A DNA stretch of 64,000 nt, from positions 11,602,118 through 11,666,117 of the forward strand of contig NC_089324.1 of the NCBI RefSeq assembly GCF_036669915.1, given 5' to 3'. The position numbers were made by a program, and so were the translations under genes. This document shows positions 1 to 64,000 of this stretch, one piece after another. This DNA is from Pocillopora verrucosa (Eukaryota > Cnidaria > Anthozoa > Scleractinia > Pocilloporidae). How positions within the stretch are numbered: the stretch's first letter is position 1; every line of letters begins with the position of its first letter. A model generated the notes under the pieces. It had not been told where the DNA came from and searched no databases. It worked only from the letters and a program-made list of their open reading frames with translations.

Positions 1-110
1 TTTAACAATCAGGAGATTTTTTAGCTGGAGATAATTTCCTTTATTCTTGTGACCTTAATGTTTGATTCAGGGGTGATGATGTAACTAGAAATTAGATATA
101 ATGAAATATT
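1..110. repeat. Diverged duplicate of 30638-30740
   Basis: This stretch aligns by eye with 30638-30740: both begin tttaacaatc, both carry gtgacctt-atgt, and both continue into atgctagtcactc (here displaced to about 357). The displacement is explained by the hairpin element at 137-346, which the other copy lacks. I see no convincing coding frame. It may be a dispersed repeat or a remnant of a local duplication. It is cut by the window edge. Confidence 0.55.
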
Positions 111-136
111 TGCTTATTGTTCATCGTGGTGTAAGA

Positions 137-346
137 TAGGAGATGAAATTTCTTCTTTTGTCTCACGATAGAGTCACTTATATTGTAGATCGCGACGTTT
201 CGACAGCAATACTGCAAGTCTTCATCAGACGACGATGAAGACTAGCAGACATCTTCCTGATGAAGACTAGCAGTGTTGCAGTCGAAACGTCGCGATCTAC
301 ATCATAAGTGACTCTATCGTGAGACAAAAGAAGAAAGCTCATCTCT
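137..346. mobile_element. Hairpin MITE-like element
   Basis: Near-perfect inverted repeat of roughly 70 bp per arm. The left arm reads ttcttttgtctcacgatag onward and the right arm is its complement ending at about 346. Both arms contain a gacgtttcgac core and a gatgaagac-rich centre. No coding capacity. The 12-mer tagaaattagat occurs at 86-97 and again at 347-358, which may be a target duplication or coincidence. The paralogous locus at 30638 lacks this insert. Confidence 0.75.
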
Positions 347-411
347 TAGAAATTAGATGCTAGTCACTCTTAGGGGTTAAATGGTTGTTTATCTTACGAG
401 TGAATTCTTAC

Positions 412-530
412 GTGATCAGTCAGTGTTTTCGTCCAGTTTCTATAAGTCTCTGATTCGTGATCTGATGGGTTTGCTTTCCAAGAAAGACCCGTGAAATGGA
501 GATTGGTGAATAGCAACAAGTTAACATCTC
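412..530 (-). CDS. Possible SEA-domain first exon
   Basis: The acceptor ttttcag lies just upstream of position 530 and the donor gtaagaattc follows 412. The exon is 119 nt, phase 1 to phase 0. The 40-residue piece contains an LLLFTNLHFTGLSW stretch followed by ETYRNWTKTLTDH. This resembles the beginning of SEA domains (a beta strand with an L-x-x-x-N-x-x-F pattern, then a Ser/Tyr-rich helix), but the piece is too short to be sure. SEA domains often sit just before a membrane anchor, which would fit a gene continuing left of the window. Phase 1 entry matches the LamG exon at 2781-3464. Confidence 0.4.
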
Positions 531-3500
531 CTGAAAAAGATGATATGATTATTTCAAAACTAGTTATAAGGACAGTTTTTATGTTTTTTGCGCGCACAGC
601 AAAGCCCCATACTTATCAGAAATAGTGCTCGTAGTACTTCGTAATATCCTTTGAGATGCTATTGATTTTGAAGACTGTGAGTTGCAATGCGTTGTTAAGT
701 TTTTGGAATTCTGATGACCCAAATTTTGAAGAGAATGTTTTGCACAAAAGCGTGAAATGTGGAAAAGTTTTTTATCACATAAACTGCGGTATTATACAAG
801 TCTTTCCTGCCCTGAAAAAAGCCGTAACAACACACGTGATAAAAATATCGTATTTTTTTACGTGTGTTGATATAGCCAATCAGCTGCTGACACGTCACTT
901 GCCTTTGGCGCCACTCGGTCAGGTTGATTGATGAACGGCAAAACCTTCACGATTCTCAATACAAGGTAGTTTGTCGGAACTTTCTCTGATTGTGGCGGTT
1001 ACAACAGTGAAAAATTCGTATTGCTTGCAGACAGTGAGATTAAAACTTTCCTAAAGGGGGAAAAATTTATATACAAAAAGAAAAGCCGAAAGTTACGCAT
1101 TCAGTGGTTTTGGTGTTGGTATTTCTCGCGGCTGAGAATGAAAATCGACAACTGGAAGATTTGCCACTGGCCGATTTTGGTCGTTTACCTGAAAGACTTC
1201 TTCTGTCTGTAAGGACAAAGTCAATAAATGAGAATTTTGTGAATTGAAAATTACGACCATTTCATATATTCTCAACCGTTTATTGTTGTTTTTGTAATGA
1301 TGATTCAACGCATTTTTCCATCTTAAAAGTTAGCGCCAACGCACCCTACGATTGTTATTTGGGGATTGTCGATTCATTTATTTTCATTCATTAATGAAGT
1401 CGGCTTTTCATGTCAGTAAAGAACTATTGTGTTAGTATGATAAACAAAATAATACATGGTAGCTTATAGATATGGAATTTCTCTTCTCGTGTTCGACTCG
1501 ATACTCGTTCGCTGCGCTCACTCGCAAGCTATCGAATTAAACATTCGAAGAGAAATTTCATATCTACGCGCGCCCATGTATTATTCTCTGTTTATGAGTA
1601 TGAGCCCTTATTGCTGCATGTCTGTGCTCACATGGGTAGCGCGAAATCCTACCGTTTGGTTATACTGCAAAACATGTGTAAGTCTAAATGACTGTAAGTA
1701 TATGAAAATCATGTATGTGAACTGCGGAACGGTGAAGAAACGAATGTGGAAGCGATCCTCGCAGTTATGAACACTACTTAAGTAGTAGTGAAGATAAGAC
1801 CTGAAAAAATTCATGAACCCATGACCTCTGGGATACTGGTGCAGAGGTCATGAATTCAAATCCCATAAAGGCCTTAATTTTTTTCAGGCTTTATTTTCGC
1901 TACTATTTAAGTAGTGTTCATAACTGCGAGGATCGCTTCCATATTCGTGTTTAAGTCTATTGAACTCTTCAGCAAAGCACGCAAGGTGAATAATCGGAGC
2001 GAGCCACTCTCTAGTGGAGTGGGTTATTGGTTCTTTTTCACGGTACTTTTTAGAGGTAAGTGCTCAGTGGTTGACTATCGTAATTTTGGAATAGATTCCC
2101 TTTTTTAAATTCCCTTCCGTCCAGTACATAATAGGGACCTTAAGTAGTCAGGACGGCAACGCCAAGGAAGACTTCGATTAAAAAATGAATTTCTGCCTTT
2201 AATTAGAATTTCAAAAATGGCTGCATGTGTTTACCGTCTCATACGGCGCCACAGCTTAACTTCGGCATAACGTATAAAAGAAGCGTTGAGTTCCAAATGG
2301 AAATTAAAATAATTTGCCGTCGCGGTTTCGGTTCGCAGACGACGCAAATTGTGGTGATTTCACGTTGTTGTTTTGCATAGGACGGCTAAGAAATGTACAA
2401 AGTTTTAAATCGCACGTGCTGAGCTATTGTTCTTCCGACTAGATCTTTTGTTTTTCCATGTCCTCGTTGCCGTTACCGTCATGGTTTGCTTAAGGTCCCT
2501 AATTACAATGGCAAACGCGTTATAATAAGGTGCAAGATTCTCTAGATTCATTTGGATCCCAGAAAAGAGAGTATTGTACATCATGATTTTGAGTTAAGAG
2601 GTAAGTAGGCCGAAAAGGATCTCCATGCCTAGCAACGAACTAAAAGTAAGATTACAAAAAAAAACAAAAAAAACAAAAAAAACAAGAATCATTTGGTGAA
2701 CGAACCAATTTGATATCAGCTTCTTGGTTAATCACACTTGATAATGAGATAAAAGGAGTATATTACCATAGAAATTTTACCTCTGTAGTAATCATATGCT
2801 GTGGCAATATCTGCACTGGTCAAGCTTCTGTACCAAATGATTATTTCATCGAATGCTGCTTCCGGAAGCTGACCTTGAGGATCTCCGATGGACATCCGGG
2901 TCACATCGCTAACACTAAAGCTACCATTACTACATCCTTTGAAAACAAAGTCTTCAACTTCTTTTCCATTCTGGAAAATCTTTATATTTCCTAAATCGTC
3001 GGGGGATGTGTAACTTAACGTATAGTGTGTCCATATTTCTTTTGGCGTCGGAAAGATTACTTTGCAATTTTTTTTCAGACTAGCAATCTGGAAAGCCACT
3101 TGAGGTGAATTAGTATTTGCTTGAAACATTTTGTGACCTGTATGGGTACCTCCGCTGGAATCAAGGAAAACTTGTCCTAAATCGTTGTGTCTATACCAAA
3201 CCCATAGCATAAGTGTGAAGCCATTTGTGCACTGAGATGTATTAAACAAACACTCGTTTGGTGGGAGACCTTCATTCAGTGTAAAGGTGTTGCTCCCCCG
3301 GTAAACCTTCACAGCTTTACCCCTAATTCCTTTAATTGTGGTAGCTTCAGTTGAGGCAATACCGTAGTCAGATCCCATTTCGTTGTGAATGTTCCTGTGA
3401 TTATCCATGGTCCAGTAAAAAGCAGCTGATTCGAGCAGTTTGTCAATCGGCAAAGGCGAAAATCCTAAGTAAACATCGAGCATTCACAGCTTGGTAAAAG

Positions 3501-6500
3501 GTTATGGTTGAGGAGGAGGGGGAGGGGGGGAGGGGGTGTAACGGCTTCGTATGCAAAGGACTTTCGAAATTGAGTTTAGGCACTTATGAGACTAACATAT
3601 GACCTGGATCACCATTAGTACTCTTGGTTTTTGGATGATCCATGATTCAGTTTAGATTCTTCGTTGGCTCACCCTCGTAAGAAACAAAATTTCGAGTCTT
3701 TCTCTACGAAGTCTTGTCTTAATTTCGGAACATGTATTGGCAAAAACAGGGAAATGGGTGGTTTAAGCGTAAAAGTAAGACGAGAATGGTGGATTCAAAG
3801 AAGTAACGTGACGATGATTTGCTCTATCACAGTCTTAGTGTATGTCCTTCAGAGCCCCCTTAACTTTTGGACAATTTTAGAAGGCTCTGTTCCTACAATA
3901 ATCTTTTTTTCTTGAACATTGCTCAAAGTTAAATCTTGATATACTTCCCTCAAACTAATTAAAGGCGCTGTGGAGTTGCTGTGACCACATGGTATGTCGA
4001 AATTATCTAAACTTGTTAAGTAATAATTTGGGATTTCATTTCAGCTATCTTTGAGCTGGAGAAAAATGAAAAAAAATTTTGTAGGGAAAACCAATCTTGG
4101 AATTGGTTTTTAAAAGAAACCAACCGTTTCGAGTCTTAAATTGAAGAACTTAGAAGAGATAAGGACATCAAAAGAGGTAACAATTGGAGTAATGGATGAT
4201 GATGATGTGCACTTTCTGTAAATGAGAAACTTGAAAAAACCCGGGTGTCTCAAGTGTCTTAAGAAGTACAACAACTAACGAATCTGTCTCAAGAATAATA
4301 GTGGCGGAAAGTTACTTTGTCTTGTCTTGCACCATTCTTCGCCTCTGAGTGTTGGGTCACAAACACATCGTCCTAAAACCTCATCACAGAATTGCCCTTC
4401 TAAACAGGGCGGCTCACAGACAGTATCTAAAGAAGAAAGTAACTTTGCTTAGTTGTAAGGTAAGATTTCATGATCATTATATCTCATTTGAAGATTTAAA
4501 ATTGAATTTACAACATGGATGTTTTCCATAACTATTTTTCTATCAATGTTTTAAATTACTTTAAAAGTCGAATTACAGGTGCTGCTTCAATGGAATTTTT
4601 CAAGAACCCTTAAAGCCACCACTAGCACAACTTCAAAAATCGCACTGGCATTTATCTGTTTGATATTTAGTGACTCAACTCAGAGGTGTATTACATCACA
4701 GATTATGACAAATTTATATTATTCATGTTACTTACCATGACATCCATACAGTTCTACCCTCATTGATATATGACTAATCCATTCCAATGGAAGGAAACGG
4801 ACATAACGGGCCGTGATGGGTGGGCTAAGGTCATGTAATACAACGGTATCTTTGTTTATGTTTCCAATAAATTCCTGAAAGAAAAAATTCCCAAAAAGAC
4901 AATGATAAAAAAAAACCACTTATAGGCAAGGACACAGAGCAAACTAGAAGTCGAAAAATGGATGGTGGACTGGTATTTCATCCAGGGCAGTACCAATGCT
5001 CCTAGTCGCTTCATGCTATGGAAACTCGAGTAAAGTTCACCTAGATTAGCTGGTAGGCTCGAGTGCAGGCGTCATTTTGTTTTGATCATTTGTCACAAAC
5101 AAACAACCACGCATTCAAAAAAGAATAAAACTTTCATGGGTAAGATATTCAGACCTCGTCATTATTGTCATATGATCTCTTGAAGGAATGAAGGGTTGAT
5201 GGATGATGACCATACATCAGTTTGTACTTCGTCACCCATTGTTGGGCATCATGTCTGCCTTGCGTTGCGACGCGCGTAACTATACTGTAAACTCCAAGGT
5301 CAACCTGAAGCCACTGATGGACATTGTTTGTGGCAGCTGTCCAAGATCCCAACTTTCCTGCACTTGGTTGAATATTCAGTCTGCTTTGACTGGCGACTAA
5401 TTGGCTGCTGTATTCTGACGAAGCACTGATTTGTTTTTCAGAAATTTCAGCACTTTCCATGCCAAGAGCAGAGAGACATTCTTGGACTAAAAGGGATTTG
5501 ACGTAAATGTAAGATTAGCTCTAGAGCCAAAGTCAACTACGAAACATACCTTATAACTTTGAGAAGACATTTAAAAAGCTGTTTTTGATCAGTTTGTGAA
5601 AGGCAGTTTACGCATTTGACCTTTAACGTTACTTTGTAAGTTTAGAAGCAATCAAGATCTGTCTAATGATCAAGAGATTGTATAAAAAAAACTTTTTTAG
5701 TTACCATGACATCCATATAGCTCCACTCTCATCGATATGTGAGCAAACCAATGTAGTGGAAGAAAGCGGTAGAAACGTGCTGTAATCGGTGGGTTAAGGT
5801 CATGTGAAACAACAGTAATTCTGTCTGTGTTTCCGGCGAATACCTGCACCCAGATAAAGGATAAACGATAAGGGAGTCACTGTGGAGATCTATGTTGGGC
5901 TTAGGAAATGAAGTTGTTCTTTTGTTCTGCACTAATAGGTAATTCAAAGACTTTTAGATAGGCTCAAATTTATCTGTTTGCTTGGCAGTATTTCTTCATT
6001 ATGAGCTTTGACCAATGAAACCTCAGATGAACTGTTACATGTAAGATAGTGACAGTTTGCTTGGAGTTTACATTTCATTACCGACCTCATTCTATAATCG
6101 TATTTTAACAATCGTCTTATTGAGAGGGGTTGAAAGATTGCGAAACTTTAAAGACTTTGAATTGCGAAACTTTGATTTCAGTGGGTTCTCATACAAAGCG
6201 ATGTATGAATCCTTGTCATACATCGCTTTGCTCTGATTATCTGATGCAATTATTACATTGTCGCAATTGAGGTACTGACAACCAGCATAATTTTTATCGC
6301 ATTATAACAACTCCTGGGTAGTTACTCTACGGCTCATTTAAATAAAGAAAGCAAGGAGGTTAGCTCATGTTCCGATATGTTGAAGAGCACTGGAATGCCG
6401 TGTAGGAGGTCGACAATTCAAGCGCCAGACCGTAACAACACTCAGTGTCTTAAAATAACTGGGAAGAATGTGCTACTTTTGCTACGACATCTGCAAATTG

Positions 6501-9500
6501 TGAGACATTCTCTTCTTCTCGGATAAGGACGATGAACCGTAAGCCCAGTCTCCTGCACTTTCTCTGTTCTGGTTGGCAGGGGACGTTAAGGATCACTTCT
6601 CGCAAAATGTAGAATAGGTAACTCCTTGTGCTATGGCCTGGCATTGTAATTGTCTACACATCCTAAAGATCCTCCATAAGTATTCCCTACATACGAAGAG
6701 GCAAGAAAAATAAAGGAAGAAGAAGAAGAAAGAGAAATGTCCTTCACCTTATCGTTTCTTTTCCTTGATTCACGATAATAGAGAAAGTTTAATCCGTTTT
6801 TGCTGTACTTTAGATTATATTTTGTCACCCACTGATCGAAATCTCTGCGTCCTTGTGTTGCTACGCGAGTAACTTTTGTGAAATGACTTAAGAGATCGAC
6901 CTGCAGCCATTGGTTTTTGTCATTTGTGCGAGCCGACCAACCTCCAGTTTTGCCAGGAACGTTGTAGTTCAGTCTGGCCTGAACGGCTGCATGATTCCCG
7001 TCATGTTCAGAGGAACCTCTAATCTGCATGTCGGAAATTGCACCACTTTCCATACCAAGAGCTAACTTGCACTCTGTATTTCGAAAGGAATGACTTAAAG
7101 ATAACTTCTGCTCCTTTTAGTAAGCTATTGACATTAACTGCGCTCTGCATCCCTTACCCAGAATCCTCATCCCACATCCTACATCCCGCTTGCATCATTT
7201 TAAAACCTGATTCCCGCATTCCAAACATAAAATCTCACAAACTGAATCGCGTACCCCCATTGCCCATCCTGAATCCCACACCCAACGGTCCAAATCTTCC
7301 CACAATCTGTAACACTATTCCTTATATTTTGAAATAAGAAGTTGGATATACCTTAAAAGAAAGAACAAACAGAAATATGTTGGACAATTTCGAAAGTAAC
7401 TGGTCATCAGAAACCCGATTTGAGCTCCAATAGAACAGTGCGCGCCCTATGTCTGTAACTGAACATTGTAACAGGTCAGTTTGCATATCAAGCGTGTGTA
7501 ATTAGACAATACATTCCGTTTGAATGCGTTGTGTATAAACTACTGTGTTTAAATTCTCGTGGAAAAGTCATCCCTGATGGCTTTTTTCAATATAAATTTT
7601 GAACTCGTTATATAGCATTTCTAATGTTCTGTTAGTTAACTCAACTCTGGTTATCAGATCATATACCGTATCACCTCATATAGAAGCGATTATAAAACAA
7701 ACATTAGGCAATGTAATTTCCTACAGTCGCTTAAATTTGAAAAACAAAAAATTAAGAGTCAAAACAAATTTCGTAAGTTCCACAGCATTGGCGAAAAGTG
7801 TAAAATTTAATAAAACAATTATTTCGTTTCGTGCTTGTTGGATAGGAGATTGGGTGTGGTCAACTTGGCGGCACGCGTCTCGTCAGCTTTTTACTATCTC
7901 ATATCCAACGTGCAGTCATGAAATAACTGCTTAATTCATATTACGTTTAATCATTGGGTTTCTCGTTTATAGAACTTTGTAACGTCTTTGTTCCATCTTA
8001 TTTTGTATGTTATCATACTTTAGCTTAGCTTTTGGACTCCCGCTTACGGTCATCTAAATTTGCTCATCACTCATATGTTTCTAGACCGAATTGATCTCCA
8101 TTGGATCCTCCTCCTCCTCTATAACAACAACGACATCTTTCTAATTACCTTTTTGACATCCGTACAGTTCCACTCTCATAGCTATCCCGCCAGACCATGT
8201 TAATATAAGGAACCGAACGTAACGCGACACAATTGGTGGAGTTAGGTCATGTGACACAATAGTGTCAGAGTCCGTGTTGCCAGGAAATTCCTTTATTAAA
8301 AGAAGGATGTCATCTTGTAAATAAACTATATATTGAATTTTAGTAATTCCAAATGGAACTGGTAAACATCGGCAAATAAAATTTGAAAAAACAATTTTTT
8401 TAGTAGCGAAACATGTTTAGTCATCTCCAAGCAATCTAGATCTGAGGCTGTAAGGGTTAGTAAAGGCTTTTTTCCTTCCCCTTCCCCCCTTCCTCTCAAT
8501 CATTGACTAGCTATTTGGTAATGATGGTGGTAGGAGGAGGGGGGGTGTGGTTAGTAGATGGGCGTCTCTTTTGCAGGCATGTTAGATTCACTCTCTGAAA
8601 AATTGACATGTCTTACCTTATCTGTAAATTTACCCTTCTCCTTGTAATTTTTGAATTCTACTCCGTTGTAACTGTGTTGTAATTTGTATTTCGTCGCCCA
8701 CTCGGCTAAGCCATTCCTTCCCTGAGTTGCCACACGAGTTACCATGGTGTAGTAAGAACCTCCCAGGTCAATTTGTAGCCACTGGTTTTCATCTGTAACA
8801 GAAGCTGACCAAGCACCTGATTGGCTATCTGTGTTTTGGGAGTTAAGTCTGCCTCGATAGGCATACGCAGAGGAGGCAGCGGAGGAGGCGGTGATTTGCT
8901 GGTCAGATATTGCACCACCCTCGATGCCTAGAGCAGATCGACATCCTGAAACTGCATGATAACAGATAAAAAAAAGCACATAATTGACGAAAGGAAGGGG
9001 GTAAGGGCCATGATTTCACTCGTCATTAGATATCAGCACCAGCCAATTTCAGTTTTTAATCACATCTTCACTGGAATCAAGACCATGTGACCTAGCTAAA
9101 AGCATTATTCGCAACATTTATTCAAGTTAAGTTTCGACATGGGTGCCGTTTTTTACCTCAGAGAATTATTTCAGGTTTAGTGGACTCAAATGTTAATCGC
9201 GTTTACCCCAGCTTCTACAATCTTTGAGAAATCATTATCTATTCATGAACTGGAATATAGCCCGCGCTTCCAGTTCCAGGGCATATATATCCTTTTTTTC
9301 ACTGAAATCTTCCCTCGTCATCACGCTATTTCCCATAATCAATCATTTATTGGGTTCTGCAACCAGCACAGGAGGCTTGTGTGCTTACTGTATATTTCTG
9401 AGCACTTTATCATTCTGTGTGAATGGTCAGTGTTATAATTCCTTTTGGAATTAAGGGGAAAGGATCAGAATAAACTTGTTATAAAGATACCGTTCTCCAG

Positions 9501-12500
9501 AGGTCGAGCCTCTTCCGGCGTATAGGAACAACTATCATTCACACTTAGCACTGGATCGCTGACTGCAATATCTCCAAGGTAACCACCAACAATTCCTTCG
9601 ATTACAATCTGAAGAGAACAGATAAAAGGTTATAATAGGTGAAAAAATCAGCGAATGAAGTTAACAAAACTAACAACGGTAACAACCACAACGATATCAT
9701 GGCACCCTTAAGAACGAAAAAGTTCGTCACCGAACTCGCTAAAATCCTTTATTTTCAGTTTGAAAGTGTTAAATCACGGCTGATTTGTACCTGATACAAG
9801 TATCTCTGAAGAATGGGAATCTGTCCTCTCTTCCATGCGTTGCCATGAGAACCAGTAAGTCTCCATATGAGTACTTCGGCCTCACTTTCGTGACTTTTCA
9901 GGTACAAGTTTAGCCTTCCTATAGTACTTCCATCCATGTGGTACCAAAAGGTAAAGCAATTTCTTGTAGGTATTGTTGGGCGTGTGACAAGGCGACCCAC
10001 GTCGCCTTTCTGTCGCGGGAACGAAGATTCGACGAACATGAATTTTTCGGCCGTCTCTGCAAGTATAGATGTCAATTGTTACAATTTTGAGCATTTTCCT
10101 TTGAAATAGAGGAGTTAAGGCTTAAATAAGCAAGAAAAGGAGAGTACATAGCCATTTTAGTTATTTCAAGAATTTTAGTTAAAATTGGTCTATAGAGAAG
10201 ACTCATTACGAGGGAACATATAGTATTCAGGGATAAACATCGTACGTTGCATACTATTGCGCCGAACAAAGGTTATTTAATGATTACTTGGACGAAGACC
10301 TGGGTTATGTAAGGGTCCGTTCTACATATGTACCTCCGTGGCAAGGTCCAGTGTTTTCACTGGGTGTACAGTCTGTTTGTAACTGCTGCCAGTTGAAGTC
10401 CAACGCTGATTGTTCATACCATAAGATAGTGTTTAGGTCTGAGATGAGAAAGGAGAATAATATTGTAAATTGTTTGGATCAAGAACAGAAGCTGATCGTG
10501 TAGTCTGAGTGAGAGCATTCCTTAAATGAAAGTTACTGGTGGTATTTACTTACTTTTACGACAACCAGAGCGAGGTCATCATCAGAATCGGATCTAATAC
10601 CCTATTCACACCTGCAAAACATGTTTTGTTAAACTGGTTTTTACTGAATGAAAACCATAGACAGAGACCTGAAAAACTTAATTTTCCGTATAATTCAAGT
10701 ACTTGCCAACTTGGATTTCCAATGTGCTAAATTTAAGTGACAAAATATTAGGTTAGGTAGTTTCTACGAAAAAAAACTGTGTTTAACAAAACAACTATAA
10801 AACATGTTTAAGCTTTGGTGTGAATTGGGTATAAGATTTATTCCCAACAGATTTTGACTTACACTACTTGGGTCTTACAGTCAATGTTATCGCGGAAAAT
10901 TGATTAACGATTTTTCACGAGCCATTCTTGTAACACTCGAGAAACAAATTTATATCTGATGACGACTTTCACTCAGGTTCTCGAAACATCGGTCGCTTCT
11001 GACGACAACCGTCCTTGTACAGGACCATTCTTACCCGGGCGATGGGAACTCCAGCCAATAAAGAGATTTGAGAGTCAATGATGTTCAACAGTGCGATTTT
11101 TGACATTCATTGGTTCTTGTTTCTTTTTATTCAGTCAAGCGTTGAAGTTTCTGCCACCCCCTCCGATGTAGGAGGCTTGGCAGTCGGAAGCCGAACTGAG
11201 CTTGTAAACCACTCCTTGTCTGTAACCTGGTTCTTCCGGTTCTTTGACGTTTAAAAATGCCGTCGTGTCATACCAGACTCACACATTCTTCGATAGTTCT
11301 AATACTAAAGAATCCCTATGCTCTTTCACAATTCGAAAGGGCCACTCTTATTTTGGTCAGAAAATGATGTTGACGAGGTAAAAAAGAAAACTAGGAATGT
11401 AAAACTAACACACCTGATAGATTGACACTTTCTTTGACTGCTCCGTTTGTTAAATATGAATACCGTATGATTAAATCAGAGAGCTGAAGAAAAGGTTGTG
11501 AGCTCACAACTGTAGTTTGAGGAGCTTTGCCGATAGCGACGTTATTATGGGGATTGCCTCCACCTCCGCTCACTTCAAACTTCATTGTCTTTTGAAGGAG
11601 TCGTCCATTTTCGTAATACCTTAGTCCCCAGGTTTCGCTCCAAGTGATCATGACGTGGACCCAACGGAAGGGGATAACAGGGTTGCGTTGAAGTTCCATG
11701 GACCATATTTTTTGTGTAGTTGCGAACCGAATGTGATAGGATGAGTTTCCTGTTGCGGAAATATATTTATGATATACAGCGAAGCCCTCTCCGCGAGTAC
11801 TTTCACCGAAAGATGCTATGATGTAGCTTGTGACATCTGTAAAGAAATAAAATGGCTTAGGAATTCGTGGCATACAAATTTACTATATTTTATTGTTAAT
11901 ATTAGAATTACTAGTATAATAAGGGTAAGTAAAAATTCTGTTTTCAAATTTTGTTATTCTTTTCCCTCAAAATGAATTGCACTGTTCAACCATTCTTTGA
12001 AATGTAATGCATTTTTTTAAACGAAGTTGTCATTGTTTTCCCCACAAAAGCACTTAGGCTTATCAAGGGCGATGAAAATATTGCAAATTTTTAACTCAAT
12101 TTACAGAGGCTCACGGATTCGCGAACACACGCAAACAACACACACAAGTTTCAGCAACAACGAGTTAAACTTCGATAAACTTACATAGCTTGGGATGTAA
12201 TTTTAAAAAATCCAAAAATGGCCACCAATTTTTATCTCGTGTAAAGTATTTAAAGGGCCGTGTACAGGTTCTCGTTTTAATATTGAGGCTTAAAGACACT
12301 GAGTAAAATCTTGAGAACCTTTCCACACAATTAACATTTCGTCACACTTTGTAATTGTAGTAACGTTTTTGCACAGGAAAGGAATTTGAAAAATTTACAT
12401 TTATTTCACCCGGAGCTTCCTAGTTCTTAATTCATTATCGAAATAAAAAAGTAAATAAGGAATAACACAAGTATGGATATGAACAGATAAATAAATAAAT

Positions 12501-15500
12501 CTATAAATAAATATGCAGACAAGCAGGTGGATAGATAATTATATGGTAAGCCACATTATTCTCATATTTTGATTGGTTCTTACTTATTGAAATATTATTT
12601 TCCGAAGATGAGGTGAATTGGACGAATTCGAGGGGATTATTCAACATTGTTCTCTGAGCCTTTGGTGAACAGTTGTTTTAATATAAAGGCTCAGGTGCTT
12701 TCTTTTGTAAATTCATTTTGTCGTTGAAACCGCTCTGTTACGACTCTCTTGGTTACTTGTATCGAGATGAGCAGCCAGTCTCCAGAGTTTTATCTAATTC
12801 AAACGACGAAAACGTCATATATTTCTTTGGAAAAGTGTTACACCAAACTTATTAGCATCTTTTGAGCTTTTGGTATTGAATTTACTTCTTTCGCGTTTAT
12901 CACTTCCTTAGTAACAATGACTAAACGCGAGGCAGAAAAACTGTGAATTACCTATTTGAATGAGTCACTGATACTTCCATGTCAGTGATTCAATTAAATG
13001 TGTAATTCACAGTTTTAAATGATTGCTTACACCTGACGGTCTCAATGGATACACTGTAAATCACTAAACCAAAAATTTAGCTAATAGGAGTAAATATTGA
13101 CGAATTTTGACCGTTAGTCGTGGAGAAGTTAACCGTAAAAACTTTAACTATTTACAATGTGTTATTTTGAGAGTGTCAAAATCTTACACCGATTCATATA
13201 CATCTTATCTTGATACATACATAGTAATACTGTTACTGAATTAGTATTGTACATATGATATACTTTGTTTTGTTTCTTTTTTTAACCCAGAATTGACTCA
13301 TGGAGGACCCAAATTTAAAGTTAGTCGTAACATGACCAGAATTTTAACCGTTAGCTGTAAAAGCCATCACCCCTTTGAGAGCCTTAATTACCTTTTGGAA
13401 TCCATAACTTTACGTTTAGACAACAGAAAGATCCACAGTCCTGTGGCATAATTCTAAGAAACTGAGTCTCAAGGTGAGGAAGAAAATGATGATAAACCCA
13501 CGTTGTATCCCAGTTTCCATAGAATATCTGAAGGAAAAATAACAAAATAATATGGCAAAAATTTAATTGGCGCTGAATATACAGTACAGATTTGTTTCTA
13601 ACCTATACGAAAGTGTTAATTTTCGTGAATAAACAGGTGGTTCGCAAGGCATGTTTAAGAGTAGCAAGTAGAAGTAGGGCTAGAATTAAGAGTGTTTCCC
13701 AATGGGTGCAGTGCTGCAAGGAAGGGCCCTTTCATCACAAGGGTTGGCTGAGAAGTTGTATAAGTCTATCACTACTGATAACATGAAAATATGACTGCAT
13801 TGATCCATCAAATTAAATGTTTCAGTGGAGCTTTGTGTGACAATCTGAGAAATGGCTTTGTAGGAGACTTCCATACTTCTCTTTTGTCCTTCTTTTCCCT
13901 TGTGCTCATTGAACTTACTGAATCATACTTACCTTTCTTTGTCTCATAGTTAAAGAGCTTGTAAACTTGTAAGATTCTTGTAAACGAATGTTCCGTACTC
14001 TCTTTAATTCTCATGCAAAAATTATTCCACCTCTTCGCCAGTAGATACCACTTACCCGTCTCACTCCTCCCTCGGTGTAATTCAACCATGTTGCAGCATC
14101 GTGGCTGTACTCTACGTAAAAAGATGACACTGGATTCCCTTGCTGAGGTCCTCGTGTCGCCATCCTGACGAGCATTTGTTTGCTCCCAATATTGATTTCA
14201 AGCCATGTTGAAGGACCTTGTCCACACCAAGCCGCATAGCATAGCTCGTTACTGGCGACCATACCCAGACTTGGTATGCTGTAACAAAGCCAAGACTTTG
14301 CTTTGAAGCTACTATCAGGGATAGCTGATGAATTATCGGTACCGAGATCTGAGAGAAATGAATGAATCAGGGAAATTTGTTTATTTAAGAAATTTCATCT
14401 TGGTTACTGAAGTTGACCCTTTCAAGTCTATTCCCGATAACCGTTGTTAATATTAGAAGACGTGTTAGTCAAGTACCACAAGGAATTTAAGAGATCAATA
14501 GACCTACCTTCGTAATTGCCTCCTTCTTTTTTGTAAAGTCGAACACGCATACATATACTGTTTTCCCACGATTCAGGATATAGTCGAATGTATCTGGCAG
14601 ATGTTACATTAACTGAAGCAGGATTTTGCACATCAAACTTCTGATGAAACAAGAACGTGAGTCTCTTATATGTCTTCTTATTATACACCAACTAATTTTC
14701 TCCCTCAGCGAACTTTCTTTGTAGTGGAAGTATTTACTATGTGTGCAGCTAGGGAGACGTTATGCCTCACAGGGCCGTAGCTAGCATGAGGCAAGACGAG
14801 GCAATTGCCTCATCTTGATTTTGGCCTAAGATTGTGTTTTCTGAAGAAAAATGCCACGGGAAATACTTAAAAGAGCATTTCTGAGCCTTAAGATTTCAAA
14901 ATTTTCTCGGGAGGCGTGCCCACAGACCCCTTAGCGGCCTGCACCTTCGGCGCTCGAAACTTGTCTCGTCTTTTTCTGAAGTCTGGCTACGGACCTGCCT
15001 TTGACGAAGAAAACACGTGCTTTGAATGTTCAAGCACTCTAAACAAAGTAAGATCGAAAATCGTATTGGACAAAATGAGGTTCAAGAGAAGGTCCTGAGA
15101 ACGGAATAGTGAAAAAGTAAGAAAGCGCTACCCAGGGAAAGAGCAGAAAAGTGGAACAAACCAACGGCGAAATTAGCGGCCAAAACCGACCCATCGGCGA
15201 TCTCAAACAACTCAAAACGCGGTTATGAATTTACTCATAATATATCTAGAGAATTTTTATCCTTCTTCTTGTTTTGTAATGAAGTAATATCATTTATTTA
15301 CGGACTCTTTCTCCATAATCACCGATGCAGGTGTCCTTACCGTCACGAAACAGGAAACGTCTTTCGACTACAAAATATGCTTGTTGGAGTAATTGGAGTC
15401 CCTTTATTAAGTAAAGAGTGACTAGCAAAGGAGTAACTTACCAAAAATACGATAAAAACACCTTACGCTATTTATTTACTATATCTCGCAGGTCCCCTGA

Positions 15501-18500
15501 TCCAATATTAACCCTAACTCGTTATCAGTTGGTTTAGGGGAGAGGGCGCACAGACACTCAAATAGTGACGTGAATCGGATAAATGTTTCACATGGAGAAT
15601 GAGAAAAAAATTATTGGCAAAATTTCGGCTCTGAAGGTCCACAGTAACTATTAATAACTCTCACCTTATTATCATCGTATTTATGAAAAGTGCCTCCAGT
15701 ATTGACACGGTACTCGATCCTATATTTCTTAACATATTTGGTATCGTTGTTGCGTTTTATCAGCTCAATTTTTCTAACACTTTGTTTCGTCCCCAGGTCA
15801 ATTTGTAGATATTGCTCCTTTGAATTGACTTTGGCACACCACGGGTTAGGGCTCGATGGACGAGCCCGAAATGGGGCGTAAGTAAGGTCTTCGTAGGAGT
15901 TGGTTGCCGTAAATTCTGGACTGGTGAGCTCCTCAGCGTTAACTGAGGTTTAAAAAAATGAATAAACAACATAAAAAAAATAAATAAAGGGAGAGAAAGA
16001 AAGAGAGAGAGGGGAATTGATTGTATGGAGGTTTTGACTCAACCATTTCAAAATTATACACAAAAGAGCACGCTGTATATTAAATATTTTACCCTTAGGC
16101 TAGATTATTAAATAAATTCTCCGTATCAGTAACAGAAAAATTTTATGGATGGCAGTATGGAGATTACTGATGTCAAGGTGTTAAGGGTAAAACAAGTTGT
16201 TTCTTGGGTCACCCTTCTAGTCGCTATGGTAACAAGAGGATTTTGAGCTTTTCTTTTGAACGAATCTTAAATCAAAAATTAAAGAAGCATTTGTAAAGTT
16301 ATATGATTACTTTAAAGCAAGTTGATATACTCTTGTTTAAAGGGTATCCATCTCTTTTGTATCACTAGGCATGGTATCAGCTTTGAGAAGCGCCGAAAAA
16401 CAAAATTGTACGCTGATGTAACAAACATGATGTTATTAGCTCGACGTTAAGTATACTTACACACGAATGTTATAATTACTAACTAGATGCAAACATTATC
16501 CTCAGCTATATTTTTAAATTTTTACGGGGAACGAATATATGAGCACCCTGATCCTATACTCTGTTCTCCATTCCTCTTTCTCAGTCCTCTGGACCTTACT
16601 CCCTGTTCCTTCTCCTTCTCTTTTAACATTCTGGTATTTTGCGTTCTTCTAAGGTGACAGTTCAAATTAGAAAATTCCCAAATTCTTTGCGTTCAAGCAA
16701 AGAACATTATGAGGAAATAAATTGGTTTTATCAACTGAGTTCATGTTGTAAATTGATCACCGTAAAGAGATTCTAAAGCTGGCGTTCCAAGCGTCAGCCC
16801 TTTGTCAGAGTGAATCGAAGAAGAAAGGAAGAAGCCACATTTGTTAAATAACACCGTTTCATAGAGAAAAAGTCTTCATTTGGGACTGTTTAGAAATAGG
16901 TAAGATCAGACATAACTTACAACTGTAGGAAAACACCTCTATGTCGTCTGGGATAAACCTGTAGGTTCCTGCAAAAAACCGTCTAGCGCTGATTGTACCG
17001 GCTTGATGAGAGATACTGGGAAGCTCATACGCATGCCCAAGATCACTGAACGATACCGCTGACTGGTCTGAATTGTTGCCAATGAAAAGGTCATTCTCTC
17101 CAAATACTGGTCCTGCCTGTGGATCCTGTAGTAGAGCTTTGTCAGCCTTATCAGGTTTAACATCAAGCTTGAGAGGTTGTGAGCCTGTAGGATTGACAAG
17201 ACTGAACAAAAAGGCACGTCTACTCCAAAGGTACTGCGAAGATCCTACGGTCCCTTTGAAGTGAATCAATAGAGAATGAAGCTTAGAGATTAATTTCCTT
17301 GTACAGGACACTGATTTCTATACTTTTATCTTTGGTGTAGATCAGTTTCGTTATCGAAAAAAATCAAGAGGATCCAGGGGCTGCTGTGTGTTACGTACGA
17401 ATTTTGCTCATGCACTTGATCATGACTACCCTTTCGACGTGTATATGCTCTCCACCAAAACATACCGAACACACGTGTCAGAAGTGAAAACTTCCGATGA
17501 ACAGAAACCAGGGGTTGAAAATAACTTCTTTGCAAAGATAAACACTTTGAATTAGAGCAATGTCAAGAACACGGGCCATGATAGCCGCAAGAGAGTTGCA
17601 GAAAAAGAAGAGCCCGACTTTTATCTTCGACGGAGGTACGGAATATATCGAATCTCATCGACAGATTAATTTTTTTACAGTTGTTTTTTGTAATTGTGGA
17701 ACTACAGCTCATCTACGAGGATCAGTTTCCCTTGAATCCCAGTAGCAGTTCAAACCAGGATTTACATAATCTTTAAGTTGTAAAAAATTGTCAATGTGAT
17801 ACTTATGTGCGGTGAATCAATGCACTCATATTTCCCAGCCGTTACACGGTAACTTTTTACATACCGCCCCATCTCTGGTCTGCAAAAACCCACCGAAAAT
17901 GTACTTTCCAACTTTAACTAAAGTCACTGTCACTGCATGATTGGGGCACTTTTCGTGAAACCGTATGTGGACCCAAAACCGTCTTTGACAAGCTCTATAG
18001 CAAGGCTCCACAGCGGGCAGTTTGCTGTCATCAGTGGTTTAAGCCATGTCCTCAAAGCATCGTAATATTCGTTTCTCAGCACCAAAATGTAGGAAAACGT
18101 AAAACGCTATTGAAAGAGAAAGGAAATGACTGAAAAAATTACTTTCAGAGGCGCGTTCCACTTGAACCTGGAAATATATACGTTACAGACATAATATACA
18201 CATAAGGAAAGTCACTAGATATTCCCGAAAACTGCTGTAAGTCGCGCGAGGAGTGCGTGTGGCAGGGCCACATTTATGAAACATACAACAATACCAGGAT
18301 AACACACAACAAACATAATCGGTCAATTTCCATTTTAAGTGACGACATAGTCAGCCTTGTTTATCGATGAGACAAATTAATATAGAGCTAAACAAAATAT
18401 GGTGATCGAATACGAAGTAAAAACCATATGGACTGATTACAAAAATATCGTTTAAAGGAACCCACTTCGAATTAAAAATTTCCTCCGCAGTAAAAACAAA

Positions 18501-21500
18501 AACTCTTCCAAGAAAATAAAGGTAGTGTCGTGTCTTTTCCCTTGGTGTTTTTTGCAAGAGTTTTGATTATGAAAATTATCTCTTTCTTTGTTCTTAGACC
18601 CTCCGCAGGGCAAGGCAGGTTATGTTCATGAGAAAATTAAAAGCACAGCGCTTGGTTTACCACTGTTTTCCTCGAAAAAGGTCGCATTTATTTTATCAGG
18701 GGTTGTATTGCTGAGTGAATGTAAATGTTAGATGTAGTTCGTGAACTCAGATAGGAGTTTCGATTCACAACTCAGGATATAGAAGGAAAACAAACGACTG
18801 ATGATCTTCGTCACAAACTTGCGATAGTTTTCTTCGCTTTGGTACTTCACAGGTAGTAGATAAGTTTTCATGAAACGTTCGCTTTAAAGAAGTCAAACAG
18901 TTCGTGAATAAACAGTCATTAAACAAATCAGAAGTCTTACTAAACGCACAGAAAAAAAAGCCTCTCCTCTTACCGTTGTAATTCATCCAAAAACTGAGAG
19001 AAAGACCGTTGGGACAATTGTACAGGTACCCAAACACTCTCCAGAATAAGAGTTCAAGCTCACCCCTACATCTCCTGTTCGAGTGAGGACACCAAGGTAT
19101 GTGTGCTTATCATCTCAGCTACATTGGGCCAGGCAATCTTAGATTTGATCTGATCCCGCAGTCTGTTGATGCTGTCAACACCCATGAGTGGCCAGTCATA
19201 ATTAGCTAAATTTCAAGTGAAAATTTTTCAGATCACTCTAAATTTTTGGGTGAAACTACATGTTTTGATATTAATCTTCCTAATACAAGGTTCACTGTTG
19301 CAAATGAACTAATTGCTGCTGATGTAAATAAAAACTAAGGACTTATAACTGAAATGTCTAAAAAAAACCGGGCCAACAAGAACAGATGAAAAAAATGTTA
19401 AAATTATAAAATTTTTTATCAAGTCGGCGCGTACCCGGAATATAAACTCCGGTTTAGTTAAGCAAAAAAATAATTATCAAACCTAAAGAACAAATAACTC
19501 GTTAGCCATTTGTTCCATCCAGCCCCCTCCCCTACCTGCTTACTTACCCACCCATCCCTCCTTTCTCGCTGTCTACATCTTTTTCTCCCTATCTATCAGC
19601 TATCCCGGCCCTCCTCCCCTTTGCTGTATACGTACCCAGCCCCTCTCACTAAAAGTGCAAACATCCAGCGTACCTACCTCACCCCACCTCCCAAAGTCCT
19701 TTTATACCTATCTACTCATCACTTGGCAACATGCATATTAACCCTTTACACTCCCAAGATCTGATTGTTAATTCTCCCCTCTAGCTGCTACACGTTTCCT
19801 TGTCCATTAGTTATGAGAACTTAGTGTAAGATCAAGATAGCAGTTTCTATCGGATAAGTTCGAACATTCTCATTACCTGTTTGCTGAATAATGTATGGAT
19901 ATTGAAGGGAGAAGTTTTATGTTGATCACTTCTGGGAATTAAAAGGTTAGGCGGCGTACGTTTCTAAAGAAACTGTGGTGCTGCGTCGGGTGAGAGAGTA
20001 TAACAGGGTAATTTAATAATTTGGTAAATGAGTTGATAACGTAAATTGGCCACCGTAAAGAGTTTAAAAGCTGACGTTTCGAACGTTAGCCCTGCGTCAA
20101 TCGCTCTGTGGAGGGGTAACGCTCAAAATGTCAGCTTTTAAACTCTTTACCGTGCCCAATTTACGTTATCTACTCAGTTGATAATACTAAATTACCCTAC
20201 ATACGTATTACCCCTCCTAACATCATTTATCTACCTAATTTCTGATCTTTTACCTTTCAACTTTCGCGTTTTGTCTCTCTTCGAATATATCACATGTACC
20301 TTCTCTGCCTACCTCTGTCCCCACGTCTCTCCCCATTCACACCCTGTCTGTTTACCAGCCTACCTTCCTACGTAATCTGGTAACCTACCTAACTGCTAAG
20401 GGACTCGCAGGCCTTCTACTCGTTTGCCTCTCTGAAAGAGACACCACATGTAACGAACGGAAGTAGAAGGTGTGCCCGTCGTATTCCTTTTTAACCTAAA
20501 ATTGTTTACCTTTAGGAAGACACCTGACCAATGGAGTCCTTGTAACATTACCACGAAAAGCCATGTTTATCTCTGGCCATTGAACAAGATTTCCTAATTT
20601 TACGCCGCAATCTGAATATAAATCCAACGCCTCTGCTCCAGTAAGCATATGTTCCCACATGTTGAAATGCATGATATCGCCTTTCATAGCTGTGCCTTCC
20701 AGTATGGAGCCAAACTACTTTGCGATTGTCCAAGGATGAGATTACCGCCAGAGAACGGTGACGAATGTGGAAAAGTTTGCCTATTATATTCAAATTTGTC
20801 ATCTACATATAGACGGAAGTGGCCCGAATCGACTTTCCATACTAACAACACGAGATGCCATTTAGAATCAGCAAACGCGTGATTAGAGGTAATTTCCCTA
20901 TGAACAAGAAGTAAAAACATTGCTTCTCTCTTCCCAAAGTAAGTAATATAGTGGTGGTGTAGTAAAAAAACCAATCTGCCCACTAATTGAAAACTTGGGA
21001 TTCTGTCTCAGAAAGAAATTAAAGGTGGAATTTAATCTCTAAAAATTAAATTCGTATGATTTTAAGAAGTGTAGTGTTGCCTGTTGGTAGTAAAAGTAAT
21101 CGGATCGATATCAGTATCTGGGCTACTGCCCACCTACCCCTCCCCTAACCCAAAATTAACCCTAACTTGTTATCAATTGACTGTTTTTGGGTTAGGGGAG
21201 CGGTAGGTGGGCAGTCGCCTAGATACTGATATTGATCCAAGAGTTTTATGCAAATTGTGTTAATCGGTTTACTAATAGTTTATCAAATTTATTCCGATTT
21301 TCTTACAATTCTTTGCCGTCTGTAATGAATTTACACTGTCGATCCTTCTGGTATAAGAATGCCACCTTTCTATTCTCGTTGAAGTGTGCTATTGAAAACA
21401 CTGCTGACCAATTTTGAGATGGCGGAACTCTGATCCACCATGAAACTGTTAATTCTTCAAATTCCAACACAATCGGAACTGATGCAAAATCTTGAGGGTA

Positions 21501-23534
21501 AGAGCCAGAGAAACTGAGATAATAATCCACGGGTCGCTCTGAGTAAGGAAAAGATTTAAACTTTGTTAAAAACATACTTTTATGTCGCTATGTTTGGGGT
21601 TAAAAGCAAGTTTTACCGTTGCAGTAACGACATGCCTTAAAATAAAATGGAAATAATATACAGATTTCATCAACAAATTAATGTGCTGCATCAGGAAATT
21701 AATTCTACTCTACTATCCGAACCATGATTGACAAATGTTTAATAATTTTTCTAACTATTCAGAGTCAGGCAATCGATTGAAGATCGCAGCGTTTCAGCTG
21801 TTATACAGCTAGCATCATGATATCATATTTCTGAAATAAATATATCCAGAAAAAGGCTATCTTTTCAATTATTACATCCATTTTGAAATCGTTAGTGATT
21901 CACTTTTTCTTAAAAAATAGGAATTCCAGAGAAAATTTAAGAACCCCAAACCCGTTTTGCCTTCTTTAGAAAACCAGCAATGCTGCATGTACAAATTTAA
22001 ATGCAATTTGAGCGATGCAAATTGTGCAGGCCACACATCTGGCCACCTATTGTTTTTATATCCATACATGGAGTTGTGACGCAGTTCGTTAATGTTTCGT
22101 TCCTTTGTGTACCGGTACACAAGGACACAACCCGAGAGGACTTTGATTCGGGTCCTCACGTGGAAACGAAAATTTTTTTTGCTCACGTTCGTGGTAAATG
22201 TTTAAAATTCTTGTCATCGAACTCAAAAGTTGCTATCTCCACACACACGTAAGACTCTTAGACATACCAAATACTGATAAATTAGCAGCAAGTTTTTCAT
22301 ATATGACCAAATTGTTCGGCTGAGCTTAGCAAACAGGCCATTTTCGAGGTACTATGCGTGGCCTCTGTTTGACAACGAGGGTGAGTACAAGGCTTTTGAA
22401 ACGAAGACGTTTTTTAATTCCCATGCGTACATAACTCATTTTCACAAGAAAACTCGCAAATGATCTATTGTGCTCCGTAGTCAGTTCGTAGAGTATCTAA
22501 CCGCCACATTCTAAGGTTCAAAGATCGAATCCTTAAGGGGGTATCTTCGACAAATTTATAAAATTTCTTTCAATTATATTCGTCAATTGTATTTTCACTT
22601 ACCCCTTCTTACACGCGCTTTCATTGCTGTTCGTTTTAGCTGTTCAGTTCTCCACTTGTCCCATGATATACTCTTACCTAGCACAATAGGAGCATACGGG
22701 CCATTTAGAAATGCAGAAAAGCAATCGTCAAACCACCATCCCCCTTGCCAAAGTATAGCACAATTTTCCGAGTGTTCGTCATTGTCACTATCTTTGGTGG
22801 TGAACATTTTGTGGTTGTGTCTTGGACCGAGTGAGTCTGTTCCACCAGTTGTACCGAAATACCCATCTACAAAAAGTCTGTATTTCTCACTCTCGGAATC
22901 GACTGTAAACGTTTTTGTAGCTCGCATGCGCCTTCTTTCCAGGAAATGTTTCCATTTCCACAAGTAGCTGGTGATTCATGGAGCTGGTGAGACGATGTAA
23001 CTTTTCGTTTCCAAGCCAGAATTCATCAGAAAAATTTCCAAAGCCCTCCCTGTATTCAGCCCAATTTCTGTCAAAATCAACAACTCCATTGAAGCGCTTT
23101 TGAAAAACAATCCATCCACCACCGTTTGTTTCTTGGTCGCAAAGTACTTGGAAAGCGCCTTTGCCGTCAGGGTCAATGTAATAAACCCCGGTTGAGTCGA
23201 AGCCCCGGTGTAACAAGTCGAGACAATCTGTCCCTGACAAAGATAATGAAAGAAAGTTGTTACCCAAAAAGTCATTTACGAAATAACACTACATAGGAAT
23301 TTAGCAAGAATTTGAGTCTCGTGGGCTCTGCATACAGTAAATAGAATTTAGTGCCAGCTCACCAACGGGAGCATCAGAAGGGTTCTTCGTTTCCTGACTC
23401 AAGGTATTTGAATAAATTTTCTTATTATCGAGGACAAAAACTTGCAAATTCAGAGCCAGGATAAGAACCAACAGCAAAGTCAACCCATGTGTGACACCAG
23501 GTCTGCATGGCAAGCTTTCTCTGCTGGGCAACAC
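412..23534 (-). CDS. Giant mosaic extracellular protein (3' end off window)
   Basis: Overall model of one minus-strand gene. Predicted exons, 5' to 3': 23363-23534, 22603-23233, 21307-21538, 20510-20982, 18974-19205, 17865-18106, 16921-17233, 15665-15942, 14508-14640, 14056-14348, 13392-13527, 11414-11836, 10334-10438, 9791-10056, 9491-9608, 8617-8945, 8149-8290, 6748-7073, 5705-5843, 5155-5486, 4736-4874, 2781-3464, 412-530. Total is 6257 nt. Module junctions are phase 1 throughout, except 18974 to 18106, where an exon is probably missing. Within each discoidin pair the split is phase 0. No second signal-peptide exon or obvious polyadenylated 3' end is seen inside, so one gene is the simplest reading. 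The protein would be secreted or a type I membrane protein used in adhesion, matrix or recognition; that role is inference. Modules between 17865 and 23233 carry frameshifts, so the 5' half may be pseudogenic or mis-assembled. Confidence 0.65.
1451..1582. mobile_element. Short palindromic repeat element
   Basis: The left end aatacatgg pairs with the right end ccatgtatt. The internal arms are atatggaatttctcttc and gaagagaaatttcatat. The centre carries ctcgttcgctgcgctcactc. No coding capacity; it lies in the last visible intron of the mosaic gene. Confidence 0.7.
1741..1948. mobile_element. Inverted-repeat element with tRNA-like core
   Basis: Arms of about 60 bp: the left one has gaagcgatcctcgcagttat, and its complement ends at about 1948. 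The centre holds agaggtcatgaattcaaatccc, which resembles a degraded RNA polymerase III B box (GGTTCGAATCC-like). It could be a SINE-MITE composite. No protein is encoded. Confidence 0.65.
2132..2501. mobile_element. MITE with TAGGGACCTTAAG ends
   Basis: The element starts tagggaccttaag and ends cttaaggtcccta, an exact 13 bp terminal inverted repeat. Looser complementarity continues inward (ggacggcaacgcc against cgttgccgttaccgtc). It is 370 bp long with no ORF. The bases next to each end are compatible with a TA target duplication but do not prove it. Confidence 0.7.
2781..3464 (-). CDS. LamG/concanavalin A-like module (complete)
   Basis: A single 684 nt exon, phase 1 to phase 1, encodes 228 residues. 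Acceptor tttacttag precedes it; donor AG|gtaaaatttc follows. It has the LamG/pentraxin-like signature: an early W (FYWTMDN), a G-x-x-GKAV segment, a Cys-flanked loop (ECLFNTSQCTNGFTLMLWVW), IWTHYTLSY near the middle, and AAFDEIIIWYRSLTSADIA at the end. Such jelly-roll folds bind glycans or proteins outside the cell. The frame is fully open. It follows the third discoidin of the 3' group and precedes the SEA-like exon. Confidence 0.8.
4736..5486 (-). CDS. F5/8 type C (discoidin) domain, 3' group, third
   Basis: Two exons: 5155-5486 (phase 1 to 0) and 4736-4874 (phase 0 to 1). The first half has CLSALGMESAEISEKQISAS, then WLQVDLG, VTRVATQGR and VTKYKLMYG. The second half has EFIGNINKDTVVLHDLSPP, ITARYVRFLPLEW and MRVELYGC. 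The bounding cysteines and the RVATQG and RVELYGC motifs are diagnostic of discoidin domains, which bind lipid head groups, glycans or collagen. The donor of the first exon (GAG|gtctga) is weak, but the homologous position in sister copies supports it. Confidence 0.85.
5705..7073 (-). CDS. F5/8 type C (discoidin) domain, 3' group, second
   Basis: Two exons: 6748-7073 (phase 1 to 0, donor gtgaag) and 5705-5843 (phase 0 to 1, donor gtaact). The first half reads CKLALGMESGAISDMQIRGS, then NQWLQVDL, TKVTRVATQGRRDFDQWVTK and YNLKYSKNG. The second half, too short to stand out as an ORF, reads VFAGNTDRITVVSHDLNPP, then ITARFYRFLPLHW and MRVELYGC. The module is complete and open. The 0.9 kb intron between the halves shows no other coding sequence. 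Confidence 0.85.
7142..7330. repeat. CATCCC-type degenerate minisatellite
   Basis: Short variants of cctcatcccacatccta-like units recur across the stretch (catcccttacccagaatcc, ctgattcccgcattcc, cctgaatcccacaccc). The units are 7-10 bp and imperfect. It is intronic to the mosaic gene; the plus-strand ORF through it is a composition artefact. Confidence 0.55.
8149..8945 (-). CDS. F5/8 type C (discoidin) domain, 3' group, first
   Basis: Two exons: 8617-8945 (phase 1 to 0, acceptor gtttcag, donor gtaagacatg) and 8149-8290 (phase 0 to 1, donor gtaattag). The first half contains CRSALGIEGGAISDQQITAS, NQWLQIDLGG, VTRVATQGR and WATKYKLQHS. The second half has EFPGNTDSDTIVSHDLTPP, RYVRFLILTW and MRVELYGC. 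It is complete. Its close similarity to the next two modules suggests that the three discoidin units arose by tandem exon-pair duplication. Confidence 0.85.
9491..10438 (-). CDS. MAM domain (three exons)
   Basis: Exons 10334-10438 (phase 1 to 1), 9791-10056 (phase 1 to 0) and 9491-9608 (phase 0 to 1). The first exon is only 105 nt and gives LWYEQSALDFNWQ followed by TPSENTGP, the usual MAM opening. The middle exon has EKFMFVESSFPRQKGDVGRL, then CFTFWYHMDGSTIGRLNLYL. The last has IVIEGIVGGYLGDIAVSDPV and a closing NDSC. MAM domains mediate adhesion or oligomerisation in extracellular proteins. All three exons are open and phases agree. After the MAM there is a short PEEARPLENG linker into the discoidin at 8945. 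Confidence 0.8.
10595..10833. mobile_element. MITE-like inverted repeat
   Basis: The left end ataccctattcacacctgca and the right end (complement of ttggtgtgaattgggtat) are imperfectly complementary. Further inside, aacatgttttgttaaac matches a complementary aaacatgttt near the right end. It lies in the intron upstream of the MAM module. No coding capacity. Confidence 0.5.
11414..11836 (-). CDS. LamG-like half module
   Basis: One exon of 423 nt, phase 1 to phase 1, with acceptor tctttacag and donor gtgtgttag. It encodes SYIIASFGESTRGEGFAVYH, then PFRWVHVMITWSETWGLRYY, ENGRLLQKT, and LQLSDLIIRYSYLTN near the end. This matches the C-terminal half of the LamG/ConA-like modules found in this protein (compare 2781-3464). 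The N-terminal half, which should carry a GLT-x-SFW-like strand, would be upstream between 11837 and 13391; I did not find it. The frame is open and both junctions fit the neighbours. Confidence 0.7.
12938..13015. repeat. Perfect-stem hairpin
   Basis: aaactgtgaatta opens and taattcacagttt closes the stem; the inner arms around gtcactgatac and gtcagtgattc are nearly complementary. The span is about 78 bp, in an intron. It may be a tiny MITE. Confidence 0.6.
13101..13370. repeat. TTAACCGTTAGCCGTAAA-family repeat, copy 1
   Basis: Variants ttttgaccgttagtcgt, agttaaccgtaaaaac and ttttaaccgttagctgtaaa occur here. The same motif recurs at 46432-46610 and 54318-54420. The copies are short, degenerate and in both orientations. 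No gene is implied. Confidence 0.55.
13392..14348 (-). CDS. Divergent F5/8 type C domain, 5' group, second
   Basis: Exons 14056-14348 (phase 1 to 0, donor gtaagtgg) and 13392-13527 (phase 0 to 1, donor gtaattaag). The first half reads from SSAIPDSSFKAKSWLCYS through SLGMVASNELCYAAWCG, then STWLEINIGSKQMLVRMATR and FYVEYSHDAATWLNY. The second half has GNWDTTWVYHHFLPHLET, then FLRIMPQDCGSFCCLNV. It has extra cysteines and lacks RVELYGC, so it is more diverged than the 3' group. The second exon contains stop codons in the other two frames but is open in the phase required by its partner. Confidence 0.75.
14508..15942 (-). CDS. Divergent F5/8 type C domain, 5' group, first
   Basis: Exons 15665-15942 (phase 1 to 0, donor gtgagag) and 14508-14640 (phase 0 to 1, donor gtaggtc). 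The first half includes FTATNSYEDLTYAPFRAR, then WCAKVNSKEQYLQIDLGTKQ, KIELIKRNN and KKYRIEYRVN. The second half includes KFDVQNPASVNVTSARYIRL, YPESW and ICMRVRLY. Both are open. The first exon has no ATG, so it is easily missed. The intron between them holds an hAT-like MITE (14770-14997) and a repeat arm at 15485-15560. Confidence 0.75.
14770..14997. mobile_element. hAT-like MITE
   Basis: Begins cagggccgtagctagcatga and ends with the complement of caggtccgtagccagacttc, a 17 bp imperfect terminal repeat of the CAGGG type seen in hAT elements. Size 228 bp, no ORF. I see no clear 8 bp target duplication. Confidence 0.55.
15485..15560. repeat. Diverged copy of the 21103-21239 palindrome core
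   Basis: Contains aatattaaccctaactcg, then gttatcagttggtttagg and ggagagg, matching the centre of the palindrome at 21103-21239. The outer arms are missing or eroded. Confidence 0.5.
16727..16815. repeat. Half copy of the 20005-20198 element
   Basis: ttatcaactgagttcatgtt, then aaattgatcaccgtaaagag, ctaaagctggcgttcc and agcgtcagccctttgtcaga match one arm of the element at 20005-20198. The opposite arm is absent. Confidence 0.55.
16921..18106 (-). CDS. TLDc domain (two exons, first frameshifted)
   Basis: Exon 17865-18106 reads LRNEYYDALRTWLKPLMTAN then CPLWSL in one frame, and CYRACQ, FHEKCPNHAVTVTLVKVGKY and IFGGF in another. Exon 16921-17233 reads YLWSRRAFLFSLVNPTGSQP, GPVFGENDLFIGNN, FSDLGHAYELP and GTYRFIPDDIEVF. 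Together this is a recognisable TLDc domain. Known TLDc proteins are mainly intracellular (oxidation resistance, V-ATPase regulation), although cnidarians also place it in mosaic proteins. The first exon is 242 nt, one short of the 243 needed for phase 0 to 0, which matches the frame switch after LWSL. The TAA in the CYRA frame shows the shift is real in this sequence. The second exon is open; its acceptor (cttcgcag) was chosen by phase. Confidence 0.7.
18974..19205 (-). CDS. LamG N-terminal half, doubly frameshifted
   Basis: One exon with acceptor gaaatttag and donor gtaagaggag. Three frames in succession give homology-like text: NYDWPLMGVDSINRL near the start, then VLTRTGDVGVSLNSYSGECL, then YLYNCPNGLSLSFWMNYNG. 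These are the opening, middle and third strands of a LamG/ConA-like module. The exon is 232 nt; a phase 1 to 1 exon should be a multiple of three, and two missing bases would restore 234. The C-terminal half is not found between 18107 and 18973, and the following TLDc exon starts in the wrong phase, so at least one exon is lost or unrecognised. This is probably a decaying module or a region of assembly indels. Confidence 0.6.
19514..19770. repeat. C/T-rich tract, first part
   Basis: Strand-biased pyrimidine tract made of cctacctacc- and ccatccctcc-like words. A second part resumes at about 20205-20380. The palindromic element at 20005-20198 lies in between. The long plus-strand ORF here is a composition artefact. 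Confidence 0.55.
20005..20198. mobile_element. Palindromic MITE
   Basis: agggtaatttaat at the left pairs with attaaattaccct-like sequence at the right. The arms include gataacgtaaattgg, accgtaaagagtttaaaagc and the complement ending ttacgttatc. The core has gacgtttcgaacgttagccc. It is intronic to the mosaic gene. A half copy is at 16727-16815. Confidence 0.7.
20510..21538 (-). CDS. Pentraxin/LamG-like module, second exon frameshifted
   Basis: Exon 21307-21538 (phase 1 to 2, acceptor ccttactcag) is open: VDYYLSFSGSYPQDFASV, then ELTVSWWIRVPPSQNWSAVF and FLYQKD. Exon 20510-20982 (phase 2 to 1, donor gtaaacaat) holds DSKWHLVLLVWKVDSGHFRL, YVDDKFEY and GGNLILGQ in one frame, and EGTAMKGDIMHFNMWEHML, LYSDCGVKLGN and FRGNVTRTPL in another. 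The WHLVLLVW...GHFRLYVD pattern, the GGNLILGQ strand and the closing CG...GN...W are pentraxin-like. The exon is 473 nt, which is in phase overall, yet the SKWHL and MKGDI parts disagree by one base, so there must be at least two compensating shifts or a wrong acceptor. Normal pentraxins bind ligands through Ca2+. Confidence 0.6.
21103..21239. mobile_element. Perfect-arm palindromic element
   Basis: ggatcgatatcagtatctgg at the left pairs with agatactgatattgatcc at the right; tgcccacctacccctcccct pairs with ggtaggtgggca. The centre is aattaaccctaacttgttatc. Size 137 bp, in the intron between the two pentraxin exons. A related core is at 15485-15560. Confidence 0.75.
22475..22545 (+). repeat. 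tRNA-derived SINE-like fragment
   Basis: Contains tagtcagttcgtagagtat, resembling an RNA polymerase III A box, and about 35 bases later ggttcaaagatcgaatcc, resembling a B box with an insertion. The pieces could not fold as a functional tRNA as written, so I treat it as a SINE head or tRNA pseudogene. Confidence 0.5.
22603..23233 (-). CDS. Fibrinogen-related domain (FReD), frameshifted
   Basis: One exon, acceptor tctttgtcag, donor gtaagtgaaa. It opens CLDLLHRGFDSTGVYYIDPD, then GGWIVFQKRFNGVVDFDRNW, FGNFSDEFWLGNEKLHRLTS and MNHQLLVEMETFPGK. After an extra base (near AAAAACG at about 22923) the second frame gives FTVDSESEKYRLFVDGYFGT, MFTTKDSDNDEHSENCA, GGWWFDDCFSAFLNGPY, and finally SWDKWRTEQLKRTAMK. 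Order and spacing match a complete FReD of ficolin/tenascin type, a Ca2+- and sugar-binding recognition fold. The exon is 631 nt against 630 expected for phase 1 to 1, which fits a single-base insertion. The MFTTKDSDNDEHSENCA region keeps the Asp-rich Ca2+ loop. Confidence 0.75.
23363..23534 (-). CDS. First coding exon with signal peptide
   Basis: From the ATG at 23534 the frame gives MLPSRESLPCRPG, then a hydrophobic core GLTLLLVLILALNLQVFVL and a polar stretch rich in N, S and K. The donor is G|gtgagctgg at 23363, phase 1, matching the FReD exon. The core fits a secretion signal or signal anchor. A short 22-residue N-region precedes it; no better ATG lies downstream before the core. Upstream sequence (23535-23770) has a C-run and a TA-microsatellite but no clear promoter. 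Confidence 0.55.
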
Positions 23535-26500
23535 CTTTTACTATCACACTTTCCCTACTCCCACTACTGGCTCACAGCTTCCCCCCCCCCCCTCCCCTCC
23601 TTATCATCAGGGTAAGTGCTAAGCGACATTTTTTCATGTTGGATTTCTCAAGTATTCAAAGTTTATTATTTAAGTCTTTTCACTCGGTAACTAACCAACG
23701 TTTATACTTATTATTTCGTCATTTTTTATTACCGCCCTATTGCTACCTCGCATAATTTATCCATATATATATATCAGCAATATGACTGTCTTCTCGTTTT
23801 TCGCGCTAAGCGTAGTTCGACAATGTAACGCCGTTTTCGCTTGTCTTTTTTCCATTTTGGCCCTAGTATTTTTGCAGTATCAATATTGGTCTCTTCTGTG
23901 TCCGTAATAATGTAAGTGTTTTATAGACCTCTTTGCGTCGAGTTGTTAGTTGTTTCTTTATATCATATTTTGTGTAACTTTTGTAATTGATTGTTATTTC
24001 AGTTTCAACCTACGTCACTTCAACGTTGATGAGTTAAAGTAAATTGTTTTGTTTCTACACGACGTGGAGTTGTTCATTCCGTGGCCACAAATTTCATTTT
24101 CGCACAGTGCAGTTTCCCCCGGTATTCATGAGTTATGTTCAAAATGCTACGTTCGAAATGCAGCCATGATTTTAGTCGAGATTCATATAAGAAAATGCTG
24201 TAATTCTGTGACATCGTTTATTTTACTATCTATGAGGTCTGTAGCACATTGGAGTACATAAAACTTAATGAAAACAAGTGGTCTTAATAAACTAAAACGG
24301 CATTAATAAAATACATCTTAAGGAAATAAACGAAATTACTGACTTACCTACATGGTTTTCATTCAAAGCTTCCACCATTTTGAATAGAATGGAAAAATAA
24401 AGAAATGCCTATATAAAAGATTGAGGAAAATAAGACTCTATTCGGCAAAATTAAAAGACAAGCAAAAAAATTGCAGTTGGAGAATTTATCTTAAGTCTAA
24501 AACAATAAAAACTAAGCATCATCCCCTCGTGTTACCATAAAAAAAACTCAGCGGTCGCTTTTTCTTTTTTAAAATTATATATAATGTTAGTCTGGTTTTA
24601 TCAACAGTGCTGATGATGTGAATCGGCTGCTGTAAGACATAAAATGCTTTTTTTGATCAGGCGGAAAAAAGGATGCTACTTGCGACATATTTATCTTATC
24701 TATATTCAGTATGCAATTTTATTGAACTTTCCAAAATTTTATTTATTTTAAGAATGTTTTGTTTTGTCGAAGTAGAAAACGTTAGGTAAAGCGACGTTTT
24801 CTCGCAGATTGTAAACTCCAGCCTATATAAATGCGGTTTAAAAGGATTATCAAGATGCCCAAAAATAAAATTTGATGATTTGGTTTCGTATACTTGGTGA
24901 GTTAGTGTTATAAATGATAACGTTCTCTTATTAATTAATAAAATGGCTGCGTAAAGAATCTCACAATTTTCTGAGCTGCATCTCCCTTTAATTTATGAGA
25001 CAAAAAAGTTGAAAGGAGGATTTGGGACGAGATGTTCCAATTGTATCAACTGTTACTCCGTCTCACGAATGAAAATATACAGAAAATCTAAAGTTAAACC
25101 TAGAGAGCTAAGATTCGAAGCTATTGTTTGGAAAATTAATAATGCAAGCCTTTTAATATAATCTCGGCGTTTGTTTTGAAAACAGAGATGTCGTCAGAAA
25201 AGCTGAAAGTGCGTAATTCAAAAACTGAAAATCTGGAAAAAAAACTCTCTCTTCGGTGGTTTAGGCTCTGCGATATGAAAGATTCTACCATTTTCACAAA
25301 AGATTCTTCATTCAGAGCCTTTTATAATTTTAAGTTATTTTTTTTCAGTGATAAACAAAAAATTAGATCACTTTAGTAATTTCCGCAGTACAAAGGAAAG
25401 ATGCTGTAGTAAATATTGGTTAACTCTGAGAAATTATTATAGGAAACTTCTTATTTCTTGAAGCGCTGACTAAGTTTGAAATCACGTGTCTTGAAGTTAC
25501 TACCAGGGAAATCTCGCACTTACCAAGTAACTGGGATATATGCCAAGAGCCATTCTGATTTCACTTCACTAAATCCATTGCGACTTAAAACTTTATGAAA
25601 AGCTGCTGTTAATTAGAGACTGCTAGAATTTTTGAAGCAAACTGATTCAAAACAGCATGGTTCTGGGTGCCATGGGGTAATTCATGTATTCGCATACATA
25701 TTGAAAGAGTTGCTAGGTTATATGAGTCAGGAAAATTGTTTTAACCAAACATTTGCGAGAAAGTTCTCAGTTAACCTGAATCATTGACGGAATATGATAA
25801 CAGCTTAGATTGAAAAATGGGAACATCGACGGGGCTGCTATAAACAGGCTATCGTTATTTTTATAATATTTTGACAGAGGGAGAGAAATGAAATGAATTG
25901 TAGGTCCGAATGAATTAGTGGAGCTGTATACTTAAATGAATTTCATGCATCATTTTTATCCTGTGAAAAGTTTAGATCTAGTCTCGTGCAATACTGAACA
26001 CAGCGGGAAATAATGGATTGCTATTCTTTTAGTCAGTATTTCCCGTTGTACCAATTTCGTAAATCGAAAAATTTAGGGGGAAAGCTGAGCAAACAACTCT
26101 TTCAGGAGGGTTTTTATAATCTCCAAACGGCGTGCTTTTCTAAACTAAACTAAGCAAATCATAGCAAATAAGCAAATCATAATGGTGTCGTTATTTTGGT
26201 CTCAAAATCTCCATTACCATTGGTGCTAAGTTTAAACACGTGCCTATTTGTATCGAACCTATGGCAAGCACGGTACGGTCAAGGTTATGAGCTAGAATCC
26301 AAGGGTAAACCAAACACGAAAAACTGCATGAATACCAAGATAACAAGGATTTCGCTTCACATATGTCATTCAATTAAGCATCCAACGAGATCATTTTACT
26401 ATATGGTGAAACGACACAGTTCTATAGGTATGCAAAATTGGTTGGAGTAAATATCAGATTGACGGGGGGGGGGTGTGGCGGGAGGGGGGGAGGAGCGGCT

Positions 26501-27915
26501 GGCGCACTGAGAAGAAGTGAGTAAATAAGAAAATAAGTAAAACATGAAAAAGCAGGTAAAGAGTAAATTAAAGCTAAAACTGGGGGCTATCCGAGGATAT
26601 ACCGTAAATTATATCTCCAATTTTCATACATTACGTCCAAAACAGTAACTCTACGTTTAAAATGTAATTTTTAAAATGAGAGAACGTTGTATATTTGTTA
26701 CAGAAGAAGGAAATGTTTGTTTTGTTCGTAAGGGAACACTGAAAAAGTGGACATTCCACGCCGTAAATGGTAGGCTGTTCGTATAAATTTTTCCCCGCGT
26801 TGAAAAATATCCAAAATGTAATAAGCACAAGAGCGTCCATCAATAGCATAGAACCCTTGCCTCCATTTGGCGCGAAAATTTGTACAAATATTCGTTCGTG
26901 GACATTATCTGCTCCTGGAAGCCCAATGTTCTTCGAGCTTTGCTCTCGGAAAACTGTTGCATCTCGGTACGCGGACAAATGTCCGTGTATGTGTTTGCGC
27001 CGAATGCTGGCTATTGTTTATTCGTACACCACTCATTCATTTTCGCGCGACTCTACTGGCTATTACGTCACATGGTAAAAATCACCGGAAAGTTATGACG
27101 CGGTAACGTCGACATTTGTCCTCCGATTATCTCCGTCGAAAAGAAACAAAGACAGCGGAAAAAGTCAGCTCAAGAGTTTTATTTTCTCATCTTTATTACT
27201 TTACATTAAAAAAAAGGGACTCCTTTTGTAGAGTCCAAGGATAGTGACATTAAAATTGCTGATCTCAAATGCTGCTCCGGAAAAGTACAAATAAGTCGAC
27301 AAAATTTGCTATCAGCGCGCGAAATTTAATGGGAGGGTTATATAATAAATAAAACCCTTCTTGCTTACTGGTCCGAGGGCTGATAATGTTTTTGGCTGAG
27401 GGAAATGTCCCCTAAATGTCATATTTGCACTGAAAGCATCGCTTCTCGCCCGAATATTCATTTTCGGAAAATCTCTTAGACGCAGTCATTATTTGTCGAC
27501 ATATCAGCCGCCTGAAGACGTTTATCTACTTAATATTGTACAGTTATTTGGACAGTTGATCATTTTGTACTATAAAACATCTGTTTGACAGGTTGGCTAC
27601 ACTTGAATCAAAAGAGAAAACTGAGAAAGTGAACTCTACCATTGTTCTTGGTACACAGCCTTCTGTTCCCCAAGTACTGGCAGCAATTCCTGCGAAGCTC
27701 GTCGCCTTGTGATTGAGTCGGATGAAGAAAATGAAATGAGGATTTGAAGTTCTCTTTAGCACCTTTGTTAGATGCTTAGAGAGAGTTTTTCTTTCGGTAA
27801 ATTGAAACGTTTTTGTCAGTGGTGAAAAATTATTCAAATAATGTTCATTGTTGAAAGGTCCCTTTTGGATTTGCAGCACTTTTAAATGTGAACGATTTTT
27901 AATAACGAGCGCAAA
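23535..27915. other. Gene-free stretch
   Basis: No supported exon. Notable contents are a C-run at about 23580-23592, a TA-microsatellite near 23762, and G-rich runs at about 26464-26495 that could form quadruplexes. An open region at 26631-27080 has overlapping ORFs on both strands and relatively high CpG. The last could hold a promoter or first exon, but no frame is convincing. Confidence 0.4.
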
Positions 27916-28193
27916 TATAATTCAACTTTAAATCCTTTCAAAACCGTGTTTGACAGTTTGACGTCTCATGAACCAATCCGACCAGAGTGTTAACATGCAA
28001 GACCTATCGCAAATCGCGTCTCTATTTGCTTCACTTTTCCCGCCTTAGGAAAATAAAATTCAACTTTAAATCGTTTCAAAACCGTGTTTGACAGTTTGAC
28101 GTCTCATGAACCAATCCGAAGAGTGTTAATATACAAGACTTGTCACAAATCGCGTCTCTATTTGCTTTACTTTTTCCACTTTATGCGGAAAAA
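27916..28193. repeat. Tandem duplication, 138 bp period
   Basis: Two adjacent copies. Each contains ttcaactttaaatc, then accgtgtttgacagtttgac, gtctcatgaaccaatcc and aatcgcgtctctatttgctt. Differences include cc insertions and a few substitutions. ttcaactttaaatc starts at 27921 and 28059. No coding content recognised. Confidence 0.8.
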
Positions 28194-30637
28194 TGCATAT
28201 GAGACAAACAGTTGGATACTCGCTGTTTCATTCTTGACTCGCTTTGCGGGCTCTTCATAATACGGTACAGCTCCTAAAATGCTCAGCGATACTACACATC
28301 AAAACGTCTGATGAGATCCACATACTTTCTCTTTTCTGAACTTTTTATTGTTTCACTTACCGTTGCGTACCTGAAAACTTGTTGTTAAACAAGCGTACTG
28401 AGCACTATTCTTTGTCTTCTTTGAAAAGTTATTTTCTGCAGCGTGACTGATTCGAGGATGTAAAAGAACTACAAAGTATTTTAGTAAACCAGCTTTGTGG
28501 CAATTTCGCAGTCAGGTTCAAAATAATGTGACACTACACATTTTAATTTAAGAGGAAATTTTGTATGTTAAAACTGCGATACACAATGTTGGTTTATAGT
28601 CCTAAAATCCATCTTTGAGAGGCAGGACACTGACTATTGAAATACTATCGAGTAACATTTCATTCTTTTCATTAGTTTACTGGCGTAAAAACACCGTGGG
28701 ATGTTAGAAGACTCATAAAAAGAAATTGTATTTTGCTGGCCGAAGGCGAGTAATTGACAAAGTATCCTATCATCAATTATTTTATTTTGATAGGTATCAA
28801 AAATATTGACAGCTCTGGACACCGACAACAGTTGGATGAGGTTTCTGTCAGCGAAATGAAAATCTTTGCAGTAAGCTTTGTTATGGGAACAATTTGCTTG
28901 CAAATTTTGTATAAGCTTTCAAAACATTATTTGCTTCAAATAGCTCGTGAAACAGAAATGTTGAACCAGGTTGCAGATTTTATGACGAGATGAGCTTTTT
29001 GCATGTGTTATTAATTATGGCGGGTACAATGCATAAAGATTTTAACTCATAGAGATTGATAGTTTGATAATAAAAACCGTCAAATATCTAATAAACCAAT
29101 GGTTGTTTTTCTGTGAGGTGTTTAGGAAGTTCTCCTGATTCGCGGTTCCTGTATTGTTATTAATTATCAGGCTCTGTGAGACAGTTTGTTTGATTTATTT
29201 TGGAGGGATTTCATCGTGATGTCACATTTGGCGTGAATATTTTCGAAGGAACATATGCGACTCTGAGGTTTGGTCAACAAAAAGGCGTGTGGACATTTTC
29301 CTATAAAATGCTGGAATTTAAGAACCAAAGCGACTTTTGACTGAAATAGATACATTCAGTTATTGTAAGGTGAGTTAATATCTTTTTTTTCTTTTCAGAT
29401 GTAGACCCGTTCGAATTTCCGACAAATAAAGAAACAGGTTGAATATGATCGCAGTACTGAGTACAGCGTATGTTATTCATCACCTCTGCTTTCTGTTATG
29501 TTTCACAATGGAACTTCGGTCTAAATACTAAAGACGATCAATACCGAGCTCTTTAAAAAAAAATTAATGCAATAAATATCTGGCTTTTCGCTTTCCTACC
29601 GACGAGTGACTGAATCGCCTAAATTAAAAAGAAAAAACGCTCATTTCGATTCTAACCTGAGGAAAAGCTTGAGTATACCAAAACAGCCGGATATTAATAA
29701 AACAGATCAGAAATACTGTCATGCGCTCTTAACACTCTCTTAAAACATGAAAGAAGTACTTAATTTAGGACCGGGAAAATCCTCCCTTTTTGATTGATTC
29801 AGTTTTGTTTATGTTTTGTTAATGTTCAGCGTTACTCTTTACAGATTTGTTTCGGTTTGATCTCCTCCGAACTTAACCTCACTGCGGTTTAATAACTCCC
29901 CATGACGTCAAGTAATTAGTAAATAAAAGATTTTATCGAGTGTATCATCAGACCCTTGTAAAAATACACTACAAATAAGTGTTTGCGTTTAAAGATCTTA
30001 AAAGATATATGTGTCATTTTGAGTCGTTTTCGCTTATAAGATATCTTGAAACAGCAATTATCTCCTGTGAAATAACTACGAGCGAGCGGTAGGCAACTGG
30101 ATTTCCATGCGAAAAAGTCGCCCTGTATTTCAAACTAAGAGGTATCTAGTAGATTTACTAAGTCCTTCAGAGCGTGAAATAAAAGGTAGCTCTTTTTCTT
30201 TTGTCCTTTTTATTAGCCATAAATTTTGGGATGTCATCTGATGCTGACGTCATCAGTGTAATATATTCCTTCAAAATATTGACTGATAGTGACGTTTTAA
30301 CAATATCACACTCTTTTTCTTTTTCCAATTTAAATCTATTATCTTTCTCTTTATAATGTCTGTCAGAAATACCAGATTTTCGGTAAGGTTGTTTGTCTGG
30401 ATTTCTGACACTAGGTTTTCATCCAGTCAATGTCTTTTTTTTTTTAAATTTGCATCATTCTGTTTGAAAAACAAAAAAAATGGCAATAATGATCATGAAA
30501 ATAACAATTATGTTACTTCCCTTCACAAGAGCGAAACATTTATCGTCATTTTCTTTGATCTTCCCATTTCTTTTTGTACGAATGCTCTATAAACTGCTCT
30601 CCATACATTTGAGTAAGGTGCGGACAAATAGAATTTG
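28194..30637. other. Gene-free stretch
   Basis: AT-rich, several short overlapping ORFs without domain text, no splice-consistent exon found. A leading noncoding exon of the small membrane-protein gene at 30910 could lie here. Confidence 0.35.
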
Positions 30638-30740
30638 TTTAACAATCAAAAGCTTCTTTAGTTGGTGATCATTCACTTTACTCTCGTGACCTTGATGTAC
30701 GATTTAGGGAAATGTGTATGATGCTAGTCACTCGTGGGGG
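30638..30740. repeat. Diverged duplicate of 1-110 (empty site)
   Basis: Begins tttaacaatc and contains ctcgtgaccttgatgt and gatgctagtcactcg. It is collinear with 1-110 plus 356-385, without the hairpin insert at 137-346. It sits 170 bp upstream of the small membrane-protein gene at 30910. Confidence 0.55.
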
Positions 30741-30909
30741 TCATAAACTTTGCTGGCATAATTTTAGTGATTCTATCAGACTCTATGCAGCCCATGTAAG
30801 CGAAGACTGAGTTACATGAAAACTCTATCTTATGTTAAATGATATAAGACTATTTCAAATGATATTTCTATTTATCATTGATGTCATTTTTTAGAAAAAA
30901 GACAGGAAA

Positions 30910-32757
30910 ATGGGTGAACGAATCACCCTATCACTGCACATAAGTGATGCAAATGCACAAACACGTGCCTTCCGAAGCCAATCTTTCAACAACCCTCCAA
31001 CTTTATCAACTCATCGCTCCAGAAGAACACTAAGCCTCCCAGCAAGAGAAAAACCGGCCATTCCCCCGCCAATCTCGGAGACTCCCGAGGACTCCCGACT
31101 GGATGACGAAATGCATCCCCCAGAACAACAGCCCATACAGAGTTACCCAGAAAACTGTCATGACGAGATGCGTAAGTACATTCACTCCAAGACTAGATGA
31201 ACTTTGTCGTACCTTCAAATATATATGATGCTGAAGAGAAACATTCATTATTTTAATGCCAAAAATCAAGCCAATTTGTTGACGATTTTGTTCTAGGATC
31301 CTGCTATATGCTTAACCTAAAATATTTTATACCGTGATTAAACGACTATCTATGGAAAGTCCGTTGGGCGACTTAGATCATACTTCTTTCGAGATGTGTT
31401 AACACTGAAATACCGTTACCGTTCATTTGATTTCTTGACGACATTAAACTCAAGAATTTCCCGACAGGATCGAGGCTAACTCTTGTGATGAGATTCGAGA
31501 TTCCCTGTACGTCCCTCGAGTCTCACAGCCAATAGGTTCACGACAAAAACTAACCAATCCGCAGTTTTAGAGACCAGACCTTAAAACACTCGACCGATTA
31601 ACAAAGCTTTTGACATAACACGAGCGGTAGTCATAACTAGCCTTCGCAATAGAATCACTCTTAATTGATGCATGCTGAACTCTTAACAATGTAAAGAATT
31701 GACTAGAGCGCCTTTGCTTCCTAGATATCAATACATTTATACACTATAAATAATATTTATTGGACAGAATGAAGTCCATTTCGGCCTGTAACCATCCGAA
31801 CGATAGATTAACCAAACCGGCCGATCGCAAATGGGAAGTTGGATTTTTAATCGCGTGTATCATTACAGACACAATTGGATTACACGAAGTCCTGTTAGCG
31901 GTGAATTATAACTATGAAAATTTGAGGAAAAAAAAAAGAGGAAAAACAGCCATTGGTTATAAGTTTTCATAAAAAAAACAGCAATGAACTCTGCAAATTG
32001 CACAACAACACCTGCCCTACAAACTACAATGATATAACACCACATTATTACAAACTTAAGATTTTACAATACAATATAACACAATTACAGCACAGTCACT
32101 GTACAACATACTTACGGCTACAAGGCCGGCATATACAGCACTCACACATAAAAGAATACAAAAATTCCAGTCCTAATTCCCTTAACTGCACACATAGTTA
32201 CTTAAAGCTTTAAAAGAGAAAAGTGTGAAAGAGAAGCAAGGCTTTTAATTCATGTTCTCGATTTTATATTTGAAAGCTATTTTATGGATAAGGTAAAAGA
32301 GCTCAGGTAACGAGCTTTTTCGGAGCTTGCTTTTATATATATCATTGCGCAAAAAAAAGAATTGTGCCATCCAATTTCCTTGATAGCATAGTTGATACTT
32401 CAGTTAGTAAAGTGGCTGAAGTAGCTGCACATAAGACACGTCCTTTCCAACTCCATGAGCATGACGCGTAAACACTTTGAAATTCTATTTATTACATGAT
32501 CGCTGTCAAATTACGTGCATGATGCCTAAACTATCCTATTGATGCTCAAACATGGCTGGTGGTAACCAATCACGTTCGAGAATTTGCTTTAGTTTTACTA
32601 GGCTACATTATTAACTCGTGGAATGATTTTTCCTATTCTTACAGATTGGTTTACACCAATAGCGGGACTCTTGATTAGTCTTTTGTTATACGTATGGGCA
32701 TGCCTCCTGTCCTTATCAGCTGATGACAAGAAAACCATTTTCTTCTCCCGCTCATGA
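30910..32757 (+). CDS. Novel small tail-anchored protein, member 1
   Basis: Coding exons 30910-31171 (phase 0 to 1, donor C|gtaagtac) and 32645-32757 (acceptor attcttacag, stop TGA), giving 124 residues. An acceptor-like tttttag at 30888-30894 suggests an upstream noncoding exon. The N-terminal part is basic and proline-rich: TRAFRSQSFNNPPT, then RSRRTLSLPAREKPAIPP and an acidic tail. The last exon encodes HWFTPIAGLLISLLLYVWAC and LLSLS, a single helix, then DDKK and a short end. There is no signal peptide, so the topology is likely tail-anchored with a cytosolic N-terminus. RRTLSLP fits R-x-x-S-x-P kinase/14-3-3-type sites. The family is unknown to me. It pairs most closely with the gene at 50169. 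Confidence 0.75.
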
Positions 32758-35700
32758 AGACAAGTTACAATTCACTCTATCATTAAATAACATATTCTTT
32801 GCAGTCTACGCTAAAAGCATATTCAAAATTTAAACTATTACTATGACTATTAGTTCGCTGTTTCTTGTTCTTCGTTACTGGTGTAAGCAATTTTGATGGC
32901 ATAGGCAATTGACCCCTAAATACTGTTTGAAATAGCTTTCTAGGTGGATCAGATCATTAAAACCGAAAAGATTAGATGTTATGAACAAGAAAGATTTGTA
33001 AAGTAGAAGACTGACATGTCTCAACTACAGACTTAAGACAAAATAATTTTCATCAGGCAAAACAATGAAATAGCCGTCCAGACATCTCTTTGCCCGACAG
33101 GATAAGTAGTTATAGGATAATTGGCGACATCAACAGTTTGATAAATTTGGTAGTACTGTTTTTGTCTCGATTAAGGGTCTGTCAAATCAATTGTAGGACC
33201 ACTTTGATGTACTATGGGCATAGAACTTGACAATAACCTGAAATAAATTATATCTGGAGATATTTTTGTTGTTTTTTCTTAGCTCCATTTGTGTTGTACA
33301 TCATCAAAGCAAGAGTTATTAATCTTGACCTTTGTGTCTTTTCGAGTACAATGTCAATAAGTGACTTGATGGAATTTCCGGCGTTTAAGAAGTGGGCATA
33401 ATGAAATTGGATCAGATTGGTAGGAACATTGCAAGTGGTAGAGGAGAAAAATGAAAAAAACCCACGTGATTATCAAACTGCACCTCCCCTATAAAGGGGA
33501 ATGGGTAGAGAGGTCTTCTATTGAAAGGCGGTGCCACGTGATCATGATAGACCATGATAGTTCTGCTTATTAGTCTACACATATGACTTGGTGAGGTGCC
33601 CCTGCACAACTTTCATGGTGAAACTTTTGGAGTAGAAAATTTCTTCATCTTTTTCAACATTTTCTCCTGGTAAAGCATCAAAAGCTAGCACTCGGTGGCA
33701 TCGACATAAAACTTTCCATTCTAGTTTATTTGCGGCAAAATACTTTGCGCTCAATGAATAAAAGATATTTTTTCTTGTACGTATTTCTTTTGATGTAACC
33801 ATCTTTCAAGTCTCATACCGCCGGAAATTGCACTGTAGTAATCAATAGTAATCACACGAATCATCATAAATTATGACCAATAGATCAAAGTAACACAACA
33901 GTGAACACGTGGAAATACTCAATCTGGGCAGAATAGAAATAGAATATAGATTGATTTTTCTGAAAGCTTATGAGCCTGTAGTTCCAAGAAACAGAATTGA
34001 GCTGCTATCTGCACAAAAGTCTTCCCCATATGATTCGTCGTATTTAAAAATTCATGTTCTCCCCAGACTTCTAAGCCTGTGCCAACGCCACGAAATTTGC
34101 ATATTGTAGTTCACCCCACGTTACTTGTTTCTATGATTCGCATATCCACGATTAAAAACCATCGTAAAAGCTGACTTGTGTAGGTTCGGACAGATTGACT
34201 TGAGGCGGTCCGGAAAAGGCAGCCTTGGCTAGCTCACAGCGTTCCTTGCATTTTTTTTTAAGAACTTGAATCTACCGTATTTTCTCGATTAAACGCACCC
34301 GGCGTTTATTTAAAAATCGGCAGTTTGGGTTCGGCGCTTTTTCGAGGCCGGCGTTTAACATGGGTCCGGCGTTTAATTGAGAAAATACGGTAATTGCGGC
34401 ACTAAAATCTCACTTAAAAAGAAAGGAGAAAATAAGATGAATTAAGAGTTTTTTGCTCCTTCTCGTCGAAATTAAAGAATAGTTTCGCTGTAAAAGTCTT
34501 CTTTTTTTAGCAGTCGTATACGACTAATGGTCATGGGATAAAATACTTATCGAACTTATTGATTGAGCTAGGCCGGGCCGAAAGGGAAAATATTCGGGTC
34601 TCGGTCACCATGTACGGCCCTTATTGCGCTCAGTCTGTGCATATGACGTCAAGCCAAAGACTTTCCCGCACGGCCCTGCCACTTAGTCAATAAGCACGTA
34701 TCATTAATTTTAACAGCCCTGTCACAGTGATCGTGGTCTTTTGGGCTACTGATCGAACCCGCAATCACATAAGGCCACGTTAGAATTTTTTCACTTGAGA
34801 AATTTCTTAGAGGTGATCAGTATAATCTTAGAAGCCGAGACAACATGGCGCTGTCGACCATCTGGTCTTTATTCGCTTCATTTTCACTCCTAAAGCGACT
34901 TTGACACGTTAATGGATACTTGCCACCCTTTCCTGCTTCTTGAAAATTATTGAGTCGTAAAAATTGTGCTTTTATGACCTTTTATATAGTTGTTATCAGT
35001 AACATCTCTCTTGATTTTATGCGTTATCAATGTCTCTCTGGCCTTTGCATTCTCGGATTGGGTCTGCTTATGCGTCTGCAAAAAACTTATGAGTTTTCAG
35101 TAAAGTACACCTCAAGCGACCTTGTCAAATTAAGAATGCAATACAGATGGATTAGTGCCAGAGCTCTGTTTTAATTTTTAAACTGCTGTTATATGATAGT
35201 CGCATATTTTAAAAAAGTACTTTACATCTTCCTTTTGTTATTAGGGGTGCATCGACGGCAATTTATGTCCATTTAAGGCATATCAAAGGAAAGTAGATAG
35301 TCCGTTCTCTCTCGTTAACGGCCAACGACGTCGTCTTTACGGCACGTTTCGAAAGTAATTGCGTCAAACTATCTTGAAATTGAAGAATGTGACACGATCC
35401 ACGTTTTGTATTTAAAATTAACCACAGAAGACGAGTTTTACAGTACTACTGACAACGCCATCGAAATAGGTCTGAGGATTTGTCGAACGAATGGAAAACA
35501 CCAAACAGGGAGAGTGGGTAGGCATATGAATTCTATAATAACTTGAAACATACGATTGCAATACTCCTGTTGTAAATTCTGCATAGATATTGCAATGGGA
35601 TTTTCGTGACCTCAAAGGAATTAGCTTGAAGCAAATAACAGGTATTAAGCAGACACATAGGTCGAACAAAGCCTTGTATCTATTTCATGGTATTTGTTAT

Positions 35701-38700
35701 GGGAAATAAACTAATTATTGGGTGCATAGTCGATTTTTTTTTTTATTAAGAATCTAGTCAGATATCAGAATCTATAAAAATCTCTGGTTAGGATTTTATT
35801 AGTTTCCTGAAATTTTAATAATCGTCAAAGCGGCCCCTAATTAAAATGTTTCCTCAAAATTTGAAAGTCAATAATATTTGTCTAGAAGAGAAGAGCCTAA
35901 ATTTAATTTTCTCGACTCAAAAGTAGATAAAATGGCAGGTATTGTGCAAATTTTTACGACAGAGAGTAAATATTAGTCCGCTTTGTCAAATGTCTGAAGT
36001 TCAACGGGCGGAATTTTGACATGTACATGTTCGTCAAAATCTTGCTATTTTGCGTCGAGAGGTGACGCTTTTTGCGGTGAGGTGTGGGCGATAAACCACA
36101 GATTGAATTGTGTAAGATTGAAATGAGGATGTTGGCCATAGGTTGATTTGCATAACACAAATCTTTGACATCGACACAATTTTTTGAGGCAGACTAAGAA
36201 AACAGGTCGCAAGGGTAAGCAAGCTGAACCGGAAAAGTCATTATTGCTGTCAGCTGGGTGTGAGATTTAAGTTTAATCTGACATAGCTTTTAAGTAAGAT
36301 TTGAGATCGGTGAATTTATTTTAAGGATGCATTTGGAGCTTACAGTTTAATTTCTTTATCGTGGTAAACAATTAGTCTCTGGCAAGTACTAAGAATACGA
36401 AATCTATTCCAGTTTGAACGTATGGAAATCGTAAGTTAGAGGAATGTGTAGGCAGACTACCACTGTATGTCACCTTCAGACGGAACGTAAAAACGCATAA
36501 AGATAAAACGAACAAATGACAAAAAAAATTATTGAAATGCGAACTTACGAAAGAGCAGAACCAGCATGAACGCCCGAAAAAAGCACGAGAAACAGTTCAT
36601 GTATTTTTTGAAGTTTAGGATAAACATTTTCAAATCGATTCTACGGAAAATGCTAGATATCCAAATACGTTAGGATTGCTTTTGTTATTTGGCCTTAATT
36701 TTTTTGGGCCGGAAGCTCAAATGTTTTTTATACAAATATACTGGAAACTTCCGAAAGATAATCTGGATTGTAGTCATAGAAATCAGACAAGACAATCAAA
36801 ATCTCACAGCTTATAAAAATATTTGTGGCCGCTCAAACTTTTTTTTTCTGTTTTAAATTAACCATTTTCACATGGCTGCGAGGAGAGAAAATGGCGCCTG
36901 AATCTTAAACTAAAATCGTGTGAGATAAAATGTCTTCAGAGCGGCTTGATCCTAATTCCATCTGAAGAAATTAAACCCATGACCTGCGGTTTCTGTCAAA
37001 GATATTTTTGTTAGAGCAACTTAGGTTCTATAATTAGAAACTATCAATTAATTTATTGACCAGTCGTTACCGGTTTGCATTGAAAAACGTTCATCAATTT
37101 TAGGCTTGATTGACGAATACAATTCAGCCACTGTTGAGCTAGAATATTGCTGGCCACATTTTAATTTCTTTACATCCTGTTTGTTTGAATTACAGTCTTT
37201 GAGTATATGACAGTCATTGTTCGTGAAGTTCATCAGATGAACCAGAGCTCGATTTGTTTTCACAGCCACATATTAATCAGCGTTCAAACGAAGAGTATTG
37301 TGCTTTATGTTGTTTAGAATAAGGTCTCTCGAACACATTAGGATCACGAGGAATCGTTGTTTGCCTTTTGGATATCAAACACTCGGCGATTTTGAACAGG
37401 TATTGAGCTGTTGACGAAGCCATTCGCGATTCACTACCAACACAGGTTAGTGTCATATGAATGTTTTCATTTTATAGAAAGAGACGAAATTTAACTCATT
37501 GCAGTGTTTGAGATACATATGCTCCAATTAACAGTCTGATTAATTTTCCTCAACGCTAGTGTTTAAACCAAGCAAGTACCTTAAATTGAAAGCCCAGCAT
37601 ACAAAGAAATATCATGAAACCGTAGGAAGTAACGCGATTTAAAAATATCGCTTCGTTCATAACCCCATTTGTCTGTGAAAATCTCGTGACCAAACTAAAC
37701 AAAATTTAAGTTGGTATACGTCACAGGTAAGTTATGGGTTATAAACTTCCTCTCTTTATTTCTAGAAATTAAAAAGAAACATTGTCTGGTTCTTTCCGGT
37801 AGTAAGTCAAAAACATGAAGAAATTTGTATTATGACCGATGTCTATAGGATATGCAAATGAATTGTGATTTTTGATTTCCAAAGCACGAGATTCAAATAA
37901 TTAATTTTCTTGCATTAAATCTGTCCACCTACAGATTCTTCACAGCAGTTTACACGAGATTAAACACCAGATGTTAGTGTGCTTTTAGTCTAAAATGTTT
38001 TGCAACTTGGCCATATATTATTTCTTAGAATGAAACAGATTCCGTTTAAAAACCGAATATTCCTGTCTTTTCTTTTTGGTGGGTAATTTGAGAGTATGCA
38101 ATTTTTGGCCAATACCCTTAATGTAATTGAACAACGATTGTTAAAAAAGAAAAAAAGGTGAAAGCGATTAATCAATAATGTTGAAAGGTTACTTAAGGAA
38201 AAGTTCATATACGTGCGCTGAATTTTGATTTCTGTTCCTGCTGGAAGGCCTATATCATCTGAGAGTAGCCACCTTTTTTTCAAAAAAAAAAAAAAAAAAA
38301 GGGTGTATTGTAATGCAAACAGAAGTTATTCGCTAAAACTCTGCACGTAAAGTAGTTTAGCGGATCAATTTATCCCTAAAGTTTTTAACACATAATTGCT
38401 GAACGTGTTTCAGCCATGGACTCGAAAGATTTTTTTTAGTGCAAATTACGAAATGCATTCATTTCTGTTCCACTTTGAATGTTAAACATGGCCGCAAATG
38501 GTATGATTACTGTCATCGGTCCGTCTGTTCCGAGTTCAATTTAAGTTGTCTACGGTAATTAAGAAGCGTTTAAGAATTATCTAAAAAAGTCGCATTAAGA
38601 GTTACTGAGCTTAGAAGAACATCTGCCTTCACCAAGAAAGTGGTGAGAAACAAACCCGGAATAGGTAAGGTTACGTTAAAAAAAGAAAAAGAAAAAAAAA

Positions 38701-39396
38701 AGCGGAGATTTGAAATATGAACAACCGCAACTACAGCAAACTTGTAAGAGAACAATTTTTCTTAAAATCTGTGGCAAAAACTGCAATCACTGAACATCTT
38801 ACCGCGAAGGAAAAAAAAGCCTTTCAACAAGAGATTTATGCCATTTTTTAAAATGCGACAATCAAACGTGTTAAAAATTTAATACATTTCAAAATCTAAT
38901 TTTCACCATCTGGCGAACTTTCATGTGAAGAGAAAAAAAAAAGGAGTAGAATTTAAAATAAATACAAACGCGAAATTATTCGAAATGGACTTGTACATCA
39001 AAGGACTTTTACGATGCGAGATATTTTTTCGTCAAAACCGTTTTTCAATATATTTCCGTCTTTATGTTAACCTCACCAAAGTTGATCTTCGTATTACCCA
39101 CTTACGAAACTGATTACTACCAAATCCTTCTCAGGATTTATTTAGAAATTAAGGAAAAAAGTACTGTTTTGATCTCTATTTTTTGCTGTTTGTTGGTTTG
39201 TTTGTCTCTTTCGAAGCCGACGTTTTGGCTTGCCACGCAACGCACTCTACCGAGGCGAAAATTTTGCGAGACGGGCCGAAGACACGCATGAGAGGCAGGG
39301 TAGTGTGGATTCAAATAAACGAAATGTTTTGTAGATTTTCAACTTTCTGAAATTTACACTCGAACTTTAAAGTTTGATTTCAGAACTCTCGACACC
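32758..39396. other. Gene-free stretch
   Basis: Intergenic or intronic. It contains the MITE at 34273-34392, homopolymer runs (A-run at 38281-38301) and scattered short ORFs with no recognisable content. A noncoding first exon of the gene at 39397 may lie near its right end. Confidence 0.35.
34273..34392. mobile_element. 120 bp MITE
   Basis: Starts taccgtattttctcgattaa and ends with the complement of taccgtattttctcaattaa, a terminal repeat of about 25 bp with one mismatch. The GC-rich centre repeats ggcgttta. No ORF. Confidence 0.75.
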
Positions 39397-40053
39397 ATGT
39401 ACGAACCTCACCTGCTTACTCCATCCCAGGAACGGCCGCGCAGCACTCGGTCCCATTCTCTCAAGCCAATTAGTCAACCTAATATTCTGACTCAGAGAAA
39501 GCGACTTTACAGCCTCCCATCCAAACCTGTAATCCCGCCTCACATCACAATACAAGCCTGCCAAGACAGCAGCCAAGAAAGCTTCAGTGACGAAGAAGAA
39601 CAAAGAAGTGGATGGAGTCATGAAAGTATGGGTGAGGGAGTGATAAACCTTTTCAATTCAAATCATAATTTTAGATTATTTTTCCTACGAGGCAGATGGT
39701 CCCCTCTAATTAGAGGAGCCTCAGTACATGCATCACTTTCGTTCTCAGAGGCGCAGTTCATATTGCCAGTTCTGTCGCCACTTGCTACTGTCTGATGCAA
39801 ACACGTTTCCCCCAGACATGTTGGTAAACTGCAATAGGAAATTTTGCTTTAAATTTGAGCACAAGTCACAAGCTCAACCTCCTTTATTTAATGAATGGCA
39901 AAATGTTTGAAATTTGCTTTTGCTTAATTATCTTACTTTTCTGTTTAATTAATTTTTTTTCTGTCAGCGTGGTACACTCCCGTTGTTGGACTATCCTGTA
40001 GTCTTGTGATGTACCTATGGTCATGTATGCTGGCCTACTATTCGTCAACATAA
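39397..40053 (+). CDS. Novel small tail-anchored protein, member 2
   Basis: Exons 39397-39631 (donor G|gtgaggg, phase 1) and 39968-40053 (acceptor ttctgtcag, stop TAA), giving 106 residues. The acceptor tttgatttcag 14 bases before the ATG implies a leading noncoding exon. The N-terminus has ERPRSTRSHSLKPISQPN, then RKRLYSLPSKPVIPP, HITIQACQDSS and an acidic FSDEEEQ patch. The last exon is AWYTPVVGLSCSLVMYLWSC followed by MLAYYSST. It keeps R-x-x-S-L-P (RLYSLP). It is closest to member 3, which lies tail to tail with it on the other strand. Confidence 0.78.
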
Positions 40054-42703
40054 CTCTCTGGAAACTATCGGGTAAGCTTCTTTGTTGATAAGACGAAATG
40101 TTCATCTTCTTAGGTTTTTTGAAGCAATAAACTCGAAACGACATAAAGATTAAACAAATTTAATATCACAACAGCGACATTACATCCAGACATCCGACAA
40201 CACGATTTATAATGAACCCCAGGACGTAAAAAAGTCAGAATATTTAACCTTTCACTCCCATGATGTATGTATGTACGTATGTATGTATGATCTCTTCAAT
40301 AATTCTCCTTCCTGCCTGTCATACATTGCTTCTAATTTTAGTATGGAGAATTTGGTATTGAATGAAATTGCAATCCACTAATTTATGTTTTTCTATATTC
40401 TCATCACTTGTTTACTTGAGATTGTATCGATATTGTAAGGAGAAATTCTGTCTTGGTCACAACTGAGAGTGAAAGGGTTACACACAATAGGTGACAAACT
40501 CGAAAAGGGACCTAAACAATAAAATTACGAAACTACAGCTCAAGGAATTTTCAAATGTTTCGCTGAAAATACCAGACATAAAAACCACCGAAAAGACACT
40601 CAAACTGATAACAATAAATACGAATGTTCCAGAAATACAAACCCAACAACGCAAATTAGAAGACACGGCACACTTTTTCGTAATAAAGATATTGCCTTTT
40701 CCTTATTAATATAGTAAGCTTATCTAAGTGCATTTGCTCAACTCGCACCGCTGGTTTAGATTTATTTCAACAGTTGTGAATCGTGCGCAGAGTGGTTCTG
40801 CATGATGGCGATGTCGAATCCTTGGTTCTACCTTTCAAAACATCGTTGCACAAGATGTAATGAATGGATGCTCTAGGTAATGGTTCTTTTTTTCTTCAAT
40901 CGTTTTTGTTCCTTTTTCGCCTAGGGTATCAGGAAGAAATTTAAAACCAACGAAAGATGGAAGGAGCAGCCGCGCTTACATAAAGAGGAATGGAGTCGAA
41001 ACCAAAATTCACCAAAATTAGAAACGCCACAGAGTAAGGAATGATACAGTCCAATGAAAAAAGTAGTAACATGGAAGATAAGGAGGGAAATAAAATGGGA
41101 AATAAATTTGAAAATGAAATGAGAATTACAAATGGAAATAATAGACAACAATTATGTGAATAATAGACAGATATAGCACCGCGTTTACGTAAAACGTGAG
41201 CGGCAAGAGTGATCACGTGACCCCGATTTTCCCGTTATATTTCACGTTTGCCGGCCGTACCTTGCTGTTTCTACGTTAAAGTGAGCTGTTTGACGTCTGC
41301 AGTTTACGTAAGATTTTCTTCTCCTTTTCTCTCACAGAGTAGAAGTTAGTTGACGCAAAATTGCAGAATAAGTATTTCCCGTAACTTATACAAGGGCAGA
41401 TGAATTTTCATGTTTAAAATCCTTCAAATACCTTACTTTTCGTCAGCAGACTGCTGCAAGAACTCACGTTGACTCACGAGACAGCTTCATCGAAAATCGA
41501 AGTGACGTGAGCTCAGTCCCGCGTAGCCAAAGCAATAAAGTGAACGTTATTTTACGTGAAGCGTGATAGGGCGAACGTTATGTTTGCCTGTTCGAATAAA
41601 CGCGGTGCTTAATCAATAGGGCGTTTTAATTCCATTATCATGCCTGATAACTTCTATATTTTTCAAAATCAAGAAGAGTAAACGGCATCGATAACACAGC
41701 TAGTTTATTTTGTTTGTTCGTAATTTAAAAAATTGACGAGAAACGTCCCGTTTGCATGAATGAGCAGAAAAGCTTCACATTCAAAATTGCTTTTACATGT
41801 CTTATTTTCTATTCAAGATCTGACTTAATTTGACCCTATATTCCTAGTATTCAGTAAAGGGGCCTTTATCATATCTCTAAGTACATATGTGCGCCATGAA
41901 TGGTCAATTTAGCGAGCGGTATTTCAGTATACGGCACACGCTAAATTAAAAAGTTTGTTTGAATTGAAAGCCTTATCCTCTATTTGAACCCAGAGATGTT
42001 ATAGATACCTTACTAATCTCATGGTCTCGGTCCGTACTGTAAGTTAAGTAACCTCGTTCTTCCGTAAGTTACAGTACCAACCTAGAACAATTAACCAATT
42101 AACATAATACTTTACTCGATATTTCACAAGATGAGAGTTACCATTTAGCCAGTAATTAACAACAACTTTAAGGCATATTTTGTTGAAACTTTAATTCTTA
42201 AACCTAATGTTCCCCTGATTCATGAAGAAACTTTATTTTGATGTAACAATGAATGTATTTAAAGTGTTCGTTCGCCGGCGAACGATCAGTGGAGCTCTCA
42301 TAAAACATGGGGGAAAACATGCTGAAGTCGTACAGTTTAACTTTGGACCTTTTTGATTCTTAATTTTTTTTTCTGAAAACGTTCTTCACAGTTATATTAA
42401 GTAATTGTCTTTGAAACGTTCACCACTCCTTTTGACATCATAAATATAAATATTAATAATGATAATAATAACAATACTAATAATTAGTTAATTAATAAAA
42501 TTTGCCATAAAGCTTTGTTTATGTCATCTCTTGTCTCCAAAAGTTGTAATCATCCAAGGGATAGACAAATTATATTTGATTTTCCCCTAACTGAACTTTC
42601 ACCTCCTCTCTTAACGACATCATGAATGTAAAAACAAAAAAACAAAAAAACAAAAATGAAAGAATTCAAAAGAACTGTGCAACCAACCGTCTTCTTTGAC
42701 TTT
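40054..42703. other. Gene-free stretch between members 2 and 3
   Basis: Holds a tgta/tatg microsatellite at 40264-40288 and a possible 440 bp inverted-repeat element (about 41173-41613) with agcaccgcgttta-type ends. A taa/ataata-rich tract lies near 42440-42500. No exon is supported; the 3' UTRs of the two convergent genes flank it. Confidence 0.35.
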
Positions 42704-43369
42704 TCAAGGCTTCGAATAGTAGGCGAGCGCGCATGCCCAGAAATATATTACGAGGCTGCATGAGAGTCCAACAATTGGTGTATACCACGCTAAAAAAATG
42801 GGAAAGGAATTGAAAACTTGCGATTTATATAAATAAAATAAAAGATAGTAGGAATATATAAAATTTTAAACAGGACAACCAGACATACGTTGCGAACTCA
42901 ACGGAACTAGGTAGATTAACAAAACATTGGACACGCATTGATTAATACGAAACTTTTCTTAGTTCGTCATGTTGATTCAACTTCTAAACGTGTCTAAAAT
43001 GGTTGAACGATATCTAAGTAAAATATATCAAAATCTCCGAAGTAACGCGGACACTAACATTGTGCTTGTCAAAAATTATTTTTTTTAATTCAAAAATCTC
43101 ATCTACAGGGCATCAAATGTCTATAACTGTAACATACCCATTTCCTCTCTAATTCTCACACTTTCATCTTCATCACTTTCGTCCTTCCAGTTGTCTTGAC
43201 AACGCTGTATGTTAATCAGCGGTAGTAGCACAGGTTTCGATGGCAAGCTCATTGTACGTTTGGAACGTTGCTTGAACTGCATCATGGGCTGGCTTTGTGG
43301 TTTGAGGGAATGCGACCGTGTGTTGCGCGGACGAGCAGATAGACGTAACATGTCGGCTTCAGTAGACAT
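42704..43369 (-). CDS. Novel small tail-anchored protein, member 3
   Basis: Exons 43138-43369 (donor G|gtatgtta, phase 1) and 42704-42789 (acceptor cattttttttag, stop TGA), giving 105 residues. A poly-T acceptor lies 23 bases upstream of the ATG, and an in-frame TGA follows it, so this ATG is well supported. The N-terminal part has RPRNTRSHSLKPQSQP, KRTMSLPSKPVLLPL, NIQRCQDNW and an acidic DESDEDE patch. The last exon reads AWYTPIVGLSCSLVIYFWAC then ALAYYSKP. It differs from member 2 mainly in the linker; the second coding exon is exactly the same length (86 nt). Confidence 0.78.
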
Positions 43370-46300
43370 GGTACGTAATGTAGAGATTCACTCTAAAAAA
43401 AAAAATCAAAGAAACCAAAAATAATTTTAAAACTTCTATTTTGGCCTACAAGAGCTCTAGAATGCATTTCTCAAACTGAATTTACAATAAATTATGTAAA
43501 AGAAAATAATCTCAAACATTTCGCCCGCCATTAACAATGTTATCAGTGCATTTGCGACACAATGATTAGTTACAACGCAAATGATAATTCAACCAGTGAA
43601 TGCGGTTTCTTGTAATTGGCATTTATCACCAGGTCGCTGTTAGTTAGAATTCAAAATATTTATTTAAAGCCATATGACCAAATCTCTATACTGGCACGCT
43701 CCACAAATTTTCTTTTTAAGCTAAATTTTCCTATTTGAAGACAATATTGCGCAAGAGTCGTTCGTTCTCAATTATTTTTTGTACAGACCGTCTGCGCTAC
43801 AAGATCAAAGAAAATTCGCCTTTTAGCAAAAGTGTACACACGAAGCAATCTTATATAAATATTGAGAGGAAATTTACCATAAGTAATTTTTACTGATGCA
43901 ACGTTATTGAAATGCCTACCTGACAAATAATGAACGAAAGCGTCAAGTCGATATCCGTCTCTTTGTCGATAAGCGTATGATGTGAATTCGTTTGTCTGCG
44001 ATAATTCCTTTTAGTTTCGAATGATAAATATCTTTTCGCCTTTGTACCGAAGCTGGTCAAGGCATGAATAGCACGAGCAGCATTGGAATAGAGCCACGGG
44101 GAAACTACCTCGCTATTTAAAAGCAACTGTCACAGAATGATGAGAAATAAGTTCTTTAAGGTCAGATGGCCACGGAAAAACGCTAATTTAAAAAATTTTC
44201 GTCACTTAAAATTATGGCAAAGTACGTATTTGATCAGTCGCTACGTGAACACAAACGAAACAATGCTGAGTAAAATTAGAACAAAACCACGTTGTCAAGT
44301 TAAAAGCTGCATTTCTGACAGCTTTAAAAATGATGGACAGGAAAATAATAAAAAAAAATAACAAAAGAGAGAGGGCTTGCATGAATTCAATCAATGGCGT
44401 TACGTTTCCTGACCACCTTTTTTGGGAAACAATTTATTGAAATATGAACACGGAACTAAATTTGCAGAAAGAAAGCGCAGCGGAAGGCATAACTTGCTGA
44501 GTCAAACAAACACTGAACTGCTTCCATAGTCAAAGTTTACGAGGAGGAAAGTTTGCGTTATGTGAAAATATAGTCAAAAAAACGTAATTTTAAATTAGAA
44601 AAAGTACGTACGAGGGAAGAGGCTTGCCTAATGGCAATGGTTACCAAGCGACATGCATACGATATTGGTGGTTGAAACATTCACCGCACAAGACCGAGAG
44701 TATAGTGTGAACATTTTTCATAAATTTTTAAGTCTGTTTATCTCGCAACCACATGTTTTGCTTTCTATGCGTTGAGGATGTAATTTTTGCACACAAAAAA
44801 AAAAAGACGAACAAGATAAAAATTTACTCAATCGAATTGACCAAATATACAGAAGAGAAAATATTTGACCCAATCACCAAAAGCGTTTAACTTTGTGATG
44901 GTTTAGAAAAAAGATTTCTGTTTCAACAAAAACGACAAAAATATTACAAATAGCAAGTGAAAAAATTCATAGCTTGTGTTTTTTTGTATTTTTTCAAAGA
45001 AATTGGGTAGCAAACGATGTGTGAAATAAAAATGAACGCTTGAATCAAAGCATTAATAATCCTCCAATTTTTCGAGAAGTTATGAACTTGTTTAAAGGAC
45101 TATGCAGAAATTATTGAAATGTAAGAACTGGAGGCCTTAATGAAACTCTTGAGAAGTTCTAAGCAACATTTCGAAAAAGGACGGAGAAACCTAATTATGA
45201 ACCTGATAGCCTTCGTGAAATGGCTCCTCCTGTTGACGGATACCTGACCGAGAACGAGTACAAACGCTCGCCGGATTAGTGGTGATAGACAGTTGAAGGG
45301 CTCGAAGAAAGTTCTTGAGCGAAAAACAGGGCAAATGCGGTGATAAGGCATGAAAATAAACACGATGATACACATTCATACTTTAAACACGGGCTGTTTA
45401 CTTTTTAAAGTTCTTGCGTTCCACAGAAACAGGTAATTTTATCATGTAATGAAAATTACACAACAACCAAAAAAAATAAAAATAGGCAGCCAATAGCTGC
45501 ACATGTCTCCTGCTAGTTTGCATAAAGTAGCCGTAACTAGAATTGACCAGGGTTCACAATGAGTCCTATTGTAACTTCTTCCAGCGGTTTCCTAGTTTCC
45601 AATCTCCGCACAACATTAGCATACTACAACGAGTTTCGTGCCAATCAGTCAAATTTTTCTGGAGTGTGTCTGTATGTCGTTTCGTACAAGTATTCTAACT
45701 GTCAGGTATGTTCTTGCTTTCCTTTCTTTGTACCTTGTAACATTTTTGGCGATTGCCAACCTTAATGAAGTATTTTATAACCCAACTATCAGATACAAAT
45801 GTTGGAATATTGTTTAAGGTGGAGAACTGTTGCATAAACCCAAAGCAACTGAAGCACTTTGCCGAATATTACACAGCACGTACGTTGTGCACTCGCGGAT
45901 TCCAATAAGATTGTTCTGAACTACTTCTGTTCCCTTAAGACCAGCCACAGTGGTAGAAGGATAAAACTAAAAGCTTTCAAGCGGATTTGCCCGAGGTTTT
46001 GGGGTAGAGCCAGAATTTAAAGTTTTATTTGTGCCTGCGTGGGTAGCAGGCTTGTTACATAGTTACCGAGTGGAAACAATATTTGATGGCAGGGCTGCGC
46101 GGAGCATCGGGAAGATACAACTCGATCTAATCATCACCAGGGACCTTACGGAAGCCGCCAAATGGAAGAGAATATGTCTTTTTTCTTTTTTTTTCTTTAG
46201 CTGTTAAAAGATTGTGTCACTTCAAAAGTTTATCAAACTGTCATTGAAAATTACTGATTCAATTTACGCTAGACCTGAAGCTGATCTGATCTGAGTTGGT

Positions 46301-49300
46301 TGCGTTCGGAAAGTATAAACAGTAGAATGCAAATTGATAAGACAAAAAAAAAAAATGCAAAAAATTGAAATACGATGGCGATAGCAAGAGTAAAGAGATT
46401 ATAAACAATTAATATTCTCTTGCAAGGGGGTTACAGTGGGGTGATAGCTTTCCGGCTAACGATTAAAATTTTGGCCATTTTACGGCTAAAAACACAAAAT
46501 GACACATTGTAGAAAGGAAAATTTGTTCCGTTAACTTTTTTACGACTAATGGTTAAAATCTGTAAATTTTTTGAACGTTTGACGGCTGACGGTCAGACCC
46601 TCTTAGTAGTAGAATTTCTCATTTTCTGTTAAAACAAACGAGAAAATTTTATCACGAAAACAAGAGAAAAAAGCACAAGAAAAATAGGGAAAAAAAGAAC
46701 TAGAATTAAAGACTGTAAAAGCAAAGAAAAAAAAGGGAAAAAAAAAGAAATTGCGGCAAAAGACATGACATAATCTTGTATTCTTAAAAGTCTGTGTTTT
46801 TTAACGTTTTTTCTTTTGAAAATATCTCAACGGCGACAAAGTACATTTATGGCAGATATTACGAGAGGTTTCATTCAAGAACTGCAAAATGATCCTTTAT
46901 CATTTTTTCTTTTCCCGCAGAAAGATAAAACATATTATTACCTTCAAACTTGTTTTCAATTTAATTTGTATTTTGTTTACCGAAAATCCATAGTGCCGAA
47001 GGGTATCAGAAGTAAAATCAACGGAAATTTCCGTTTAGGAAAAATTTACATCTCAAAGGATGCCTCAAATTGACAAGTTAAATACCGATTAACAGATAAA
47101 TAGAATTGATGGTCTTTCTAAGGATGTCGATGCTCTCTAATGCGATCAGTGTTTTGGCTGACATAAAATGTAAGACAATTAATGGGCTTCACTAATTCTT
47201 AAAATTTTCTTAGTCTTTGTATAACTGGAAACGACAACCTATTTATCAAAGGTAAGCAACATTTGAAACTCCGGATACGGAAGCAATTTCTAAAGGTTTA
47301 AAACGTTTTGAAATATAATATTTTACATTAAAGACTTTATCATGCCGTTTTTAGTTTTGCTTCTATATTTCTAGGCCATTTTTCTGGAGATATTTTTCGC
47401 GTTAACTTTATGCTTATGATCAATGCGTCCATCAGTTCGAAGCTTCAACACCCCTTGCGCAACACCTGAGCAACCCTTCGGGCATTTGAGCTTTTGAAGA
47501 TTGGTTCGTTCAAATTCCTGCCGTCCCCTTGGCCAAATTGAGTTCAGATGCTCACCCAAGAGCCGGATTTGACTGTCAATTTTTCATACAGGGCAAAATC
47601 AGCGACCGTGACTTTCTTCACATTGACCAAGCTTTAAAACCCAGACCTTGTAGACCTTTCTTTCTGAGCCAGCTCAAGAAAGTGAACTCTTCACCTTAAA
47701 AAAACCTCCACATTAAAAGAAAAAACACGTGAGTGCGGCTGGGAATACTTGACACCTCCCCACCACACCCTGCCAAGGTTCAAACTCACCAACCTCCGAC
47801 GTAGACGACAGTCAAATGCCCTTTGGTTGCCCGGGGAAGGGAATGTTGAAGTTTCGAATTGATCGGCGCGAGAGAAGTCAGCTTCAAGTCAGATGAACCA
47901 ATTCGCTGGAGCAACCCAAAGTACAGTTTCTTTCCCCTGAAGGAGACCAGAGTTCATCGCAAGTTGATCAAACTTAGCATTTCCTAATCTTCCTTTGAAA
48001 GTTGACCGATTTCTCATTTTATTTTTGTGGCGACGCATGAAGAAGAAAACATTAATTTCGTGTTTCGTGAATCACTCCGACTGAAGTATGGTAATTGAAC
48101 TGAAAACTTCCTTAAGGAAGATTGCGTGAAACCTTTTCTTAGGTAGCGAGTGTAGGGGGGGGGGGGGGAATATAGGTTCAAAAACATAACGCGTCATCAA
48201 ACCTTGCCTTAAGTTTAATTCAAATTAATTCAAATTAAGAACCACTTTTAATTCAACCACAATGATTTTCAAAAGACAAAGCAAAATTTTGTGGCGCTTG
48301 TCTTAAGGTGCAGAGCTGTTTAGGTATACTGTGAAAGAAAAAACTCATTAAGTTAATTTGATGGCGCTATTAAAAACGCGAGTTCCAGATCATCTTCTTT
48401 TGTCGCTACTTTTTTTTTTTAAAGCGCTTTTTATGTTCGTTGGCTCCACGCTCGTAACGCTTATTTGTAATTTAATTTTAACCCTTGCCGCAAAAGTGGC
48501 GCCTTGTGATTTCAATTTAAAGATTCATTTGAACATCAGGAAATTAATGAAATCCGAACAAAGAAAGATGTTAAACGGAAGATAGATATGTTTAAATTTC
48601 ACACTTTAGCCAGTCTCTCAGGTGAATATTTGCTGATTATGTAGGCGGCACCTTCCATCTTTCGACTTTCGAAGTGACTGATCTTATCACGCCAGAAAAG
48701 TGTTCTACATCAAAAAGATCTTTTTTCCTCGTTCGCAAGGAAGCATAGTAGGGCTGGTTTAATATCTCAAAATACATCCAGGTTAGTACATTATAAAACA
48801 GTTTCCTGAACAGTAACATTAATGATGTTTTTCGCCACACAAATGAACGCGTAATATCAATTTATTATTCACTTTTTCTTGTTTTTGCTTTCCACAAAAA
48901 AGCAGGTATATTAGGCTATTTATCTCACCTTTACATCAAGTTTGTTTGCTATTTTTCCTTAAATGCCCTAGAAATAGAAGCAATACCATAAACAGCAGTA
49001 TTTACGATGCAACAATACCTCCATGTAGTCGCTCTTCTAAGCTTATACTGAAAAATATCAGCTTGCCCTCAGTAACCGCTATAGCTGTTGGTGTCTCAAC
49101 AATAGCCGTAACCAAAGTTGGATAATAATAATAACATTTTATGAAATAACCTTGGACTAGAATAAAGTTTTTCTTGCGTGTAAAAAAGGCCGCGGGTTTT
49201 CTATTAGACGTAAATATAGATTTTTGATTTGCATACTTTAATACATTCGCTTAATTGATGTTCGTTTTCCTCATTTTCAAGGAATAATCCTCAAATGTGT

Positions 49301-50168
49301 TTTAAAATTAGATTCGCCCGTTGTAAGTCTCATAAGAATTGATTTTACTGATATTCATCGCTGATGAAATATCAGACCGTCATATATACCTTTCCGGCAG
49401 GATACGATCTGTTTAAGGGGAAAAACGATTATTCCTCTTGGTTTCAAGATACGTTTAAGATATTCATGGTGATAATTAGACTGTGAGAGAGCCAGTCCGG
49501 TTTGTTATCACTTGTATGACAACAGACCGAATTGGACAACACAAAGGTGTGTTACCAATTAATGGTTATAATAAAAAGACTCGAAAAATTCATCGGTTAA
49601 CATATTTATGCGTAAAATCATAACAATTATTGTTTTTTTTTAACTTCAAGAATAGGATCCAATAGTCTAACTAAGGGCGCGCCTTAGAGATGCTTTCTGT
49701 TCAAGTTCGCTGCACAGCCCCATAAGAAAAAGAAATCAGGCTGTAGGATAACCAATTACATTCGAAAATGTTGTAATTATTTTTAAATGGAGTTATTCGT
49801 ATAGAGTCATTGGTGTATTTAGCACAATTCTAGAAAGTAAATAAAAATCATTTTCTAGAGTTTCCTTACTGAAATTACAAAAGGGCTACTATTTTGAAAT
49901 CTTAACTGAAAGAGTCATTTGACGAAACGTGTCCTCAGAATTTGTCTGAGAGAGTTATTCAGCTGTCTGTCAAGAAAGGAAAAAAAATACCTGGCAATTT
50001 TTGACATGTCTTGTAAAAATCAAACCTTTTTCTCTCAGAGTGGACTATATACAAATCTTTAAAAAGACATTTTAAACTTAATTTTGACAATTACAAATAA
50101 CACTCACTTATTTTTCCTCTTTTATAGAAATACCGCCAAGAGGTAATTGCGTTACTTCAAGCAACCCA
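43370..50168. other. Gene-free stretch
   Basis: AT-rich with many poly-A/T runs, a G-run at 48157-48169, and a repeat cluster at 46432-46610. Short ORFs (for example 45100-45379 minus, 48358-48585 plus) lack splice partners or domain text. Around 47740-47860 there is a tRNA-like/SINE-like patch that I could not resolve. Confidence 0.35.
46432..46610. repeat. TTAACCGTTAGCCGTAAA-family repeat, copy 2
   Basis: Contains ccggctaacgattaaaattt, ggccattttacggctaaaaa and gactaatggttaaaat, which are complementary or direct variants of the copy at 54318-54420. It ends ggtcagaccctctt, matching the edge seen near 54310 in reverse. Confidence 0.55.
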
Positions 50169-50620
50169 ATGTCTGACAGAGTCACGCTTTTCGTATCCAC
50201 CAACACTATGCAGACGCGCGCTTTCCGAAGTCACTCATACAACCCCCCTCCCCCAACACCCTTATCTCAACGATCCAGACGAACATTGAGCCTCCCAGCC
50301 CGAGAGAAGCCTTTAATACCACCTGTGATTTCGGAAAATCCCGAGTACTTCCAAACGGTTCACGAGCAATGCCTTAGTGAGGATCAACCATGTTCCAGAG
50401 AAGCTTGTGACGACGTCGGTAAGTCACAGAAGACGTGCTAATTAACTCCAATATGAAAACAGCTAGCAGTAATATAATAGCATCGATAAGCGGTTAATTT
50501 CCTCTTGTCTCTATTCCAGGTTGGATATCTCCGATTATAGGATTTTTAATCAGTCTCTTCCTATTTGCTTGGGCGTGCCTACTTTCAATGTCCGTAAATG
50601 GTAGAGAAGATTCATGGTGA
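50169..50620 (+). CDS. Novel small tail-anchored protein, member 4
   Basis: Exons 50169-50418 (donor G|gtaagtc, phase 1) and 50520-50620 (acceptor ctattccag, stop TGA), giving 116 residues. The intron is only 101 bp, the shortest in the family. An acceptor cttttatag at about 50120-50128 again precedes the ATG, and the frame is open back to it, so coding could start in an earlier exon. The N-terminal part has TRAFRSHSYNPPPP, RSRRTLSLPAREKPLIPP and VISENPE; the helix exon has GWISPIIGFLISLFLFAWAC then LLSMS. It shares TRAFRS and RTLSLPAREKP with member 1, which defines a subgroup. Confidence 0.78.
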
Positions 50621-50703
50621 TCCTTGAATCTCACTGGTTCTTCATAATTCTCTTTTCAAGATGTACAACGAACGATCATTTAAGTAACATGTTTAAAAAA
50701 AAT

Positions 50704-50772
50704 TATCATCATCATCGTCGTCATCGTCTTCATCGTCATTTTCGTCGTCATCGTCATCATTCCAATCATCAT
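50704..50772. repeat. TCA/TCG trinucleotide microsatellite
   Basis: Interrupted tcatcgtcg-type repeats, just downstream of member 4 and probably in its 3' UTR. The His/Arg-rich ORF through it is an artefact. Confidence 0.7.
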
Positions 50773-50904
50773 AAAGAAAATGATCTCCATTTATTCCTTG
50801 TACTCGGAGACAAACAAAATCTTTTTGACTAAAAACAAAAGTAAAATGTAGAATATTTAATAAGTTGAAGACGGCAATTATTGTTTCCTTTAAATTTTCC
50901 TATT

Positions 50905-50985
50905 ATAGTAGACCCTGTATTGAGCGGTCACCCACGGGGAACGGCGTGACCGCCTTATATAGGTTAACTGCTTAATGCAGGTTCC
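50905..50985. repeat. Dispersed repeat fragment
   Basis: gtagaccctgtattgagcgg, then tcacccacggggaacggcg and tgaccgccttatatagg recur internally (gtgaccgc-type words facing each other). It looks like a fragment of a common dispersed element rather than a regulatory site. From 50986 to 52000 I see only G-rich runs (about 51405-51420) and unsupported ORFs. Confidence 0.4.
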
Positions 50986-52000
50986 ACAGAATAAACAATA
51001 AACAACGCCACTTAACACCATGATTGACCACTTATTGTACAGAATCTCGCTCGAAAACACTACTTTGACCTTAGGTGAGCTGACATAGATTAAAAATTAC
51101 TTGAAAGATTATTCCTAGATTTATTTGAATGTTCCCTCTTCCATTGACCGTTCAGGTGGAAGACGATAAAAACAGGCAGTTGGGATTTGGTAAAGGAAGA
51201 CTGATTGATATGGTGTTTCTTTCATTATCTATACATATAGTGATGAGCTTTAAGAGAGCGCTAAATGAGTCTGCTACACCTCGTTTCCAAGCGGTTTTTC
51301 TATTCCGGTTATAGGCCCCCCTCAGATACAGACCCCCTCTGTTTATAAGAGCTCCCAAAACCACCGAAGTTGGTAAGCTTGCAAGACTTCGACGGTAGCA
51401 AAATAGAGGGGGGGGGGAGGGGTCGGGTCCTGATTCCGTCGATCGGGAAGCTAGAATAGTAACCAATCCAGTCTTTGGTAGGATCTCTGACAGCGTTAAA
51501 CCACCGTCTGGTCAGCAGTTGTCTGGTGGCAAGACACCCCTAAAAAGGCCTGAAAATCTCAGTTTCCTAACGCAAGTGGACGGATGTGAATGCCCCCTAG
51601 CAAGATGGTCCTGCGAGACACAAGTGAACCTAGCGCTCGTGATTACGGAGAACAGAGTTTGCAGTCTCGCGAGGTACAAGCCCCCAATACTTATCCCGTT
51701 CCCTCCCACAAAAGGCGTCGGTGTCTCTATTGGCACTTTGCATTTATAATTACCAGTAGCAAGGCGAAAAAAACAAAGAGATTGCTCATTACATTTTGTG
51801 TTGATGGGCTAAAATTGGTAACTCAGACAGCTGGAAGCAACATGGGGTTTTCAGGACAGTATTTGAAAGTCTAAGATGTCCATATGCAAGTAAGTGCTTG
51901 GTTACTGGCTACCCCTTTAGGACCCTCAATCTTATTAGAACAAAGTAAAATGATACTTGAGATGGTTTATTAAAATAAAACGCAATATTTCCTTAAAGGA

Positions 52001-53890
52001 CCTTCATGCACAAATGGCCAAGAACTCGAAGAGGAGGATGCATTGTTAGTGCATGATATTTTGTCCACTGAAATTGATGCTGACATGCTTTACCATGAAA
52101 GGATGGGAACAGAACTAACTCATCAAGTATGGAATCTTAATGATGAAGATATTGAAACAGATTTTCCAACTATTACAGGACAGCTTCCTTCAGTCAATGT
52201 CAATCCTACTCAAGAATTACGAGAGAGTATGAATAGCATTATTCGTTGGATTTTACTTTTCTTGTGCTCTTCCTTTTGTGTAATTTCAGATAATGCTCGA
52301 GAAATTCTTCTAGAATTTTTAGGAGCTGTTTTTGACAGTTTAGCAACAGTCATTGCAGCATCATTCCCAAAATCCCTGCATTTATTAAAAAAAACAATTT
52401 GAAATCGATCAGGATGAATTCATGAAGTAAGTTGTGTGTCCAAAGTGTGGCACTTTGTACAACTTTGATGACTGTTATCACATTGCACATTGCATCACAG
52501 GAAGAGAGTTTTTGTTGAATTTCTCAATCATCGCCAGCATGTTCGCAGACCTGGGTGTGGCGAGCCACTTCTACGAGAAGTCGCATTGAAAAGTGGCCAG
52601 ATAAGACTTTATCCTTTCAAAGTCTACTGCTATCAGAGTGTTATAGGCACTCTGAAACGCTTCCTTCAGAGACCTGGGTTTACAATGAAATGTAAATTGT
52701 GGAGAGAAAGAGGTATACCAGATGGATTCCTTGCAGATGTTTTTGATGGCCGTGTTTGGAAGGAGTGGCAGTATGTGGATGGTGAAGCTTTTTTAGCAGT
52801 TCCTAGGAACTATGCGTTCATGCTCAACGTGGACTGGTTTCAACCATTTAAGCATTCTTTGTATAGTGTTGGTGCTCTCTATATGGTCCTGATGAACCTA
52901 CCACGATCGGAAAGGTTCAAGCCTGAAAATGTTTTATTAGTGGACATAATTCATGGTCCACATGAGCCAAAGCTAACTATCAATTCTTACCTGGAACCCC
53001 TTGTTGCTAAGCTAAACCTGTTGTGGAAAGATGGCATCACAGAGAGGGGCCATGGAGCTTTGACTGGTGAAGTCTACCATGCTGCTCTCCTCTGTGTTCG
53101 TTGTGATGTACCAGCTGCAAGGAAAGTGTGTGGTTTTACAGGGCTTGCATCGTGCAAAGGCTGTTCAAAATGCACAAGATATTTCCCTGGCTCAGTGACA
53201 AGCAAAATTGATTTTTCAGAATTTGACTCACCTTCACCTCCATAAACTAACCATAAACACAGAGAAGAGGCACAAGAGATTTTGAACCAAACAAGCGCTG
53301 GAGACCGGGTATCACTGGAACAGAAGTATGGGTGAACTGATGTTACTACCCTACTTTGATTGTGTGCGATTCCATATAATAGACCCCATGCACAACCTAT
53401 TTACAGGCACTGCTAAACATTTAATGAAGAACATTTGGTTGGACGGTGACAATCCATTGCTCAAAAAGAATGATTTATGTGTCATTCAAGAAAAGTTGGA
53501 CAAAATTAAAGCACCATCAGACATTGGTAGAATGCTAAGGAAAATTGTGAGCAGCTATGGGGGTTTTACTGCCGATCAGTGGAAGACTTTTACAACACTT
53601 TTCTCTATTTATGCATTATATGCCATTTTACCAAAACCAGACTATGGCGACAATTTGTGTTAGCATGTTCTATTATTTATTCTCCAGTGATTACTGAAGC
53701 AAGAGCCTTGCTTGCTCATTCTTTTTTACTTGATTTCTGTCAAGGACTTGAACAATTATATGGCAAACACCGTGTGACTCCTAACATGCATCTGCAAACA
53801 TCTCTTTGACTGCATCCTGGACTATGGCCCGGTCTATTAATTTTGGCTCTTCAGTTTTGAACGATATCATGGTATTATAGGAGAGTATGC
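52001..53890 (+). pseudogene. Decayed En/Spm (CACTA)-type transposase
   Basis: Fragments in at least four frame segments. 52043-52402 carries an N-terminal region ending SFPKSLHLLKK. About 52430-52490 has VVCPKCGTLYNFDDC, a zinc-knuckle-like piece. 52490-53245 has RPGCGEPLL, LYPFKVYCYQSVIGTLKRFL, then MLNVDWFQPFKHSLYSVGAL, ENVLLVDIIHGPHEPKLTIN and CDVPAARKVCGFTG. 53328-53663 has LPYFDCVRFHIIDPMHNLFT and SYGGFTADQWK. The next frame gives SIIYSPVITEARALL, then KHRVTPNMH, and after another shift LFDCILDYGPVY followed by a stop and FWLFSFERYHG. The order matches Transposase_21-type proteins common in cnidarians. Stops and shifts make it non-functional. Confidence 0.75.
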
Positions 53891-53991
53891 AGAGCTGTCA
53901 ATATGGGCCGGTAGCCGGCCAAAACAGCCGGCTACTGGAGAATCTTTGGCCGGCTACTTTCATCTCACTTACTGTTAACTTTGGTAAGAAA

Positions 53992-54283
53992 CTTAAAATA
54001 AGGAAAAGATCCAACAAAAATAATTGTGAGACATCCGCCTCAAACGTCTGAGTCGAATTAAAGGCGCATTTCAGGAGTTTTAAACGTGTTTTCCTTTGCC
54101 ATGCGCGATGGAAATTGATCGAAGGGTCGTGAAACGCCTACGACATTTTCACAGAACAGGATCCAGCAAAAAACCGGCTTAAAATAATGAAAAGATCCCG
54201 CAAAAATAATTGTAAAACATCCGACTCAAACGTCTGGGTCTAAGTAAAGGTACATTTCAGGAGTTTTAAACGTGTTAACCTTT
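53992..54283. repeat. Direct repeat, 186 bp period
   Basis: cttaaaataaggaaaagatc at 53992 and cttaaaataatgaaaagatc at 54178 begin two copies. Each continues through caaaaataattgt, catccg...ctcaaacgtctg and catttcaggagttttaaacg. Upstream (53900-53965) ggccggtagccggccaa-like GC-rich palindromic words occur. They lie between the decayed transposase and the next ORF. Confidence 0.65.
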
Positions 54284-54317
54284 CGGTGGAAGAATAAAAA
54301 GTTGAAGGAGGGTCTCA

Positions 54318-54420
54318 ATGGGGTTAACCGTTAGCCGTAAAACGGCCAAAAATTTAGCCGTTAAGCGTAAAAATGAAAGAATTTTAACCGTTAGCCGTAA
54401 AAAATGTTAACCGTTAAAAG
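54318..54420. repeat. TTAACCGTTAGCCGTAAA-family repeat, copy 3
   Basis: At least three direct near-copies: ttaaccgttagccgtaaaac, tttagccgttaagcgtaaaa and ttaaccgttagccgtaaaaa, followed by gttaaccgttaaaagg. This is the clearest of three copies in the window and defines the unit. Confidence 0.7.
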
Positions 54421-54631
54421 GTCTAACCACAAAATAAGGTCTCGAGTTCTTTTATTTAGTCTAATGTGTTATGCGTTTATGTGTTCTGGAAGCGAGAATT
54501 ACAATCGAAACCGGAAGTGTCGAAAGTGTCTGCGTAATTTGTCGCATGGATGTTGTTGCGCGAGTTGACAGACGTTTTGACAGCTCTAGTATTTTACGAC
54601 TTTCTACTTTCTTTCATGCTGACTGGTTGCG

Positions 54632-54937
54632 ATGGCTGTATTAAAAGCGATAGTAAGTCTCTATCGCGCTGGAGAAGAGAAGCCTATGGAAAGATATAAG
54701 ACCAGGGTTAAAGTCGCGGAAGAGAATAATTTATTTTCGTCGTTCCAAAAAAATATTATCGAGTTTCTTGGGCTCAACGAGCAAGCTCAAATGTTCGGCT
54801 TGGGGTCATTTGACCTGAAATTTTACCGCCTGACGAAAATCAATGGCAAAGCGGAGAATTACGCCATAACAACACAGCAGCGACTGGAGCTGGAATTGCC
54901 CTTCTTGCTTGGCTCAGATGGGGAAAGCGGACTATAA
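54632..54937 (+). CDS. Unrecognised 101-residue ORF
   Basis: An open frame from an ATG in a good context (gcgATGG) to TAA. The sequence is well mixed, not low complexity: MAVLKAIVSLYRAGEEKP, then ENNLFSSFQKNIIEFLGL and YAITTQQRLELELPFLL. No signal peptide or membrane segment. I do not recognise a family. It may be a separate single-exon gene or the first exon of the lysine-rich gene downstream, but no donor before the stop has the phase needed to join 55334. A consensus-like donor (gtaagtct) sits at 54651 and would truncate it. Confidence 0.45.
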   Translation: MAVLKAIVSLYRAGEEKPMERYKTRVKVAEENNLFSSFQKNIIEFLGLNEQAQMFGLGSFDLKFYRLTKINGKAENYAITTQQRLELELPFLLGSDGESGL

Positions 54938-55333
54938 GTGTGTAGACAATTGCTCAGATTTGCTATATTTAGAAGTTGCTGCCAGCAGGCACATGGTAAT
55001 ACTTTCGCTATCGCCAGTCAAGAACCGACTATGCTCTGGAGTTTTGTAATTTCTGTATAGAATTCTGTAAAAAGCCTAGTCGTATAACATTTTTAATGCA
55101 CGTTTTTGCTGGATTATGTATAAGTCACGTTAAGTTATTGGATGCTGCAAAATACCGGACAAAACGTCCAGGAAATCGATGCAGCAAAATGTATCTATGT
55201 AATTTTAAAAAGCGCTCAGTGCCCGATTGATCAAAGAACAAAGGCGATAAGTGCTGTGCAGTCGAGCTGGCAATCAACGCGGGTCACCTTAATTCATACA
55301 ATTCTGACCAAAATTCAATCATCTTTTTTTCAG

Positions 55334-58300
55334 TTCATGTGATACAGTCTGTCATTCAATGGGGGAGGAACCCTGTCGTGGTGGTTAAACGACAAGATGA
55401 CAATGTCAAAAGAAGCAACCCCCAGAACCCAAAGGAAGAATCGAAATCGTCAACTAAAAGGAAATCACGTCAAGATACAAAAGAGGATAGAGCGCTTGTG
55501 AAGAAACTTAAAGAAGATAATGCGATAGCTGTGCGAACCGATCGTCAACAGAGTGAGCTACGTGCGCTAAATGCAGGTACAGTATATTATATTTTAATAT
55601 AAAAATAGCTTCGGCAAATATTTCAGTATAAGCGAAGAAAACGGCCAGAACTCTATAAAAGTACAAACCTGTCTTTGATCAAGGATTTGGGGATTTCCTG
55701 TAATTATTTATTTTCACATGGCTGAATTTCTCGTAGCAGTCAAATATGAGGCTTTTATAGCATTCCATGTAAAAGGAAAATTCTGCGTTCGAGTTCTGTT
55801 CCCACCATACGTATGCTTATGTCAGATTTCTTAGCATGAAGGAACTACTAGGATTTTCTCGTTCATCTCAGAGTTACCCTCAGCATCTAATTCGCCGGGT
55901 GGAAAGAGCCAATGTCGTATCTAAAAACAAAGCACGTCGACTAATAACCAAGGCGGGGGGTCTGGAACTTGAACCACTAAATTTGTTGTACATGTACACA
56001 GCGCACTGGTTTTTGTGATGCATCCAAGACCGGTTTAACAGGTTCCGTGTTCATATTGAGCTGAGCGCGCGAACGATTAAAAAAAAAAATCATGGAACAT
56101 CGTTAGATAAATTTCTTATTAGACATTTTTGTGCGGTATTGCTGTACATTTGTTCTCGTCATTTTTATTTTCACTTACCCTTCGGGCTGGCCAAAATACT
56201 GCAAGACTCTTAGAAATATACGGCGATACTACACACTAAAATGTGTTCAAGATATATATCGTTGTGTTTTCATTTTAGCCCGTTTTAACAAAAATGTCTT
56301 ACAGCTGAATGTAAAAAAGCATATTGGAGTTATGCACATATAATTATATTAAAAAGGCCAGTAATTCCTTCTGTATTTTTCTTATAATTTGTTTCAGAGC
56401 TTGAGAAACTTGAAGGTTCGACAGCCATCAATGAGGCAAAAATCAAATGCGGTCTTTGCTGCAAGTCGTACTCCGTTCAACTTGACAGAAAGACGGCAGG
56501 AAAAATATCACTCTTCAAAGCAAGTAAGTATTTTTGTGACAACGACAGTATTTGCGCTTTGCTAAATAATCGCTTTTAATTTACCTTTAAGAACTTTTAT
56601 TATAAATTTAATAACGTCCTTTAATCAGGTTATAGTGTCAGAATTTCCACGTGATCCGACTTCAATGAGGTAACACCATACACGGTGTCCCACTCAGCAA
56701 TCCTGTAAAACAACGGATATTTATTTTAAATTGTTACTTTTATATTGAAGTTTAAAAGTTTAGTTGTATGTACGCATGTGTTTGAAAACTTTCTTTTTCT
56801 TTTATTGTTATAGCCCACTTCAATGCATGTAAAAAAAAGAGGAGAGCCGGAGTTAAGGGAGTAAAAACGTTAGAGAACTTCTTTACCAAAGAAGCTGCAA
56901 AATGTTTACCTGAACCTACAGGCTCTATTCTGACCGTACCAAATGACGATGAACAGGATCAATATGACGGCGCGGACGCAATTGTTTCTGAGAAGTAATG
57001 TCGCTATTCTATGACTTTTGTTACAGTGTACGTTAGTTTATGTCACAGTCGTTTGTTTATTTCCTGGATGTGATTGCTTATTGCTACACTTACGAACTGT
57101 TCAGAGAAGGGCGAATAAGCTAGGTTTGGTAAACCTTGATAGTTTTTGATTTTCGACTAGACGACGTATTACAGCGAATAGTTTTTAATTAAATGTGAAA
57201 TGTCTAGGAAATAAAAGTCAATCTATTTACCAGATGCCCTCAAGAGTTCAATGCAACGTGTTCTTTTATACAGTGCTATATAATAAGTTGACCATGAACC
57301 TGCGAAGATTAACAACTTGATCAGTCAACAAATCAGTTTCGTAACGCAGCAGATGGCCACCAGGATACATTGACTAAGAAACTACTTCAAGAAAATTTTA
57401 GGACCTAGGCGACCTGGTGTTTTTCATTTACAGTGAAAGTGATGACTTTGATATCGGTAGTCTATGGTGGCCGAGAACTGCCAATAGAAAAATCCGCATT
57501 TTTGAAAGAAAATTGTTTTCTTTTTTATTTTGATTTACATTTTTTTTTATTTTTCAATTTATTTTTTTATTTTTAAAATAGAGTGAAAGTAAAATCAATT
57601 GAAATAAAAATAAAATAAAATAAAACCAAAGTAAAATAAAATAAAACCAAAGTAAAATAAAATAAAACCAAAGTAAAATAAAATGAAATTATTCGACCCA
57701 GCCGAGAGCTGCCACTACCAGCATGCATTGCGTGCGTTACTGTCACACGCTCGAGTTCATCATGGCCGATGCATGGAAGAGGCTCAATGAAAAAGTTAAA
57801 GCAAAGCGTACCAAAAAAAACCAGCCCAAGGACCATCGAAGGAAAGATGAACTGACAGTTCAACGTTTGTCAGCAGAAGTTTCTGGAAAGGCCCAAAAGT
57901 ATACAAGGATTGGGCCAAGAGAGTTTGTTCCCTTCGACGAAACGGAGGAATTGACCATTGGTAATATCAAGAGCGCTTGTGAGAGGCATTTTCTACAAAA
58001 AATCGGAAAGAATCTCGTATGTGATATCTTAGCAGGAGAACAGGGCCCATCGTGCAAGACTCTTGCCCAAATACCGGACTTAAAGGTTGTATACGTCCGC
58101 TTCATTCCAGATCCAGCTGATGAAGGCGATGTCAACAGCACCCAGAATTCCACGAGAAAGAGGAAGGACGCAACTGGAGAGTCCTCGACTTATACCGAAT
58201 TTAATCCTCCGCCGTCAAAATCAAGGTCAAGCCCCAGTAAACTTATGCATTCGAGACAGAAATTACCCACACAAGCAGCGGGCACAAAAAGTACGTATTA

Positions 58301-61300
58301 CCCTCGAAGTTTATCAATTTCTGACATGATCAAACTTGGCAAAATCAACACAAATACCGCCACTACTATTGTGAGAATTTTCAGATTCGATATGGAAGTT
58401 TTGTCGTGGTCCAAAGTTCCAACCACTGTCGAGTTCTATGAGGATAAAGAGGCAATCGGAACTGGCGGATTCCGTAAAGCATTCAAAGCAACATCCAAAC
58501 ATCCAGAATTTGTTGCGACAACGTGGGTGATAAAGCACTATCTACCAAGTGCTTTAAAGTGCATCTCGGATACCGGTCAAACTATCGAGCAACACAACCG
58601 CAAGGTTGTTCAGATGCATCTCCTAGCTAGGAATTTTGCTTCGCAACTTGAGGCAGAAATCAAGGAGGAAAGCGAGGTTTTTGGAACTGCATTTAGATAT
58701 AGAAAGATCTTTCATGGAGAAACAGACGAGGGGGAGTATGTTACAGTCGAAGAATTTATCCCTGGCCAGTTTAAGAAGTACGTAAACAACACTGGCCAAA
58801 CCTGTGTCGATCCTACAGATGAGATGGCCCAGAAGGCAGAGTGTTTGACACACTTCACGTATGAGAGATCAAAGAAAAAACTTATGCTAGTTGACATCCA
58901 GGGAAGTGGATATGACTTATTTGACCCAGAAATAGCTTCTACAGATTTACTGGACGAGGGTGACAAGCAATACCTGTATTGTACTGGAAATCTTTCCAAA
59001 GTAGCAATTTCAACATTTGTGAAAGAGCACACTTGTAGTTTGTTCTGTAACTTGCTTGGCCTACCAGCAATAGAAAATTAAGGGGCAACTCAAGCTGCTA
59101 TAAAATTGTGAACATTGAGACATTGTTGACAAAATTTGATACACTGTTTACAAAATAGATAGTTCACATAAAATCCCATGGTTACATATGATAATTTACG
59201 GGGCAGTCATAATTTGTTTCCAGGGGTGGGCTGCAGGATTGTGATATTAACCAACCTTGTTGTTGCTGAATTCACCCTCAAGCAGATATGTTTTCATGTA
59301 CCCCAATTTAGGACACCAAAAAACCTGCTCTTGTTAATGTTTCTCCTCAACCCACCATGTGAGGATTGATGGTTAAAATTTGTATTATTTGTATTAGTTG
59401 GGTGCATAGTTTTTCTTGTTTCTGCTGCCCTTTCGATGTTACTGTTATTGCCATCAGTGTTATTGTTCGTTCCAGTTTATTTCCACAAAGGTTATGGATA
59501 TCATGTTCAGATACATTATCATTCGAATTAAAGATAGTTGTGGGTCCCTTAATCTGCAATATTATTATGCATTAAAAATAATTAAATAACTACAGTGGTG
59601 ATAATTACACTGTTTATTTCTTTTTTTTCTATTAGTGCCAGCATTGATTGTTAATATGTTGTTCCTGTTCACTTCAATTACACGTAATAAAGTTTTGACT
59701 TTTCTACTGTATTGCATGTTACACCTCTTTTGATGCAATTACCTTGGGCGGTTCGCACATACAGTGTTCAGAAATGTTCAGTTTAATTCAATGATTAAAG
59801 TACAGTTCATTGGCAGATGAATTTGTTGTTTATGGCTGCACAAAGTTCATAGTAACAAAATGGAGGATGTGGGAGAAAACATGCTGCTTTCACTATAAAA
59901 ATAGAGTCAAGGGCATAACACCATGGATAAACAGTGGAGTTATTACAAAGAAAAATTTCTCTTTAGGAAAAGAAATGCTTCCTTGCAATCAGCAGGTTTC
60001 AAATGGTCAGTGTCAATGATTCGTTCACACTCTGCTCTGAACTCAGGGGCGAGAAAGTCATCATCAACAGTAAGGATGCCTGACTGGACAGCAGCTTCTT
60101 TTAGTTGATCATCAGTTACTTGAAGACCTGCACATTGCCAATAGAAAACAATGTTAGCATTCATCATCTAGTGTGACTGGCAGTGTCAGCACCACATTAG
60201 GTTTTTATAGATATGCGACTTTCAGGCCCAAAGATTTTAGCAACAAATAATTTCCTTCTGGGCAATAAAATTATGCCTTGAAATTTCTACAAATAAATTA
60301 TCATTGGTTGATTGTTGAAGCATTATAACTATGCCATAGTTCGGTTTGAATAAAACAGAAATATCCCAAAACCAGTTTTGACAAAACCTTATAATTTTTT
60401 TACCGCATTCTTCAAGCCCATATTTCTGAGGAAAACTGTAAATATGGTTTGGGACCCCATCTGGTAAAACTGTGTCCTTCTGGGCTCTGATCCTGTGGGA
60501 ATTCCACACAATCTCCTTGAATGTATCTAGCTCTCTCTGAACCACAGGAACCATAATAAAAGAAAGAAGCTTCCTATGTAGGAAAACAAAATAAGCAAAG
60601 GTAACAAACACCTTGGTGTATAGGTAGTTTCAATTACAATATATAAGCCAGCAAGTTTTTTTTTTTTTTTTTTTGGGTGGGGGGGGGGTTCCCTAACAAA
60701 AATTTTTCCTGGGCCCCCTCAACCATATCTATTTGACTCGAGTATATATAAGCTTTAGGGGGAGGGGATGTGTTATTGCATTCACACAGAAATTAATTAA
60801 TTTGCTATAAAAAATGTATGTATATTAACTTTAGGCAAAATAATGTTTATGTTGATTGAGCTTTCAATCACCCACGTGCCATGCCCTAGCAAAACTGCAA
60901 CATATTCTAAAACAATAACTCAATGTCACTTTTGGAGTTTAAAAACAAACCTTGAAATGAATAGCCTGTGTATGTGTGCGTGTGGGTGGAGGTGGAGGGG
61001 GGAGACTTGCCCATTCTCACCTGTCAATATCATCATGTGGGTCATAATGCCCTTGATCTTTAAGCCATCTTAACTGACTTTTGAAAAATTTTTCCATTCT
61101 TTCGTGTAATTCTTTCCACCATCTTTCGATCTAGAGGAAAACGTTTTTTTAAATGACATTTTGTGAAATGTGCATTTGCCGGAAATCAGATGATAGGGTG
61201 GATTAAAATATTACTTGTTACTGAGGGAATGATGAAATAACAAACAACAATAATACTTTTCCTGGCACTCAAATAAAGTCACCGAAAGACTCGTTGACTA

Positions 61301-62986
61301 ATTTGGCACACTCACATAATATAATTAGACAGCACTTGAGAGATGAGCTTACTTACTTGGTTTGAAGTTGATGGACCATACAGGATCCACAACGTCAGTG
61401 TGATGTCTACGAAGAAAGGCATGAATTGTGGCCATGGTGCCTGTTTCTGTACCTTTGTCGATTCTGATCATCGCAGGAATTACCTTGGTCTCCATTATAT
61501 GCTCCAAGTACCAACGACCAATCAATTGCGGGTCACAGTTCTTATTCCAAACTCGCAACCATAGCAGCTTTCTGCTGGCTGTATCTAAGCAGCCATAAAT
61601 AGCAATCGGAAATGTGGAATTTTGGAAACCCATTAATTTATCATGACCGTCCAGGGAGTGGACCCAGTTTGGTCCTTTCGAAGAGAAGTTTCCTTTCTTT
61701 CGCCTTGCCTTCTTAGCTCCAACGCCTCCGCGAGTAGCAAGTCCATCGGGGTCAAGATCAGACATCACATCGTAAACTTGATCTCGCGTAACTAACAAGT
61801 CATATTTTTGTCTTATTTTCTTGTGCATGCTTCTATATCCCAATAGCTTTCCTGGTCCTTCCAATTCCTTTTTAACAGCCTCTTTAACATCTTCAACCGA
61901 AACAGTGTCATCCCTGTAATAAACTTCGAAATGGCGTAAACGTCTGTCGAGTGTTCGGATACTCCAGGCGTATTGAGGAAAGTCTCTCCGTAAAAAATCG
62001 ATCGCTTCTTCGCGTTTGAGGCCTTGTTTGACATACTTCTGCAGTGCACCTTTAAGGAGATCGTCTTCTTTCCACGATGAAACCCTGCTATCCGCCATTT
62101 TCGAGAACAGCCCGGGAGAACAGTCCCTATATTCCCGCCATTTTGGATCTTTACGATGCACGCAATGCATGCTGGTAGTGGCAGCTCTCGGCTGGGTCGA
62201 ATAATTTCATTTTATTTTACTTTGGTTTTATTTTATTTTACTTTGGTTTTTTTTTATTTTACTTTGGTTTTATTTTATTTTACTTTGGTTTTATTTTATT
62301 TTATTTTACTTTGGTTTTATTTTATTTTACTTTGGTTTTATTTTATTTTATTTTTATTTCAATTGATTTTACTTTCACTCTATTTTAAAAATAAAAAAAT
62401 AAATTGAAAAATAAAAAAAAATGTAAATCAAAATAAAAAAGAAAACAATTTTCTTTCAAAAATGCGGATTTTTCTATTGGCAGTTCTCGGCCACCATAGA
62501 GCGCGGATTGCGAGGGCAAGATGAGATTATATTTTCCTAACATGTGTTTGCGAAGAGAGGATATGATGAATGGTGTAAATGTTTGTTTTTGGCGAGTGTT
62601 TATGAATAAGAGATATGATGAAACGTGTAATTTTTTGTTTTTAGAGGGACAGTTATACGAATGCTGCAGTCCTGGGAGCGCGGATTGCGAGGGTAAGATG
62701 AGATTATATTTTCCTAACATGTGTTTGCGAAGAGAGGATATGATGAATGGTGTAAATGTTTGTTTTTGGCGAGTGTTTATGAATAAGAGATATGATGAAA
62801 CGTGTAATTTTTTGTTTTTAGAGGGACAGTTATACGAATGCTGCAGTCCTGTGTTTGCGAAGAGAGGATATGATGAATGTTGTAAATGTTTGTTTTTTTG
62901 AAGAAGCGGACGATGAAGGTACAAGTACAGTGATCGTCATACCGCAAGACAGAGCAATGCCATGTTTGCTCTTTAAGACCAAAGAG
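55334..62986 (+). CDS. Unrecognised lysine-rich gene with C2HC-like motif, interrupted by transposon
   Basis: Exons: 55334-55576 (phase 1 to 1), 56398-56523 (1 to 1), 56814-56994 (1 to 2), 57434-57461 then the 5 kb element then 62500-62515, 62645-62692 (1 to 1), 62904-62986. A possible first exon begins at ATG 55142 with a weak donor at 55190. Text includes IQWGRNPVVVVKRQDDN, a Lys/Ser-rich linker, EAKIKCGLCCKSYSV, KATHFNACKKKRR (a C-x2-C ... H-x3-C pattern) and KTLENFFTKEAAK, then acidic segments ESDDFDIGS|SADCEG and ECCSPGSADCEG. KTLENFF resembles a PCNA-interacting box without its first Gln. A nuclear role is plausible but unproven. Removing the element leaves an in-frame exon. The left acceptor (catttacag) is good; the right donor is the rarer gcaaga. 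Confidence 0.5.
57461..57735 (+). repeat. Left terminal inverted repeat
   Basis: 275 bp, inverse of 62159-62500. From the outer end: a unique 35 bp, an A/T block, gagtgaaagtaaaatcaatt, then three copies of a roughly 20 bp taaaaccaaagtaaaataaa unit, then gaaattattcgacccagccg, gagagctgccactaccagca and tgcattgcgtgc. Confidence 0.9.
57762..59081 (+). CDS. Alpha-kinase (atypical Ser/Thr kinase), transposon-borne
   Basis: 439 residues, intronless, intact. I chose ATG 57762 (MADAWKRL, atcATGG context); an ATG at 57723 lies inside the terminal repeat. Residues 1-30 are Lys/Arg-rich. About 45-115 is a small domain (FVPFDETEELTIGNIKSACE ... CDILAGEQGPSCKTLAQIP ... VVYVRFIP). A Ser/Pro-rich linker follows to about 190. 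The alpha-kinase domain then shows G233-TGGFR, K258 in WVIKHY, VTVEEFIPGQFKKYVNNTG, LTHFTYERSKKKLMLVDIQG with D378 and Q380, LYCTGNLS, and the zinc-binding tail H423, C425, C429 in KEHTCSLFCNLLGL. All expected catalytic and zinc residues of the eEF2K/TRPM7/MHCK family appear present. These kinases phosphorylate Ser/Thr, often in helices. A cargo role for the element is inferred. Confidence 0.9.
   Translation: MADAWKRLNEKVKAKRTKKNQPKDHRRKDELTVQRLSAEVSGKAQKYTRIGPREFVPFDETEELTIGNIKSACERHFLQKIGKNLVCDILAGEQGPSCKTLAQIPDLKVVYVRFIPDPADEGDVNSTQNSTRKRKDATGESSTYTEFNPPPSKSRSSPSKLMHSRQKLPTQAAGTKSTYYPRSLSISDMIKLGKINTNTATTIVRIFRFDMEVLSWSKVPTTVEFYEDKEAIGTGGFRKAFKATSKHPEFVATTWVIKHYLPSALKCISDTGQTIEQHNRKVVQMHLLARNFASQLEAEIKEESEVFGTAFRYRKIFHGETDEGEYVTVEEFIPGQFKKYVNNTGQTCVDPTDEMAQKAECLTHFTYERSKKKLMLVDIQGSGYDLFDPEIASTDLLDEGDKQYLYCTGNLSKVAISTFVKEHTCSLFCNLLGLPAIEN
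59082..59942. other. Untranslated centre of the transposon
   Basis: AT-rich spacer between the two convergent genes. aataaa-like signals occur (for example aataaagtttt at about 59687). The ORFs at 59178-59575 lack domain text. It probably holds both 3' UTRs. Confidence 0.45.
59943..62098 (-). CDS. DDE integrase-like transposase, four exons
   Basis: Exons: 61357-62098, 61021-61130, 60404-60573, 59943-60127; about 400 residues. ATG 62098 starts MADSRVSSWKEDDLLKGALQ. Residues 10-60 look helical (DNA-binding). The catalytic core has D150 in WVHSLDGHDK, AIYGCLDTASRKLLWLRVWN, then D214 in IRIDKGTET. Exon 2 supplies IERWWKELHERMEKFF with the likely third acidic residue. Exon 3 has VPVVQRELDTFKEIVWNSHR and GVPNHIYSFPQKYG. 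Exon 4 ends ADCKEAFLFLKRNFSL. It is an rve/DDE-fold recombinase. Exons 2-4 agree in phase, but exon 1 ends in phase 1 and exon 2 appears to start in phase 0, so this copy may have a one-base defect or my border may be wrong. Confidence 0.75.
60657..60690. repeat. T-run followed by G-run
   Basis: About 22 T then gggtgggggggggg, inside a transposase intron. It is a typical site for assembly or sequencing error. Confidence 0.8.
62159..62500 (-). repeat. Right terminal inverted repeat
   Basis: 342 bp, inverse of the left repeat but longer because the ctttggttttattttattt unit occurs about six times instead of three. The outer end is cagttctcggccaccataga. The two arms are otherwise nearly identical, which suggests recent activity or gene conversion. 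Confidence 0.9.
62499..62851 (+). repeat. Tandem 178 bp duplication containing a host exon
   Basis: gagcgcggattgcgaggg begins at 62499 and 62677. Each unit then has an intron with aagatgagattatattttcc and gcgaagagaggatatgatga, then acceptor tgtttttag and the exon start agggacagttatacgaatgc. That exon start recurs at 62645 and 62822; the last copy loses its 3' part after gcagtcct. A full exon (48 nt, EGQLYECCSPGSADCEG) is at 62645-62692. The first unit has donor gcaaga, the second gtaaga. Splicing 62692 to 62904 keeps the frame. Confidence 0.85.
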
Positions 62987-64000
62987 GTAAAATTTTATGT
63001 TATTTTGCTTCTGATAAGATGACATAACCGAAAATTTTTTAGCGCCGTGAATGAAAAACAAATTTGTTAATGTGTGAATTTGTTTTTTAGTGAATGAAGT
63101 TGATGTTAAAGTACCGTAGGTGTTGATATTTTATTTTTTCAATGTAAAATGTTATTTTGTAATAAAACAAGTTGTGTTTGATTGAAGAGAAAATATTTTT
63201 CAGTACGCATATTTTAACAGACGGATTTATTTTTATTTAAACAGTGAAATGAAGCCATGAAGCCGCCGTTGATATTCATTCCTTTGACTTTCAGAAGAGA
63301 AACTGTAAAACTCCAACTGTTGTGTTAAATAAAAACAAAGTTTCATTCAAAACAAGTCTGTTTTCATTCAAGAAAATTTTTTAGCGGGGGAGAAAAATTC
63401 TTATCTGTCAACAAATCTAAACCTGCCTTTTTTACCCGCGCGTAAATACAATTTTACCTTTTACCTAATTATCGTCCAGATAATTTAACAGGGTTGAAAT
63501 ATAATACCGTTTGTTCCACAGTTCCATTTCAAGAGTGTTTTTTATCCAAGGAATGTTTACGTTTTAGTTTCTTGATAAATGTCTTTGTTCTTTTCTTGCT
63601 TTGGTTTTATGGTTTTATTTTTTTGACATCACACAATTTTGTGAGGGTTATCCAAAGTCAGTGTCGTCTCCTCCGGGCCCAAAACCACATCCATCACCAA
63701 ATCCCGCATGGAATTACAACTGAGGCCCCTATTTTATGCATTTTCATGTAATAAAAACTGTAAACAGAAGGTTACATGTTTTTCGATTCAATAGATAATT
63801 TATTGATCTATTGTAACTCGTAAACATTTTCGACTTCAACACAATAAACCTCATTTTAAGACATTTTTATCTCTTTTTGAATTTTCCCATGCCCTGCAAG
63901 AAAAAAATTTTCTTCAATCAAACACAACTTGCTTAGGGAAAGAAAAAATGTGGCGGCGAGCAGACAATTTTTTGACCTACCTCCTTAATGTGTACCACAC
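62987..64000. other. Probable 3' region of the host gene
   Basis: After the exon ending KTKE|gtaaaat at 62986 I see no further supported exon. aataaa signals occur near 63162 and 63329. The rest is AT-rich with short unsupported ORFs, up to the window edge. Confidence 0.35.

Follow-up and report, generated by a model that had tools for sequence, protein, structure and literature searches.

Organization of the element

The window analyzed here is a 64,000-nucleotide stretch of the Pocillopora verrucosa genome (contig NC_089324.1, positions 11,602,118–11,666,117). Within it, the region 57463–62498 was shown to be a DNA transposon whose long inverted repeats enclose two genes placed tail to tail, one for an alpha-kinase and the other, with four exons, for a DDE transposase (Table 1). 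The first-pass annotation had described long and nearly identical inverted repeats around a kinase and a transposase, and this was confirmed: both genes lie between arms of 229 nt (57461–57689 and 62272–62500) that are 97% complementary, and a further inner inverted match of 150 nt (95%) overlaps these arms. The span 57461–62500 proposed for the element held as a whole but not to the base, as this span includes two bases of flanking sequence at either extremity and the true ends read TATGG..CCATA at 57463 and 62498. The terminal inverted repeats are 273 and 341 bp in length, their outer 229 nt being the complementary arms, and they thus exceed the 30 bp given for the rust set of IS3EU transposons; the TA..TA termini likewise agree with the TAYGG..CCRTA ends of IS3EU elements from rust fungi.

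Table 1. Features of the transposon and its borders (positions in the window).
Feature	Position	Strand	Remarks
Left flanking 6-mer GTAGTC	57457..57462	.	Three further host-repeat copies retain the site uninterrupted
Left terminal inverted repeat	57463..57735	+	Starts TATGG; contains direct repeats, AT-rich and ca. 21 bp long
Alpha-kinase gene	57762..59081	+	Single exon, 439 aa, intact; Pfam Alpha_kinase, E 1.4e-32
Coding region of N-terminal domain (residues 29–116)	57846..58109	+	Conserved; without convincing Pfam or PDB relative
Coding region of Pfam Alpha_kinase domain (residues 234–429)	58461..59048	+	Pfam match and alignment
Transposase exon 4	59943..60127	-	C-terminus and stop
Transposase exon 3	60404..60573	-	Inner border moved one base in to fall before GT
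Transposase exon 2	61021..61130	-	Begins IERWW; holds third catalytic residue (Glu)
Transposase exon 1	61357..62098	-	Two catalytic Asp; frame broken in the window copy; Pfam rva_4, E 7.5e-6
14-bp deletion junction	61380..61381	-	Shifts the transposase frame ahead of the Glu exon; absent from the other three of the four copies reaching this point
Right terminal inverted repeat	62158..62498	-	Ends CCATA
Right flanking 6-mer GAGCGC	62499..62504	.	Differs from the left 6-mer; no duplicate

Since both genes start less than 60 bp from the inner edges of the mirror-image repeats (26 and 59 bp), these repeats probably serve as matching promoters, by which the two proteins would be made together. The motif GCCGAGARCTGCCA is present four times in the element (57470, 57701, 62179, and 62478), each inverted repeat having one in its outer and one in its inner part, and these four motifs are possibly candidate paired binding sites of the transposase.

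The transposase gene

All four transposase exons were found to have GT/AG borders. The relatives P0173 and P0135 also match rva_4, in agreement with the integrase-like DDE transposase of IS3EU elements. Residues D150, D214, and E253 of P0173 were taken by us to be the catalytic residues, with 38 residues separating D214 from E253. Among the best 120 of 927 transposase relatives, D150 was present in 117 and D214 in 116. In the E253 column the commonest letter was S (35 of 115); E253 lies in exon 2, and most of the listed sequences appear to continue into the intron at this point.

The first-pass annotation had listed a DDE transposase, and the rva_4 match and the four spliced exons show the gene to be real, but it is not intact in the window copy owing to the 14-bp deletion. 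The window copy is therefore not autonomous, as it cannot make a whole transposase. In the other three full copies exon 1 is broken differently, by a 10-bp insertion on contig C1 and by stop codons on C5 and C14, so no autonomous copy was seen in this genome. An open exon-1 protein with 97% identity (P0121) is present in public records.

Copies in the genome and insertion sites

A search of the genome (353 Mb, 52 contigs) showed four copies that contain both genes and both ends, located on C13 (the window), C1, C5, and C14, the last of these with a nested insertion. Thus, the question whether copies repeatedly hold both genes was answered positively. A copy on C7 is truncated on the right, and its single surviving end reads TTTGG. 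These five copies showed pairwise DNA identities of 98.63–99.5% where aligned. Besides, three internal-deletion copies (two on C13 and one on C12) share one structure of about 1.3 kb that includes both ends and the part encoding residues 1–207 of the kinase protein; one of them carries a further insertion. Among the 14 ends of the seven two-ended copies, 12 read TATGG/CCATA, and one end each of the C1 and C14 copies reads CCAAA. Short copies with both ends occur at two distinct sites, which shows mobilisation in trans. Two short derivatives (L015:2096-3362 and L014:2078-3381) were found to contain an open frame of about 300 codons encoding the N-terminal domain of the kinase protein without the kinase domain; one idea is that such a product might repress the full element.

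Perfect 6-bp target duplications, as in IS3EU elements, flank six of the seven two-ended copies (C5 GCGTAG, C1 GATCTG, C14 CACCTT, C12 CACGTC, and GTGCTC for two C13 copies). As the two GTGCTC copies have identical flanks and look like one insertion that was duplicated later, this corresponds to five of six distinct sites.

The exception is the window copy, which has no target-site duplication; neither this lack nor the broken transposase frame had been mentioned in the first-pass annotation. Its left flank is a host repeat (left part at window 55461–57462) that recurs at four other places, C13:11670268 (98%), C7:13954468, C11:7780738, and C11:7271237. Three of these were cut out and serve as empty sites, and all three continue uninterrupted from GTAGTC into CATCAGC. 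The right flank of the window copy showed no match to the three empty sites. Because each end of the element is exact and yet the flanks mismatch, the simplest account is recombination between two inserted copies, by which the window copy probably arose; a rearrangement or a misassembly at its right end is a possible alternative account of the mismatched flanks. The right flank (62499–62897) contains a 177-bp tandem duplication (99%) with a third partial copy, and the rest of the genome gave no more than two matches to it, both partial (74–77%). Upstream of the element, an ORF of 251 aa at 52490–53245 matches Pfam Transposase_21 (family tnp2; E 4.3e-18) and probably belongs to another transposon.

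The alpha-kinase and its relatives

The kinase described in the first-pass annotation as a 439-residue alpha-kinase with all of its motifs present stood up to closer comparison: the ORF is open, and the motifs G235-G-F-R, K258, D378-I-Q-G, and H423-x-C-x3-C are present in the window copy. An in-frame ATG upstream at 57723 would lengthen the protein to 452 aa. An alignment of 74 members was made from the window kinase and 73 of the best 120 of 289 relatives, which were picked for coverage, so that it favours intact proteins. Within this alignment 12 of the 17 active-site and zinc positions checked were invariant (G235, E330, K339, N342, H364, D378, Q380, G381, D388, P389, H423, and C425), whereas K258 and C429 were kept in 73, F237 and R238 in 72, and G236 in 63 of the 74 members. 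Hence 16 of the 17 positions were kept in at least 72 members. The roles of these residues (ATP-site Lys, catalytic Asp, and zinc tail) are presumably those of the TRPM7 and MHCK A structures. The best solved relative was 1ia9, a transient receptor potential-related protein (E 1.6e-17), which we take to be the TRPM7 kinase. Having the PF02816 match, the ATP-site Lys, the catalytic Asp residues, and the HxCx3C zinc tail in its sequence, the window kinase is assigned to the same family as the TRPM7-type, ALPK, MHCK, and eEF2K alpha-kinases. It differs from these in being encoded by a transposon and in having an N-terminal domain of its own, and no channel or other known domain was found in it.

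The N-terminal domain (residues 29–116) was more conserved than the kinase region (residues 223–434), with 38% compared to 25% of columns reaching at least 90% identity. When the 74 members were scanned against Pfam at E 0.1, no family apart from Alpha_kinase matched more than three of them. A search with 14 cut-out N-terminal domains and a PDB profile search gave best E-values of 0.13 and 0.09, respectively, and all of these matches were taken as chance. In the genome, matches to this domain were found in the element's own copies, in transposase-linked loci, and at C12:11757784, where there is no transposase match within 10 kb.

Named relatives of the window kinase and transposase are mostly from anthozoans, with a hemichordate and a tunicate in addition. 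A viral or bacterial source of kinases of this type was rejected on a single scan of viral contigs and a single scan of prokaryote contigs, neither of which gave a relative.

The kinase frame is open in the window, C1, and C5 copies, and it contains two stops in C14 and one in C7. Changes among the young copies comprised 18 nonsynonymous (three of them stops) and three synonymous ones, with the locally rearranged codons 19–28 of C5 excluded, and no sign of purifying selection on the kinase was seen among the young copies in this genome. Estimates for five relic pairs, too noisy to carry weight, gave dN/dS values of 0.43–0.85 for the kinase and 0.37–0.96 for the transposase. Copies in this genome seem to decay after insertion, without visible selection. 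Domestication of the window kinase by the host was rejected, as the copies gave no selection signal.

Association of kinase and transposase

The kinase search of the genome gave 30 matches, which were reduced to 23 places by merging seven that were fragments of loci already counted; the transposase search gave 75 matches, all of which were used. A transposase match was present within 10 kb of 11 of the 23 kinase places, compared to 0.1 expected. At the kinase on C3, transposase exons 3 and 4 were found to adjoin in a second search with a full-length relative, which brings the linked loci to 12. These are the four near-identical copies and eight divergent loci, and in all 12 the two genes are convergent. 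The other 11 kinase places comprise four element copies without a matched transposase (C7, C13 twice, and C12), one ALPK1-like match on C8, and six places without a transposase match within 10 kb. Most of the 75 transposase matches, and the more distant rva_4 matches, have no kinase match beside them. At two divergent loci, L033:938-1478 (C2) and L049:125-574 (C1), transposase residues up to 124 abut kinase residues up to 388, and this junction is predicted to be an internal deletion shared within another family.

Pairwise distances of kinases and transposases were correlated across 14 lineages (74 pairs; r 0.77, Mantel p 0.0002). The lineages were the eight divergent loci of the genome, represented by pieces, the window kinase with P0121 as a stand-in for its transposase, and five protein pairs from the database. 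These five pairs, drawn from the best 120 of 289 kinases and the best 120 of 927 transposases, were joined by longest contigs of equal size rather than by seen adjacency, with 0.004 coincidences expected for contigs over 10 kb. Kinase distances among the paired divergent loci reach 0.8.

Because the active-site residues are kept, the N-terminal domain is conserved, and the divergences of kinase and transposase correlate, the kinase gene appears to be a conserved second component of the element rather than stray cargo. Sequence comparison thus indicates that the kinase gene has travelled with the transposon for a very long time. The kinase had initially been viewed as a rare and odd cargo; the 12 convergent linked loci and the correlated distances instead identify it as a conserved partner gene. 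They also bear on chance nesting of the kinase between the repeats, the case that the first-pass annotation had itself named against its reading; this is refuted by the four copies that possess the two genes along with both termini, and by the uniformly convergent layout, and we regard it as next to impossible.

Comparison with known elements

From its ends, target duplications, and transposase, the window element is assigned to the IS3EU kind. IS3EU/GingerRoot elements have been described with TA..TA ends, usually 6-bp duplications, and an integrase-like DDE transposase (Kojima, 2023; PMC10045372); the window element shares these characters, and the text of that description does not mention a kinase. 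For a set from rust fungi, target duplications of 6 bp, termini of the form TAYGG..CCRTA, and inverted repeats exceeding 30 bp were reported, and all TET-carrying IS3EU families were reported to hold the TET gene between a transposase and an alpha-kinase in opposite orientations (Kojima, 2025; PMC12730594). Compared by description only, the window element has in common with these elements of rust fungi and Tuber the duplications, the end motifs, the repeat length, and a transposase opposite an alpha-kinase. It differs from them in the kingdom of its host and in the region between the two genes, which holds TET/JBP there and none here, as the ORF list of the window contains no ORF of at least 80 aa within 59082–59942. 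KolobokP, with a homing endonuclease, and other fungal superfamilies with TET/JBP reportedly carry a second enzyme gene likewise, but superfamily and enzyme differ.

The novelty implied by the first-pass annotation for a transposon with a kinase was accordingly not upheld in kind, as fungal IS3EU elements have been reported with an alpha-kinase opposite the transposase. In searches of an open-licence literature library no report of a pairing of alpha-kinase and transposase in an animal was found, nor reports on transposon-encoded kinases in general. What appears to be new here is that the two genes have stayed paired over long times in an animal and that the kinase protein has its own N-terminal domain, along with a likely origin for cnidarian "TRPM6-like" kinases.

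Possible function of the kinase

Taken together, the results are best explained by a cut-and-paste transposon of the IS3EU type with an alpha-kinase as a regular second gene that serves the element, and we consider this explanation probable. The DDE transposase would cut at the TA..TA ends and insert with a 6-bp stagger. Most likely, the kinase would act on behalf of the element, its substrate being the transposase or else a protein of chromatin or silencing on which the N-terminal domain docks, and this phosphorylation may license transposition or expression of the element. A role in transposition or its control is suggested tentatively, falling somewhat short of an even case, and a role in counter-silencing is put a step lower.

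According to the latter proposal, made by analogy, the kinase would phosphorylate host proteins of chromatin or small-RNA silencing and keep the element expressed, a role like that of TET in fungal transposons. It is consistent with the reported position of the TET genes beside the alpha-kinase in the fungal IS3EU elements that carry them, and with reports that the TRPM6 and TRPM7 kinases are cleaved, enter the nucleus, and phosphorylate histones (PMC13143021), TRPM7 being the closest solved relative. A direct effect on the transposase would, however, be equally possible, and we regard this form of counter-defence as conceivable but on the unlikely side. That a host alpha-kinase gene was trapped between transposon ends and does not serve the element would agree with the lack of purifying selection among the young copies and with the movement of non-autonomous copies without the kinase domain. 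Such passive transport is nevertheless improbable, since the pair recurs in divergent loci with the same convergent layout and kinase distances up to 0.8, the kinase and transposase distances correlate, the active-site residues are preserved, as is the N-terminal domain, and the same pair is reported in fungal IS3EU elements. Even less probable, and in our view very much so, is that the window kinase was taken over as a signalling gene of the host with loss of the transposase. An intact kinase beside a broken transposase in the window, C1, and C5 copies would fit this, but the copies are 98.6–99.5% identical with differences that show no sign of selection, and in C14 and C7 the kinase frame, too, is interrupted.

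Alpha-kinase families and their annotation

The PF02816 search of the genome gave at least 21 matches, with exons counted apart: five from element copies, seven from divergent relatives that were also matched by the kinase query, and nine on C8 (five) and C6 (four). One C8 match was closest to ALPK1 among solved chains, and one C6 match was weak and closest to a putative kinase (4kuj). The proposal that a mobile kinase may explain the expansion of coral alpha-kinases was thus supported in this genome, where 12 of the 21 matches, counts that are lower bounds, are the element kinase or its relatives.

Some cnidarian proteins named "TRPM6-like" were reported to consist of a kinase domain only and to be wrongly named (2026 TRPM study, PMC13143021). 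Set apart from the list of that study, proteins of Dendronephthya, Paramuricea, and Saccoglossus with the name "TRPM6-like" were shown to be relatives of the window kinase. The alpha-kinase family, absent in Microbotryomycetes, was reported to be highly expanded in rust genomes, for which two columns of a table give 79 and 39 (PMC4469406). The family also appears in a table of a wheat rust comparison (PMC5295586), and the 46 proteins of wheat stem rust for which diversifying selection was reported include one alpha-kinase (PMC4150398). Because of the report on fungal IS3EU elements, many alpha-kinases of rusts and cnidarians may be transposon genes, and by analogy IS3EU elements may account for many rust alpha-kinases and cnidarian "TRPM6-like" proteins. 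In its broadest form, the interpretation would be that one IS3EU lineage common to animals and fungi has had from its origin, as an almost obligatory second gene, an alpha-kinase with an N-terminal domain of its own. Such a phosphorylation system run by transposons would have been taken in error for host genes in cnidarians, in a hemichordate, and in rust fungi; for this we see the case as about evenly balanced.

The long-lasting movement of kinase and transposase together suggests that phosphorylation from within the element controls transposition or its silencing. For genome annotation, stray "alpha-kinase" genes of corals and rust fungi may trace to such transposons.
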